DNA from: Dichetophora obliterata
Lineage: Eukaryota; Arthropoda; Insecta; Diptera; Sciomyzidae
Assembly: GCA_963920525.1 (NCBI GenBank)
Contig: OY986438.1
Coordinates: 184,014,888-184,078,887 of the forward strand
Direction: 5' to 3'
Length of the DNA stretch: 64,000 nucleotides
Of the stretch, positions 1 to 64,000 are shown in pieces. A program made the position numbers and the translations under genes. The notes beneath the pieces were generated by a model. It was not told the DNA's origin, ran no database searches, and saw only the letters and a list, made by a program, of their open reading frames with translations. The number at the start of each line of letters is the position of its first letter. Position 1 is the first letter of the stretch.

Positions 1-484
1 AGAATTACAAAAATAATTTAGAAACATTTTTAGTTTTAACAATAATGCTTGCATTTATAATATTATTGTCAATTATCAACAATTGTTGAATAAAATGAGA
101 ATTTAATTGTAAATAAGTTTGATAATATTAATCGATGTTACTTCAATCAAAAAACAATATTTTTAATCTGATCTAAAAAATAACGATCTTTAATTTATTA
201 TTATTTTTATTGGAAAAAATATCGATTTATGCTTGATTTTAATTTTTTAACAATTTTTTTGATCGATAAATTTTTTGTGAAAGATATTTTTTTCGATCAA
301 ACAATCATTCTTATATGTATTCAAAAATAAATAGGTCAAAGATTGAATTATTTTCAATTGAAAAATTTCAATTAATGAATTGCTTTATTTTTCTTGAATT
401 AAAACAATATTTATCATAGAACACTCCAACAACCAAATTCATTACAGACTTTGACGAACAAAAGAAAAATACACGCGTAGCAGT
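1..484. other. AT-rich intergenic sequence, no gene seen
   Basis: Only AT-rich, low-complexity sequence with many stop codons in all frames. No inverted repeat, reading frame or RNA gene could be supported. Confidence 0.6.
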
Positions 485-551
485 TACTAGGGCGTTCCAG
501 AAGCTGCCGGCCTACAAAAAAAAAACACACGGCTTGTACCAAAATTATTTT

Positions 552-1187
552 TTACTCTTCCACATAGTCCTCTTTCAGCACCATACACTTATTCAAACGA
601 TTTTCTAACACTGCCCTGTTGCCCATGCCCATTGAATGGTAAGATTTCTCAAGATCTCCGAAATATGCTTCTGTTTCCAATCCGACTTGTTCATTCGCCG
701 CAAATCTCTTTCCCTGGAGCCACTGTTTTAAGTTTGGGAACAGATAACAGTCGCTGGGGGTCAATTCTGGAGAATAAAGGATGAGCAGTTCGAAGCGTAA
801 ATCGTGCAATTTGGCCATGGCCTCGATCGATTTATAATCTGATAAGATCGCTAAATAGGACCGTTTGTGTGTGATTTCGTTCTTTAATAGATCCAATAAT
901 TTGCAGTAATAGTTGCTGTTTACTGTTTTTCCTTTTCTCAAATAGTTGATGATCAAATTGCAACTTGAATCCGTGTTTGTAGCTATCTCACGCACTTTCA
1001 ATTTTGGATTGTCCAATATGAAATCACGGATTTTTTCAATACATTCTTGAGTGGTCACTGCTTTTAGTGCTCCTCCGGCGCACAGTAGTGCGTTGTCACG
1101 TAGACAAAAACCAATTATTTTTTTGAATCGAAACCTAACAATATTGATATCAATCGACAGATTATTGCATAGATAAAACAAAAACAA
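552..1187 (-). pseudogene. Mariner transposase relic, internally deleted
   Basis: The 211-codon frame ends in a typical mariner C-terminus: SPxLTPSDxYLFPNLKxWLxGKRF, then an acidic stretch and a terminal DYVEE-like tail (about residues 138-211). The N-terminal half carries a mariner helix-turn-helix segment (ECIEKIRDFILDNPKLKVREI, about residues 48-68). The conserved middle, including the HYDNAPPH-type second aspartate block, is missing, so helix-turn-helix sequence runs almost directly into C-terminal catalytic sequence. It lies inside the TA-flanked element on the minus strand. It cannot encode active transposase. Confidence 0.85.
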
Positions 1188-1620
1188 ATATTTAGTGAAA
1201 AAACTCAGTTTTGGCTACGCTGTGACACTTCAAAGTTGAGATACTTTTAAAAAAAAATCATGTTTTGTTTTGAGTTCTCCTAGCAAATAATTGTCAAAAA
1301 TTTATGTTTTGACTTAACTAAGCCAAGTTAATTTTTTATTATAAAAAATAATTGAGTTAATAAATTAAATTAAGAAATTTTAGAAACTATAAAATTTTAT
1401 GTATATTTTAGTGATTTTGAGATATGATATTATCAAATGAAAACTTTTAGAAATTGACTAATTGCGAAAAAAATAACAAATCCTATAAAAAAAAGTGTAA
1501 TTTTTTCTTTAATCTACTAGTATAGATTCTATACAACCAGGAGCTGTAAAAAGCTTTTCCTACTTTGTCCTACAATATACTTTTTTTTTTGTTAAAAAAA
1601 TGCTTTAAATGAAAAATTTG

Positions 1621-1850
1621 CATACAAAATCAAGTAAAAAAATTAACATAGGTCCTAGGGAGGTACCCTTATGGTCCAACCGATTTCGACTTTTTTCAGT
1701 ACACATCTATAAATCTTTTTGGCTTCCCCTCTGACGAATTTTTGTTACAATAAGATTAGTCAATCTTTGTATGTACCTCCCATACAAAATCAAGTAAAAA
1801 ATTATTATAGGTCCAAAAGGGGTAGCCATAGGGTCTAATCGATTCCGACC
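1621..1850. repeat. Direct repeat, period about 160 bp
   Basis: Two copies of a block of about 70 bp beginning CATACAAAATCAAGTAAAAA (1621-1690 and 1781-1850) share 'ATAGGTCC' and 'CGATTYCGAC' motifs in the same order. They lie in the non-coding half of the mariner-like element. Confidence 0.65.
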
Positions 1851-2311
1851 ATTTTTGATGCCAATTGTTCCAAATTGGCTTAAATTAATTTGGCATACAA
1901 AATTGTATATCATAGGAGCACTCCTTCTATTTTCATCCTTCTCTTATATGGAGACACTGTCCGGCGTGTTCATCTTATGTGCTGCAATCTTTCGAACTCT
2001 GCAATCCAATATTTTACAGTTTAATACGACGGAACGGATTCACCACAATATTTATCGAGTTTTGTTTTTGTTACTTTCCCACTTTTGTTATGCAAAAAGT
2101 AATGCTTAATCAAAAAATTCTTCTTTGTACATTTTTATAACAATACAAAAATTTTTTAATTTGGAACACTGTAACTTCTTTATTCATTGACAGATCGATC
2201 TGACATTTATGGTGTGTTCATGTTTAGGTTGCCACCCGTCCAAAATGTCATGCATTTGAAGAGTGGTGGTACCGTCACTTGGAGACCGGCAGCTCCTTGA
2301 ACGCCCTAGTA

Positions 2312-2854
2312 GTTTTCATATGAAAAATCATTCAATTATTAAAAGCAAAATATCATATTTTTAAGGAATTTTTCATTGTAATAATTTCATATATTCTGCC
2401 ACCTAGAAAAACGTAATATTTTTGGTTTAAAACCAATAATTGATCGATATTTTAAATCAAAATAAAAATTATTCTTAAATCGAATTAAAATCGATAAAAA
2501 GTTCGCGATTAGTTGTGACAAAAATTTATCAAGAAAATGGTCTGATTTAAAAAATTTTTGCACCACATACTTTCAGTCATTCTCGTCGAAACTAGAATCA
2601 TGAAAGTAGCTCCAAAAATAACTGAGTGCACCCACTTGAATTTCTAAAAACCCCTTTTTTAATTTCTAAGTTCGGAACTACAGTTCTCTTATTTTTTGAA
2701 CGATCTTTTTAGTTCTAGTTCCGACATTAATGCGTTTGAAACATGTTTCCGTTTAGCATTTTATTTTCAGGTGATGCAGAAAAATTTGTTTAATAAATTG
2801 TAGGTACCATACCTTTTCTTTTAAAGTATTATAAGTTTACTATCTTCAATTTCT
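2312..2854. other. No gene seen
   Basis: AT-rich sequence between the mariner-like element and the first piece of retrotransposon family A. No reading frame or inverted repeat could be supported. Confidence 0.5.
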
Positions 2855-3000
2855 AAGGTCTGTGAGTCTTTAATGGCTGAACAGATCTCAAACCACTTAA
2901 ACTCACTTGGCCTCTTGTCAGATCATCAGTCGGGTTTTCGTCCTGGGCATAGCTGCTCCACTGCTATTGTCAAAATCCTAGATGATGTTAGAATACCCTT
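2855..3000 (+). pseudogene. Non-LTR reverse transcriptase fragment (family A, piece 1)
   Basis: Translation gives an RT fingers/palm segment: LSDHQSGFRPGHSCSTAIV then KILDDVRI, matching the 'xxQxGFRxGxSTxxA' motif of Jockey/CR1-like non-LTR reverse transcriptases. It breaks at 3000 after codons for RIPF. The following residues (DKG...LLDFSKALDT) resume at about 6097, so the copy was interrupted by the 3.0-6.1 kb element. It is truncated at the 5' side. Confidence 0.8.
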
Positions 3001-3357
3001 TGTGAGGACTCAAATTGTTACACAATTTGTGCCTCACAAAGTATATTGATGAATTTTTTAATGAAATGTAAATATAACTGAAAAATATGAATTAATAATT
3101 AAATTAAATTAATTATGTTTAAAGAATTTATTATTTATTTTTGGAAACTTAATGGAAAAGTATAATAGTTTATAGTTTATTGCATTAAATAAATAATAAA
3201 TGAATAAATAACATATACACACATACAAATATGTATGTACACAGTCACATATACACAGGCAGGGAAAACAAAACAAGTGAACATGGAACAGAAAGGCAAC
3301 TGGAGAATATAAAGCAATCGCGTTTGCTTAGGACAGGCAGTCTTGTCGCAGGCGCAG

Positions 3358-3845
3358 TAGCATGCACATTAGAGCGTATCACGTTATAGGGGGGAAAAAA
3401 AAAGTTCGCCGTAAACCTTCGAATATGAAGCATTTTTGTCTGTTGTTTTCGAAAAAAAAATTTTTTTTTTTTTGACCGAACGTAGGGGTCGCGCATTTAC
3501 ATTTTTGTTTATAACTTCGTCATTTGACGTCAGATTTTAAAGTATGTTATATCAAAGTTTTTGTCTCGAGGAGACCAATATTATTGTTTCAAAGGTCATT
3601 GACCTCAGACCCCCCGTTCTAGTACTTACTCACCAGATCTCAGTTCCTACCATGCTAACATGCCACCCTGATTTCAGAAAAAAAAAGCTCGCAAAAAATG
3701 TGTAAACTTTTGTGAAGGAAGTATATCGATTGTTTCAGTGCAAATATTTTTAAAAATTTTTTTAATTTTCTTTGACGAAATTAGGTTATTTTTACACTAG
3801 AGTATATCATAAAGGGCTTAGAGCTACCTTGAATTGCAATTTTAA
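3358..3845 (+). repeat. Left arm of long inverted repeat
   Basis: Inverted match to 4799-5273 over about 480 bp. Shared marks in order are 'CATGCACATTAGA', a poly(A)/GTTCGCCGTA block, the GACCGAACGTAGGGGTCGCG block, CTCGAGGAGACC, the GGGGGGTCTGAGG-type block, and TACCTTGAATTGCAA at the inner end. Identity is high apart from homopolymer length. Confidence 0.85.
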
Positions 3846-3935
3846 GACAAAAGGCTATTCATAATCAAAAATTAACAAATGAAATAAAACTTTATTGAAT
3901 TCAGAAACCATTGGATCCATTTAATCCATAAAATT

Positions 3936-4342
3936 TCAATCCATCAAATTTCGACGTGATTCAAGTTGGCTGTATTTCTGACGGCTCTCGAGTTTAGCTA
4001 AAATGTGGCCCATACGTTGTTCATCGGTGACGGCCATAGCAGATTCATGTACTACATGGACAAAACGCTCGGTGTTTTGAGAATGGCATGGATAAGCTGT
4101 ACAAAAATATTAAGGCTTTGCAAAAATGAAACTATAAAATTATGTTATTTTTCTTATGCAAACCTGGTAATTCAATGATTTCATTTGAATATTGTAATGC
4201 TTCTAGCTGGTCTTGCGTGAAGAACTGCAAGCATGGCGGCTCCGTCACTTCGAATTTGGTCCAATTAATCATACTGAAGTATGAGTCACTCTCAAAATTT
4301 ATGAAATTTTGACGACATTGACAGGTATGAAATAGACCAACA
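3936..4342 (-). pseudogene. Spliced C-terminal reading frame of the THAP-type element
   Basis: On the minus strand an open frame runs from about 4342 to 4164, ends in CCAG, and is followed by a GT...AG intron of 67 bp (4097-4163, acceptor TTTTTGTACAG). Splicing joins it in frame to an exon 4096-3936 ending ...RRNLMD and TGA. The joined product of about 110 residues includes NWTKFEVTEPP and an AYPCHSQNTERFVHVVHES motif. From memory, the P-C-H-[ST]-Q-x-x-E-R pattern recurs in uncharacterised invertebrate proteins. A poly(A)-type AATAAA follows the stop (minus strand, near 3885). The frame is closed upstream by a TAG, so only the C-terminus survives. Confidence 0.55.
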
Positions 4343-4418
4343 CACTATGTTTTAAGACAAACACTTTGAGAGGGAGTTTTAAAATCGGGTAAAAGGGATA
4401 CAACTATGAAAAATCCCA

Positions 4419-4706
4419 TCAATCGTGCGTATTAAAATGCATTTCGCAGACTTTTTCCGAAGACTTCAATTCCAATCCACACGAGTCTTTCTACCTTTTC
4501 CTACATAGTTCATTTCTGGGAACCTTGAAAAAACTTAAATTTTCTTTGTTCCAAGTACAGCGGCAGATAGCACAGCTTCTAGAAATTTTCTTTAATGTAA
4601 AGTATATTTTTGTAGCACTGCACTGAATTATTTTGGTTAACACACTAGACGCGTCTTGTAGATTGAAGGCAATAAGAAAGTAGAAATTTACCATTGGATT
4701 TTGCAA
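4419..4706 (-). pseudogene. THAP-like zinc finger fragment
   Basis: The minus-strand frame contains CAICRCTWNKENLSFFKVPR, then an in-frame stop after CRKR, then SSEKVCEMHFNTHD in the same frame. The spacing C-x2-C ... C-x2-H and the F-x-x-P element match the THAP (C2CH) DNA-binding finger used by P-element-superfamily transposases and by host THAP proteins. One stop codon breaks it. It sits upstream of the C-terminal frame on the same strand inside the long inverted repeat, so both are probably ends of one deleted transposase gene. Confidence 0.55.
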
Positions 4707-4798
4707 TGGATTATAACATAAAGAATGGCATCACTGTATTTTGTGATTTTGGTAGCACCAGTTGATCTATTTCAGAGATGTTGTGGCTAGGAGTGTTT

Positions 4799-5273
4799 TT
4801 AAATTGCAATTCAAGGTAGCTCTAAGCCCTTTAAGATATACTCTAGTGTAAAAATAACCTAATTTCGTTAAAGAAAATTAAAAAAATTTTTAAAAATATT
4901 TGCACTGAAACAATCGATATACTTCCTTCACAAAAGTTTACACATTTTTTGCGAGCTTTTTTTTTCTGAAATCAGGGTGGCATGTTAGCATGGTAGGAAC
5001 TGAGATCTGGTGAGTAAGTACTAGAACGGGGGGTCTGAGGTCAATGACCTTTGAAACAATAATATTGGTCTCCTCGAGACAAAAACTTTGATATAACATA
5101 CTTTAAAATCTGATGTTAAATGACGAAGTTATAAACAAAAATGTAAATGCGCGACCCCTACGTTCGGTCAAAAAAAAAAAAAAAATTTTTTCGAAATTAA
5201 CTTGCATAAATGCTTCAGAATAGAAGGTGTACGGCGAACTTTTTTTTTGCGATACGGTCTAATGCACATGCTT
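4799..5273 (-). repeat. Right arm of long inverted repeat
   Basis: Reverse complement of 3358-3845. It starts at TTAAATTGCAATTCAAGG and ends at AATGCACATGCT. The central spacer 3846-4798 holds the THAP-type coding remnants. Confidence 0.85.
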
Positions 5274-5286
5274 TGAGACTGAGTAG

Positions 5287-5800
5287 TTAGTTCAATCGTA
5301 GTTATCTTAAGCGAAGGTGTACTCACCCTTTGAACGTTGTTTACTCTAAGCTCAGGCGTAGTTATCGTAAGCGCAGGTGTACTCACCCTTCGAACGTTGC
5401 TTACTCTAAGTTCAAAACGTAGTTATCTTAAGCGAAGGTGTACTCACCCTTCGAACATAGTTTTATTCTAAGCTCAGGCGTAATTATCTTAAGCGAAGGT
5501 GTACTCACCCTTCGAACGTTGTTTACTCTAAGCTCAGGTGTAGTTATCGTAAGCGAAAGTCTACTCACCCTTAAAACATAGTTTTACTCTAAGCTCAGGC
5601 GTAGTTATCGTAAGCGAAGGTGTACTCACCCTTCGAACTTTGTTTACTATAAGTTCAAAACGTAGTTATCTTAAGCGAAGGTGTACTCACCCTTCGAACA
5701 TAGTTTTACTCTAAGCTCAGGCGTAGTTATCTTAAGCGAAGGTACCTCCACCCTTCGAACGTAGTTTTAATCTGAGTTCTATCATAGTCACTCACAGCGA
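5287..5800. repeat. Tandem array of about 60-bp units with dimeric order
   Basis: About eight units of 60-61 bp share TAGTTATCKTAAGCGAAGGT and GTACTCACCCTTCGAAC. Units alternate between two variants (GCTCAGGCG...CGTTG and GTTCAAAACG...CATAG), giving a rough 120-bp higher-order period. The array directly follows the right inverted-repeat arm and has no clear counterpart on the left, apart from possible single-unit remnants near 3320-3360. Confidence 0.85.
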
Positions 5801-6096
5801 ATGGAATCATAGCAAGTAACGGCATAAATATGAATAAGCAAAGATTAATTATATAAATTTAATTTATATAATGCTTAATAATTAATAATAATTAAGTAAC
5901 GTACTCGTTAAGTAATAAATAAAACAAATGAAAAAACTAATAAAGACCTACTCTACATTTTAAAACTAAAACGCTGGCTTTCTTATTTAAAACAACGGAA
6001 TCATAGGTAAATAAATTATTTTGTAAGAACCCCTGGTTTACTCACTGAGCCTACCTCAGCAAAAATCAGTAACGAGCAAAAGGGTTCGTTACACCT

Positions 6097-6154
6097 TTGA
6101 TAAGGGCCATTTGATCTTACTCTGCTTGCTAGACTTTTCCAAGGCATTAGACAC
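6097..6154 (+). pseudogene. Reverse transcriptase fragment (family A, piece 2)
   Basis: Encodes DKGHLILLCLLDFSKALDT, the FSKAFD (RT motif A) block of non-LTR reverse transcriptases. It is bounded on the left by the long-inverted-repeat element and on the right by a hAT MITE. Reading resumes in frame at 7547 (VNHCILCKKL). Confidence 0.85.
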
Positions 6155-7538
6155 TAGAGCCCTGCGTAGGTGCACTTAAAAGGTTTCAAAACATTTGTTC
6201 ATTTCACACTACACTGCACTGTCTTGCTTGCTGCAAAGAAATCATGTGTGTGATTGCAGCGAAGACGAACAAAACATGATAGAGCAATAAAAAACAGATC
6301 ATTGATATTGTTGATCTAAGATATCGTTGTCAGAGAGCTCACTGCAGTCAATGCAACGAAAGCTTGTTGACTGGCAATAGATGATTTATATCAGACAACG
6401 AATACGGTGCTGGCGCGAACACTAGGTAAAAATGGGTCACGCATCATTATTTTACAGTGTATTTCGAATCTGAAGTCAGAATTTTAAAAATAAAAATGGG
6501 TTATAGGGTATCCACATATTTTTTTTTATTTTTACAAATGTGATGCTGGTGCGAACCTCAGGCAAAAATGGGTCGCTGAATCCGAATCCGTTATCAGAAT
6601 TTAAAAATAATGTAATTTTTTTATAATAGGGCTGCCACCTAATAATATGTATTCTTAAGAGTTTTAAACATCATTTATCAGTGTTAGTGGGTCGCTGATT
6701 TAAAATCTGAAGTCAGAATTTTAAAATTCAAGATAGTGGATAGGGTTGCCACCTTCATTTTTTGCATTTTTATGAATTCGGGGCTGTCAAAAAAATGATA
6801 CAATAAAAAGAGGTCGCTGAATCCGAGTCCGTGGTCAGAATTTCAAAATTATAAAATTTTTGAAATAATAGGGTTGCTTTTACTTTTTAAAATAAAAATG
6901 AATTCGTAAAAATAAAAAAAACTATGGTGGCAACCCTATCCACCATCTTGAATTTTAAAATTCTGACTTCAAATTCGATATCAGCGACCCCCTAACACTG
7001 ATAAATGATGTTTAAAACTCTTAAAAATACATATTATTAGGTGGCAGCCCTATTATTTCAAAATTTTATTATTTTGAAATTCTGACCACGGATTCGGATT
7101 CAGCGACCCCTTTTTGGTGTATCATTTTTTTTTGCCAGCCCCTTTTTACCTAGTCAATCTTGAAAATCTTGAAGTTGGTGTAAAAAATGTCTAGTAAGGC
7201 GCTGACGACCGCTGATTAAAATTATCAAAATGATCAAAATGATCCAAATGATCTATTGCCATATATTGCTTTTTATTTCTTATTTTATTTATTTTATTGC
7301 TCATCCTGCCCTTAACGATTAAATTTCATTGCTTGTGGTGTTGACGAACAAAAACACGCCATGCTTGGATTGCTGAGAGAGAAAAAGTGTATTGCTTTCT
7401 AACTAAAAGTGTTGTATGCTTTCGTTTGGTGTTGAGCAAATCAAACTCTCAAGTGTTATTAGATGACAGTCAACTGTGAGCAATGCAACAAATCACAGTG
7501 TGTGTACGTTCAAATAGATGCACCAACGCAGGGCTTTG
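6155..7538. mobile_element. Non-autonomous hAT element (MITE)
   Basis: Ends are inverted (TAGAGCCCTGCGTAGGTGCA at the left; CAAAGCCCTGCGTTGGTGCA as reverse complement at the right), close to the CAGAG-type hAT consensus. The flanks TTAGACAC (6147-6154) and TTACACAC (7539-7546) form an 8-bp duplication with one mismatch. Removing the element and one duplication restores the family A frame exactly (...SKALDTVNHCIL...). No transposase is encoded. The interior carries a second nested inverted repeat. Confidence 0.9.
6560..7145. repeat. Internal inverted and duplicated GGTCGCTGA module
   Basis: Blocks reading GGTCGCTGAATCCGAATCCG, a CAGAATTT stretch, then AGGGYTGCCACC occur directly at about 6570-6655, 6695-6755 and 6805-6895, and inverted at about 6925-7140. 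The long inner inverted pair is roughly 6570-6755 against 6925-7125. A related module occurs in the element at 9047-10138. Confidence 0.75.
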
Positions 7539-7546
7539 TTACACAC

Positions 7547-8782
7547 TGTGAATCATTGCATCTTATGCAAAAAGCTTAAGTCAAATTTTCGAGTCTCCAA
7601 TACTGCGGTGAGCTTTCTGAATAGTTACTTAGGCGGTAGGATCCAGAGAGTAAAAGTAGGCATAAACTTTTCAACATACAAAAATACTAGCAGCGGAGTA
7701 CCCCAAGGCTCGGTCCTCTTGGTCCATTGCTGTTTTCTATGTTTATTATTGATATTTTCAACAAGTGCAATAACGTCTCAATGCCACTGACGATCTCTAG
7801 TTTTATTTTTAAAGACCTGTTGGACTCATATAGGGCCTATGTGTTAGAATTAATGAATAATTAGATACCATAGAAGAATGGGCTAGAGCTAACAAGCTTA
7901 AACTTAATCCCCTTAAATGTTACGTCCTGCCGATCTCTAAAACACCCTTCTCAAATCTAGATTTTCCTCCAATGTGTATTAATCATGTGGAATTAAAAGT
8001 TGTTAGTAAGGCTTCCAATCTTGAGTTCCAAATAAATACTTCTCTGTCCTGTGAGAATCACGTTAATTTCTGTATCAGTAAAGTTTATTATGCATTGAGA
8101 AATCTCAGAATGACTGCTAAATTTGTCCCTGTTGAAACGAGGCGCAAACGGGTCATTCAATTGCTGATGCCAATTATTACTAAAAAGTTCGATCACGTAT
8201 CATTTTTCCGACTAAATTACTTGATCGTTGCTTATTACGCTATCTTGAAGCAAGAAATTGTATATTCCTGCATAAGATAATTTACTCGGGCTGTCCACAC
8301 TACCTGTATGAGAAACTTCTATTTCGTAGGTCCAACAGAATCATGAACCTTTTGATTCCCAGATATAATTACAAAAATTCTAGCAGACTTTTTTCGTCAG
8401 TGTAGTCAGATTGTGAAATTCACTCCCAAACAATTTTAAATTTGTCTTCAATCAAAAAGCCTTTAAGCATTTAGTTTTTGATAACTTCACTTCACTTAAC
8501 TTTAATCAATCTTCTCTTTCTATTGATCTTTTGCTTTTCTTTTTAGTTTGTTTTCTTTGAATTATATTTTGTTGTTTAAGCTCGATTTTAACATAAGTAC
8601 ATTTATTTAATTTTTATGTCATTTTAAATAACTTAATATTTTTATATTCATAAATCATATTATTATTAATTGTTGTTATTATATAATGTTGTTATTTACT
8701 TAAATTAATTGTGGCATGCAAAAGATTCCCCTCTTATATGCTAACACTTTTTCTAAATAAACTGAAATTGATATTGAAATTT
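7547..8782 (+). pseudogene. Non-LTR retrotransposon 3' part (family A, piece 3)
   Basis: Continues the RT: VNHCILCKKL, then SGVPQGSVL (motif B), a decayed FIIDIFNKCNNVSM block where YADD is lost, a LKLNPLKCYVLPIS block, NLEFQINTSLSCENHVN, and a C-terminal thumb-like end with IMNLLIPRYNYKNSSRLF and NSLPNNFKF. There are several frameshifts and stops. The 3' UTR ends near 8782 with AATAAACTGAAATTGATATT. Jockey/CR1-like by motif; no RNase H domain is visible. Confidence 0.8.
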
Positions 8783-9046
8783 TGCTTACTTGGACATGGC
8801 ATACCACAAAAACAACAAAAGCTACAACATTAAAAAAAATGTTTAATAAATTTGCCAGCTTTATCTATTCAATAAAAAAGCGGCATTACAATTTGATCGA
8901 AAAGATAGAAGGTGGTCTCAAAAATTCACTAACAACCCTGACTTTGTTATCGTTTCTGTGATAACCAAGGAAATTATCGCATAACATAACAAAATTAAAA
9001 TTTTATATCATTTTTTATTATAGTCGCTAAAATTTTTTTTGTAATA

Positions 9047-10138
9047 TATGTGACCCGGTAAGTTAAAAGGGACCTATGGGTCGAAAAAATCTATTTTTAC
9101 TTTTTTGGTGATTCTTATAGTAGACAACACACACTTTCTAATGCAACAAACCACAGCTTTCTAGCTGCATTGGCAGAAATTAGCTTCAAATTAGACACTT
9201 TTGATAAAAAAAAAATAAAAAAGAATCAGATGTGACAAACTTTCCTGCAATTGATTTAATTTGCTTGAAACTCGTCACTCAGGGGTTTTTGGGGTCGCTG
9301 ATTACGAATCTGGAATTAGATTTTGAAAATTCAAAATGGCGGATCCAATATGGCGGATGATTTTGTTATGATATTGGATTTACTTGAAACTTGTTACTCG
9401 GGGGTTTTTGTTTCCATTTTCACACAAATACAGTCTTTCCACTTTTTTAAATTCATCTTCTGAACACATTTTACCAATAAATAGAATTTCGAAACATAAA
9501 AACCCGATCTTGAAATGAGTAGATAACGTAGCGCGCAGTAAAAGAGTTAATAATTTAGTTTACTCACTTTTGAAACAAAACTTCCTACTATTTTCAATTT
9601 TTTCACACTTCGAAATCACAATAGAACTGACAAAAGTTCCAAATTCTTCGTCCTGTATATTACAAAAACATTTAAATCAAAGCCTACTCCTTAAAAGAAT
9701 GCTATTTTTACAATTCGAAAAAACTAATTTTGCCAATAACTAACATTCAAAGGTAATATTAATTTTATTTTTTAGAATTTTCCAAACAAATCCAATAATA
9801 TAACAAAAAAAGTCCGCCATATAGGATCCGCCATATTGGATCCGCCATTTTGAATTTTCAAAATCTAATACCAGATTCGTAATCGGCGACCCCGAAAACC
9901 TCCGAATATCATAACAAAATCATCCGCCACATTGGATCCACCATATTGGATCCGCCATTTTGAATTTTCAAAATCTAATACCAGATTCGTAATCAGCGAC
10001 CCCGAAAACCTCCGAGTAACAAGTTTCAAGCCATAAAAGCGTTCAGGCGCATCAAAATCAACTTTTTAACTTCAAAGTAGTTTTTCTCCAAAACTTTTTT
10101 GCTGAGAATAGGTCCCTTTAAACTTACCGGGTCACATA
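9047..10138. mobile_element. Inverted-repeat element (MITE), probable TA duplication
   Basis: The perfect 20-bp inverted sequence AATATATGTGACCCGGTAAG occurs at 9043-9062 and as its reverse complement at 10123-10142, extending imperfectly for about 10 more bases. If TA is the target duplication, the element starts with TATGTGACCC. There is no coding sequence. The interior holds copies of a GGTCGCTGATTACGAATC module with ATGGCGGATCC repeats, once direct at about 9290-9390 and twice inverted at 9790-10020. Confidence 0.75.
9790..10020. repeat. Two tandem copies of a 112-bp unit
   Basis: Two consecutive units each contain TTGGATCCGCCATTTTGAAT, then CAGATTCGTAATC and GCGACCCCGAAAACCTCCGA. The single inverted partner is at about 9290-9390 in the same element. 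Confidence 0.75.
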
Positions 10139-10513
10139 TATTGAGTTAAAAATAATAATCCCGTGATAATAATGACTTCAGTATTTTTACTTAGTAATTT
10201 TTCAATTTCAATTTTTTACTTAGTAAGCAGTAGACAGTAGACCAATCCTGTCAAAAGAGACTTTAGTTAAATATAACAAAAAACATTTCTGTAGCATAAT
10301 TTTACACTCTACAACTATAAATGCTGTAGTATTCTAAACCGTTTTTCTTTAAACTGTAAGAAATCTTACACAAAATCACGCAAGAATGTCAAAGAATTTC
10401 ACAAAAATATTTTGTTTAAAAATTTACTAAAAGCCTGTGATCACAACAGTTATGTCAAAGATATAAATTACAAATAACGTTACGTTTTACAGCTACCTTT
10501 AAGTAAATATATT

Positions 10514-11451
10514 TAGGCGCCTCACGATTAAAAGTTGTTCGGCATAGTTTCTTAATATAATCCTTGGTTTATATTGTGATGATTCTCCAAATATTTTGAC
10601 TCTAGCAAAAGCCATACGTGAGCTAGAATGGTTTGAAATAACCTCTAAAAATCGAGTTTTTTATAACAATATTGGCTTGTGTAATAATTGTAAAAAAAAT
10701 AAACTGTCAGAAATTACAGCCCGAAAAAGCTCGTCCAGTTTGTATAAAAATTTTAAAATTTTTGCATTCGGATTAATGATAATGCGGTTTTTCATGAATT
10801 TTTAAAAAATTTATTTTCACTAAAATTAAAAAAAAATAATTATGTTGACTTTATATGATTTAAATACAAATTCTAAATGTTTGATAGTTTAATTTAAATC
10901 ATATAAAGTCAACATAATAAATATAGAGGTCATTTAGAAATAACTTTAAAAAAATAATTATTTAAAGATATCGTTGAAAAACTTCTGAGTGCTCGCATTG
11001 ATTTCTAGTCAGAATTGCTAAAATTGATTTATATTAAAACTAAAATATTATTTATAAAATAAGCATTTATCGAAAAAATATTGTAAGAAAAAGTAAAATA
11101 AAAGTAATGAAGTTATTTTGACTTTGAAAGTTTTTGTAGGAAATAAAATAGAAAACTATCAAAAATATGCATGAAAAACAGAGTTATCTTTAATCTGATT
11201 GTAAACATTGATGCATATTGGAAGAGCTGTTTTCGACCTATAATTTCCGACCGTTTATTTTTTTACAATTATTACACTAGGAAATATTAAAAAAAAAAAA
11301 ATAGATTTTTAGAGGTTATTTTAAACTATTCCAGCTCACGGATGGCTCCATATACGGAAATATTTGAGGAATCACCATAACATAAGCCAAGGATTATTTT
11401 GAGCATTTGTGCCGAACCACTTTTTTTTTCTATGGAGCGTGAAGTGCCTTA
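10514..11451. mobile_element. Long-inverted-repeat MITE
   Basis: About 240 bp at the left (starting TAGGCGCCTCACG) is inverted at the right end (TAAGGCACTTCACG as reverse complement). Shared internal marks are TAATCCTTGG, GTGATGATTCYYCAAATATT and AATAACCTCTAAAAATC. Flanks are TA-rich, so the duplication cannot be fixed. A smaller palindromic element lies inside at 10840-10917. Confidence 0.75.
10840..10917. mobile_element. Short palindromic MITE, family 1
   Basis: TTATGTTGACTTTATATGAT is mirrored at the right end (ATCATATAAAGTCAACATAA). The same ends occur in the larger copy at 57757-57978, and related sequence at 24255-24650. The adjacent TAAATATAGAGGTCATTT is also shared with the outer flank of the 57.8-kb copy, so the true ends may lie further out. 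Confidence 0.7.
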
Positions 11452-12240
11452 ATATATATGGGCATTTCCAGAAAAAAGTCTACCGTTACCAAAAAATTAA
11501 AACTTCTTTAAAACTTATTATTTTATTATACCATTTAAGAGAAATATTTTAATTTTACTAGTTTCAGCAATTTCTACATAAATTCATTAACCATCATGAT
11601 AAAATCGACTCCACTGTTTCACAAATGTAGTTTTTCTTTTTCGTAAATGTTTCGTAAGCTTTTTTGTTTTAGTAAAAATGGAAGTCATGGGCTAGAAATA
11701 ATGAAAAAATGGTTGAGGTATGGAAAGAACAATATATTAAATTTGTTTTTTTATTTACTTAATTATATTATTACTTAACTACCTTATTATTTAAATACCC
11801 AATTAAACTGCAATGGAAATTGTAGTAACGTAGAGCCAGATCAAAAATCCTTATAAAAAAATAACCGTAAAAGATTTTTAGATTTGATTACTTGCAAAAT
11901 AAACTTATGTTATTTTAAAATATTTTAAAAAAACAACTTACATATTTTAAAAAAGTTTTGTACATAAAGTCTTTCCCAATTCAGAGAGTTTTGCAAATTT
12001 TGTAATCCAAGTTAGAAATCACTTCCGTTTTTTGTAACGTAACGCCAGCACATATTTTTGCTTATATCTTAAGATCCTTAGGATTAATTGTTTTAATTGT
12101 TTTTACTTAATAAAGTGCTACTTAATTACTACGCAAATATAAAAAACTTTTTAAAAATTAGACTTTTTCATTCTATTTTTTTAATATTTATTCGTACAAA
12201 TCGTCCATAACGCCAGTTGTTTGGAAATGCCCATATATAT
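11452..12240. mobile_element. MITE with ATATATATGGGCATTTCC ends
   Basis: ATATATATGGGCATTTCCA at the left (11452) is matched by its reverse complement ending at 12240. It abuts the preceding element within a run of TA. There is no coding sequence; the interior contains two GTAACGTA-type motifs. Its type is not assigned. Confidence 0.65.
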
Positions 12241-14517
12241 CTAATTTTTTTGATCCCTCTACTAGAGTCTGTTGATCGAAATCAACAATTTTGTTTGCTG
12301 AACTGTGTAATCGAGCTTTAAGCAAACTCTTTTTGCCTTTTAGGCATTCATGTCAACAACACACTATTGAACCAACAGATACCGCAACATTAATACTGAA
12401 GCTTGCACCACCTCGATATGAGTCTGCCAGACAATAACAATCTTTGAAAACCATTTGTCACCAAAGATAAAGTGAACCAGCTGTGAGCAATAGCAAACAA
12501 ACATTAATTTGGCGATGTTGCAGATGAGTGCGAAGCAATAAACACATTGCAAGGCGTTAAATAAGCTCGAATGTCTACATTAGTGGGAGTGTGTCGTGCC
12601 AACATTATGTGTGTGTGCCTGTGTGTCTAACGTGTCGCTGTGCTGTCAAAATGCATGCTAACTAAATCGTTGTTGTCCTACTTTCCAGCGTTTTTAAGCT
12701 TATGTAGAACATAGCAGTAGAAGAAAAGATCGAAGAAAATAGAGTGAGACCCACACAAACACAACCACCACTAGCTTAAAGTTTTTAAAAGTAAATTTTC
12801 ACTATGAAAGAGTTTAGAAATTGGAAAGAAATTTATGTGAGTCCCAACAAAATGACCTAATTTCACAGACAGACAGACAACCCTTTGAAATTAGCTATTA
12901 AAAAGCAGGTCACGCGCATTATTTGGCATAATTAATTAATAGATTAATGTGTTTGCTTTAAACATGCAGCAAAATAAAAAAGGTGTTAATAAAAAAAACA
13001 CATTCTTCAAACATAAGCAAATAAATTATAATAAATCTTCACTCCGCTACTCTGATGCCCTACAGCGGAAGTCTATTTAATATCCGTTTCAACATTTCAT
13101 TTTATTGATTCACAAAATATGGCTAAAGTATGTACATATGTAGGTGATATAAAGTTTGCCGTAAGCAATAACACTGCGCTGAGCGTGCTTATGTGTGGCC
13201 TTACTGCTTATGTTTGTGCATATTTTGATATGCCTGGTAATTTTTTCATATTGCCTTGAGCTATTCGCACAACTACATGCACATGCTGCAAGATACACGT
13301 CCAAACAAACAAACCTACCAAACAAATTCATGTATAGCACACATTTTTTAATATGTCGCTATGTATGTTAAAATTAGTGTGTTTATGTTTGTTTGCCTAT
13401 TTTTAAGGGAGCCCATAAAACACATGCTTTAAATTCAATACCATTTTTGATATTTTTTCATAAGGAAGTTTTTGCTGTATGCTAAATAGCATCCAAGATT
13501 ACTTTTTTTTTTTTTGTTGCAAACAACATTTCAAGTAGAGCGTGAGTTTTTCCCTCATCAATATGATAAATAAAAAAAAACACAATTCCATCTAAGCAAC
13601 ACTTCTGCAGTCGTTGAGTTCAAATCAACTGCTTGCGTACAACGTGGCGTATACGTTATATTTTAAAGATGTTTTGAAAACGAAAAAGTTACACGTTCTT
13701 TTAAACTTTTCTTTTTTCTCTATAGTATTTCTTTTATTTCTTGCCACAAAATATATCATCCTTTCTGTAAAAGCAGCATTGGTGCTCGTTTATTTTTTTT
13801 TTAAGGCAACTTGTTGTTCGTTTCAACTTTATGCTGCGTTTGCTTCCATTTCTTGTAAATATTTCATCACTTCACTGAATCCGAATTGAATAAACGTTGT
13901 AAATTTCCGCTTTGTAAATTGCTTTTAGCAAAACGATTTACACGAGTTTACTTCATCAGCAGCATCATTATTGTTGTAATCATCATCGTGATGCGAAACA
14001 TTCGAAGGAAATTTTCATTTTATTATCATTATTTTGATAACTTAAAATATTTGATAAATTGCTGTTTTCTGCACTTTGAAAAGGAAGTCAAAAATAAAAT
14101 GCTACTGAATGTGACTTTAGACTTAATTTATAATTTGACTTGGCTTTACATAAAAAAATACCTTGGAAAAATTTAAATGCTTTAGTAAAATAAATGGTTT
14201 TATTTAACGACGAATAACAGCGCCATTAAGAGAAGTATTTTGTTTTTTTTTTTATTTTTTTGAAAAGAAATGTGGCAACAATTGGATTTTTTAATTTTTA
14301 TATTTGGAAGGATTATTTTTATTCATCATTGAGAAAACATTGCTTTAGTTTTTAGTTCAGTTCCAATAAAAAAATTTAAGATTGCATATCGATATGGTGC
14401 ATTTTTTCCAGCTCAATTTTTTTTAAGGAATTGAGTATTAAATAAAAGTGCAACGCTACTAATAAGTGTTATTAATATTTATTTATATCATTTGAGGTCA
14501 AATAATTTAATATATTA
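12241..14517. other. Unique-looking AT-rich sequence, no gene supported
   Basis: No known protein, RNA gene or inverted repeat stands out. There are CA/TG-rich microsatellite tracts near 12600-12640 and 13120-13340. Some frames of 60-96 codons are open, but they are AT-driven and have no recognisable domain or codon bias. Confidence 0.5.
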
Positions 14518-14752
14518 ACAGCCCTATTCTGGCAAATTAACAATTGTTAAACAGTTTTTTTTTTATTTCTTTATGTAAAAAAACAAAATTTTTTAATGAA
14601 ATTGTCAATAACTGAAAAGCAGTTAAGAATTTTTATTAAAATTAATTATTTTTGGGCTTTAAATTTTGTTTTGAAATCAAAAAATTGAAATAAGCACATA
14701 GAAATATTTAAAATACTGGTCAACAATTGTCAATTTGCCAGAATAGGGCTGT
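14518..14752. mobile_element. MITE family 2, copy a
   Basis: Ends ACAGCCCTATTCTGGCAAAT and its reverse complement enclose 235 bp. Further inside are inverted AACAATTGTTAA-type and AAATTTTGTTTTGAAATCAA blocks. Full copies occur at 32125-32358 and 49790-50056 and a left end at about 21516. The duplication is TA or TAA/TTA; the palindromic flanks make it ambiguous. Confidence 0.85.
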
Positions 14753-15507
14753 TAGGCATATTTTCATATTAAATCTAATTTTGTAAATAAAATTTCTATT
14801 TACATAAAAGCACATCACGACGTATGAGTGTTATGTTGTTTGGTTTGAATTTTATTACATACGTAATAAACCCATTTAAGTTTTCTGCTTCTTAATTGTT
14901 TTAGCTCCTTGTGGAGCATATGGCCGCTTCTAATTGTAGTCTAATGTGTTTTTAAATAAGCAATAGGTTTCACACCCAAAAAATTCCAGCGCGGGCTGGA
15001 AGAGAGATCTCACGGAAATTTGTTTTTATAATAAAGAAGAAAGATGGACTTAAAATTTCGACCACTGGCGAACTCTAGTAAGTATTAATACAATATCTAA
15101 TAATTTTTTAGAGATTTTGAAATTGAGAATTTATTTCATTATGTTTAATTCAGAAAAATACACAGGCTTTATGTTTGAAACGCTCATAAGGGCAATAGAA
15201 GGATAAGGAAAAGCATACTTTTCTAAATTAAGGGGGCACAAATCTTTAGAATTTAGGAATAAAATAAATAATTTATTTTTCATTCTCGAAAAGTAGAATA
15301 TTTTAAAAGTAATCACTAAAAATGTCAGACTAGTCGGATTATTATTTATGCAGATTAATATCTTTTACTACGGGTTTTTATCTCCACGCCCATAGTAGTC
15401 AAATCTTTAAATCTGTTTTTCTAAAAAACATATTTTAGAAGATGGTTACCACTGTAACTTTAAAACGGCTTTACCGATAAGAATTTTTTGGCATCATGCT
15501 AAATATA
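14753..15507. other. No gene seen
   Basis: AT-rich sequence between MITE 2a and the Tc1 relic. One GC-richer patch at 14980-15015 shows no known match. Confidence 0.45.
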
Positions 15508-15622
15508 TACAGACCGCGACAAAAAGTTAGCACTTAACGTTTCCCTAAATGAATAATTTACTATGAATGTTTAAGCTATTTCTCTAGGTATAATAAAGTC
15601 ATGTGGTTGTGCTCTTTAGGTA

Positions 15623-16432
15623 CTTACTACTACTTACTTAGTTGGCGCTACAACCGTATGTCAGTCTTGGCCTCATCTAAGAATTTACGGCAGCCATTTC
15701 TGTATTTCGCTTGCTGGCGCCAGTTGGAAATTCCAAGCTTCGCCAGGTTATCCTCAACTTGGTCTTTCAAACGAAGATGCGGTCGTCCTCTTCTGCATTG
15801 ACCGCTGCTGGGTACCGAATCGAATGTTTTCTTCACTAGAGCATCGTCTTTCATGCGCTGAACATGACCAAGCCAGTGAAGCCGCTAGATTTTAATGCAC
15901 TTGACTATGTCGATGTCAGCGTACAGCTCATACAGTTCATCATTCCACCATATTCGGTACTCGCCATTGACGCAGATTGGTCCGTAGATCTTACGAAGAA
16001 CCTTTCTCTCGAATGCTCCTAAAGTCTTTTCATCTAAACTGTTCAGCGTCCAGGTTTGTGATGCATAAAGTAGGACGGGCATGATGAGCGATTTAAAGAG
16101 CGTGGTTTTCGTTCGTCGAGAGAGGGCTCTGCTTCTCAATTGCCTACTGGGCCCAAAGTAACACCTGTTGGCAACAGTTATTCTTCATTTGATCTCAATG
16201 CTGATGTCGTTGGTTGAGTTTATGCTGGATCCCAGATAAACGAAGTCCTTTACAACCTCGAAGGAGGTATTGTCAACTGTAACGTGGGTTCCAAGACACT
16301 GGGACTGTTTGTTTGTTGACATCAAGTATTTCGTCTTATCTGCATTCACTGCCAGACCCATTTGACTTGAGTCTTTTTCTAATCTGGAAAATGTTGCACT
16401 GACTTCGTGCGTATTATGGCCAATGATATTGA
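15623..16432 (-). mobile_element. 5'-truncated non-LTR retrotransposon, RTE-like tail
   Basis: The insertion is flanked by a perfect 15-bp duplication, TGTGCTCTTTAGGTA (15608-15622 and 16433-16447). On the minus strand it encodes the C-terminal part of an endonuclease-reverse transcriptase: SATFSRLEKDSSQMGLAVNA, VYLGSSIN, LRSRALSRRTKTTLFKSLI, MPVLLYASQTWTL, FERKVLRKIYGPI and a final GRPHLRLKDQVEDNLAKLGI, with some stops. The 3' tail on the minus strand is a short TAAGTAAGTAGTAG-like microsatellite after GGTTGTAGCGCCAA. Clade assignment (RTE-like) is by general resemblance only. Confidence 0.85.
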
Positions 16433-16601
16433 TGTGCTCTTTAGGTATATTTACAAAATATGAAAAAATACTGCGACAAAATGATAGCACAATATGATGG
16501 CTTGAGTTCAGTAAGTGTTAGTAATCCTATCAAAAAACAAGTTTAGTTTTAAAGTAAAATTTCCACGTTTAATAAGCAAAAGGATTTCAAATTAATTTAA
16601 A

Positions 16602-17502
16602 ATGTCACGTAGAAAATGGCTTAACAGTGCGGAAGTGCAAGTCGGCTTAAATCTTCATTTAAAAACTAGAAAATTAGTGAAATCGTAAAAACATTTAACA
16701 AAAGTCGTAAAGTGATTAAAAATTTATTAAAAAACATACAAAATTATGGTAAAGTCCTTAGCAGTGGATTTCGAAGAGTAGTCTCACGCCGAGATGAGTG
16801 CGCCATTTTGCGGGTAGGTTTAAATTCTTACCTCACTGCGAGAAAAATTACTGAAACAGCTGGAGAGAAAACATATGTCCGCAACGTGCAAATGATTTAA
16901 AAAAATCAACTACAATTAAACTCTAAAATTACAATGGAAGCCGCCACTTACAGCGAAACATCAAGCAGCAAGATTGAAGCGTGCTGAAGATCACTTTAAG
17001 TGGAGAAAATGATGGCACTGCGTATCAATCACTGACGAAAAATGATTTAATCTCGACGGTCCGGATGGTTTGTCTTTTTATCCTAAGTCTTCGTCAACAC
17101 GGGGTAGATGAGCAATGGTATGGGCTGGGATTGGCTACTGTGTAACGACTGAAATTAAGTTTTTTGCCACAAGAATGAATCGCCAAGATTGTGTTTATTT
17201 AAATGATAATGAAATAGTTAGTCATGGGTCCACATTTAACTAATACTTCATTAACATTTCAAAAAAAATGCTGCAGTGCATACAGCAAGAATAATAAAAA
17301 ACTTCTTGCGAGAACAGGATAATGAAATATTGGATTGACTCGCACGATCACCTGACCTGATTGTTATTGAAAACTGCTGGTGTTACCTTGCAAGGAAATT
17401 TCATGTCGATAATAAGCAATATAACACCATTCAAGAAATTACAAGTAGCAAAATTTCGAATTGGCAAGCGATATCGAAAAAATACATCAAAAAACTTTTT
17501 TA
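16602..17502 (+). pseudogene. Tc1-like transposase relic
   Basis: Beginning at an ATG (MSRRKWLNSAEV), fragments in changing frames give a Tc1 transposase: RRDECAILRVGLNSYLTARK and ITETAGEKTYVRNVQ (paired DNA-binding domain), then PPLTAKHQAARLKRAEDHF, FNLDGPDGLSFYP, AMVWAGIGY, and LARSPDLIVIENCW (the C-terminal glutamate block). Many stops and frameshifts. It lies between the inner direct repeats of the IR/DR ends, in the expected place. Confidence 0.85.
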
Positions 17503-17710
17503 ATCACTACCAAATTGAGGTACTAAAGTTTTAAAAATCAAATGGAGGCTTCACTCAGTACTAAATACTTATATTATAAAAATTAAAAATTAATTTCTTA
17601 GAATATTTTGCTTTTGAACAATACTGTGCTATATTTTTGTCGTATAACTGAATATGTTTTATTTTTTTTTCTAAACAACAAGTTCGATTTTTAAATAAAA
17701 TTTCTATATA

Positions 17711-18971
17711 AAGGGTGTTTTTTATAGAGTAATACACGTGTAAATCATAATAAAACATAGTAGTATATTTTCAATATCAATGAAACGGGCGCTATTGGAT
17801 AGAAAATTTTATGACATTAATGTTTGAATATGATTTTGGCCATGTGGCTGCCACGGCTGGCGCGTACAAGGCGCAATCTGGAACACCAATTTTTACAAGC
17901 TTTTCGCAGCATTTGCGGCCGTATCTCACCGATAACTCTTCGAATGTTAATTTCCAGATGTTCAATTGTTTGTGATTTATCAATGTAGACAAGTGATTTT
18001 ACATAACACCAAAGAAAATAATCTAATGGGGTTAAATCACACGATCTTGGGGGCCAATTAATTGGGCCATTTCGTGAAATTATTTTTTCGTCAAAAGTCT
18101 CCTTGAGTAAATCAATTGTAGCGCCCGCTGTGTGGCATGTGGCTCCGTCATGTTAGAACCACATATCAGCAAGATTAATGCCAGCTTATTGAGGTACGAA
18201 AAAACTTCGAATCATGTTTCTATACCATTGACAGTAACATTCTGACCATCATCGTTGTTGAAGACTTATGGGCCAATGACTCCGACAGCCCATAAAGCGC
18301 ACCAAACACTAATTTTCTGTGAAAGTAATGGTGTTTCGACAAAAACTTGTGAATTTTCCTCACTCCAAATACGACAATTCTGTTTATTTACGTACCCATT
18401 CAACCAAAAATGGGCTTCAACGGAAAATAAAATTTTCCATGGAAATTCAAAATCAATATCAATTTGTGCCGTTTGGCTTTAATTCCTGCACAAGTTGAAT
18501 CTTGAAAGTTTTAAGCCAAGATCTTTTCGTAAAATCGTCCATAAAGTGGAAGGACACAAGCCCAGTTGCTGAGAACGGCGACGAATTGATTGATTAGGAT
18601 CATCTTCAATGCTTTCCTGTACAGCGGCTACAGATTCTTCAGTGCGCACTGTTCGGCGTCTCACGGAATGCACATTATCAGTAACAGTAAATGTGGTCTG
18701 AAAACGATCTATTGTTCTTCGAATTAGCAGCTCTGAAGGACGATTATATACGCCATAAAATGGATGAAGTGCACGATAAGTTTGATGAGCAGAACCATTA
18801 TTTTGATTAAAAATTTTCACAATTTGCACGCGTTACTCTGGTGTAAGTCGATCCATAATGAAATGTCAAAATGGCAAACTAAACAAAAAGCAACTATCAG
18901 CTGTTAAATGAGTGGTCAAATAAAGCAATGATGCCAACTGAAAGTTTTAACACTCTATAAAAAACACCCTT
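17711..18971. mobile_element. DD41D (rosa-like) mariner inserted in the Tc1 relic
   Basis: Perfect 20-bp inverted ends AAGGGTGTTTTTTATAGAGT, with TA at 17709-17710 and 18972-18973. The length of 1261 bp fits a full mariner. The transposase relic is on the minus strand. It lies inside the Tc1 element, so it is the younger of the two. Confidence 0.9.
17817..18856 (-). pseudogene. DD41D mariner transposase, decayed
   Basis: Starts MDRLTPE then a stop, then VQIVKIFNQNNGSAHQTYRA and a helix-turn-helix with SIRRRSQQLGLCPSTLWTIL. Later segments with stops or frameshifts give VNKQNCRIWSEE, DGATCHTAGATIDLL and WPPRSCDLTPLDYFLWCYVK. The second and third catalytic aspartates are separated by 41 residues, placing it in the DD41D (rosa) group. 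It ends ...AKIIFKH and TAA at 17817-17819. Not functional. Confidence 0.85.
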
Positions 18972-19139
18972 TATTATCATTTTGTTTTCAAATTGAATTA
19001 CTTTGTAGCAAATACAAATTTTTAATTTTTCTTGTTTTCAATAAAATTTAAAAAATTCAAATGTGCTATCTTTTTGTCGCGGAGTGTATCTTCATGTAAA
19101 AATTTTTTTTTTATTTATTTTAATGTGTGGCCTAAAAAA

Positions 19140-20154
19140 ATGTTAAACACTAAGACACTAATATTAGCTGCTATCTCCCTGATGCTCACTCGACGATTGG
19201 TGAGTACAATTTGCTTAGCTTTTTCGATGTTTTTGTGTGTGATACTGGTGGATGGACGACTGAAACGAAATAAATAACACTGTGCACTTTTTTGTGCCCT
19301 TTTTTCTCTGTATTTGATAATTTAAACGTTTTTCACTTAATTTTGGTATGAGGAATCTTGTGGTAACATTTGTTTTACCACTTTACCGAACATTTTAGAA
19401 CAAAATTTTTTTTTAAGATACATTAAAAATTCCTCAGGATATGCACTCATTTTCATGTTGATAATTCTTGAACCATTAGGATTTTCATTTTGGTTTTTTC
19501 AGCAAAGTTCTTTCTATTATTCTGGCAAACAAGTTTGCTGAACAAATAAATATGAAAAAATCACTTCCAGTTGGTCTTATCGAGTGAGTCTTACTTAAAG
19601 TCAGACGAAAAAATTCCAAGAACATTGCGTATGAGTAACATTATTTTCTTTAAAGCGTTTAAAGCGGGCAAGATACATGTGGCTTATTAAAGGTTTAAAG
19701 ACAATTTCAAACGATTTTTTCATATATATTTGTTCAGCAAAGTTATTGGCCAGAATAATAGGAAGAAGTTTAATAAATAAACCAAAATGAAAATCTTAAT
19801 GGTTCAAGAGTTACTAACATTCAAATGAGTGCATATCTGAAGAATTTCCAGACTACAGTAAATTAAAAAAAAAAATTGCACTAAAGTCTTCGGTAAAATG
19901 GCAAATTGAATGTTACTACGAGATTCCTCATATTAAAATTAATGAAAAACGTTGAAATTTTTAAATACAAATTTTCGTGTCGCACAGTGAAATTAACCAC
20001 AGTACGGTCCGCTTTAAGCTCTTTGTACGACTACGAGTACGCTTTTTGTTGAATCGTCGTAAGCTACTGTAAACTTTCTCAACGCTTCTACACATGATAT
20101 TTTGTTAGAAAAATAATATTTCAGGCAAACTTTTTGTGCATCTAAATTCGACAT
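19140..20154 (-). pseudogene. Mariner transposase N-terminal relic, split by an insertion
   Basis: The minus strand from ATG at 20154 reads MSNLDAQKVCLKYYFSNKIS, CVEALRKFTVAYDDSTKS, matching the mariner N-terminal helix-turn-helix (ML-TVAYGxSTMS). It then decays and is cut by the foldback element at 19278-19989. Sequence beyond it (19265 to 19140) continues RPSTSITHKNIEKAKQIVLT and NRRVSIREIAANIS, the second mariner helix-turn-helix. The catalytic part is missing. Confidence 0.8.
19278..19989. mobile_element. Foldback element inside the mariner relic
   Basis: The left end CACTGTGCAC and right end reading GTGTCGCACAGTG are inverted. About 230 bp of each arm match (19340-19565 against 19718-19960), sharing TATGAGGAATC, CTTGAACCATTAGG-type and TTTGTTCAGCAAAG blocks. 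There is no coding sequence. Its family is unknown and no target duplication could be fixed. Confidence 0.7.
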
Positions 20155-20390
20155 TGCAAAATTTGCAGAGCACAAAAGTACTGCCTTTTTACAAAGCTAA
20201 CACAAAGTGCCAGATGATAGGTGTACCAACTTAAAAAAAATATATTTTAATTGTATCTATAACATGGTTTTTTTAATATTCCGGGTACTTTTTGATAAGA
20301 AGGCATATATTTTCTTAAATTTAACTTATAAATTTAACTTATTTTTACATAAATACAAATGTCTTAGAGCCTTAGCAGCTGAAGCCAGAC

Positions 20391-20875
20391 CATGGTATAA
20401 TTATCCAGGTAGCATTGACAGTTGATCTGTTAACTGTCTCCTGTCAAAATTGCATTCAAAAAGAGTGCGCTCACAATTCTCAATGACTGCATTCAGCGGA
20501 GTCAAATGTTTTGAGCTGGTATGGTAGCGATACCTCAGTGAGCGATGTTTTTTCTGAATGTGTTGCTAATCTAAAAGTCAGAAAGGTTGTAAATTATTTA
20601 ATATTATTATTAGATTTTGTAAATAAATTTCTTTATTTAGACAAAGGTTTTCCATTCAACTTTTCTACGTTGTGTATGTGTTTATTAATTTAACAGCAAA
20701 ATAATTGCCAACTGTTGTTGCCGCTGAATGCGATCATTGATTTTTTGTAATTGTTGTTTTGAGCTTTTCTTCAATTTTAGCTTTGTTTCACTGACAGCTC
20801 TTTTGGACAGGAGATGGTGAACATGTAGAAGATAAAATAAGCAATTGTCAATGCTATCTGGTTCTTTATACCACG
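20391..20875. mobile_element. MITE with 9-bp target duplication
   Basis: AAGCCAGAC occurs at 20382-20390 and 20876-20884. The ends are inverted: CATGGTATAA at the left, CGTGGTATAA as reverse complement at the right. Inner inverted matches include TAGCATTGACAGTTG (left) with its partner near 20842-20856, and CTGTCTCCTGTC with GGACAGGAGATGG. The 485-bp element has no transposase. A 9-bp duplication suggests a Mutator-like element. Confidence 0.75.
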
Positions 20876-20924
20876 AAGCCAGACATCTTAGTTTTATATT
20901 TTTTCAAAATAATTTAACTCTGTA

Positions 20925-21065
20925 CGCAATGGACAGATATAGGGACACGATATCGGAAGAAAAAATGATCGATACCCACTTCTTTAGTATCGACAGAAAA
21001 GTATCGATGCCCATAAAATATTAAAAGAAAAGTATCGATACCATGAATATAGAAAACTTTTTCGT
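20925..21065. repeat. Cluster of TATCGATA-type palindromes
   Basis: Several near-copies of (A)GTATCGATACC and ATCGATACC occur in about 120 bp. Similar clusters lie at 27505-27640 and, in the ACTATCGATAGT form, at 41500-41600. TATCGATA matches the DRE motif bound by DREF in Drosophila; whether it acts here is unknown. Confidence 0.5.
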
Positions 21066-21069
21066 ATTT

Positions 21070-22455
21070 TTTGCATGGTCGAATAAAGAATGTAGTCTCG
21101 TGGGTCATCATTTATAATTCAATTACGTTAAAGAAACTGGCTTTTATGAAATTTTTTGTTAGAAAAGCACCATTTCAGAAATATGTAGTTTAGGTATTTT
21201 AATGAAAAAAATGAACAAAACTCCTAATATGAAAAATTTTAAAAATTTTTTTAGTAGAAAATTTAAGCATAGTCTTGAGTTAAGGGCATCCAATCCCGGG
21301 ATCCTGGACTTTTCTTAGTTCCGACAGTCCCAAGAGGCACAGACAGTGCCTCTACAAAAAACAAATTCTAAAATATTCCTACAAAAAATTCAATGATACT
21401 ACATAAGAAAATATTTATGTGTTTTTAAAAAACTTTAAAATAAAAACCTTTTTAAAACTGTCTGTACAAAATAACACAATAAGCCTTACTAATAGTCATT
21501 TTAATGTCGACTCTAATAGCCCTTTTCTGGCAAAGTAACAATTGTTATCCAGTATTTTTAATATTTCTATGTGTTTGTTGTAATTTTTTGATTTCAAACA
21601 AAATTTGATTGCCAAAGCGTTTCGAAATTGGATGCCCTACTGGAGTTATTGTGTGCAAAAACCGAAATACGGACACTAAAGTTGCAGCTTTTCAAATTTA
21701 ACTTTTTTTTAGATTCTCAAAATGCTCTTTTCTGGCCTATGGAACATAAAAAAAACTGGAAAACATACTTCTCACTCGGAATGACTTGAATAATTCCTTA
21801 AAAAATATTTTTGATTTATTTTCAAAAACTTTTGGAATTACAGGGTTGTTACGGTGCTAGAAAAAAGTCTTTTAAACATTCATGTAATTTTAAAAACAAT
21901 CCTAGAAGTAATAATCATATATTTCCTTATTTTAAATAAAAATAACGATTTAAGTTATATGATAATGAGCAAATAAATAAAATTAAATACTTATTTTTAA
22001 GATCATGTTAAGAAGAGCTAAAACTATTTTTGATGCTATTATTACTGTATAATATGTTGTGATAAAAAAACAATTTAGTTATTATAAGTTATGCACCAAT
22101 GCCTTTAAAAATTAAGATTAAGAATTTACTTTTGAATATTTCTGACAAACGTTAAATTTGTAAAACATGCTTAACAACAAATTTTAACACAAAAATAGAA
22201 GTTGCGTGTTACTCTCTCCCCCTCCCCCATGCTGTTTTATATCTGGTTCAACATCTTACGCGCCTTCCTGCTCACTTTCGTTATTCAGGGAATATTGCTT
22301 AAAACTAAAAAACCTTAATAAATTTTTAGTAATAAAAAACACCAAATAGTTGGGGAAACTTACGGTTCTCGATTAAATTTGAGGTGTTTAACCACATTGG
22401 TGGTGATTCCACTTGTTTTATATAAATTTGTTGGTGGCATTTAATTTTCTTTGTA
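21070..22455. other. AT-rich sequence with one partial MITE
   Basis: No gene could be supported. The left end of MITE family 2 is recognisable at about 21516-21606 (AATAGCCCTTTTCTGGCAAA, then AACAATTGTTA and TATGTGTTTGTTGTAATTTT). A short patch at 21285-21350 with CCAATCCCGGGATCC is GC-richer and unassigned. Confidence 0.5.
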
Positions 22456-22859
22456 TAATGATGCAGCGCCGTACACAAGGGAGGTTTTGGGGGTTCAAAC
22501 CCCACAGAGATCCGTTATATTAATAAAAATGAATGCATTTCAGCAATTATTTCATTGAATCACTTTAATATGTTCTAAAAAACTTAACAAGTCATATACT
22601 GAAGTTGCGTTTACGTGTAAAAGTCTGTGTTCTGAGTCGACTTGTCTAAACAACAATAGTGAAAACCAATGTATAGTTATTTTTCGGATCAAACGTGATA
22701 CATTAAAAATTGTTATCACTACCCTTAATATCGGCAGTTGTAGATGATGCCAACATAGAAACATATAAATACTAAAAAATCTTTATAATTCAAGAGATTT
22801 AAAAGTATACTTAAGCCACCAACAGATTATTTTTTATTTTCCCTCGAGCGGTTCTCGAA

Positions 22860-23085
22860 AATTTAAATTTCAGCACCCATGGTTTTGTCGCTGGAGTTCG
22901 TTGGCTTACTCCAAATATGCAAATGGATCCTATTGTAAGTTCTGCGTTTTCTTTAGCTCTACTTATGGCGGCGTTGCATCACAGTCTCTTCGTAATTTTC
23001 GGCACAACAAAAAATGTTTGTATAATAAAATTTTCAGTCCCTTTTATTGGGACTACTTTATAGTCAAGAGTATTTTTTCCAATTA
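22860..23085 (+). pseudogene. hAT transposase fragment with TTF-type zinc finger
   Basis: The translation HPWFCRWSSLAYSKYANGSY followed by CKFCVFFSSTYGGVASQSL matches the N-terminal TTF-type finger of hAT-derived, ZMYM1-like proteins (H-W..-WL-YS...-YC-xC-x-F). It breaks after NFRHNKKC. The BED-like N-terminus, catalytic core and dimerisation domain are not seen, probably lost by deletion and insertion. Confidence 0.75.
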
Positions 23086-23094
23086 ACTTTCGAA

Positions 23095-24254
23095 TTAAAG
23101 ATGTGAGTCTAAGCCTGGTTTAATTTTTAAGGAATGTTTAAGTTACTCATGAGTTTTTCGAAATAGATCTTACAATTTTGATTTTTCAATGTTGATTGTT
23201 TCGTTGATGTGGTTTTTTTTTTTTGGTTTTTATGATTTATGAAGTTTGTGTTATATTTAAATATTTGAGAGAAATATAATATAGTTCTCATCTGTAAAAT
23301 TTCCTAAAACATACATCCGTAAATCAATGGGCGAGAACCATTTGAGCGGATGTGCATTAGGGTGCATCGTATTTTTTTTTAAATTCACTTCTTATAGCAT
23401 TTTGCTGGTGCTTTAACTCATAGATATGAAATCTGTGCAAGAAAAAGGTCTGCAATTGATTTATTCAGGTGGCGCCATGCCTTAGAATGTCCGCATATCT
23501 TAAAAATTCGATTTTTTCGTTGATGTTTGATAAATATTGATCTCTATAAAAGCAAATGCACTTAAGATCAGTGAAATAATTTCTTTATTACTGTAGTATA
23601 TGTAGACTATGTGAAAATAACCGAAATCATAAATATAAATGCAATTCTATTTTTCAGGACGATTTTTTGAACAGATTTTAGAAAAATCATGAGAATATCA
23701 CACTTTCTGAAAGAGTGAGCTAAAAAAGTGATGTTTTTAGTATATGTTTTAGCAGTATCATTTAACACCTTCAATTTAAGAGCTTTTAAAGGTCCCTAAG
23801 TGCTCTGGAATCAGCGTTATAGTATTTTTAAGATTTTGTTATTCTAGAGTTTGCAGATCTTTGAACGCACATTTTTCATATCTGGATATTTCAGATCAAG
23901 TGTTAAGTGCGTAGAAAGTACGATTTAAGATATTTTATCAATTTAAAAGCAACATTTCTGAATTAAAATTTTTTAATTTCACTCTTATAGTAAATATATA
24001 GATTATTATGATAATTGATTACACGGTGCTACAGTAGAAATGTACTTTTACTCTTTTTCAATTGACATAGTCTAGGTTATAGGTCAGGTCAAGTACAATA
24101 CGAAACCATATTTGAAATTTTTAATACACCCCCAAAATTTAACTTAACCGTTAAAAAACCGATTTAATGGTACTTGACACATTAAGCAATCAGCAACTCA
24201 GCAGCTTAGCAATTTTTCAACCAATTTTCGATTTAAAAACGGTTGTGGAAATGT
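23095..24254. other. Interior of the hAT element, no coding recognised
   Basis: AT-rich sequence with no recognisable transposase remnant. The stretch 23330-23560 contains a GGGTGCATCGTATTTTT motif reminiscent of a repeat end, but no partner was found. Confidence 0.4.
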
Positions 24255-24650
24255 GAAATATATCTAAATGTTTGATAGTTTATATCATTCTTGATTTTAA
24301 ATACAAATTCTTATTGTTTGATAGTATAAAATCGTTTATTGAGCTCGTCAGGTTAGAACAATTAATTGCTCTAATGAATTTTTCCAAAGAAACAACAACA
24401 ACAACATTTTCAATATGAAAAGTAAATCATAACTAGCTGATTTTATTGCAATTTCGGCTCTGCTACAGGCTTCATCAGAAATGTTTGTAGTGCCAGCGGT
24501 AAACGAACCCGAGCCGTGATTGCCGTGCGCAAGCGCATTTAAGCTCACAACTGTCAAACAACTAGAATTTGTATTTAAAATCAAGAATGATTGAAACTAC
24601 CAAATATTTAGAATTTCTATTTAAATCATAGAAAATCAACAAAATAAATA
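24255..24650. mobile_element. MITE family 1, copy with GC-richer centre
   Basis: Shares TTTGTATTTAAAATCAAG, AACTGTCAAACAACTAGAAT and TTAGAACAATTAATTGYTCT with the 57757-57978 copy, and ends in the inverted ATTTAAATCAT element. Unlike that copy it holds about 120 bp of GC-richer sequence (24440-24560, with GAACCCGAGCCGTGATTGCC) that looks foreign to the family. Confidence 0.7.
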
Positions 24651-24947
24651 ACAAGTTCGTATAGAAAACTTTCAGTTATTGTTTTATAATATAGTTATAT
24701 ATAAAAATCTAAACCTCTGCAACGATATCTTTAAATTGAGGATCGTATTAGAAATAATGAAGTTTTTTTCATTTTAGTGAAAATAAATTTAAAAAAATTC
24801 TAAAAAATTTACAAACAACAATAACATTAGCTTTAATCCTCTTTCAAAACTTTTCATTTTTTTTATGAAGATTGGAAGAGGTTTTCCCCGCCTTTAACTT
24901 CTGGCTGGTTATTGTTCTTACAAATTTTACACCAGCTAAAATATTAA

Positions 24948-25170
24948 GGCCCCTATTATGTATTACAATTCAACTTAAGTTGACTAGATTCAACTAATTT
25001 TTTTTCTCATAATTTATTACATACATTCCAGTTGAACTATGTTGTTTGAAAATTCTTAAAAGATTAAGGCAAACTACATGGTTCAACTAAAATAAATGTA
25101 ATACGTTATATGAAAAAAATTTAGTTGAATCTAGTCAACTTAAGTTGAGTTATTTTACATAATAGGGGCC
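24948..25170. mobile_element. MITE with TAA duplication (Harbinger-like)
   Basis: GGCCCCTATTATGTATTACA is inverted at the right end, with a long further match TTAAGTTGACTAGATTCAAC. TAA flanks both sides (24945-24947 and 25171-25173). The 3-bp TAA duplication and GGCCCC-type ends suggest a PIF/Harbinger-type MITE, 223 bp long. Confidence 0.85.
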
Positions 25171-25439
25171 TAAAAAAATTATGATTTTTTTGAGGTTTTT
25201 GCAAAATGGTTTTAGAGCGGTTATCGTAACAGCCAAAATATTTTAAAAATCGTTATAAGATAGACCAAGATTGAATTTTAGAGAGGTACAAATGAAGCAA
25301 TCCCCGCATCAGTCGAGGCACCTTAATATACATATATAGGTTAGGTTACGTTAAACCGGATGCCTTCGTGAAGGCTCACATAGACCAATTCAGGTCCTTA
25401 GTGGTACCGGTAGTGATCAAAAGGAACCTTTGTGTTTGT

Positions 25440-25859
25440 TTAAAAGTCTTTAAAGATTTGCGTTGAGTTCGCAAACCTTAGGTGGGACTCTCGAGACACC
25501 CTGGCTACATCTTTAAGCGACGGGAATGTCGATGAGCCTAGGTATTTTAGTCTCGATCTAAGTAGGGCGGGGCATGTGCGTAGTAGGTGCTCCAGGGTCT
25601 CCACTGTGCCCGGTTCCTTGCACTTCCTGCAGTTGTCATCCGTTGTGATGCCAAGCTTCCTCGCGTGGGCTGCCGTCATGCAGAACCTAGTGAGCATGCC
25701 CACTAGTGTCCTGCAATCTTTGCGCGGGCGTGCCAAGATGAACAGAGCTCGTTTTTCGCATTGTGCATTGCTCATGATTTTCGAGATTTTGCACGATGTC
25801 GTATCTCTCCATCTATGATTCAGTGCTAGTGTGGCTCTTCTTTCGAGGTTCCTGTACAA
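25440..25859 (-). pseudogene. Retrotransposon ORF2 C-terminal domain with Cys-His motif
   Basis: The 139-codon frame follows the RNase H frame on the same strand after a stop and short gap. It contains ALFILARPRKDCRTLVGMLT and a CRKCKEPGTVETLEHLLRTC block, the C-x2-C ... H-x4-C knuckle found at the end of R1/LOA/I-type ORF2 proteins after RNase H. It continues the same protein after decay. Confidence 0.8.
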
Positions 25860-25862
25860 CTC

Positions 25863-26633
25863 TTATAGCGGAGTAAGTAAATGTTCTGCGAGTTCTGATT
25901 CCAGCCCGGCACCTTCCTTTGCTAAACCATCTGCCATCTCGTTTCCCTCAATGCCCTGGTGGCTAGGGACCCAGTAGATGCGCACTCTTTTCGAAGCGCA
26001 TAGTGCATCTAGTGCATCTCTGCCAGCCAAGACACTTTTGGACTTGATGCTAGCGGAGCACATGGATTTGATCGCCGCTTGACTGTCAACGAAAATGTTG
26101 ATGTTGAGTGTTGTGTCCATGCTGAGGGCTATCTCAGCAGCCTTCCTTATGGCAAATATTTCCGCCTGAAAGATACTGCAGTGGTTCGGCAGTTTATATG
26201 GCTGCCTTATATTAGGCTCTGCGCAATACACCGCCGCACCTACCACCGTAGGCATTTTGGAGCCGTCGGTAAATATGTTGACCGTTTGCTGTGCTTGTTC
26301 TATTCCTTTGCCCCAGTCATTTGGTCCCAGAAGAGTTCGTGCTTTGGAATTGACTATCGTGCGAGGCACCATGTAGTCCGTGCTTCTAGGTAGATCCTTT
26401 CCGATTGTACAATGTCCAAAATTTTGAATGTGCATGTTGCCTGCTGCCGTAAGGCGTTGTGCCGTTTTTCCGGCTATTAGTTTTGCGTGTATGCCCAGGG
26501 GGTCCATACTTAGAATGGTTTCAAGCGCTTTAGTTGGAGTTGACTTCAGTGCCCCGTGATGCATAGCGCTGCCTGCCGCTGAGTTTTCTCCAAGTGCCTG
26601 AGGAATGTTGATTTGTTCACAGCCGGCCACCAC
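25863..26633 (-). pseudogene. Retrotransposon RNase H domain
   Basis: The 256-codon frame has all four RNase H carboxylates in context: D123 (FTDGSK), E158 (FQAEIFAI), D183 (FVDSQAAI) and D235 (GNEMADGLAKEG), with the WVPSHQGIEGN loop before the last. The N-terminal about 110 residues match the region linking RT and RNase H in R1/LOA-type elements. It was one ORF2 with the frames on either side; the separation is due to frameshifts. Confidence 0.85.
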
Positions 26634-26639
26634 ACAATA

Positions 26640-27330
26640 ATCCCATAGAGTAAAATAGGACGCACTACCGTTACATCCAGTGCATCAGAAAGGGTGAGAG
26701 ACCCCAAGTACAAAGGGATTTCTTCAATTTCGGTGGTATCCACTGTGGTATCTTGTACCTTTTCGTGAACAGAACCAAATCCGTTTTCTCTGCATTAATA
26801 CTAAGACCGACTGAATTTGACCATCTAAGTACATCTTTGAGTGTGCTCTCCATTATGGAGCTTACTGTTGATAGACATTTCCCTACTATAATAATGCTTA
26901 TGTCGTCTGCATAGGCAGTTATCTTCGGGGCTCTAACTGCGAACTTTTCGAGTAGTTCATTAACTACAAGATTCCATAGTAGTGGCGAGAGTACCCCTCC
27001 CTGAGGTGTCCCTCTGCGAGCTTCCCTTACCATGGATTTAGTGCCCCACTCAGCCCGCACCTATCTGCAGCTAAGCAGCTTGTCTAACCATAGGTTTATT
27101 GCCGGTGGTGCCTCTATTGCACGTAATCCACTAAGGATTGCGGTGGTTGATACATTGTTGAATGCACCTGAGATATCTAGAAACGCCCCGAGTGCGTATT
27201 CCTCTGGCTGCTCTTACCTGCCTTCGGTAAGAATACAACTCTCGCTGTCCTCCAAGCCACAGGTACATAGTTTAGCCTGATGCATCCGTTAAATATATTC
27301 TTCAGCCATGGGACGACTCGCGATTCAGCC
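26640..27330 (-). pseudogene. Retrotransposon reverse transcriptase, truncated
   Basis: The minus-strand frames give PVAWRTARVVFLPKAGK, then a broken stretch with LDISGAFNNVSTTAILSGL, then RRGTPQGGVLSPLLWNLVVN (motif B) and ITAYADDISIII (the catalytic YADD), NAEKTDLVLF and a frameshifted end. 5' of VPVAWRTARV nothing remains, so the endonuclease and first RT motifs are lost by 5' truncation. Confidence 0.85.
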
Positions 27331-27504
27331 GTTTGCAACATGGCAGGAATTATATATTATACATATATAATATGTACATAAAAAACTTAACTTTAAAATT
27401 AAATAAAACAAATACTTGTACATTTAAATTTCTAAATTTAAAAAAAATCACCTTAAACCCCCCCCCCATGGGTACATCCTGGCTACGGCTTTGTAATGAT
27501 GCAC

Positions 27505-27645
27505 ATTTTCTTTCGATACTTAATAAAAAGAATCGATACCATCCAATATCGAATAGACTCGAATCATCGAAAAAATACTAGTATCGGAAGAAAACATATC
27601 GATACTCAGAAGTATCGATACGATAGTATGGATACCATTCGTGCT
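27505..27645. repeat. Second cluster of TATCGATA-type palindromes
   Basis: At least six near-copies of ATCGATACC, TATCGATAC or ATCGAAT within 140 bp, just outside the right duplication of the hAT element. Compare 20925-21065. Confidence 0.5.
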
Positions 27646-30011
27646 CCTAGTCATATAGTAAGAAATGAGTTTTAAAGTTACTATGTTTGAATATTTATTC
27701 GAAATTTTAAAGTGTTAGTTCATACAAAAGATACAAATTCCTCTTAAATAAAGATTATACAAATAATTTATTTGTGACCTTATCAAAAGACATTCTACCT
27801 TTTCCAAAAAAGAGTTAAAAGACTTACAAATCTAAGCGTTTATAAGATAAGCTTCGGCTCATAAGCATGGATTTCCATTATTTTAAACTACACGGCGTAT
27901 GAGTAACATTTACAAATTTCAAAACACTTGGAATTATTTCTGGCCTTGAATGTCTTCGACCTGCTGCCGTGCCTGTTGTCTATTAAAAAGTATACAAAGA
28001 TATAAATAAACACACACACACATACAGTCACACAAATATCTTAACCGCAACAACAACGCATACACGTGCATAAAAATGTTGAATTTGCAATGACCTGTCT
28101 CTATCATTCATTTCGTGACTTAATAAATGTTTTGTACCAAAACTTGAACAACTAATTTATAAAGGAGTGGCCAGTGGCTAGGACAAAATATTTACAAAAA
28201 CCAAAAAGAAAAAGCACAACAACCATATAACACAACATTTATTGGCTACAAACTGTCTTCTAATGTCTTTAGCTATATACGTTAGACATACCTACGCAAA
28301 CTATGTGTGCCCTAGTCAAGGAATGCTTGAGCTTATGAGTCCTTTCGTTGTTCTAGTCAGTCTTTTGACTGAATTTTGCACATGTATATGCTAATATTTT
28401 CAGTGAAACCGAAAAAAACCCTGAATGTTCTCAGAAATGCTAACAGAATGAAAGCAATGAAGGTGTTGGTGGATTAAATTTTTGTCATTTCAAAAAAAAA
28501 AAAAAAAAAAAACACGCAACGACCACGGACAAACTTTGACTAGCCAACAGCACATCTAACTATGTATATCTTAATGTAGTCTATATTGCATAGTATATAA
28601 AAGCAAACATATAGACATAAAAAATGTTTCAATTTCTGGCCAACATATACCACAAAACAAAGCATAAAAAATAGGCTTGTCGCTTGCAGGAACGCTAGGT
28701 CAGAAAAGGTGTTAAGCTATGACAGCAGCAAATAGTTAGGCAAAATGGACAAACATAAAATTAGAAAAACGACATCGCCTTCTCGTGCTTCACTGACTAG
28801 ATTTTTTTCATCATTATTACTTTATTATTTGGATATTAAGAAGATTTTATCTCATTCCTAGAAAAGGTTCGTCATATTGATTAATGATGATTACGAAGAA
28901 CCTGATGCAGCCGAGCTAAGAAATATTGTTGAAAGTTTTATGAGCAATTTTATGATTTTTTTTCCACGTATTTTCTGCCTATGATTTATTGGACTTATAC
29001 ATTCGCTGTTGCAAGGAATTAGTAAAACTATTCGTTATTATTATTATAGTAGAAATATTATTTTTTAGAATAAAAATAAAATAAATAATATGCATCGCTT
29101 TTTTGACATAGTATTTTTTAATACTGTGATAAACAATGAAGTAAGTTGAATGAGAGTTCTTATCAACTCACCATTATGTTATATATATGCTAGTATAAAC
29201 TATGCATGAATTCTAATTAATCTTTACTTAATTACAGTTAATTCACGGTTTTAATATTATTTTTTAATTACCACTATTAGCATTTTTAATTAAGTTCTTA
29301 CTGGCAACTGGCAGCAGCTACCACACTTTAATTAATTTCTCTACTAATATCGTCAACTAAATAAAATAATACCGTTAGTCGTGTACGCTCCAGGCGATAG
29401 AATTTCCATTTTAGCTGGTAATAATGGAAAAATGAAATGAAACCAATCTTTATGCCTTCCAGTCGACTAACAATTTATAATTATTGTATATTGCTGGGTC
29501 TGTCCACTTTGCTACCACGTTAGTTGCAAGTTAAATTGATGTGCACTTAAAGCTTTGCAAGAGTGAAAGTGTTTATGCTTAGAAATATTAATGACTGTTT
29601 TGTAGTTGCATTCATTCAAAAAGAATCTTTAAAGCAAAAGCTTAAAAAAACCACAATAAGAAATATCTGTGCATTAATATAACGGATTACATAGAATAAC
29701 AATTACAAAAAAAAAAATTAATCTTAATTACAGTATTCCTTATAACTCGAAAACGCTTAATATTATGTCATTACTAGTTTTTTCATTACATGTCATATTG
29801 TTTTTTTTACAACATTTTGAAAAAATGTCCAAATTATTTTTCATAACAAAAAAATTATTTAAAATGAATAAACAAAAATCGATAAAGTTCCAATTTTTCT
29901 TATTCTGAAATAACTTGGGCCAAACAAATTACTTGTCCAAAAAGAATAATTTTCAAGTTTTAATTTAGCTTTTCTGATGTGAGTGTTGTAGAAAAGGCTA
30001 ATATCGCCATG
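27646..30011. other. No gene recognised; microsatellites only
   Basis: Contains a CA tract (28010-28040), an A21 tract near 28492-28512, and AT-rich sequence without open frames of interest. No inverted-repeat element was noticed. Confidence 0.5.
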
Positions 30012-30013
30012 TA

Positions 30014-31546
30014 CAGTTGTGATCATAAAAATAGCAGCACCTTCCCTCATAATATGAAGTTGTCAATATTTTTTATCAATATTTATTGTCAAGCGTCCCT
30101 AGTAACTTGTTGTTGGCTGCATGAAAGAAACGTTATAACGGTATATCGCTCGCGTTTAGAAACTTAGTGGTTTGTTTTTTAAGAGCTCATTTCATCATGT
30201 TAGCAAGCTGTTCATAATAATAGCAGCAGTAAAACATTCTTTTCATTGTTTCGAGTTTAATAAGTATTTTTTTAAGGGCAAGGTAATAGCTGTTTATTAT
30301 AATTTTAATTTATTAATAAAATCAACTATTTCAAAATTTTGGCAAAAGGGGTCGATCAACACACTGCTCCGAAGAAAAACGGAATTTGATAAAATTGTTG
30401 CGAAAGGATGGAAAAACTTATCGAGAAATTGAAAAAATCGTCTGTAGCTCTTCGAAAATGATATCAAATGCTTTAAAATGGAAAAATAAACGCGAAACAC
30501 GTGGACCAAAATGCGCAACGTCCATCCGCGAAGACCGAAAAATTGTGCAAATGACAAAGCAGGATCCACAAATCAGTTCAAGAAAATTAAAGCAAGACCT
30601 TAAGCTGTCAATTATCTCCGTAACTGTAAGAAGGCGTTTGTTAAAGGCTCAACTCACCGCTAGAAGCTCCGAAAAGTGCCCTTACTAAGCAAAAATCATG
30701 TTGCCAAACGGTTGCAGTTTGCTAAAGCGCACGTGGATTGGCCTTTGGAAAAATGGCGAAATGTTCTTTGGAGCGATGAGAGCTAAATTGTTCTTTATGG
30801 ATCTAAAGGTCGTCGACAGTTTGTCAGAAGACCAGTAAACGCTGCTTATGACCCTAGATACACACTTAAAACAGTCAAGCATGGTGGCGCTAAAATTATG
30901 GTTTGGGCATGTTTCTTCTACCATAGCCAAATATATCCGATAACAGGAATAATGGATCAGTTTATTTATATAAAAATACTCAAAGAAACTATGCTCCTTA
31001 TGCCGAGGAAAATATGCCGCTGAAATGGGTTTACCAGCAGGATAATGACCCGAAGCATATGAGTAAGCGTGTTCGTACGTGGTTTAGGGAGAACAAAGTG
31101 AACTTAATGGAGTGGGCGGCACAGTCACCGGACCTCAACTCAATAGAATATCTTTGGGGTGATGCCAAAGGGATCTATGGGAAACAATTCAAAAAGCCTA
31201 GTAGCAATATCAACTGAGAGATGCCAAAATTTGGTAAATTCTATGCAACGAAGATGTGCTGCAGCCATCCGAAATAGAGACCATGCTACCAAATATTAGC
31301 TGCTAAATGATTTTTATAAGCTTCTTTGAATTTTTTTTTAGATTTTGTTGCACATTAAAGAGTGCTGCTATTTTTCTGAACAACATGAATTTTTATTTTT
31401 TCTTCACAGCAATTCTAATAAATAAGAATATAAGACTTTTTTGTTTGTTGTAGTTTTAAGGCTAGATGCCACTTAACTTACATTAATAGTTTAAATAAAA
31501 ATATAAAAAATAAAGAACAGAACTGCTATTTTTATGAACACAACTG
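30014..31546 (+). mobile_element. Tc1-like element, nearly full length
   Basis: Ends CAGTTGTGATCATAAAAATA (left) and CAGTTGTGTTCATAAAAATA (reverse complement of the right) differ at one base. They are flanked by TA at 30012-30013 and 31547-31548. An additional internal copy of 'CATAATAATAGCAGCAG' at 30208-30228 and 'AGTGCTGCTATTTTTCTGAA' near 31362-31380 suggests IR/DR ends. The transposase is on the plus strand. Confidence 0.9.
30345..31300 (+). pseudogene. Tc1-like DD34E transposase with few lesions
   Basis: Frames 30345-30410 (KGSINTLLRRKTEFDKI), then 30386-30688 after a frameshift (a paired-type helix-turn-helix with DGKTYREIEKIVCSSSKMI and SSRKLKQDLKLSIISVTVRR), then [26 protein letters not shown] followed by one stop, KIMVWACF, and 31014-31217 with VYQQDNDPKHMSKR and SPDLNSIEYLWGDAKG. 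The second Asp and final Glu are 34 residues apart (DD34E). About three frameshifts and one or two stops. All catalytic residues remain in the sequence. Confidence 0.85.
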
Positions 31547-31548
31547 TA

Positions 31549-32124
31549 GGTTGTTAATTGAAAATTAAAACCCATACCGTGAATTTGTAAAGGTCATTGA
31601 ATTTAAAAATTACCTTGAAAACAGACATTTTCACTTACAAATTTTTTTTTATAAAAAATTAATAGCTACACAAATATTCAAAATTTTTAATTTTGTTGGA
31701 GTTTTTACAGCGTGTGGTTCGTACAGTGGTTCTTTATTGATTTTGGTCACGTCCCTTTTTTAATTTCATCTGAAACTAGCTCCCTCTACAAAAATATTTT
31801 TATAAATTCAATAAGTTTTCCTGATTTATATAATAAATTTAAATTAAAAAAAATATTTTTAATACAACTTGAAATACAGATATTCACGAAAATATAATTA
31901 TTAGAAAACAGTAGTCATTAGTTTTTTACAAAGAATATTTCAGTGCACTTTTTTTAAAACAAGTCATAAGACTTAAATTACAAAAATTTAAATATGAGAA
32001 AAAAATATTACGCTAAAAACAATTTAAAAACAAGTTTATATAAAAATGTGTTGGTTTCTGTGACTGTTGGCAAATCTTTTGATCAACTTTTGAAAGTGCA
32101 CACCAGAGATCATTTTTAATATTA
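31549..32124. other. AT-rich sequence, no gene seen
   Basis: No reading frame with a recognisable domain and no inverted repeat between the Tc1-like element and MITE 2b. Confidence 0.45.
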
Positions 32125-32358
32125 ACAGCCCTATTTTGGCAAATTAACAAATTGTTAACCATTTTTTTGAATTTTTCTATGTGTTTGTTGTTTGCAATAC
32201 AAAATTTAAAGCAATCACTAAAAAGCAGTTGTCAATTTTTATCAAAATTTTTTATTTTTGAGCTTCGAATTTTGTTTTGAAATAAAAAAGTTACAACAAA
32301 CACTTAGAAATATTAAAATACTGGTTAACAAAATGTTAATTTGCCGGAATAGGGCTGT
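32125..32358. mobile_element. MITE family 2, copy b
   Basis: ACAGCCCTATTTTGGCAAAT and its inverted counterpart (ending GCCGGAATAGGGCTGT) enclose 234 bp with the same inner inverted blocks as the 14.5-kb copy. It ends about 100 bp left of the piggyBac-like element. Confidence 0.85.
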
Positions 32359-32460
32359 AAGTATTGACCTTTTTTAATGTATATTTAATAGAGCTGAGAG
32401 ACTCAACAAATAGGTATAGAGAAAAATCTGCACTAACCAGAGGACACATTAAACGGTATT

Positions 32461-32515
32461 TTAACCTTCGCTTTACCAAAGACTTTTATATACGTCGTTT
32501 ACCAATACCCACCCG
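32461..32515 (+). repeat. 5' terminal repeat of the piggyBac-like element
   Basis: TTAA, then CCTTCGCTTTACCAA, a spacer, then ACCAATACCCACCCGGGTGA. The inner palindrome CACCCGGGTG is shared by the two copies at the 3' end (with one variant reading CACCCAGGTG). Confidence 0.85.
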
Positions 32516-35282
32516 GGTGACCCCCTAAGAAATCACAAGAGAATTGAACAATTTCGGTTATATTTTTGTACTATTTATGAACTCACAGAAAGGAAGATGA
32601 AGAGTTTTTTGTCGCTCTCAAACAGCTTCCTCTCTTTTTAGTTGTTTTTATTGTTTCTCCATTTTTCGAGAGAGAAATAAATTCTCTTTCACATATACTC
32701 TTTGCTCCACTTGTATGAATATTTTTAGGGCGATCAAGTGTGGATTTTTTTCATTTCGTTTTCGCAAAGTAGATAACAAAAACAAAAAACTCTTTTCATA
32801 CTCTTTTCGGTTCTTCTGCTTTCTAACGGTAGTTCAGATCTGTACATACATATGTATGTACGTATGTTGTGAAATGTATGCATAGCGAAGCAGAGATTTG
32901 CTGAAATTTACAATTTAGTTGTAATGTTAGAACGTTGGTTAGTGGTCGCGAACTATTTCGACATGAGTGGTGAAAACAATTTTAAATATCTTTCTGCAAG
33001 CGCTGTTGCAAGGTATGTATTTTATTATCACTATTTTTAATAAGTTAAAACAACTATTAAAATTAATGTTGCCAAAGGCTATCCCATGAAGATCGAGAAG
33101 CATATTTTCGTCAAGTAATTGACGCTGAATCAGATTTGGATGATACTGAGAATTTGTTTGGAGATGATGATGACGACGATAATTATATGCCTAGTGGCGA
33201 AGCTGAAGATTCTGACGTGGAACAGGAGCATTGTGAAGTTGAGGTAAACAATGAAAGTGATTTTGATTACAATGATGATTGTGATGATGATGATGAATGG
33301 AATAATGAAAACCAGAACCAGAATAATTCTTATTACGAGACTAAAGACAATGTGAAATGGTTCAAGGAGGCACCACATATGAATCGCCGAGGATCGATCA
33401 ATATTATGCGAGAAAAACTTTACATGGGCCCTAATCCAATCACTAAAAATATGTCCAGGGTCGATACTTTCAATTGCATTTTCAGTGCCGCTGTTAAAGA
33501 TTTAATTCGAAGATTTTCAAACAAAAAAGCCGAAACTGTGTACAACAAATGGAATTCTGAAAACCCCGATAGGCAACAACGTACATGGAAAACAATTACA
33601 AACGACGAATTATCAGCATTTTTTGGCATTTTGCTGGTAATGGGCAGCCACATGTCTAGTCAGGAGCGCCTCTCAGAGCTTTGGAAGAAAAACGCATATC
33701 CCCTGTACCGTGCAACCATGTCACGTAACAGATTTGCGGAAATTTTACGATTCCTTCGGTTTGACTGGCATGCTACAAGAGAGGCTCGACAACAGGAAGA
33801 CAAGGCTGCACCTATCAGAGACGTCTTCGACATGGTAAATTCAAACTTACGATCGCATTATCGACCACATGAATCAATTACTGTGGACGAGCAATTGTTT
33901 GGATTTCGGGGTCGAACACGTTTCACGCAGTACATGCCATCCAAGCCAGCTAAATACGGCATTAAAATCTGGTGGGCATGTGACTCAAACACATTTTACC
34001 CACTTCAAGGCCAAATATACACAGGCAAAATGAGTAATATAAGGGACACAAACCAAGGTGAGCGTGTTGTAAAGGATTTAGTTCACATGTACAAAAATAC
34101 TGGAAGAAATATCACCATAGACAATTTTTTTACAACATTGCCATTAGCCAGGGAGCTGGCCACTTGGAAATTATCTGTGGTAGGCACACTAAAAAAAAAC
34201 AAAAGATATGTTCCCGAAGAATTCAAGCCGTCCCGAAGCCGCGAAGTCCTATCAAGCCTATTCGGGTTTGCCGAAAATGTAACTTTGGTCTCCTATGTCC
34301 CAGCCAAAAACCGATCAGTTATTTTGTTGTCCACGATGCATTCTGATAAAACTATTTCTGGTCCAAACAATAAACCAGAAATAATTCTATATTACAACCA
34401 GACTAAAGGTGGTGTGGACACAATGGACAAAATGTTGTCACAGTATTCGACAAAACGAGCAACATTTCGCTGGCCATTAGCACTATTTTTCAATATTTTG
34501 GATACGGCGGCCCTTGCTGCATTCATAATATACAGTGAAAACATTGGAGAAAAGTCTGTAAGGCAATCGCAGCGAAAGCAGTTCCTCGAGAGCCTTGGAG
34601 AAGACCTATGCCGGCCACTAATATTATCAAGGTCCAAAATACCACAAGTCATGGGAAGATTTGCAATAAAATCAGCCATTGAATGCATTTTAGGTAAAAA
34701 ATTTGAAAACCCAAAGAATTGATAACAAAGCTTTACTTTTCAGGTGAACCAGTTACCGCTTCGGACCAAAATAATGATTTTGAAGTCGATGAAACTCCCG
34801 AAAGAGATGCAACTGGCCGCATCAAAATAAAAGGCAAATGTTATAAATGCTACTCTTCAAAACAAAGAAGAAATACACGACAAGCTTGCGTTAGATGTAA
34901 GAAGCCCATTTGCGCAGAGCACAGTGTCAGTCAGACCAAATGTGAAAAATGCTTATAATTAGATTATAATTAATAAAGTCAAACACAAAAAGTGAAATAA
35001 ACTACATTTAAAATAGATTTTCTTATAAATAGATGGTGAATTCTCTTAGGACTTCTTAGGGGTCACCCAGGTGGGTATTGGTAAACCATGTAATTAAATT
35101 GATAAAAATTAAAAAAAAATCATTTAAAAATTTAAAAAATTTATTATATTTTTCAAAATCCTAAAGAGCACACCAAATTGTTCAGTGAGTCCGAATTTCC
35201 CCTAGATCGGGACACAATTAATAAAAATATAAAAGAAATAAAACCGAAATGGTCACCCGGGTGGGTATTGGTAAAGCGAAGG
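32465..35282 (+). mobile_element. Complete piggyBac-like element with TTAA duplication
   Basis: TTAA flanks both ends (32461-32464 and 35283-35286). The terminal repeat is CCTTCGCTTTACCAA. At the left a spacer of about 22 bp separates it from ACCAATACCCACCCGGGTGA; at the right the two parts are fused, and another copy of the inner repeat lies about 200 bp inside (35060-35085). The 2.82-kb element encodes one intact, spliced transposase on the plus strand. No stop, frameshift or internal deletion was found, so it may be recent and possibly autonomous. Confidence 0.92.
32963..34958 (+). CDS. piggyBac-like transposase, intact, three exons
   Basis: Model: exon 1 32963-33012 (ATG at 32963), intron 33013-33077 (AG|GTATGT...AAAG), exon 2 33078-34693, intron 34694-34743 (TAG|GTAAAA...TTTTCAG), exon 3 34744-34958. 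The joined frame is 1881 nt, 626 residues. Residues 33-80 are Asp/Glu-rich. The DDE_Tnp_1_7 core has the piggyBac triad D287 (ITVDEQLFGFRGR), D365 (NITIDNFFTTLP) and D464 (TKGGVDTMDKM, next D467); spacings of 78 and 99 compare with 78 and 101 in the Trichoplusia element. The C-terminal cysteine-rich domain is C588, C591, C604, C607, C612, H615, C622, C625. It cuts and pastes at TTAA and acts in the nucleus. Without the second splice the frame would end at 34722 before the zinc domain. The introns are inferred from consensus sites and frame. Confidence 0.92.
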
Positions 35283-35286
35283 TTAA
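35040..35286 (-). repeat. 3' terminal region of the piggyBac-like element
   Basis: The terminal CCTTCGCTTTACCAATACCC (reverse complement) continues directly into the inner repeat without the spacer seen at the 5' end. A second inner repeat, GGTCACCCAGGTGGGTATTG, lies at 35059-35078. Asymmetric ends of this kind are typical of piggyBac and are expected to be the transposase-binding sites. Confidence 0.8.
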
Positions 35287-36274
35287 ACAAAAATTCTCAC
35301 AACTTATTGAAGGAAACTGATTTTTGGCACATGAATCACACTTTAACTCGAATCTTTCATCTTGCATGCTTTCAGTCAGTAGCATAAAATCAACAATAAA
35401 TATATCATGAATTATCTTAGATTTCCAGTTTTATCGGGCAATATTTGGACACCCAGGGCTTGTCGGTGTATTAGCCAGTGTTAAGCAATTATGTTTGCGT
35501 TTCTTTCCTTGGTTAATTACACAAATCCACTTCGTGAACCTTTCATAACAGGTGCTCTATCGTTTCGAAATCCAACACCTTTTTTCCAAAGCAAAAAATT
35601 TCCTCAATGCATTTACAGAGAGCTGCGAAAATTTCTGCACCTTTTGATGTTATTGGAAGAGCCTACAAAATGTATTCATGTATTTTTTCTTTGCCAATAA
35701 AGCAAGGCAAAAGGCAAGTCAAGGCAAAAAAGGGACACATTTTTAGATTTTCCACCAGCTGCTCTAATCAATTTGCTGCCATTTCATCTTTTCTACGTTT
35801 GATGGTGGCATTTGATAAAGAAATCTTGCTTATTTTTTCTGTGCGCCCCACCAGTTGAGAACCACTGTTTTAAAGTGATGGATAATTTTTAAAAATCATG
35901 GCTTTTGCTGGTTTTTCATACCTACTTTTTAAAAAACCATTTTTTTTTATTTTTTTTGTTTGAATCGAAAAAATCGAATTTTATGGATGAGTTAACATCA
36001 ACATAGGTATTTTTTTTTATTTTTCTTATTGAATTCTATTGTTTTTACTGCTAAAAGAAGATTTTCAAAATCGTAAAAACATATTTTTCTTAAAATTTTA
36101 ATAAAATATTCAAAGATACCTTCATTGTTGTAAGCTTTTGCACAAAATAAGTATTTTCAGTTAGGTTAAGTTAGATTTAGGTGACTTCAGGTCTTTAGAC
36201 CAGCTCATTTATACCATATTTTTGTTCCGTTGTGATAACACAGAATGCAAGAAGGAAGTAATCAAGTGAAACTT
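35287..36274. other. Unassigned; one hAT-like end
   Basis: No gene could be supported. The string CCCCACCAGTTGAGAACCAC ending at about 35866 resembles the CAGTGGTTCTCAACTGG end common in hAT elements of the Charlie/Buster type. A matching left end was not found, so it may be a solitary end. Confidence 0.4.
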
Positions 36275-36490
36275 TTGTCCGTTTCATGACATGTTAAATG
36301 ACATCTTTAGCAATTATTGTCACCAAGTCTCAATGCATGCATATGCAGATGTCTTCCAACTTTACTTGTCCACGCCCATGGGCCTAGTTGAAGATTTATG
36401 CGCCAGAGTCATTGGGGACTTAGCTGTAATATCAAATAGGGCTGTTGATTACATGCTCATGCTGAAACCCTTTAAATCTTAGGTGTTGCA
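36275..36490 (+). pseudogene. Reverse transcriptase fragment (family A, second copy)
   Basis: Encodes MLNDIFSNYCHQVSMHAYAD with a damaged YADD, then LSTPMGLVEDLCARVIGDLA and MLKPFKS, the motif C region of the same family as the 2.9-8.8 kb copy. It breaks at about 36490. Related sequence resumes at 37615. Confidence 0.8.
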
Positions 36491-36719
36491 AATTTAAAAA
36501 AAAAACCAACTAAGAGCTGCCTCCAATTCTTCATAAGAACGTGAAGTTTAAACTAGTTTGTATATGGAAAGAAAAAAATCCAGCATTCTGTGCTTGAATC
36601 AAGCAAATAGACTATCAGCTTACACTCAAGCGTAAATTTCGCAATTCAAGCATTATTTTGCTAGAATTGAGCAAATTTAAAACACATAATATTAAGAAAA
36701 AATACTTAATTCAAGCAAC

Positions 36720-37195
36720 ATTTGCTTAAAAATTAAGAATATTTTTTCTACATTCGAGTCTAATATTTACTTTAAATGAGAAAAATTTGCTTGATTCAAT
36801 TAAACAATTGGCTAAAAACTAGAACAATTTGCTAGATTTGAGAAATTTATATTTTCCTGAATTGAGATCAATTTGCTTGTTTCAAGTAGTTAATTTGCAA
36901 AAAACTAGAATAATTTGCTTGATTTGAGAAATGTATTTTCCTTGAATTAGAATAATTTGCAAGTAAATTCAAGTAGATTCAAGTAAGCAGTTTAATAAAA
37001 ACTAAAATAATTTACGTAATTTGGGAAATTTTTTTCCCTTCAATTGAGAACATTTTGCTTGATTCAAGTAATTAATTTGCAAAAACCTAGAATAATTTGC
37101 TTGATTTGAGAAATTTAATTTCCTTCAATTGAGAACATTTTGCTTGATACAAGTAAATAATTTACTGAAAACTAGAATAATTTGCTCAATTTGCA
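36720..37195. repeat. Minisatellite, period about 84 bp
   Basis: About five degenerate units share AACTAGAATAATTTGCTTGA, TTTGAGAAATTTA, CCTTCAATTGAGAACATTTT and GCTTGATTCAAGTAATTAAT. It lies in the segment inserted between the two pieces of family A at 36490 and 37615. Confidence 0.75.
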
Positions 37196-37614
37196 CAAAG
37201 CAACAGCACTTTTGCATGCTCTGTTGGCACACATTAGCGACAGTGATCTTGAACGTAGATTTTGTTGTCTAGCGACTCTTTTACAACAACTTCAAGATTT
37301 TCATGATTGTTCAATTGAATTGAATTGTTCTTTGAACTGAATTGTTCAAAGGTGACAACTCTGCGTTTGCTAAAATTAAGAAAATATTTTCTGGATACAA
37401 GTCTTGTTCCAGGTTTTATAAACAAGTATTTTAGGCTTGCTTCAAGCTGTTGTTTATTTTGCTCAATTTTAACAATAAATGGTTATTATAATTGTTTTTT
37501 CCTCATTTTAGTTTTTTATGCTTGATTTAAGTAAATGAGACTTAATTTTAAATTTTCTTATATCAATCAAAATATTTTCTTAATATAAGAATATTATTTT
37601 ACTTCGTGTAAGGT

Positions 37615-37740
37615 CTCTAATATCGAATTCCAAATAAACTCTTCTCTAGCTTGCTGTGATAAAATCAATTCTTGCTTTAAAAATCTGCAGATGACATCAA
37701 GCTTTGTGCCTCAAGAAACTGGAAAAAACTGGTATTGCAA
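37615..37740 (+). pseudogene. Family A fragment, second copy, continuation
   Basis: Encodes SNIEFQINSSLACCDKINSC and LQMTSSFVPQETGKNW, closely matching NLEFQINTSLSCENHVNFC in the first copy (8010-8150). It ends near 37740. The 3' end of the family reappears at 40497-40975, so the second copy is also interrupted. Confidence 0.75.
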
Positions 37741-38340
37741 GTGTTGTTTTTATCAATTACTTGGATGTTGCCTTCAAAACTACCGCACTAAAATATTTAT
37801 ATGTGCACAAATATTTTTTATTTCTTCTCCTTGGTTTATAATAATACAGTTTTCTTGAGTTTGGCTAAATTTTTTAAAAGGATGGAGTTTATTAGTCGAA
37901 CAGAGAATTCTTCTCTTCCTCGTATTCGTAGTACTGTTATTCGAAAATAGTGTGAAATATCGCGAGTGCAATAGAAAATATTTATATGTGCACAATTGCT
38001 TTTTTTGTGTTTTAAAAATTTTAAAAAAAAACGAGTTTTTTGCTTCGCCATAAGCTAGTATTCGAACTAAAAGGTGGCTATTTTCACAACCAAATGTTCA
38101 ATTACACATGACTTTGACCGAAATCGACCAATTATTAGATTATTTAATTAATTTGATATTATTTAAACTTATCCTAGCAACTAGAACAGATGGCAACCTT
38201 GGTAGAGTTGATTGAGGTGATCTATAAATAGCATTCTGCTTTGAAATGTCATATGATTAGCAGCCATACAATTCAAAAGAATGAATTCCTAAATCTACGA
38301 AATTATATACTAATTTAAACATTGAGTTGATCACAGCTTA
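37741..38340. other. Unassigned; 21-bp direct repeat
   Basis: AAAATATTTATATGTGCACA occurs at about 37790 and 37975, 185 bp apart. A TATA-like TATAAATA lies at 38221-38228. No reading frame could be supported. It leads into the hammerhead motif. Confidence 0.4.
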
Positions 38341-38399
38341 ATCACTCAAAGACTACTGAAGAGGAAAATGTAGCGATTTCCGAAACAGACTGTCTAGTC
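38341..38399 (+). ncRNA. Type I hammerhead ribozyme, interrupted in helix I
   Basis: Core order is complete. AGACTA (38350-38355) is helix I 5' strand, then CTGAAGA (38356-38362, CUGANGA core). Helix II is GGAAA with TTTCC (38363-38367 and 38377-38381) around loop ATGTAGCGA. GAAA follows (38382-38385). Helix III is ACAG with CTGT around a single A, and the cleavage triplet is GTC with the cut after C38394. TAGTC (38395-38399) pairs with GACTA. The outer helix I AATCACT (38340-38346) pairs with AGTGATT at about 39488-39494, beyond the hAT insertion. The fold is read by eye; activity is not shown. Confidence 0.75.
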
Positions 38400-39474
38400 C
38401 AGCGTTTGGACCTGGGGTCCGCCGTCTAATCTATTTACATTTGAATTAATAATTTTATTTTTTTTTTAATTAATGATTATAACAGAAATTTTGCATACAA
38501 TAAACACACGACACTTCAGGTCAAAAATATATTACACATCAACGAAGACTGCGCTGTATTCATCGCACAGTATGCGAGCAGCATTTTTTTTTTAAATTCT
38601 GTTGGCAGCGCCAATAAACATGCTAATCATTTCAATAACTTTGAATGGCTTACAATGGTGACATATTTGGCTGATATCTTTAGTGCCCTGAACGAGCTGA
38701 ACTTAAGTCTACAAGGAAGAGATAACAACATCTTCCAAGTTGAAGATAAAATAGAAACTATGATAAAAAACTTGACCTTTAAACTAATCGTACAATTAAA
38801 AAAACTTTAATCATTTTCCTACACTGGTAGCGTTTTTGGAATCCTCTGGTGGAGAAATATTGCAACGAAAGTAGAAGAGGAAATGATTAAACACCTCCGC
38901 GGTTTGATGTCTTCTTTTCGGGATTATTTTCCAGAACCCGACAGAAATAAAAACTGGATAGCAGACCCTTTCAACGCAGATGTTTTTAGATATAATCGGC
39001 GTGAAAACGGTATAGGAAAATCAATTAATAGAAATATCATGAGATACAGCTTTAAAACGTAATTTGAAAGAATCGTCTTTATCAAGTTTTTGGGAAAATT
39101 TAAAAAATGTTTATAAAGAAATATCAGAAGAAGCGCTAAAATATTTACTGCTTTTCTCGTCCACATGCCTCCGTGAAAAGGCATTTTCTGCTCTTTTATA
39201 CACCAAAAACAAATACAGAAATAGATTACAATTGGAATCAGATTTGAGATTACAACTAAGTAAAAACACCAACCCAAATATTACTAATTTAGTTTCAAAA
39301 AAGCAGCACCAACCTTCACATTAATACAGAATTTTTAATTTCCATAAAAATGTAATTTTTTCAGTACTAAAATAATTTGTCCATAATTTATTAATGTGTT
39401 TTTATTAAGGGGGTCCTTGAAGTTGTGCGTGATTTTCTAGGGGTCCGCGGAGTGAAGAAGGTTAAGAAACGCTG
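38400..39474. mobile_element. hAT element (ZBED5/Buster-like) in the hammerhead
   Basis: Flanked by a perfect 8-bp duplication GTCTAGTC (38392-38399 and 39475-39482). Ends are CAGCGTTTGGACCTGGGGTC and CAGCGTTTCTTAACCTTCTT (reverse complement of the right), both typical hAT. The interior encodes a decayed transposase with a hAT dimerisation domain. At 1075 bp it is internally deleted. Confidence 0.92.
38640..39324 (+). pseudogene. hAT transposase relic with dimerisation domain
   Basis: Early part: LADIFSALNELNLSLQGRDN and IFQVEDKIETMI, as in ZBED5/FAM200/SCAND3-type hAT transposases. After a broken stretch, 39064-39324 encodes SSLSSFWENLKNVYKEIS, EEALKYLLLFSSTCLREKAF, SALLYTKNKYRNRLQLESDL, the hAT C-terminal dimerisation region, ending in QHQPSH. 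Several stops and deletions; the N-terminal BED finger and catalytic core are largely gone. Confidence 0.85.
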
Positions 39475-39612
39475 GTCTAGTCAGCTAAGTGATTGACTCT
39501 ATACATTGTTGTTGTTTTTGTTGTTGCCTGCTTAAAAACTTACTTGATCTAAACACTTACTTAAACAGAACGGTAATACACATTTTAGAGTTATTTTATT
39601 TTTCAAATAAAA

Positions 39613-39910
39613 ATGCCACGTGGAACCACTTTATCTGAAGAATATTGGGGAAATGCAAAAGCCATAAGTGCAGTCGGTATAAAAGTAGGTGCTTTAAGTA
39701 CTAGGGTGAATTGTCACTGAAACACAATAAAACATTTTTGAAAAGACCCTGGCAACTATGCTGTAATCAAGCTTATTGAGAGGAAATCCGTGATTGATCA
39801 CCGGCGCATTCGACGTCTTGCATTGGAGAAAGGATTGAGTTTTGGTGAATATGCAGCGCATTTGGATCTGAGGGTTACCAGAAGCATAATCCCACAAATT
39901 TTTGGATGAA
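39613..39910 (+). pseudogene. Tc1-like transposase N-terminal relic
   Basis: Begins at ATG with MPRGTTLSEEYWGNAKAISA, then frameshifted or stop-broken pieces FKDPGNYAV-like, RRIRRLALEKGLSFGEYAAH and LDLRVTRSII. This fits the paired-type helix-turn-helix DNA-binding domain at the N-terminus of Tc1/Tc3-like transposases. The catalytic domain is absent and no terminal repeats were found. Confidence 0.7.
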
Positions 39911-39924
39911 AATGTCAACGTCAG

Positions 39925-40496
39925 TTATGAATAAGCCATTCTTTTAACCTATGCTTCTACCATGACACATTGCGGCCAGTCTAGCATATATACCGAAAAA
40001 TACAAATTATCTATTATATGCCAGTTCGAGTCGATGAAGCATCTGAAAACAGTTCCTTAAGATGAATGCTAGAAAATCGATGGCTCAATTCTCAGATCGT
40101 TGAAGTATTGTATGTTTTTAAGATTAGCAAAGTCATATATAAGAAAGGAAGACATATTCTTTTATAAAATCTGTATATATTTCTATTTTATTCCATAAAA
40201 TCAATAAAAATAGGTTTTGCATATATAAATATTTTCTATGTACTTTTTAAATACATTATAATTTTTTTAATAACTTAAAGTTTTTCAAACAAGGTATATC
40301 CTTGTCCTTAATATTATTTCAATAAAAAAATAATATAAAAACAAATTAAGTTATGTTTGCTTAGAATTGCATTGCACATATAATTATTTTTAAAAGGTAT
40401 CTTGTGTTGCACATATAAGGAAGTGTTGCACATATAATTTTTTTAAAAAGGTACCTTGAAGCTAGACACATAATTTTTCTACACCGGATCATAAGA
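39925..40496. other. AT-rich sequence with GCACATATAA repeats
   Basis: Short repeated strings GTTGCACATATAA near 40372, 40412 and 40427 and a duplicated AAAAAGGTAYCTTG. No gene seen. Confidence 0.45.
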
Positions 40497-40975
40497 AACA
40501 AAAACCTTCGTACCTTGTTTAAAAGATAGAGTTCTGTAGGTCAAGCAGAAACATAAACCTCATGATCCCCAGATACAAATAACTTCGTAAGCTCCAGTAA
40601 ATTGTTTTACGTCAGTGGCACAAAATTGTGAATTCATTGTCTTCAAATACTAGAAGTATTTCCAATCAGAATAAATTCAAGTATTTTCTGTTTGAATACT
40701 CCTCTGAATTTTCTCTATTCTTTTTATCTCCTTTATTTTATCTATCTCTAATCCTTTATTTGTATCCTATTTCTAATTCTATTTAATTTTTTTACTATGT
40801 TTATTTTATTAAGTCAGAATCAAAATAATTTGTAATTAGCTTTTAATTGAATCTAATGTTATTTTTACTTTTTATGTATCTTAATGTTATTATCTCAACT
40901 GTTCATAGCGGCATGCAAAAGGTTATATCTTATAAGTTAACAACTTTTGTTAGATAAACAATACACAATAAAACA
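40497..40975 (+). pseudogene. Family A retrotransposon 3' end, second copy
   Basis: Matches the 8300-8782 end of the first copy in order: a SRNINLMIPRYK-like segment, an NSLSSNT-like segment, a T-rich 3' UTR, then GGCATGCAAAAGGTTATATC, AACAACTTTTG and a terminal AATAAAAC-type A-rich tail. Most coding signal has decayed. Probably the same insertion as the 36.3 and 37.6 kb pieces. Confidence 0.65.
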
Positions 40976-41753
40976 AAAAATCACCTTTAGTGCCATGGTC
41001 AGGATTTTTGCACTCAAAATTGTGGCTTGTTTGAGTTGTTTGATATCTGGGATGATCAGAAATTTTTTGGCGCTAACTATAAAATTTAGGTCTGTGCAGA
41101 CCTACATTTATTATGCATGGGAATACATAGACAGGTGTGCAAAAATAGTGTGTAAATGTGTTTTTTGCTTGAAAAAAATTATGGCCATACGCCTTTCGTC
41201 CTGAACCGGCGTATTCTTAAATCAATTGAAGATCAAGGTTTTGCCTGGATTGACGACATGAGCTTTATTCAGCTGTTTCCCTAGATAAATCCCAGTAATT
41301 CGCGGTATCATTGACGAACTTTTCGTGATGATTTCTTAAAGGAAGTTTCTGCATGAGCTGATGGACTTAAAAAATTCATACAAAATATAATGCAAAGTTT
41401 CGGTTGTCAGCACCTAACTATTTCCACTCTATTACAACAACTGCAATATATTCATGATTGTTGTAATTTGCCGAATCGTTCAGAGGCTAAACTGAGAATT
41501 CGCAAACTATCGATGACACTATTGATAGTTTCACACTATAGTGACTATCGATAGTTTTGGACTGACTATAGATCGTTTTCGATAGTATTTAAATATTCAT
41601 TGACACCACTGTTTAGGTGTCATTGCCATTGCTGTCGAATTCGTTTGATTTTGACAATTTGGTATAATTTTTTTCTGTTTTGTAGAGTGAAAACTCAGGT
41701 GATGTTTCGTATAAATGTATGAGCATTGTTTTGATTTGAAAGATGGGTGATAG
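40976..41753. other. Unassigned; ACTATCGATAGT palindromes
   Basis: Between about 41500 and 41600 are several ACTATCGATAG and ATTGATAG-type palindromes. A related segment TACAACAACTKCAAKATWTT is shared with 37285-37305, so this stretch resembles the material inserted into the second copy of family A. No gene was recognised. Confidence 0.4.
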
Positions 41754-41972
41754 TTAGTTAGAGGTTAAAAAGATGGAGTAATTTTGATGAAGATTTGTTT
41801 TAAATTTGCACAGCTCAAAACTGACGGGAAACACGCTCGCAGGGAGACTATTCCACAACTTTACCGTACGACTAAAGAAGGAATTATCACTACAAGGTGA
41901 GGTTCTTTGTGGCATCAAGGCAATGGTAAAGGAGTGGGCTTGGACAGCTGCCCGATTGGATCTGGAAAACAT
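41754..41972 (-). pseudogene. Non-LTR ORF2 C-terminal fragment
   Basis: The frame contains NSFFSRTVKLWNSLPASVFP and FELCKFKTNLHQN, the 'R-x-WNxLP' tail found at the extreme C-terminus of Jockey/CR1-like ORF2 proteins. Nothing upstream on the minus strand continues it, so it is a short orphan piece. Confidence 0.7.
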
Positions 41973-42329
41973 ACGGTGTGGTGGCGTCGGGCCATTACGA
42001 AACCAACATTACGTCGTTTTCCAATAGAGTTGAGAGAGTATGAAATATTTTTATCGCACGACGTTGAATTCGGTCCAGAAGCACGTTTCGATTTTAATTC
42101 CTTGACGAATTTTCTTTATATTTCTGTCTACTTTACGTTAACGAAACTTTCTCAATATTTCGAATTTGGGTTCGTGCATGATAAATCCCGACGTTTCTGC
42201 ATTGCGTCTTGCACGAATTTGGAACATTTGTATTAAATCTTCGTCAATGAAATGTATGGCCAAATCAGCATGTTTCGTCAAGGATCAAGAAAAATCGTAC
42301 ATGATTCATTTGAGATTTCTTCAAGACTG

Positions 42330-42811
42330 GAACTACTGGGATATATCAAAGGAAAATTATGCTTGGCAGTACACAATCACCAGATTTATATGTATTGGGT
42401 GAAGCGCGTGAGTCCTCGAACCGAATATGCCAGCAAACAATGTAAGGCTAAAATAGTTATACATTTATTTTTCATTCACTGGTTTCGTCTACGTTCGTGG
42501 TGCCTGGTCAGGACTATTTGTATTCCATAAATGCCTTAGCTCCTGGGCTTTTTGCTTTTTTTTGCGCACATTTATGCTAACGATATCGGGTGTGATGAGT
42601 AATTTGAAAATTGTTATTTGCTCCCTGTAATTTTTATAATCCCTGTAGCCGGTCCCTTGCAATCTACTAGGACGCAGTTATGGGCACTTACCCTGTCTGT
42701 GGACGGTGGAGCATTTGACCAAATTTTACCATCCTTTGAACGAACTTTTCTAAACGGTTTTTTTGTTAAACTTGCCGAGCGTGATGTTAAAAATGCTTTT
42801 AAAGTTTTCAA
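42330..42811 (-). pseudogene. Probable second piggyBac-like relic
   Basis: Minus-strand 42811-42614 encodes RSKDGKIWSNAPPSTDRVSA followed by HNCVLVDCKGPATG, which fits the 'KDG-x-W-x-x-x-PP...R...HN-V....GP' segment before the catalytic core of piggyBac-family proteins. About 200 bp further on, broken frames give RGLTRFTQYI and LCTAKHNFPL, like the RGRTRFTQYMPSKP...W-C region seen in the intact element. Decayed and incomplete; the assignment is by motif only. Confidence 0.5.
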
Positions 42812-42824
42812 TTGTATTATATAA

Positions 42825-45040
42825 AGAACAATTCCGCATCATTAACCCAAAAATTGTGTTTTTTGAGCTATGACAGTCTTAAAATAAATGCTCGATATGG
42901 TTTCTGGGTTTCGATTTCAATGTGAACCTTAGCATCGGAAGCAGCATTTTCTTCAGGCGACACATTGTCCAGATCCAAGAATGATAGAATAAGAGATTAC
43001 GCTTTGCGCAGGTACGTTACTTCTGCTAATCGAGTTTGACAGCATCTTTTCAGTTGACTACGTCACAATATTTTATTTCTTTGAGAAACGTACTGCGATC
43101 GGTTGTGTTTTATTTAATTGTGTATATATCGAAGTATATTTGTGAGTTTTAACTTAAAATTTAAAAAATGGAGTGTGCAGCTGCTAATTGTGGTAACAAT
43201 AGCAAACAAATATTTTTCAGAAACCTGATGTTTGCAATAAATATAAAAATTAAACCAAGAAATTGTAGAAAACGCACACAAACGAAAACAAAAATACAAA
43301 AATATATTAACTTAACAAAATTTGTTTCATTATTTAGTAACTTGGAACTATCATTTATTTGTCCTTTCAATTCACAGGTAAATTAATGGAAATAAAATAT
43401 CTGGGAATGTTTGAACTACATCAATTTAATTTGTAATAAATATTTTTATAAAATCCAAGTCGAAAAATAATGCTCACTGAAGTTGGTTTCTCAGAAACTT
43501 TTTTTTGACTAAGCTGCTTACTGGCTGTTATAAAATAATAGTTAAAATAATGTTTGCAAAGGAGTACTTAATAAATTTATCTTCTTATCGTTCCAATAAA
43601 TTGCTTCTTAATTTTTTTCATTTAATTATACAAACTAAAATGTATGCAATTTTCATTTCTGTGTAGAAATCGTATGCAAAGTGAACGCTCTCCAAAACAG
43701 CATTGATATAATGACGTACATGCGCAGAACGACAATTTTGTTGTACTCATTTTCTTGTCTTCGGTGCAATCTTTGTATTCTATCATTCTTGGTCCAGATC
43801 CACATCATCATCGCCTTCAAATGGATCAATTTTCTCGTTCTCTTCATATCAGCGGAAAACCATACATCAAACCTGTCATCCATTTGACTCCTCTCGCATA
43901 CCGAAAAGTCTTTATACATATATCGTGGTGCAATTTACCACATCTACATTTATCTTAAAAAAAAACCCCAAACAAATTAACTCGAAAACCAAACTCACAA
44001 ATGTTTAGGTCGTGCTACAACTAACGAAGATACAGCGTTTCAAGTGAGCGGACTTCATGCGGATTTTCGATAAAAAGACTTTAAATTCGATTTTCTGGAA
44101 AACAACGTTTTTGAAGTCGGTTGTTTGCACTAATGTTGTTTACGGTAAAACTATTTCCACACATAAATCAACAGGTAATGCCGAAGCGGTTTTTTTTTTT
44201 ATTTTAAAATAATGAAATTACTTCAATTTTTCAGAGAAAATCGCGTTTTTGACTTCAAAATGCTACCAAAAGAAAAACAAAATTCGGTATTACCTCGAAA
44301 AACATATTAGCCCAGTATCATAGTCAAAATAAAAGTCGACTCTAAATTTAGTATAAGCATTTTTGACAGTTTTTTAATATAAAATGTTTATAATCGACTT
44401 TTATTTTGACTATTTTAATGGGCCAGTATCTTTTAAACAAATTTTAAATTATTTTTTTCAGATGATCCGCTAACCTCTAATCGTGTTCACAGCAAAACAA
44501 CTGTTTTTTGAATCGCCTCCGGAGAACCGGTCCCACGGATTTATTTATCGATAATTTTTATTTTTTTCCAAATATACTTAAGATGTCAAACTATAACATG
44601 TATATGAAATAAATATACCAACATTATTCATATCTCAAAAAAAAAATCATGAAAACATGCCTTTTTTGGGACTTAGAACAGTACCATCCCCTTAAGTTGA
44701 ATAAAATCAATTCATACACAAAAATCGGTTTGATTTCGTACTCATTGTCGTAGCCGCATGGAGGAAGTTATGGATGGATTCTTCTCTAACACGTAAAACA
44801 AAAAAGTTACACACACACGTTTATATGCGAAAAGTCTACACAGACCTGGTTATACCACCTAGGGTTAAACATCTAAATGTGTTGAAAAGTTAGTTTAAGA
44901 TTAATGTAGTCACTTTTTTTTAAATTTTGTTTCTTTTTTAACTCTGATTTGAAAGGCAAAAAGCACACATAATTCGGCTTCGAGTAAGCGGAAGTTGTGA
45001 ATATTAGCTTTTGAAAGTGAATGGACTAAATAAAGCACAG
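42825..45040. other. No gene supported
   Basis: AT-rich. A frame at 43168 begins MECAAANCGNNSKQ, faintly THAP-like, but does not continue. Frames around 43650-43960 are open on both strands without a recognised domain. Repeated TCGACTTTTATTTTGACTA-like strings face each other near 44330 and 44395. Otherwise nothing seen. Confidence 0.4.
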
Positions 45041-45041
45041 A

Positions 45042-45090
45042 AGACTACTGAAGAGTTGATGTAACGATCAACGAAAAAGCTGTCTAGTCT
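45042..45090 (+). ncRNA. Type I hammerhead ribozyme, complete
   Basis: AGACTA (45042-45047) pairs perfectly with TAGTCT (45085-45090) as helix I. CTGAAGA (45048-45054) is the CUGANGA core. Helix II is GTTGAT with ATCAAC (45055-45060 and 45067-45072) around GTAACG. GAAA (45073-45076) follows. The helix III region AAAGCTGT is weak, with one A-G mismatch, as if from the palindrome ACAGCTGT; very short helix III is known in retroelement hammerheads. The cleavage triplet is GTC with the cut after C45084. Helix II differs from the 38.35-kb copy but remains paired, while the loop core TGTARCGA is the same. Confidence 0.75.
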
Positions 45091-45337
45091 GTTTGGTGAA
45101 TTCTTCTGTAAAGAAATTGTAGTTGCTGCAACCTGTTGATAAATGAATTTATTTGGCATTAATACGAAATATACAGAAAATATAAAATATATATAGAAAA
45201 TGAGAATTAATACGTAAAAAAATCAGGAATTGAATGGATTCTTGTGATGCATTTTAGAATGCATTCCAAAGAATATATAAATTTAAAGCAAACTCTTTGA
45301 ATTGGAATCAATAAACAAAAAATTTATTGATTCGTTT

Positions 45338-45600
45338 TTATTGCTGCAGGAATCGATTATGAAGTATATAAAAATTTATAACAAAGTAAATGTTGTTAGA
45401 TTCCTTGCTTGTTTTTATGGTAAGTGAAAAACGAATTGATTCTGAAACAAATTCTGCTATAAGCGAAAAAGAATGATCTGTTATGATTTGTATTTTCTGT
45501 TTGTTGTTGATGTTTTTGTTTTTGTCAGATATTTTTGAAAACCAATTGTTCTGTTGTTTTCCTTTCACGCGTTTCTTAAAAATTTTACTTTCTGTTTGAT
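45338..45600. other. Unassigned sequence before the spliced frame
   Basis: Contains another consensus-like acceptor and donor pair (TTGCTGCAG near 45349 and ATG|GTAAGT near 45420), but the segment between them does not join in frame to the exon at 45608. No protein assigned. Confidence 0.3.
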
Positions 45601-45607
45601 TTGTCAG

Positions 45608-45850
45608 CGTTGAAGGAACAAACTGCTTCAGAAGGCTCGAAAGTTTTAATAATGTATTGTTTGGTAAGTTATGAAAAACCATTGCTCTTTACTTGTTTAA
45701 ATCAGTTCTTAATGTTTTTTTTTAAATGCAGAGTGCATTTGCAAGGAAGGATACGACCAGGAACAATCCCAAAAAGATATGAAGGAAGCTATACGCAAGT
45801 CCAAATGTAAATACTATAAGGATACATTCAAAGCAAAACCGAAGGAATAA
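45608..45850 (+). CDS. Putative two-exon 3' reading frame, function unknown
   Basis: Exon 45608-45663 lies between an acceptor (TTTGATTTGTCAG) and a consensus donor (TTTG|GTAAGT). Exon 45732-45850 follows an acceptor (TTTAAATGCAG) and ends in TAA, with AATAAA at 45879-45884. Joined, the frame is open without a stop for 57 residues: VEGTNCFRRLESFNNVLF, then ECICKEGYDQEQSQKDMKEA, then a lysine-rich end with KAKPKE. The C-x-C-x2-GY pattern is faintly EGF-like, but this is not enough to assign it. Upstream exons are not identified. It could be a captured or decayed host gene end. Confidence 0.4.
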
Positions 45851-45884
45851 CCTACATCATAAACATCAATATTTTTGCAATAAA

Positions 45885-46351
45885 TGTGGTATTATTATAA
45901 TCTAAATCTCTTCTGTCTAAATATTATTTATTCTTTCAAATTACCTAATAATTATCTCTATTAATTTGAATTACTATAACATAATTTTTTATTAATTATT
46001 TAAAAAAGAATAAAAGATTTTCAATTCTGCCATACAAACCTATGCATTATGGAATTCATTCATGTATTTCTATTCCAAAAGGGCTTCTTAGCGATTCATA
46101 CTATTCTCATATTCAAAAAATACATACTTTTTCATTTAAAAGAATGCATTTGATAAGCGAATAAAAGATTCGATTTCAGCAGTGATTCAAGTGGAAGGCA
46201 GAAAAGAATGTACTACTTTTTGTAGGACATCACAATGTTAAAAATAATCAATTCTAGAATCAATAATTGGAAAAGTGAATTGATTCTTTTTTCATCCACG
46301 ATTGATTCTTTTTTCCCGGTGGGTAATTCTAAAAAATACATATATAACTAC
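45885..46351. other. AT-rich sequence, no gene seen
   Basis: Contains several GATTC/GAATC-rich strings (TTGATTCTTTTTT and relatives) but no ordered repeat or frame. Confidence 0.4.
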
Positions 46352-47544
46352 TAGTGTGTCCCAAAAATATATCTTTTTTTTTATTTTAACAGATGTTCGT
46401 GGCTTTAATACTTCCACTTGACATTAGAAACACCTTCTGTGAAGCGAATCTCAATTGGTAAAGATTTAGAGGTCGCAAATTCATTTTCTAATTTTCTCAA
46501 ATGATTTGTATAGGGAAAAATACGTTTTGCTGGTAAATTGAATTTAGAGCCAATTTAGAGCAAAATGGTTAAAAAACAAGTGTTTCCTCAAATTTTGTCT
46601 GTTATGACATATCCAAATTTAATTTTCATCGGATTATTATTTGGTGGTTGCCCAAAATGATTAAAAAGTAAAAACACAAATACAAAAAACTACTTGTTGT
46701 AACTTTTAATCCAAAAACATATAACAAAACTATGAATTTTTTTCTTCATTGTGCACTCCAACTAGCATTATCTAAAATTGAAGATCAATAACAATTATGA
46801 CAATGGAGTACTTTAAGAGATATTGATTTTTAATGAAATAATTCTAAGTAAAAGTATGCATTTGTATAGGTAGCTCTAAGAAATGAGTCACAGACCAACA
46901 AATAATAATCAGATGAAAATGAAATTTGGATATGTCATAACAGACAAAATTTGAGATAACAAGTTTCTTTTTTGAACCTTTTTGATTAGAAGATACCCAG
47001 TAGCAGATGGAATATATTCCGAATAAATGAAGCATCAATTACCTTGTAATGACCACTACTTCCGACTATATTACCTTACTATGCATAAAAGGCCTTACAT
47101 TTAACATTGAATGAGACAGGAGGTAAGTGATCGCCTCCCTACAGCATTACCTAGAAGTTATGGAGTAACATACTACTTGTATTAAGTTATAAAAATCACT
47201 GCATTACTTTTCCTTGTATGCTACATTACAGGTAATGAGGTATGAGTTAATTACTTCTGCTATATGCAGACGCATTACTTTTTGAAAAAGACGCATTACT
47301 TTTTCATTATTTTAAAAAAGTCTATGGTAGCCACTGGCAAATCCGCTGCTCGGTAATGGCTTTAAATGCAATTTACCAGAAAAGCTGATTTTTCCCCATA
47401 CAAATCGTATAGGAAATCAAGAAAATGAATTCGCGACCTCTAAACCTTTACCAATTAAGATACACTTCGCAGAGGGTGTTTTTAAGGTCAAATAGAAGTG
47501 AAAAAGCCGCGGACATCAAACTCGAATTTTGTCCTAACACCCTA
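46352..47544. mobile_element. MITE with long inverted arms, right arm interrupted
   Basis: Left arm 46352-46640 matches the right side inverted in two blocks: outer (47365-47544, with AATTGGTAAAG, GAGGTCGC and GAATTCATTTTC) and inner (46890-46985, with CATATCCAAATTT and ATAACAGACAAAATTT). About 360 bp separates the two right blocks (46990-47355), rich in CATTACC/GGTAATG strings, so the right arm seems to have gained an insertion. The right terminus reads TTAGGGTGTTAGGACAAAAT as reverse complement. No coding sequence. Confidence 0.65.
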
Positions 47545-48292
47545 ATAAATACTTAATTTATTTATTTAGAATTATAAAATTTAATTAATTATTGCAATAA
47601 CGTCATAACTTACTTATATGAACAAAAAAAAATTTGTTGAAATATGATTCTAAAAAAAACATACAAAATTTTTTAAAAAATACTTAATTTATTTTGTAAG
47701 CCATAACATAGCAATAACATGATAACTTATATGTACAAAAAAGGCTCGAAACAAAACTTTATAAATTACTAACATCCACCCAAGAAACTTCGGCTATTTC
47801 TTATAAAATGACGGATCTATTTGCTAAAGTTTTCTTGCACGATTTAATTTTTTTATGCAATAATATATTTTTCAAAACTTTAAAGCTGATTATATCAAAA
47901 TAGTTTTTATGTGACATATCATATTCATACACGAAGCACTTCAGCTGTATTTAAATAATGGCATAATACATTTTTTATGTAGTTGTGAGGTTTATTTCTA
48001 ATTTACCTATTAAAAAACTAAATTCAATGTTTTGACTTAAGAGTTCTATTTGTTTTCTTATAAATGCTTAGGACGCCAAAATATAAAAAATAATTACAGA
48101 AAATATTAAAACCATTTTTTTATGCACTTATTTAAAGTCATGATTTTGACCCTTCACTTTGACTTTCAAAACGGTGCTTAGTACATTCATTATTATGAAC
48201 ACACAAATATATAAGCCGACAGACACACATACTCAGAAGTACTCAGCATGCATGTCTGTGGCCTGTTGCATCTAGTCGCGTTGCCAACTTAC
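47545..48292. other. Direct duplication, no gene; putative intron
   Basis: ATACTTAATTTATTT with CAATAACRTSATAACTTA-type sequence is repeated at about 47549-47625 and 47688-47745. The stretch lies just downstream (minus strand) of the splice donor at 48293, so it is probably intron. Confidence 0.5.
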
Positions 48293-48724
48293 CTCACCCA
48301 GCATTTGTGGTTGTAAACGAAATTCCACCGAACCACCTGATGAACGTCTCGGTTTAGTCATATCCAAGCGTAGTATTCCAGGTTTTGCCCTTCGCTGCTG
48401 CCGTTCGCCCAAAGCGGGTGCTCCAGCTCCAAGCCTAGCGCCAGCCTTAGTTGATGGTGTTGGTGATGAGACGCCATTATTTTCAACATATGGCGTTTCC
48501 AAGTGTCTCGAGGGAGACGATGGTGATAGTAGTGGTGGTGGCAACGGTGTGTTTGGAAAAGCAAATAAAGACAAATGTTGTGCTGTGCTGGTATTGGCGT
48601 CTTGTAAGGCGCCAACTATTTCAGAAGTATCAGTGTTATTGCTAGCATCATCATTGTGACTGTTGGGTGAATTTTTTTTCATTTTTGTATGTTTTGATTG
48701 AACAAAAAATATTTCATTATTCAC
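48293..48724 (-). CDS. Host protein N-terminal exon, low complexity
   Basis: The minus-strand frame opens with ATG at 48724 (or the second ATG at 48682) and stays open for 144 codons to ...RLQPQMLGE, ending at GAG|GTAAGT, a perfect donor after a whole codon. GC content is well above the surroundings. The product is Ser/Pro/Gly-rich with no transmembrane segment or signal peptide: FAFPNTPLPPPLLSPSSP, STKAGARLGAGAPALGE, then a more conserved-looking RRAKPGILRLDMTKPRRSSG and GSVEFRLQPQ. I do not recognise the gene. Downstream exons should lie at lower coordinates, beyond the window or beyond the repeats. Confidence 0.65.
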
Positions 48725-49789
48725 ACAGGTATGTTGTATAGATTATTGTAACATTTAAAAATTTTATTTTCAACTGTAACGTGTGTGTGTGTATGTGTGT
48801 GTGTTTGCTCTAATTGTTGAACGTTAGATGAGTCCTTAGAAAACACGTCCGTACTGTTGCGTATCCTCGACCAAACTATGCTTCATACAACTAATTATAG
48901 CTCGCAATCAACTGGAAAATGCGCAAAAATGTAAAGTTTTTCCGCTTTATTTAATATTTCATGAGCGACAATGACGCTGCCTACATGTCACTTTGTGCTG
49001 CTGCTGCTACTGCTGCTGTTAAAATTGTAATTGCTATTGTTGCCTGACGCCTGAGAGTATGACGTTTAGTGTAGCTGTTTCAGTTGTTCGCTGTCATTCA
49101 GACTCACTTTGACCGCAAGCCAAGAGCCCCAAATATAGGCGTTAACAAAAGCGAATGCGTGCGAGTACGCGCCGTATAAAATTATTACCTTTTGTCATAC
49201 TGTCAACTGGTGTCCTTTTTGGCGGTTTGATGAGCTGTTTTCTTTTTATTGCCACTTTTAAGCTTTTTCGCAATTTATTACCCATCATATTTAGAGGTAT
49301 GGGGGGTGGAGAGGTTGTAGGATAAATGGTGCTAAAGTTTATGAAAGCTTTCACTTTTGCATATAATTGCCCCATGTAACACGCACGCCCCTTATTACAA
49401 TATCGCTTCCTGTGCAGCGGCGACGCAGCAACATGTTAACATAATAAATGTTGCTGTCAAACGCTGCGTAGCTTCGTTTCATCATGTCATTTGAACTGCC
49501 TCACACATCGAGTCACACACATACCTAGTAGTAAATTTTGAATGCCTTGGTTAGCAAATAATACTAAAGATATCACTGTTGGCTGAGTGTTTTTTCTTCC
49601 GTTAAGACCTCAGGTCACGTAAGGAGACCACAACATTTTTTAACGTTTGTTAAAAAAAAATATATATTTATTTACGAAACAAAATGTACCACACGTTGAC
49701 ATATCGCTCGATGTCTTTGTCAACGTCATAATCACAAAAACTTGAAAAATCGAGTTATTAATGCAGAAACGTCTATTTTTTCTAGATTT
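48725..49789. other. Upstream region of the host exon
   Basis: Contains a GT microsatellite (48780-48812), a CTG/CTA tract (48998-49020) and moderate GC, unlike the repeat-rich flanks; it looks like 5' UTR, promoter or neighbouring exon sequence. A minus-strand frame at 49142-49375 (MGQLYAKVKAFINFSTIYPT, later KPPKRTPVDSMTK before a possible donor GTAATA) might be another coding exon, but support is weak. Confidence 0.45.
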
Positions 49790-50056
49790 ACAGCCCTATT
49801 CTGGCAAATTAGCAAATTGTTAACCAGTATTTTGAAATTTCAATGTGTTTGTTGTAATTTTTTGATTTCAAAACAAAATTTGAAGCTCAAAAATAATAAA
49901 TTTTGATAAAAAATTGTCAACTGCTTTTCAGTTATTGACAATTTCATTCAAAAATGTTGTTGTTTGTGCTTCAAATTTTGTTTTGAAAACAACAAACATA
50001 TAGAAATATAAAAAAATACTGGTTAACAATTTGTTAATTTGCCAGAATAGGTCTGT
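49790..50056. mobile_element. MITE family 2, copy c
   Basis: ACAGCCCTATTCTGGCAAAT at the left and a right end whose reverse complement starts ACAGACCTATTCTGGCAAAT; the inner AACAATTTGTTAA-type and AATTTGAAGC-type inverted blocks match copies at 14.5 and 32.1 kb. Length 267 bp. Confidence 0.85.
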
Positions 50057-52264
50057 AAATGTATACCATTGGTGACGATATCTTTTTATACCCTACGTTA
50101 TAGCAGGTTTTTTGATTACAACATCGAGAGGTATTAAAAATTTTGCCACTGAAATAATAGTTATTTACATAAATTATTTTAAGGTGCCATCGTGTAAGGA
50201 TCCAACTGTTTCAAAACTAATGTCATTTCATGTTTTATACATAATTAGCAAATACCCGCTGCTTCGCCTGCGATAAATATATTAAATACTATGTAAAAAT
50301 TTTATATCTTGAAATGAAAGTATTTAGTTGCATTTAATGAAAGTTTAATTATGAAAAAATGGTATATATTATTAAGATATTACTTTATTTAATTTGAATA
50401 ACTTATTTTAACGGTAAGTGTTATGATGCCATAAATTTACCAGGCTTTCTTTTTTTTACTTTTGAAAAAGTCCTGCATAAAAAAATATGGGTAAAAAAAT
50501 TTTAAAATTTGTAATCAGAAATATAATTTTTTACAAACATTCTGAAAATAAATATATTCTTCTTAAATTGTTGTAGTTAATCGGCCTTCTTCAGTTATTA
50601 ATTGTTGTTATTGGACTTCGGCCAAACAATAATTCTTCTTAAATTGAAAAAAAAACCGATATAATGACATCAAAATTTTGGCGATATCTTAAAAACTATA
50701 AACTTTTTCAATGCATAACAATGCATTTTTGTATGGACAGTCGTTGATTAATAAAATTAACGGTCATTTTCTTTTCTTTTCGGAAATATTTTGTACGGAT
50801 ATTAGGTATGTTTTAAAAAAACCTGTTATTATGATATTAAAATTCTTGCGATATCTCAAAAGTATAGATTTTCTCAATATAACTCATAAGCCTCAGAATG
50901 AGAAAAAAAAAACGATTGAAATTTACAAATCGATTTTCATCCAATTTTCTTTGTTTGAAAGTTCAATTAAGTAAATTGGGAAAATGAGAAAAGGTTTACC
51001 GTTACCTCACCAATACAATGTTTTATATTGTTTTCTAAAAACCTCTAAAATATCCAACTTGCACTAAACAATAAAAAAGGCCAAGAGTTGCTTTTGTTGT
51101 ACATATTTTTTTTAATATTAATTTTTTTTTTTGATTTTCATTTTTCTTATTCTTTCATATAACATAATTTACCTTCAAAAATTGTTCTATTTTGACACAA
51201 ACAGTTTCTATCATTAAAAATCATGGGCCACCTACCCCCGTCCCCCTATGATTTTTTGATGAAAACTAATTTGCATAAAATGTTGTTATATTTTTTGCAA
51301 TGTGTTACAGCTTAAAAACTAATTCATGTGAAAAATTTTTCAAATATAGCTTAAAAAATAATTCTGTGAAAAATATTTCAAATATTTCAAACTATTCCAA
51401 AGTTCTATACATAAATCTATGTTTTTCCTTATCCTTAGGGAATAGAATTTATCTATTTCCTTATCTATATATTCATAGTTAACGTTATAGTTATAGTAGA
51501 ATTTGTCCTGACCCAATCCAATGAATTTTTTATGATCGTTTTGTGAATTTGTAAAAGTGTAAATTGACCTTCGAACAAAACACATGCTAGACGTTTCCGT
51601 TTGAAACATCAATGCATGACGATAAGAATTTTCTGATATATACAGCATTCTTATTGATGTATAGTATTGCCCGGCAGACGTTGTCCTGCCGCAAACCACC
51701 TTACTGCTATGTACGAATTTTCATGCTGTTCGGAAAAAAAAATTTATATATTCGTCATTTTTAGTACAGTTGCCGAAAGTAGCCGTATGAACTAAATTAA
51801 CAAATTTTAGTCTAATAACACCAAAACCGTTCGAAATATAACATTTTTGATTAATTCTGGGCGGTAATTTGGGTGTGGCAATTTTTTTTTACTGAAACCA
51901 TCTCATACTCGAAACAATAGAATGCCAGAATCTCAGCTCAATTGAGCTTAAACCTAGTGCGCTTTGCTTTACTCCAAGTTTATCCCCCGAAAAGTGGACT
52001 TAGTTAAAGAGGGTCATGCCCATTTTTAGTAAAGTTAGCGAAAGTAGCCATGCAACGTAGATTACCAAATTCTAGTATCATACGACCAAAATCATCTGAA
52101 ATATAGCATTTTTTGCAAAAAGTGGGCATGGAAAGCAGACGTGGCAAATCTTACATAGCATATTACGATAAAGTTGGAATAACAAATCGTTTGATACCTA
52201 TATCGTGTTAATCTGTTCAGTGGTTCTTGCGTGATTGTCAAACATCCGTGCAGTGTCAACGCTT
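50057..52264. repeat. Unclassified dispersed repeat region
   Basis: No gene. TTCTTCTTAAATTG is repeated at about 50560 and 50630. The segment 51660-52250 contains a diverged tandem duplication of about 260 bp: CATTTTTAGTACAGTTGCCG with GAAATATAACATTTTTG, then CCATTTTTAGTAAAGTTAGC with GAAATATAGCATTTTTTG. It ends GTTCAGTGGTTCTTGCGTGA then CAAACATCCGTGCA, a style common in insect non-autonomous repeats. Its class is not known. Confidence 0.5.
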
Positions 52265-52673
52265 TTATATTTATTTATTTTTTTATTTATTTATTGGCCA
52301 AACAAGGCAATGCAAATTACTTATTCTAACTTATTCTAACAGGTTTTGTTTACTTATTACTAAGTTTTTTGTTTTTCTTCTCCCCTTTCCTTGTTTTTAT
52401 TTTATTTTTTATTTGGTGCTCTTAGTGGGCATACTCCGCCCACCGGATTGACATGATTGCAAAAACCATGTCAAAACTAAGAGAAGAAGAGGAAAACAAG
52501 AGAGACTATATACACACTTAAGATACGATGTATATATATTATTCTTAAAGACTATAAGGACAAAAGGACGTAAATGGGAGATTTGGAGAGGGATGTTAAA
52601 GAATTTTGATTTATTAAACTAAATGCTTATACATATAAATCCATACATGTATGTAGTTTATCTGAGGCCTGTG

Positions 52674-54290
52674 TTAATTCTGATTACTGAGTGATTTATA
52701 TAGGGTTTGCTTGAAAGAGGATTTGGACATAGAAGGTGAGTAGTATATAGAGATATTATTAAATTCTCTGCAACAACGATTGATGGGTTCATTATTTGCA
52801 TATGTAGTTTGGTGCTGATATTCAGTTAACAATCGAGTATGCCTAGTGCGCCTAATTGGATCGTTAAAGGAAATCATATTAGAAATATATTCGCTATGAA
52901 TAGCACCATTAATAACATCAAATGTGAAGCATGAGCCCAATAACGATCTTCTTGTTGATAGTGGCATGAAATTTAAAAGGCTGAGTCTATGTTCATATGA
53001 TGGAAGGCTACAATAATCATGGGGGTTGTACATATCTCTAAGCGCGTATAGTAAGAACTGCTTTTGAATAGACTCAATTCTTTCTCTATGGGAATCGAAA
53101 GATGGATTCCAAATTATGCATGCATATTCAAGTATTGGGCGCACTAATGCACGGTACAAGGATGTAGTGACCCATATATTCTTGAATTCATTTGCACGTC
53201 TTTTTATAAAACCGAGCTGTTTGCTGGCCCTGGACACAATTTTATCATAGTGCAGATTAAAGCGCATCTTGCAATCTAAGACAACTCCAAGATCCACTAT
53301 ATGGTTGACCCTTTTAAGTTCGATACTATTGAGGTGGTAGGTATGTAATGTTACGTTGTTTTTACGAGAAAAGCTAATAACATTGCATTTATTGACATTA
53401 AGATGTAGTTTATTTTGAAAACACCATTGCTCAAGAGACAACAATTTTGATTGCAAAAAATTGACATCTACATCTGATTGAATTGAATAGTACATTTTTA
53501 AATCATCTGCATACATAAGATGTGGGATATCGTTAAGAACTTCTGACAGATCGGATATGAATATGTTGAAAAGAAGAGGACCAAGATGACTACCTTGCGG
53601 AACTCCCGAGGAGACTGCAATTTTTTTCGATAGAACTCCCTGGAATTTAACAAACTGGGATTTGCCGTTTAAATATGATTTTAGCCAACTTAGTATGGAC
53701 CCTGCAACACCAAATTTTTCTAACTTATATATAAGAATGTTGTGATCAACTCGATCAAAAGCTTTACTGAAATCAGTATAAACAGCATCTATTTGGTGCC
53801 CTTTTTCCATTTTGACTAAAACATCTCATACCATAATCATGAGATTAGTGGTGGTAGATCACCCTTTTTGGAACCCGTGTTGCTGCTCATTTAGACGTGG
53901 GTTAATGAAACTTGTTAGCTTTTCACAAATAAGTTTTTCAAAAAGTTTTGGAATGGCTGACAAGATTGCTATGCCTCTATAATTTTCAACTGATCTTTTA
54001 TCACCATTCTTGGAAATTGGCGTAAGATGGGATGATTTCCAATATGAAGGAAATGTCCCACAAACCAGTGATTCGTTAAAGATTATGTGTAATGGTAATA
54101 GCAGTTGGTCTAAACATCGCACCAAAAAGCTTGTAGGTATTAAGTCTGGTCCTGGTCCCTTTAATATATCCAGTTCTTTTATTGCATTAGAAATCTCTTC
54201 CTGGGTTAAATATAAACTATCAACTATAATAGTTGAGCTAGGAGAAGTTTCAGATAAGGTGGTAGGAAGACAAAAGACCGATCACAAGAA
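52674..54290 (-). pseudogene. Reverse transcriptase of the minus-strand element
   Basis: Pieces in the same order: a stretch with LYLTQEEISNAIKELDILKG and PGPDLIPTSFL; 54125-53859 with LTPISKNGDKRSVENYRGIA and QQHGFQKG; two in-frame TGA codons; then 53810-52674 (378 codons). The last has IDAVYTDFSKAFDRVDHNIL (motif A, about residue 7), SGVPQGSHLGPLLF (motif B, residues 68-81), LMYADDLKMY (catalytic YADD, 100-103), LNVNKCNVISFSR, LGVVLDCKMRF and the long C-terminal region to SNQN. The catalytic core is intact but stops interrupt the upstream part. Confidence 0.9.
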
Positions 54291-54359
54291 AAAGTGATCG
54301 GCATACAAGTTGCTTATTTCAAGAAAATTGGACGAAGTGGCATTACCTTTAAACATAGA

Positions 54360-55520
54360 CTATGGACAGCCGCTAGATTTGCGCTTCATGTTAACAAAGT
54401 CAAAGAATTTTCTCGGCTCTTGGACAATTTTTTCTCCGATGATGTTCGGGTACAACTTGTACGCTTCTTCTGACTTGATAGAGAACTCTCTTGATAGCTC
54501 GTCATATCTAAGCTTCAGTTCATCGCTTATATTATCAGTGTTTTTGAGAAGTTTGTAGATTTTATTTCTTTGATTCCTCAAAAATCTGAGATTATTGTCT
54601 AGCCATGGTTCTGTGAGCTTATTCTTTTTCTTTATTATTGGCACATAACTTTTGATAGCGGTAAAAATGTGCTGATAAAATAAAGAGACAGCACTATCTA
54701 AATCTAAATTGAGTAGAATATGATTCCAATTTAGAGAACTAAGATAACATTTTATTCTTTCATAATCGGCGTTGAGGTAATCGTACGCAATGGTGTTATT
54801 ATAAAACTGGGTAAAGTTGATGTCATTAGCAGAGAAAACAACTTTTAAGGCTGTATGATGAACAGTGTTGGTTAATAAATTTTCTGCTCCCTTGCATGGA
54901 CTAACCTTCACTTCTTCATACGAGTTAGTAAAAATTAGGTCCAACCATCTGCTATTCTGATTTTGTACAGAAGAGACTTGCTGCAAGTCACTGCCATAAA
55001 AGGTGCTAAGTAAGTTGAAGTTTATGGCATTAGAAAGATTTACAGGAAGAAGAAAGTTGTCGTTTTCGTCGGTGACAAAAGATATATTTGGGCGATTGAA
55101 GTCACCAAGAATAACAACTTTATCTTCCTCTTTTAGGGAGGAGGTAAAGGTGGTCAGTGTTTCACATAGCTCGTTGTATGTTGTTTCACTTGAGCCGGGA
55201 GGAATGTAAACGACACCTATGTACACATTGAGACTTTTACCTGAACAAACTCTAATAATTCGGTGATCGAACAGTTTATGGTTAGGTGTGTCTATTAGCT
55301 CACTTGAAAGGGAATTGTGAGATGCTACAAGGACACCACCTCCTCGAGAAAGACCTGTTGAGGAGTAGTCCCGATCCTTTCTGTAGACATTCCAATTGCT
55401 ATCAAGAATTTCCTCATTATTGAAGGTTTCATTTAGCCATGTCTCAGTGAATACTAGGACATTGAAGTGGCATGATTTAGCGTCAACATAAAGTTTGAGT
55501 TAGGAACGATAATATTGCTG
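54360..55520 (-). pseudogene. AP endonuclease domain of the minus-strand element
   Basis: From about 55520 the frame reads HFNVLVFTETWLNETFNNEE, DYSSTGLSRGGGVLVASHNS, VYIGVVYIPPGSSETTYNEL, VVILGDFNRPNISF and SRWLDLIFTNSYEEV, the order of apurinic endonuclease motifs in non-LTR ORF2 proteins (E in TETW, GDFN, D in LDLIF). The last motif is VHHTALKVVF where SDHxP is usual. It continues as a linker with WLDNNLRFLRNQRNKIYKLL and ends at KRKSSGCP, where a stop and frameshift part it from the RT. Confidence 0.85.
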
Positions 55521-55612
55521 TTGCTCTTTACGAGATTTTTGAAGAAGAGAAACATGTTTAGCCCTGACATGAGCGCCATAGGTTTCCAGATCCACCTTGA
55601 CTTGATCAACCG

Positions 55613-56218
55613 TTACACCCAGGTGCTCGTGAAAGCGGACAAAAAAATGCGCAAGTCTTCAACACCGGTAGGAAGACCTTGTTGCTGAATTAATACTCTA
55701 AGATTAGTTTTGGTCTTGCCTTCAATGCATGTTGAATCAGGGGCTTTATACATATAAGCGAGATACAGGCGAACATTGTTATAAACGTTGTTCTCCCTGA
55801 GGCGAGAAAGGGCATATCTGCTCTCGGTGCCTTCGCAAGAGTTTAGTGTCAATTTCTCTTTTGGAGGAAGTAGGGGGTCTAAAAATGACGTAGGACTACC
55901 AGGTTGATTGCAAAGCTCATTTGAAACAGAAGATGGTTTTGGTAAACCACTTCCGGTTGGTGGTGAAGGATTAAGAGTATGAGAATGGATAAAGTTTGGA
56001 TACTTCTCACAATTGGTTTCATTATTGTTAAGATTAAATGAAACCCGTTTACGTGTTTGATGAGTTGGTGGTTTAGATGCTAGATTGCTTCCAGTAATCA
56101 TCTTATTATAAGATGAAGCCGTATTCTGGTTAATTATGGGAGAAAATATGGGGAAAATGAAAATATATTCGTATAGATAGACTAACACAATATCAAGTGG
56201 GAAAAAGCTGGCTGGCAA
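55613..56218 (-). CDS. ORF1-like protein of the minus-strand element
   Basis: A 201-codon frame 5' of the endonuclease on the same strand. The middle is Ser/Pro-rich (HTLNPSPPTGSGLPKPSS), followed by a more conserved-looking end RENNVYNNVRLYLAYMYKAP and GLPTGVEDLRIFLSAF. No CCHC knuckle is visible. By position it is the ORF1 or the N-terminal extension of ORF2. The first about 40 residues look like translated non-coding sequence, so the true start may be the Met near residue 40. Confidence 0.5.
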   Translation of the reverse strand: MPASFFPLDIVLVYLYEYIFIFPIFSPIINQNTASSYNKMITGSNLASKPPTHQTRKRVSFNLNNNETNCEKYPNFIHSHTLNPSPPTGSGLPKPSSVSNELCNQPGSPTSFLDPLLPPKEKLTLNSCEGTESRYALSRLRENNVYNNVRLYLAYMYKAPDSTCIEGKTKTNLRVLIQQQGLPTGVEDLRIFLSAFTSTWV

Positions 56219-56326
56219 GGCTGCAAAACATAATTAATGCTGATAACTAAATTCTGGCAACTCCCCTCAAGACATTAACAAAGAAAATTAATTTACACTG
56301 TATGAAAGCAAGAATCTCCCTGAAAG

Positions 56327-56482
56327 TAAGGCTGGATTCACTGATCACCTTCACCATGTTTGGAAATTTTTTCATATGAAGTTTTCGCTCAGAGAGAAAA
56401 ATTTCTGCACGCTCTTAACTTGATTAAAATTATTTTAAATCACACAAAAACATGCTGAAGGTTATCAGTGAATTCAGCTTAA
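56327..56482. mobile_element. Short hairpin MITE
   Basis: AAGGCTGGATTCACTGATCA with CCTTCACCATG at the left is mirrored at the right (CATGCTGAAGGTTATCAGTG with AATTCAGCTTAA). The 156-bp unit is an almost perfect foldback. Flanks allow a TAA or TA duplication; not resolved. Confidence 0.7.
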
Positions 56483-57756
56483 CTACACACCATGGCTGTC
56501 GTGTTATATTGAGAGAAGCTCTCTCGACAAACAGAGAAAAGCGTTGTTTGCTGTTATATTGCGCTGCTGGTAACGAAAAGAATACATTTTTCGAAAACAT
56601 TGGTAAGCTATAACAATCAATATTATCATAGGAATCGAATAAAAAAAAGAATTATCAAAATCGGTTCAGCGGTTATCGAGCTTATTCTGGATCAAATTCG
56701 TGAGTCTCTTTTTATATAATAGTATAGATAAGAAGACAGACACTTCTCCCTAATTGTATGTTTTATTTGTATTTGTATTTGTATGTTTAATTGGCCTAAA
56801 GTAAACGCGAGTTTTAATTTTTGAGTTTTTATTTTTATTTTTCGATATTTCGACTAAAATTGTTAGTTATCAGCGAGATCTACAGCAAAAAACATAAAAA
56901 CAATTTATCGCAAAACTTTAACATTATATTAACATAATAAAAATCAATAAAAAGCTATTAAAATTAAAAATTAAAAAGTGTAATTCCCAGTGAACCAAAA
57001 CTATCTTTTTTGAATTCATTTATTAACCATTCGTCGGACTAAAATGCCTCTCAAAATAGCACATTTTTTTCTCTTAAGAAATGAGTTAAAAAAAGAATTA
57101 TCAATTGAAGCATAATCGCGAATAACGTTGTAAATGACATTTTTTTTTTGTGTTTTTTGTGAATACCTGTTAGAATCACTATCTTATATTATATACAAAC
57201 AGAACAGAGTAAAGAGTTGAGCAGTTTGGGGTATTTTTATTGCATACCCAAAAAAAAATTAATAAAAATGAATAAAAGGGCTTGTAAAAATAAAAGTGAA
57301 CAATTACAATTTTTGTCGTTTACAACGATGGGAATGCTTTATTATCTTCTTTTTTTTCGAAAACGAGTTCAAAAAAGTATTGAAGCTATTTTTTGGCATT
57401 CCATTTTTAACTTATTCGCCGGACTGAATAGCCTCTCAAAAACGAACCTTTTTTGTTCGAAAACGAGTTAAAAAACGAACCATAGAAATGCACTTTTCGG
57501 CACTCAGAAATGAATATTTTTTATATAATATTTCGATATAATATATATAAAAGTAATGTTAACATTTTATTAAAATTTTGTTTGGACAAAGTATTAATAT
57601 ATTCAAGGCCATTGCCAGCAAAATAATTCTACAAAACCTACTTAAATTAAATTTAAATTTTATAATCAATGAAGTTTTTTTTTTGTAACCTTAGTTTTTG
57701 CTAATATTATAAAAAATTTAAGTTTTTTTCTTTTTTTTCCCAAATGACCTCTATAT
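56483..57756. other. No gene; diverged direct repeat
   Basis: GAATTCATTTATTAACCATT with CGTCGGACTAAAATGCCTCT and GAAATGAGTT at about 57010-57085 recurs diverged at about 57395-57480 (TTATTCGCCGGACTGAATAG with CCTCTCAAAA). Otherwise AT-rich and non-coding. Confidence 0.5.
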
Positions 57757-57978
57757 TTATTATGTTGACTTTATATGATTTAAATACAAAACTTTGTTGT
57801 TGTTGTTGTTTCTTTAGAAAAATTCGTTAGAACAATTAATTGTTCTAACTTTGACCTTAAGCTCGATAAACGATTTTAAACTGTCAAACAACTAGAATTT
57901 GTATTTAAAATCAAGTATGATTTAAACTATCAAACATTTAGAATTTGTATTTAAATCATATAAAGTCAACATTATAAA
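57757..57978. mobile_element. MITE family 1, full copy
   Basis: TATTATGTTGACTTTATATG at the left is inverted at the right (CATATAAAGTCAACATTATA). The inner palindrome AGAACAATTAATTGTTCT and TTTGTATTTAAAATCAAG are shared with 24255-24650, and the termini with 10840-10917. Confidence 0.8.
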
Positions 57979-59554
57979 AAATTGTAAAAAGTTGCTTGAA
58001 AGAAATGAAAACATTTCTTCGTCCATTTTTGTTTTTGCTGTCTCTTTGAGAATCTGAGATATTTCAGGTCCATTTGCTATATATTCCTTTAAAAATACAT
58101 TTTTGGTGACCTGTTTCCCCATTCACCGTACCATCAACTAAAAATTGTACCATTAACTTAAATGGCGTATGGAACACATGAATTTTTATAAATATTGGTA
58201 TGTTAAAATTTTAACTATAAAACATTACGTTATGAATTAAACTCTAAATAAAGGTACTATTACAGTATGTAAAAAATTAAAAATCAATATTTTTTCGTTA
58301 GAATATGGTTTTTTAACGTTTTAAGAACATGTATACAAAATTTTAGAAACAAATATCAAATAGAAAAAAGTTATAACATATATTATATTCGCATGTCGCA
58401 TGATATTCAAGAACCTTTCAATCTTTATCGCGTTTTTCTCGAAACAAGGTTTTTCGAATCGGCTTCTAAGATATCTGGAGTTCCACTTGATCGATTTTGA
58501 TGAATCTTAAAGGACAGTACACACCTAGATTTTATACGATGACATTTTTAAAATGCAAATTTTTTAAAGAAAGGAACAAGACATCTTATTGATATTTTGC
58601 ATATTTATTTTTATGTAAAAATAGTATACAAAAAAAATTTTTTGGATTTTTCCAGCTGCAAAATGGCGGCGTTTTTTCGAAATTAGCCAATTTTTTGGAT
58701 CAAAAAATCCCTTGAAAACCAAAAAAAAACTTTACCGATTTTTCTATCTGCCGTTCAATCTATGTGTACAATAACATATTAAAATTTCAGAACGATCAGT
58801 GTCGTAGTTTTGTTTTATCACGCCCACCAACTCAAAAAGGTGTTTTCTAAAAATAGCGCTTCAAAGTTTTTAACACCGATTATACGGCCTTGACGCTCTG
58901 CGTTTAAGACCTTATCCATCCACTGTCCCCTTAATTCATTGTGATCTTTTAAGATCTTGTTAAACACTATACCTATAAAAAGCCAAAAAACTTATTTATT
59001 TTTTTTGTATGGCTGAAAGTTTCGGCAAAAAAAGGGTGGTTTTTGAAAATTTTTTTCAACGCATGCCATTTTTTATTTTTTTTATTTGCGTAGGTTGAGC
59101 GCTCAACTACAACCCTTAACTCAAAATGCACTTTGATTTTTTATTTTCAGAAGCTTTGTAAATGCTGGAGATGAGAGGCCAATTGCAACAATTAGGTAAA
59201 AAAAAATTAATATAAAAGGTGTTTTCTTATAGCTACACAATAAAATAGTACCTTAAATTAAAAATTATACTTAGATTACGGTTAGTCTTAATTTTAAAAA
59301 AATCAGATTACTTATTGATTCAATTCTAGCCTTCATTAGCTACAGGATGCAGTAGTAATGTAGATTAATAGCTACAAGTTAAAAAAATATATATGAGAAT
59401 ACATATTTATAAGGGCGGGTTAATTTTTTTTATGAAGCGTATAGCAAAAACGTAATCTATAGGTGATTCTGAGAAATTTTGCTAAAGAGACCATAGCTCT
59501 ATGTCAGATTTGGAGCCCCCCAAAATTTCAAAATAGATATTTTTCCATATATAC
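57979..59554. other. Non-coding repeat-like sequence, no gene
   Basis: Contains the string TTTTTCTCGAAACAAGGTTT followed by GGAGTTCCACTTGATCGATT, which resembles non-coding sequence found in other insect repeats. No frame, inverted repeat or RNA gene could be supported. Confidence 0.45.
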
Positions 59555-59667
59555 ATAGAATAATTTAATTAAATTCTTTTTATTTTATTATATTATAAAT
59601 TTCTTTTTATTATAAATTAATTAAATTTTTTTTATTTTCAGTAGAGATATTAGAAATTTTTTGTCGA
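59555..59667. repeat. Left part of a dispersed repeat (copy 1)
   Basis: TACATAGAATAATTT, then AATTAAATTC, then TAGAGATATTAGAAATTTTT ending TTGTCGA. It is continuous with 62441 in the second copy at 63661-64000, showing that the retrotransposon split this copy. Confidence 0.75.
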
Positions 59668-59689
59668 TGTTATTAATGCATACGTTCCT

Positions 59690-60543
59690 CCCAAGAGCAG
59701 TGTAGAGGTCTATGCAAGCCTTGCGGATTGCATAGAATTTATATTAAATTTACTTGACGTTAATGACGACATTTTATTGTTGGGCGATTTTAATTTGCCT
59801 GACTTAAAATGGCATTCTTCTGACGATGAAACACATTTTTGTGCATCTAATTCGAAGACACGCCAAGAACATATATTTGTAGACAATATATGTTCTGACT
59901 TACAACAAGTTAGTTGTACAATATTTATAATAGTCTGGAAAGGCTGCTTGACCTAGTCTTAACTACAGACAGTAACAATGTCATTGTTCAGATGGCACTT
60001 CATGCTTTGACTACTATTGATAATTACCATCCACCTTTGAGTATTTGGTATAAATCCGATAGGGAGAATATGGTTAATTCAAGCTCTGTTGACACAGTTT
60101 ATGAATTCAATTTAAAAAAAGCTGACTTTTTTGGGTTGAATCATTTACTTTATAGTAAATTAAATATAATTACAGAATACATGAATAATAATAATCTTAA
60201 CAGTTCAATAAATTATTTCTATACGGAGCTCTTTGCCATGTTTTCTCAGTCTGTACCATATAGTCTCAAAATTGCGAAAAATTTTGCGTACCCTTGGTAC
60301 ACAAAGGATTTAACGACTCTTCGCAACAATAGGAATAGGGCATGGAAGAAATATGTTTGTAGTTTTGACTCAAATGACCTAGAAACATACAAACGTTTGT
60401 TTCTGGAATTTGAGAATTGCTCAGCTGCATTATATAATGAGTATTTGGATAATATGAAGCTGAGTATTTTGTCTGATCCAAGAAAATTTTGGGGATTTAT
60501 TAATGTTAAGACTGATGGATTTCCTTCTTCTTTCAAATTTTAG
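59690..60543 (+). pseudogene. Endonuclease C-terminus and linker (plus-strand element)
   Basis: 59690-59920 gives PPKSSVEVYASLADCIEFIL and ILLLGDFNLPDLKWHSS (GDFN endonuclease motif). After a frameshift, 59914-60543 gives LLDLVLTTDSNNVIVQ and the linker NFAYPWYTKDLTTLRNNRNR with KLSILSDPRKFWGFINVKT, the region between endonuclease and RT. The 5' part of the endonuclease is lost by truncation. Confidence 0.8.
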
Positions 60544-60545
60544 GA

Positions 60546-61437
60546 TGGATTTACTGACAATTCCACCATTATTTGTGGCTTATTTGCCAATCTTTTTAAA
60601 GAATCATTCTGTTCAGATTCTTTTAATCCTGATTAAGCGTATTTTGATTATATGGCCAACGCATCCAGAGTTTCTTTGGGGCATATATCTTTTACCTCAG
60701 AGGATATTTTTAAGTATATTGAATCAATCGATGAGGATTTTAGCGCTGGACCAGATGGAATTCCTGCCGCAGTGTTAAAACAATGCGGCTCCGTTTTGTG
60801 TCAGCCTCTCTCGTTACTTTTTAATAAATCAATTAATGAAAGTAATTTTCCTCTTTTTTGGAAAAAATCTTATATCAGTCCTATTTACAAAAAAGGTTGC
60901 AGGAACGACGTCACTAATTATAGGCCTATCGCTAAATTGTCTTCGATTCCTAAACTTTTTGAGCGAATAGTGTACGATCGAGTGAAAATTCACTGTGGGC
61001 AAGTCATGACAACTCGTCAGCATGGTTTTGTTACTGCCAGATCCACTGTGTCTAATCTCCTTGATTTCACTACATTCTGCTTAAAATCTATTGATTCTGG
61101 AAGCCAGGTCGATTGTATTTATACTGATTTTAGCAAAGCTTTTGATAAACTACCACATAATCTAATTTTATTTAAACATAAATTAATGGGATTTCCACAA
61201 TATTTTGTAAACTGGATCAAATCGTATTTGATGGAGCGATCTTATCAAATACGGTTCCGAGGCGTGTTGTCTTCTGAATTTGTTGCAGAATCGGGTGTTC
61301 CTCAAGGAAGCCACCTGGGTCCACTTCTGTTTATTTTGGCAATTAATGATGTTACCCACGTCATCAAACACTCTCATTTGCTTATTTATGCAGATGATAT
61401 GAAAATATACAGAACAATTGATTCTAAGGACAACTGA
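60546..61437 (+). pseudogene. Reverse transcriptase domain (plus-strand element)
   Basis: Frameshifted from the previous piece. From 60652 it reads SEDIFKYIESIDEDFSAGPD and GIPAAVL, ISPIYKKGCRNDVTNYRPIA, RQHGFVTARSTVSNLLDF, CIYTDFSKAFDKLPHNL (motif A), SGVPQGSHLGPLLF (residues 214-227), LLIYADDMKIY (YADD at 246-249). It is closed by a TGA after SKDN; the same protein continues after the stop. Confidence 0.88.
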
Positions 61438-62195
61438 GACCTGCTCCAGTCAGACTTGAACTCCTTTGAGGTTTGGTGTTCTAAAAATAACATGTTTTTA
61501 AATCCAGATAAATGCCAAACTATGACCTTTTCGCGTAAAAGGACACCAATTTTATTTTTGATTACAAAATTAAAGATACTGCTTTAAGTCGTGGAACTAC
61601 CGTCAAAGACCTTGGTATATGCATGGATTCTAAATTGTCGTTTAACATGCATATTGACACAATTTGTAAAAAAGCGTCTTCTATGCTTGGTTTTATAAAA
61701 CGGTGGGCCAAAGAGTTTGATAGCTTAATAACAACTACAACTCTGTATTATTCAATCGTCCGTCCTCACTTGGAGTACGCAAGTCAAGTATGGTCCCCAC
61801 ATTACAATGTGCATGTTGATCGTATAGAAAGAATTCAAAAACGTTTTGTTCGGTTTGCTCTGAGAGGCTTGAGTGGAACTGACACATTTAACCTTCCTCC
61901 ATATGAGGATCGTTTGAAATTATTAAAAATGCAATCTTTAAGTGAGAGAAGAAAATCTGCTGATATCGTCTACTTACACCAACTCATAACTGGTGTATTC
62001 GACTCTCCAGAGCTTCTTTCTCTTATAAATTTTAACACTAACCGTAGAAGCAGTAGAAACTCTAACAACTTGATTTATTTACCATTTAGTAGAACAAATT
62101 ATATGTTAACTGCTCCATTAAATCGCATGAGTACCTTTGTTAACAACTGTAACGTGTTTGATGTTAACTTGTCGAAAGGTCAACTCAAAAGTTGA
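61438..62195 (+). pseudogene. RT thumb and C-terminal region (plus-strand element)
   Basis: After the TGA the frame continues DLLQSDLNSFEVWCSKNNMF, LNPDKCQTMTFSRKR, then a frameshift, then 61623-62195 with SKLSFNMHIDTICKKASSML, GFIKRWAKEFDSL, VRPHLEYASQVWSPHYNVHV, IERIQKRFVRFALRGL and RRKSADIVYLHQLITG. This is the usual thumb region of Jockey/CR1-like ORF2 proteins. It ends at KGQLKS and TGA. Confidence 0.88.
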
Positions 62196-62440
62196 TTGAA
62201 AACTATTGAAGGATAAGATCTATGTAAACGCATGGTTAGTTGTTATGTCTTGTGTTGTCCCTGAGCCCAACCCATATTATGCTGGGTAAATTTTTCTCCC
62301 TTTTGGTTTTTTATTGGACCACTTTTATCGATATCTTTGAGTTATTTCAATGATATTGGATTGGTTCTTAATATGATCTATTGCGGAGAAAGTGTGAAAA
62401 AGCTGTAGTAGCTGAACTCTATTGTTATTGCATGTTTGGA

Positions 62441-62680
62441 AAAATAGCCTAAAATGAACTTTTAACTAATAAATTCTGAATTTTCTTCGATTTTTTTCGA
62501 GATTTTTTTTTTTTTTTGCTGATTATAAAAGTTTAGATAATTTCCAACAACTTTTATTACAATCAGTTTTTTTGTTTTGAACTCCTTTTTGTAGGAAAAT
62601 CGATCTGAAAAAATCAACATTTTCAAGGTTTCAACAAAAAAAAAAAACACTATTTTTACATTTTTAATTCAAGTTATTTT
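62441..62680. repeat. Right part of the dispersed repeat (copy 1)
   Basis: AAAATAGCCTAAAATGAACT, TTTCGATTTTTTTCGAGATT, TGCTGATTATAAAAGTTTAG and CTCCTTTTTGTAGGAAAATC in the same order as 63832-64000 of copy 2, at high identity. Confidence 0.8.
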
Positions 62681-62726
62681 TAAATATTATTCTCGACCTA
62701 CAATTTAATGTTTTAACGTTGTTATA

Positions 62727-63660
62727 CCATATTTGCCCATATTCGAAGCGCCTATTTTATTTTTAAATAAATCAAAGAATTCACAATTTTTTGTCTGTTC
62801 GTTATGAATATCATTTAATTGGGTTCAAGTAGATTTGCTTACATTATTTCTTGAATATGATATCTCGTAAATGGTCGCCATTGGCCTCTACGACATATTG
62901 TGCCCGTTTTGCAGCATTTTCCATGGTTTTCTTCAACATTTCGATGGGAATGGCGGTTATTTCTTGACGGATGTTGGTTTTCAGCTCTTCTAGGGTCTTT
63001 GGCTTGTTGACGTAAACCTTTGATTTCAAATAACCCCACAAAAAGAAGTCTGGAGGCGTTAAATCTGGTGATCTTGGCGGCCAATCGAAATCACCATTTT
63101 TTGACATCAAACGGCCAGGGAACAATTGCTTCAAAAAATCGATTGTAGTGCGGCTTGTGTGTGGTGGCGCGCCGTCTTGTTGAAACCAGTAGTGCCTGAT
63201 ACGCTTTCGACGAACGAATGGCATGAAAAAATTGTTTATCATATCGCGATAACGCTCCTGATTGACAGTAACTCTGTGGCCATTATCATCTTCGAAAAAG
63301 AACGGCCCAATGAGCATTTTAGCACAAACGCCGCACCAAACAGTGACTTTTGCATCGTGAAGAGGTACCTCTTGAATCTCTTGTGGATTTTCAGTGGCAT
63401 AAATACGGCAATTTTGTTTGTTTACCGTTCCGTTCAACTAAAAATGAGCTTCATCACTCATTGAGTTGAGTTTTCACTATTGACTTGTTTTGTTGAATGT
63501 AAATTTCAACAATTTTAGAGCGTTCGCGTGGCGTGTACTGTTCCATTGTAAACATTTGCTTGGAATGACGCTTCAAACGCGGTATGTCATTAGTCGATTT
63601 GGCATCACTGCGGAAAGTTACAGTGTTGCCAGATGGGCGCTTCGAAGATTGACAACCCTG
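62727..63660. mobile_element. DD41D mariner, internally deleted
   Basis: The ends share TTCGAAGCGCC about 14 bp inside (left CCATATTTGCCCATATTCGA; right CAGGGTTGTCAATCTTCGAA as reverse complement). TA lies at 62725-62726 and 63661-63662. The 934-bp element lost the region between the N-terminus and the first catalytic Asp. Its left end has drifted. It sits just left of repeat copy 2. Confidence 0.75.
62844..63546 (-). pseudogene. DD41D mariner transposase, internally deleted
   Basis: Starts at ATG 63546 with MEQYTPRERSKIVEIYIQQN then is joined by deletion to SDEAHF (first catalytic Asp), where the following Trp codon is TAG. The frame 63437-62844 is then unbroken: GTVNKQNCRIYATENPQEI, VTVWCGVCAKMLIGPFFFED, HYWFQQDGAPPHTS (second Asp) and WPPRSPDLTPPDFFLWGYLK (third Asp). 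The second and third Asp are 41 residues apart, so DD41D (rosa group). Ends DHLRDIIFKK. The helix-turn-helix region is missing. Confidence 0.88.
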
Positions 63661-64000
63661 TATACATAGAATAATTTTATTAAATTCGTCATAAAATCAA
63701 ATAGAATTATTGTAGATTTCTCAATCTGGGCTTGTTTGAAAGGTATATTTATCACCTTTCAGAATTTGTATTGATACTAATATTTTTTTTTATTTTGAGT
63801 AGAGATATAAGAAATTTTTTGTCGAAAAATAGCCTAAAATGAACTTTTAACTAATAAATTCTGAATTTTCTTCGATTTTTTTCGAGATTTTTTTTTTTGC
63901 TGATTATAAAAGTTCAGATAATTGCCAAAAACTTTTATTACAATCAGTTTTTTTGTTTTGAACTCCTTTTTGTAGGAAAATCGATTTGAAAAAATCAACA
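63661..64000. repeat. Dispersed repeat copy 2, uninterrupted
   Basis: Matches 59555-59667 plus 62441-62680 without the retrotransposon and runs to the window edge. It acts as the empty-site reference for the insertion at 59668-62440. Confidence 0.8.

Follow-up and report, generated by a model that had tools for sequence, protein, structure and literature searches.

Type I hammerhead motifs of Dichetophora obliterata on a short, non-coding and probably non-autonomous element family with Penelope-type integration features

Introduction

The closest described counterparts of the repeats analysed here are Penelope-like elements and the non-coding retrozymes of metazoans. According to the available text of a study on Anolis (PMC11167929), the Penelope-like protein cuts and extends both DNA strands, and reverse transcription (RT) is initiated internally at a pair of neighboring sites, most often 111–118 nt into an open reading frame (ORF). 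The hammerhead of this ORF is cut at nt 26, which places the RT start 85–92 nt past the cut, and the sequence between the two RT sites equals the 30–40 bp "tail" of some genomic copies. The same text reports that the start sites did not differ between the strands, that hammerhead mutants still inserted and that the ribozyme cut only in the presence of the protein. In a rotifer, the accessible part of PMC3846280 describes inverted pseudo-LTRs (pLTRs) with target-site duplications of 8, 9, and 10 bp, and none in some copies. Head-to-head arrangements are the most frequent there, one inverted pLTR carries a 31-bp tail, and the pLTRs are apparently enough to move a foreign gene in trans.

Retrozyme-like repeats are known from many invertebrates, insects included (PMC7229834, available text), and minimal type I hammerheads number in the thousands in many genomes, where most of them are dispersed (PMC7761336, available text). 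Both sources, as far as their available text goes, regard Penelope elements as "likely" and "strong" candidates for moving animal retrozymes, and both treat the mover of these retrozymes and the role of the hammerhead in Penelope-like elements as open questions. The schistosome elements Sm-alpha and Sj-alpha are, in the partial descriptions available, also short non-coding hammerhead retroposons, SINE-like and from another phylum; they are likened to the present family by description only. Dipteran hammerheads related to HDV-like RNAs are of type III in fly genomes (PMC7936874, accessible part), whereas the present family is of type I. Our literature search, whose coverage did not extend to two key Penelope-hammerhead papers, returned no Penelope-type end signature on a retrozyme and, among the matches listed, no dipteran non-autonomous Penelope-type hammerhead family.

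Here we analyse a 64-kb stretch of the D. obliterata genome (the window), in which an initial annotation had described a complete type I hammerhead fold and a second copy of the motif, and we follow the motif through the genome.

Hammerhead motifs in the window

A structural scan for CTGANGA, at least 4 bp of helix II, GAAA and at least 5 bp of helix I returned exactly two matches in the window, copies A and B (Table 1). The same scan gave 20 matches in total in 1,000 dinucleotide shuffles of the window, that is 0.02 per window. Both copies contain in order the type I core C3 U4 G5 A6 N7 G8 A9 / G12 A13 A14 A15 / U16 H17, the list of invariant positions being that of the available text of PMC3088659, and in both of them helices I and II are paired next to the core. 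The letters ascribed to copy B proved correct, with helix I AGACTA/TAGTCT, the core CTGAAGA, a 6-bp helix II (GTTGAT/ATCAAC), GAAA, and a predicted GTC cleavage site in this order. The second copy, expected near 38.35 kb, is likewise present and combines helix I GACTA/TAGTC and the core with a helix II that is different yet paired (GGAAA/TTTCC). When aligned, the two copies differ in helix II, where one base is inserted, at one loop base, and in the region of helix III. This last helix is paired over 3 bp in copy A; copy B reads AAGCTG after GAAA and has an A.G mismatch at the second pair, so that calling its fold "complete" was an overstatement. The mismatched A is a C in the four other fetched copies of the family to which copy B belongs, family 2 (L074, L075, L078, and L087). 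Helix III of family 2 contains the palindrome CAGCTG, and copy B is predicted to be a weaker ribozyme than copy A. It is also found in the listed copy C1:26,640,397 (AAGCTG) and is thus not unique to copy B; A.G at this pair occurs in 4 of 56 distinct motifs.

The Rfam model Hammerhead_1 (RF00163) assigned type I topology to both copies, with 18.5 bits for copy B and 16.0 bits for copy A. Its curated cut-off is 34 bits, and both motifs thus fall below the threshold in the covariance-model check that the initial annotation had proposed. No hammerhead was listed by a gathering-threshold Rfam scan of the whole window or by a permissive scan of 8.5 kb of it. A well-kept family 2 copy, L075, in which all pairs are standard, reached 27.9 bits as type I (E 1.7e-5), still below 34 bits. 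Folding programs leave the tertiary contacts of hammerheads unscored. The minimum-energy fold predicted for copies A and B, a rod-like hairpin and not a hammerhead, is therefore a weak counterpoint and no refutation. The predicted fold of the region after the cut was no more stable than those of shuffled sequences.

Table 1. Positions in the window of the two hammerhead motifs, the elements that carry them and the transposon inserted into one of these.
Feature	Position	Strand	Remarks
Family 1 element, inverted head-to-head arm of copy A	38029..38172	-	unit +336..+192, 93%
Family 1 element, direct arm of copy A	38176..38399	+	unit -180..+43; 87% to L064 unit, up to 93% to other copies
Hammerhead type I motif, copy A (family 1)	38350..38399	+	predicted cut after C38394
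hAT-type insertion splitting copy A, 1,075 bp	38400..39474	.	outside ribozyme carrier
Rest of copy A element, displaced by hAT	39475..39553	+	unit +36..+114, 92%
Family 2 element around copy B	44945..45194	+	similarity to other family 2 copies; extent is the reach of similarity
Hammerhead type I motif, copy B (family 2)	45042..45090	+	core, helices I and II, predicted cut after C45084

Copies and pairing across the genome

The pattern CTGANGA-N14..24-GAAA-N4..10-GTCTAGTC was searched in the whole genome (1,312,693,994 bases, or 1.31 Gb, in 76 contigs) and had 6,285 exact matches, 3,158 forward and 3,127 reverse, against 0 and 1 matches of the backwards pattern in the same genome. Fifty-five motifs were analysed, namely 53 of the 100 listed places and the two window copies. 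In 44 of these 55, 5 bp or more of helix I are paired, compared with 0.5% in random upstream sequence; its 5' strand lies outside the search pattern, so pairing there was not imposed. A helix II run of at least 4 bp from the core is present in 45 of the 55 motifs; the other 10 have a run of 0 or 1 bp and thus no core-adjacent helix II. The expectation that both helices are kept paired in the genomic copies holds for most of them.

For covariation, copy B was added to 55 listed motifs to give a set of 56 distinct ones, which was compared with 2,000 shuffles that ignore relatedness. Pairs 2, 3, and 4 of stem II are paired in 46, 55, and 47 motifs, values that 0, 0, and 1 of the 2,000 shuffles reached; pairs 1, 5, and 6 displayed no excess pairing over the shuffles. 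These data support, on comparative grounds, the assignment of the window motifs to type I hammerhead ribozymes with a putative cleavage activity. The selected fold that the initial annotation had deduced from compensating changes between the two window copies is supported far more by the genome-wide pairing, the covariation, and the score of L075. Of the 12 + 43 records from pattern scans of viral and prokaryote contigs, none had at least 4 bp in both helix II and helix I, the nearest record being L016 with 3 bp in helix II and 4 bp in helix I.

Two loci, L076 (G000:C1:13034879) and L077 (14079803), represent additional hammerhead families, in which the loops differ and the base of helix II contains a mismatch. 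They can nevertheless be aligned to the family 1 element, at 71% and 77%. Judging from this divergence, the ribozyme family appears to have a long history in this lineage. In the common motifs of families 1 and 2, loop II contains an ATG directly followed by TAG or TAA, an arrangement that is not kept in L076 and L077. The ORF of the Anolis Poseidon element begins at stem II (PMC11167929, available text), and by comparison with it the ATG in loop II may be what is left of a former start codon.

The carrier element

One locus, L064, is a perfect tandem array, the only one met, with a unit of 578 bp. This unit has a GC content of 33.9%, and its longest stop-to-stop run, determined on the doubled unit, is 58 aa. 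A permissive Rfam scan (601 bases, E<=1) of the unit gave one sub-threshold match and no hammerhead. Another locus, L083, consists of one unit plus a 43-bp overlap. Mapping of 41 loci and the window on the L064 unit gave a match over the motif for 54 of the 55 motifs, which in family 2 copies covers only some 50–90 nt around the motif; window copy B had no match to this family 1 unit.

An inverted partner touches the 5' end of the aligned arm in 27 of the 54 motif rows, none does in 26, and one row is of another kind. Counted as elements on the family 1 unit, 19 of 44 have an inverted partner, and self-comparison revealed inverted arms also in the family 2 loci L074 and L078. The first 20 loci had been chosen partly for holding motif pairs; among 20 loci taken in contig order from the remaining listed places (L085–L104), 6 have an inverted partner. 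Among the 100 listed places, taken without selection, neighbors at most 1 kb apart comprise 8 head-to-head, no tail-to-tail, and 3 same-strand cases, with 0.37 neighbors expected by chance. Opposed neighbors among these places are thus head-to-head in 8 of 8 cases, and all 3 same-strand neighbors belong to one array. At the 19 head-to-head junctions, as placed by BLAST, the arms overlap by 0–6 nt in 13 and are separated by a gap of 2–14 nt in 6. By these alignments the carrier is a short ORF-less element that is present in thousands of copies and often inserted as two head-to-head inverted arms.

The initial annotation had found no recognisable host element and had suggested that the carrier may be undescribed. 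Within the window alone the former holds; in the genome the short, non-coding, often head-to-head inverted element is apparent. As to the latter, the carrier with its Penelope-type signature is of a kind that the annotation itself had named, and it is the family that may be undescribed.

With the genomic copies at hand, both window copies can be read as elements. The inverted arm of copy A corresponds to the upstream part of a neighboring unit, and its outer end merges into other DNA. Between the direct arm and the displaced rest of the element lies a hAT-type insertion with the terminal inverted repeats CAGCGTTT/AAACGCTG, an 8-bp target duplication GTCTAGTC at 38392-38399 and 39475-39482, and a Dimer_Tnp_hAT remnant at 39043-39321. 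It adjoins the 3' edge of the copy A ribozyme, exactly at the cleavage site. Since the duplicated GTCTAGTC consists of the cut triplet and the 3' strand of helix I, the letters of the copy A ribozyme are intact on the left side. Copy A is a head-to-head family 1 element into which a hAT transposon inserted at a later time. Copy B aligns to L078 over -103..+114 (80%) and to L075 over -57..+146 (78%), counted from the C of CTGA, and is 74–82% identical to the other four fetched family 2 copies. No inverted partner is visible, and copy B is a diverged member of the second family with a mismatched helix III. A single window can accordingly hide a carrier, as in this case the motif scores below the curated cut-off and the carrier of copy A is split by another transposon.

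Four other interpretations of the window were rejected. A pseudoknot between loop II and stem I via the GTTTGG flank that follows both motifs is refuted by the flank of copy A, which is the end of the hAT element. An element of 6.7 kb bounded by both motifs is incompatible with their origin from different families, and a type III hammerhead as in other dipterans with the open helix I. A LINE carrier, suggested by nearby RT remnants, was discarded because, among the matches listed for the loci compared, the similarity around the hammerhead is confined to the short element.

The window contains several further repeats. A piggyBac-type transposase frame of 551 aa without a stop (33067-34722) is 76% identical to a Calliphora vicina protein and 53% to one of Lucilia cuprina. 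Taken alone, the former value would point to a calyptrate fly, although transposons are able to pass between species; a query with the host gene SLX1 yielded no match. Eight direct repeats of ~61 bp form an array at 5289-5779, and a foldback-like 455-bp inverted repeat, whose arms are 96% complementary and 944 bp apart, spans 3395-5248. MITE-like dispersed repeats of ~250 bp with inverted ends around ACAGCCCTATTCTGGCAAATTA lie at 14506-14766, 32113-32372, and 49778-50070.

Ends and junctions with target DNA

Before any adjustment, 22 of the 54 rows have their 3' end at +128..142 and 10 at +166..175; the others end at or before +123 (17 rows), at +149..150 (2 rows), or run into the next unit (3 rows). 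The search for target duplications was confined to the 17 head-to-head elements for which the positions of both outer ends are known; L100 and window copy A lack one end and were omitted. An exact duplication of at least 10 bp was found in 12 of the 17, compared with 4 of 272 swapped-flank controls, and one of at least 11 bp in 11 of the 17, compared with 0 of 272. In the 12 elements, which correspond to 11 independent sites since L064 and L070 share a target site, the duplications measure 10–14 bp and look AT-rich, in an AT-rich genome. The remaining five elements (L069, L073, L083, L089, and L094) have no clear duplication, and two of them, L069 and L094, also deviate from the pattern of one long and one short end.

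With the C of CTGA as reference point, one end is located at +163..169 in each of the 12 elements with a duplication of at least 10 bp. For the second end, 9 of the 12 give +129..136 and the remaining 3 give 71, 104, and 120; the end search may move an end by up to 14 nt, and the sharpness of the ends is thus partly aided by the method. With the predicted cut after +38, the two end sites come to lie ~91–98 and ~125–131 nt past the cut.

At the target site shared by L064 and L070 the duplications overlap as reverse complements. At one of its two occurrences the site holds a 2.4-kb element with five hammerheads, at the other a 0.84-kb element with two, and the comparison suggests that units were gained or lost while the locus was being duplicated or afterwards.

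Discussion

The features of Penelope-type integration, namely head-to-head terminal parts, a tail at one end that derives from two adjacent sites, and a short duplication, are all found in the present family. It thereby resembles elements of the Penelope/Poseidon clade such as Poseidon_Ac of Anolis and Pen2a of Adineta vaga, which combine a hammerhead, head-to-head arms, a tail of ~30–40 bp, and a short duplication. The distance of the RT start or end site from the ribozyme cut is also close, with ~85–92 nt in Poseidon_Ac and 91–98 nt here, and the target duplications measure 10–14 bp compared with 8–10 bp in Penelope-like elements. In contrast to Penelope/Poseidon elements, the present family with its 578-bp unit has no ORF, RT, or GIY-YIG endonuclease. 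By this comparison, the match consists in arrangement, spacing, and duplications without the coding part, and from the genomic junctions it looks like Penelope-type enzymes are behind the integration of the elements. We thus consider it quite likely that the type I hammerheads belong to a retroelement family of high copy number that is non-coding and non-autonomous and owes its mobility to Penelope-type machinery.

Under this reading, read-through transcription of tandem units would yield a multimeric RNA, which the hammerheads would cut to units of ~578 nt. An enzyme provided in trans would then cut both target strands with a stagger of 10–14 bp, and at each of the resulting DNA ends it would begin RT from either of two neighboring RNA sites, ~91–98 or ~125–131 nt past the cut; these positions are taken from the genomic ends, and we infer the enzyme. 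The two cDNAs would meet head to head and be joined, resulting in the inverted pair and the target duplication whose junctions are observed in the genome. In Anolis, hammerhead mutants insert and the ribozyme cut needs the protein, and the cleavage step of the proposed cycle may therefore be dispensable. This insertion of mutants and the strand-equal start sites reported there do not fit smoothly with the present reading.

As for the helper, no autonomous Penelope element was detected; a GIY-YIG profile (PF01541) run over the genome gave one match, the host SLX1, in a search that scored 100 candidates and may miss Penelope endonucleases. Six-frame Pfam scans of 36.0–45.9 kb and 45.0–49.8 kb of the window (E<=0.01) revealed hAT and Tc3 traces only and no trace of RT or GIY-YIG. 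Given that SLX1 was the sole match, the helper may have died out, be rare, or represent a kind not recognised so far.

The family has much in common with the metazoan non-LTR retrozymes as described in the available text of PMC7229834: it is non-coding and low in GC, has a type I hammerhead and monomer-multimer units, and occurs in thousands of copies. It could hence be a retrozyme in the strict sense, with tandem repeats cut by the hammerhead, RNA circularised by a host ligase and the circle mobilised by a LINE or other RT, and with head-to-head pairs as by-products of twin priming. The ORF-less low-GC unit with its type I hammerhead, the tandem array of L064, the dispersed copies, and the known occurrence of such repeats in insects are all in agreement with this account, which we regard as possible, though well short of probable. 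Its difficulties are the unit of 578 bp, longer than the ~170–400 nt reported and than the ~150–450 bp by which tandem repeats of metazoan retrozymes are characterised, the restriction of same-strand neighbors to a single locus of the 100 listed places where head-to-head pairs with one tail are common, and genomic ends that lie ~91–98 and ~125–131 nt past the cut and not at the cut. Head-to-head inverted pairs and Penelope-type ends set the family apart from metazoan retrozymes, and the word "inverted" is absent from the main text of the retrozyme paper (PMC7229834; Cervera and de la Pena, 2020). A retrozyme moved by Penelope enzymes would fit this account as well as the preferred reading of a non-autonomous family; the two overlap, and the likelihoods given here do not add up to one.

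The copies might instead be debris of autonomous Penelope elements still residing in the genome, solo pseudo-LTRs that do not constitute a separate non-autonomous family. Hammerhead, inverted pLTR, tail, and duplication would all be consistent with such an origin; against it, the perfect array consists of 578-bp units that follow one another end to end and lack a long ORF, L083 is made up of one unit and the 43-bp overlap, and the genomic GIY-YIG scan matched SLX1 alone. We therefore judge it unlikely. Far more improbable still is that the motifs are chance hammerhead-like sequences or a hairpin repeat without ribozyme function. The sub-threshold Rfam scores, with none for the L064 unit, and the rod-like minimum-energy fold point in this direction, and the two window copies taken alone are thin evidence. 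It is contradicted by the core, kept across diverged families (in part imposed by the search pattern), by the pairing and covariation of helices I and II, which the pattern does not impose, and by the E-value of 1.7e-5 in the relative L075.

Returning to the reading of a non-autonomous family moved by Penelope-type machinery, a further proposal is that the copies of an animal retrozyme record a two-sided, two-site priming of the Penelope type, and thus a link between retrozymes and Penelope enzymes that was previously proposed and not shown. We put this forward tentatively, as something that may well be so while falling a little short of likely. With thousands of copies, end sites ~33 nt apart, and clean duplications, the family would make both the question of what moves animal retrozymes and that of the hammerhead's role in Penelope-like elements testable, and it would offer a natural substrate for a Penelope protein.
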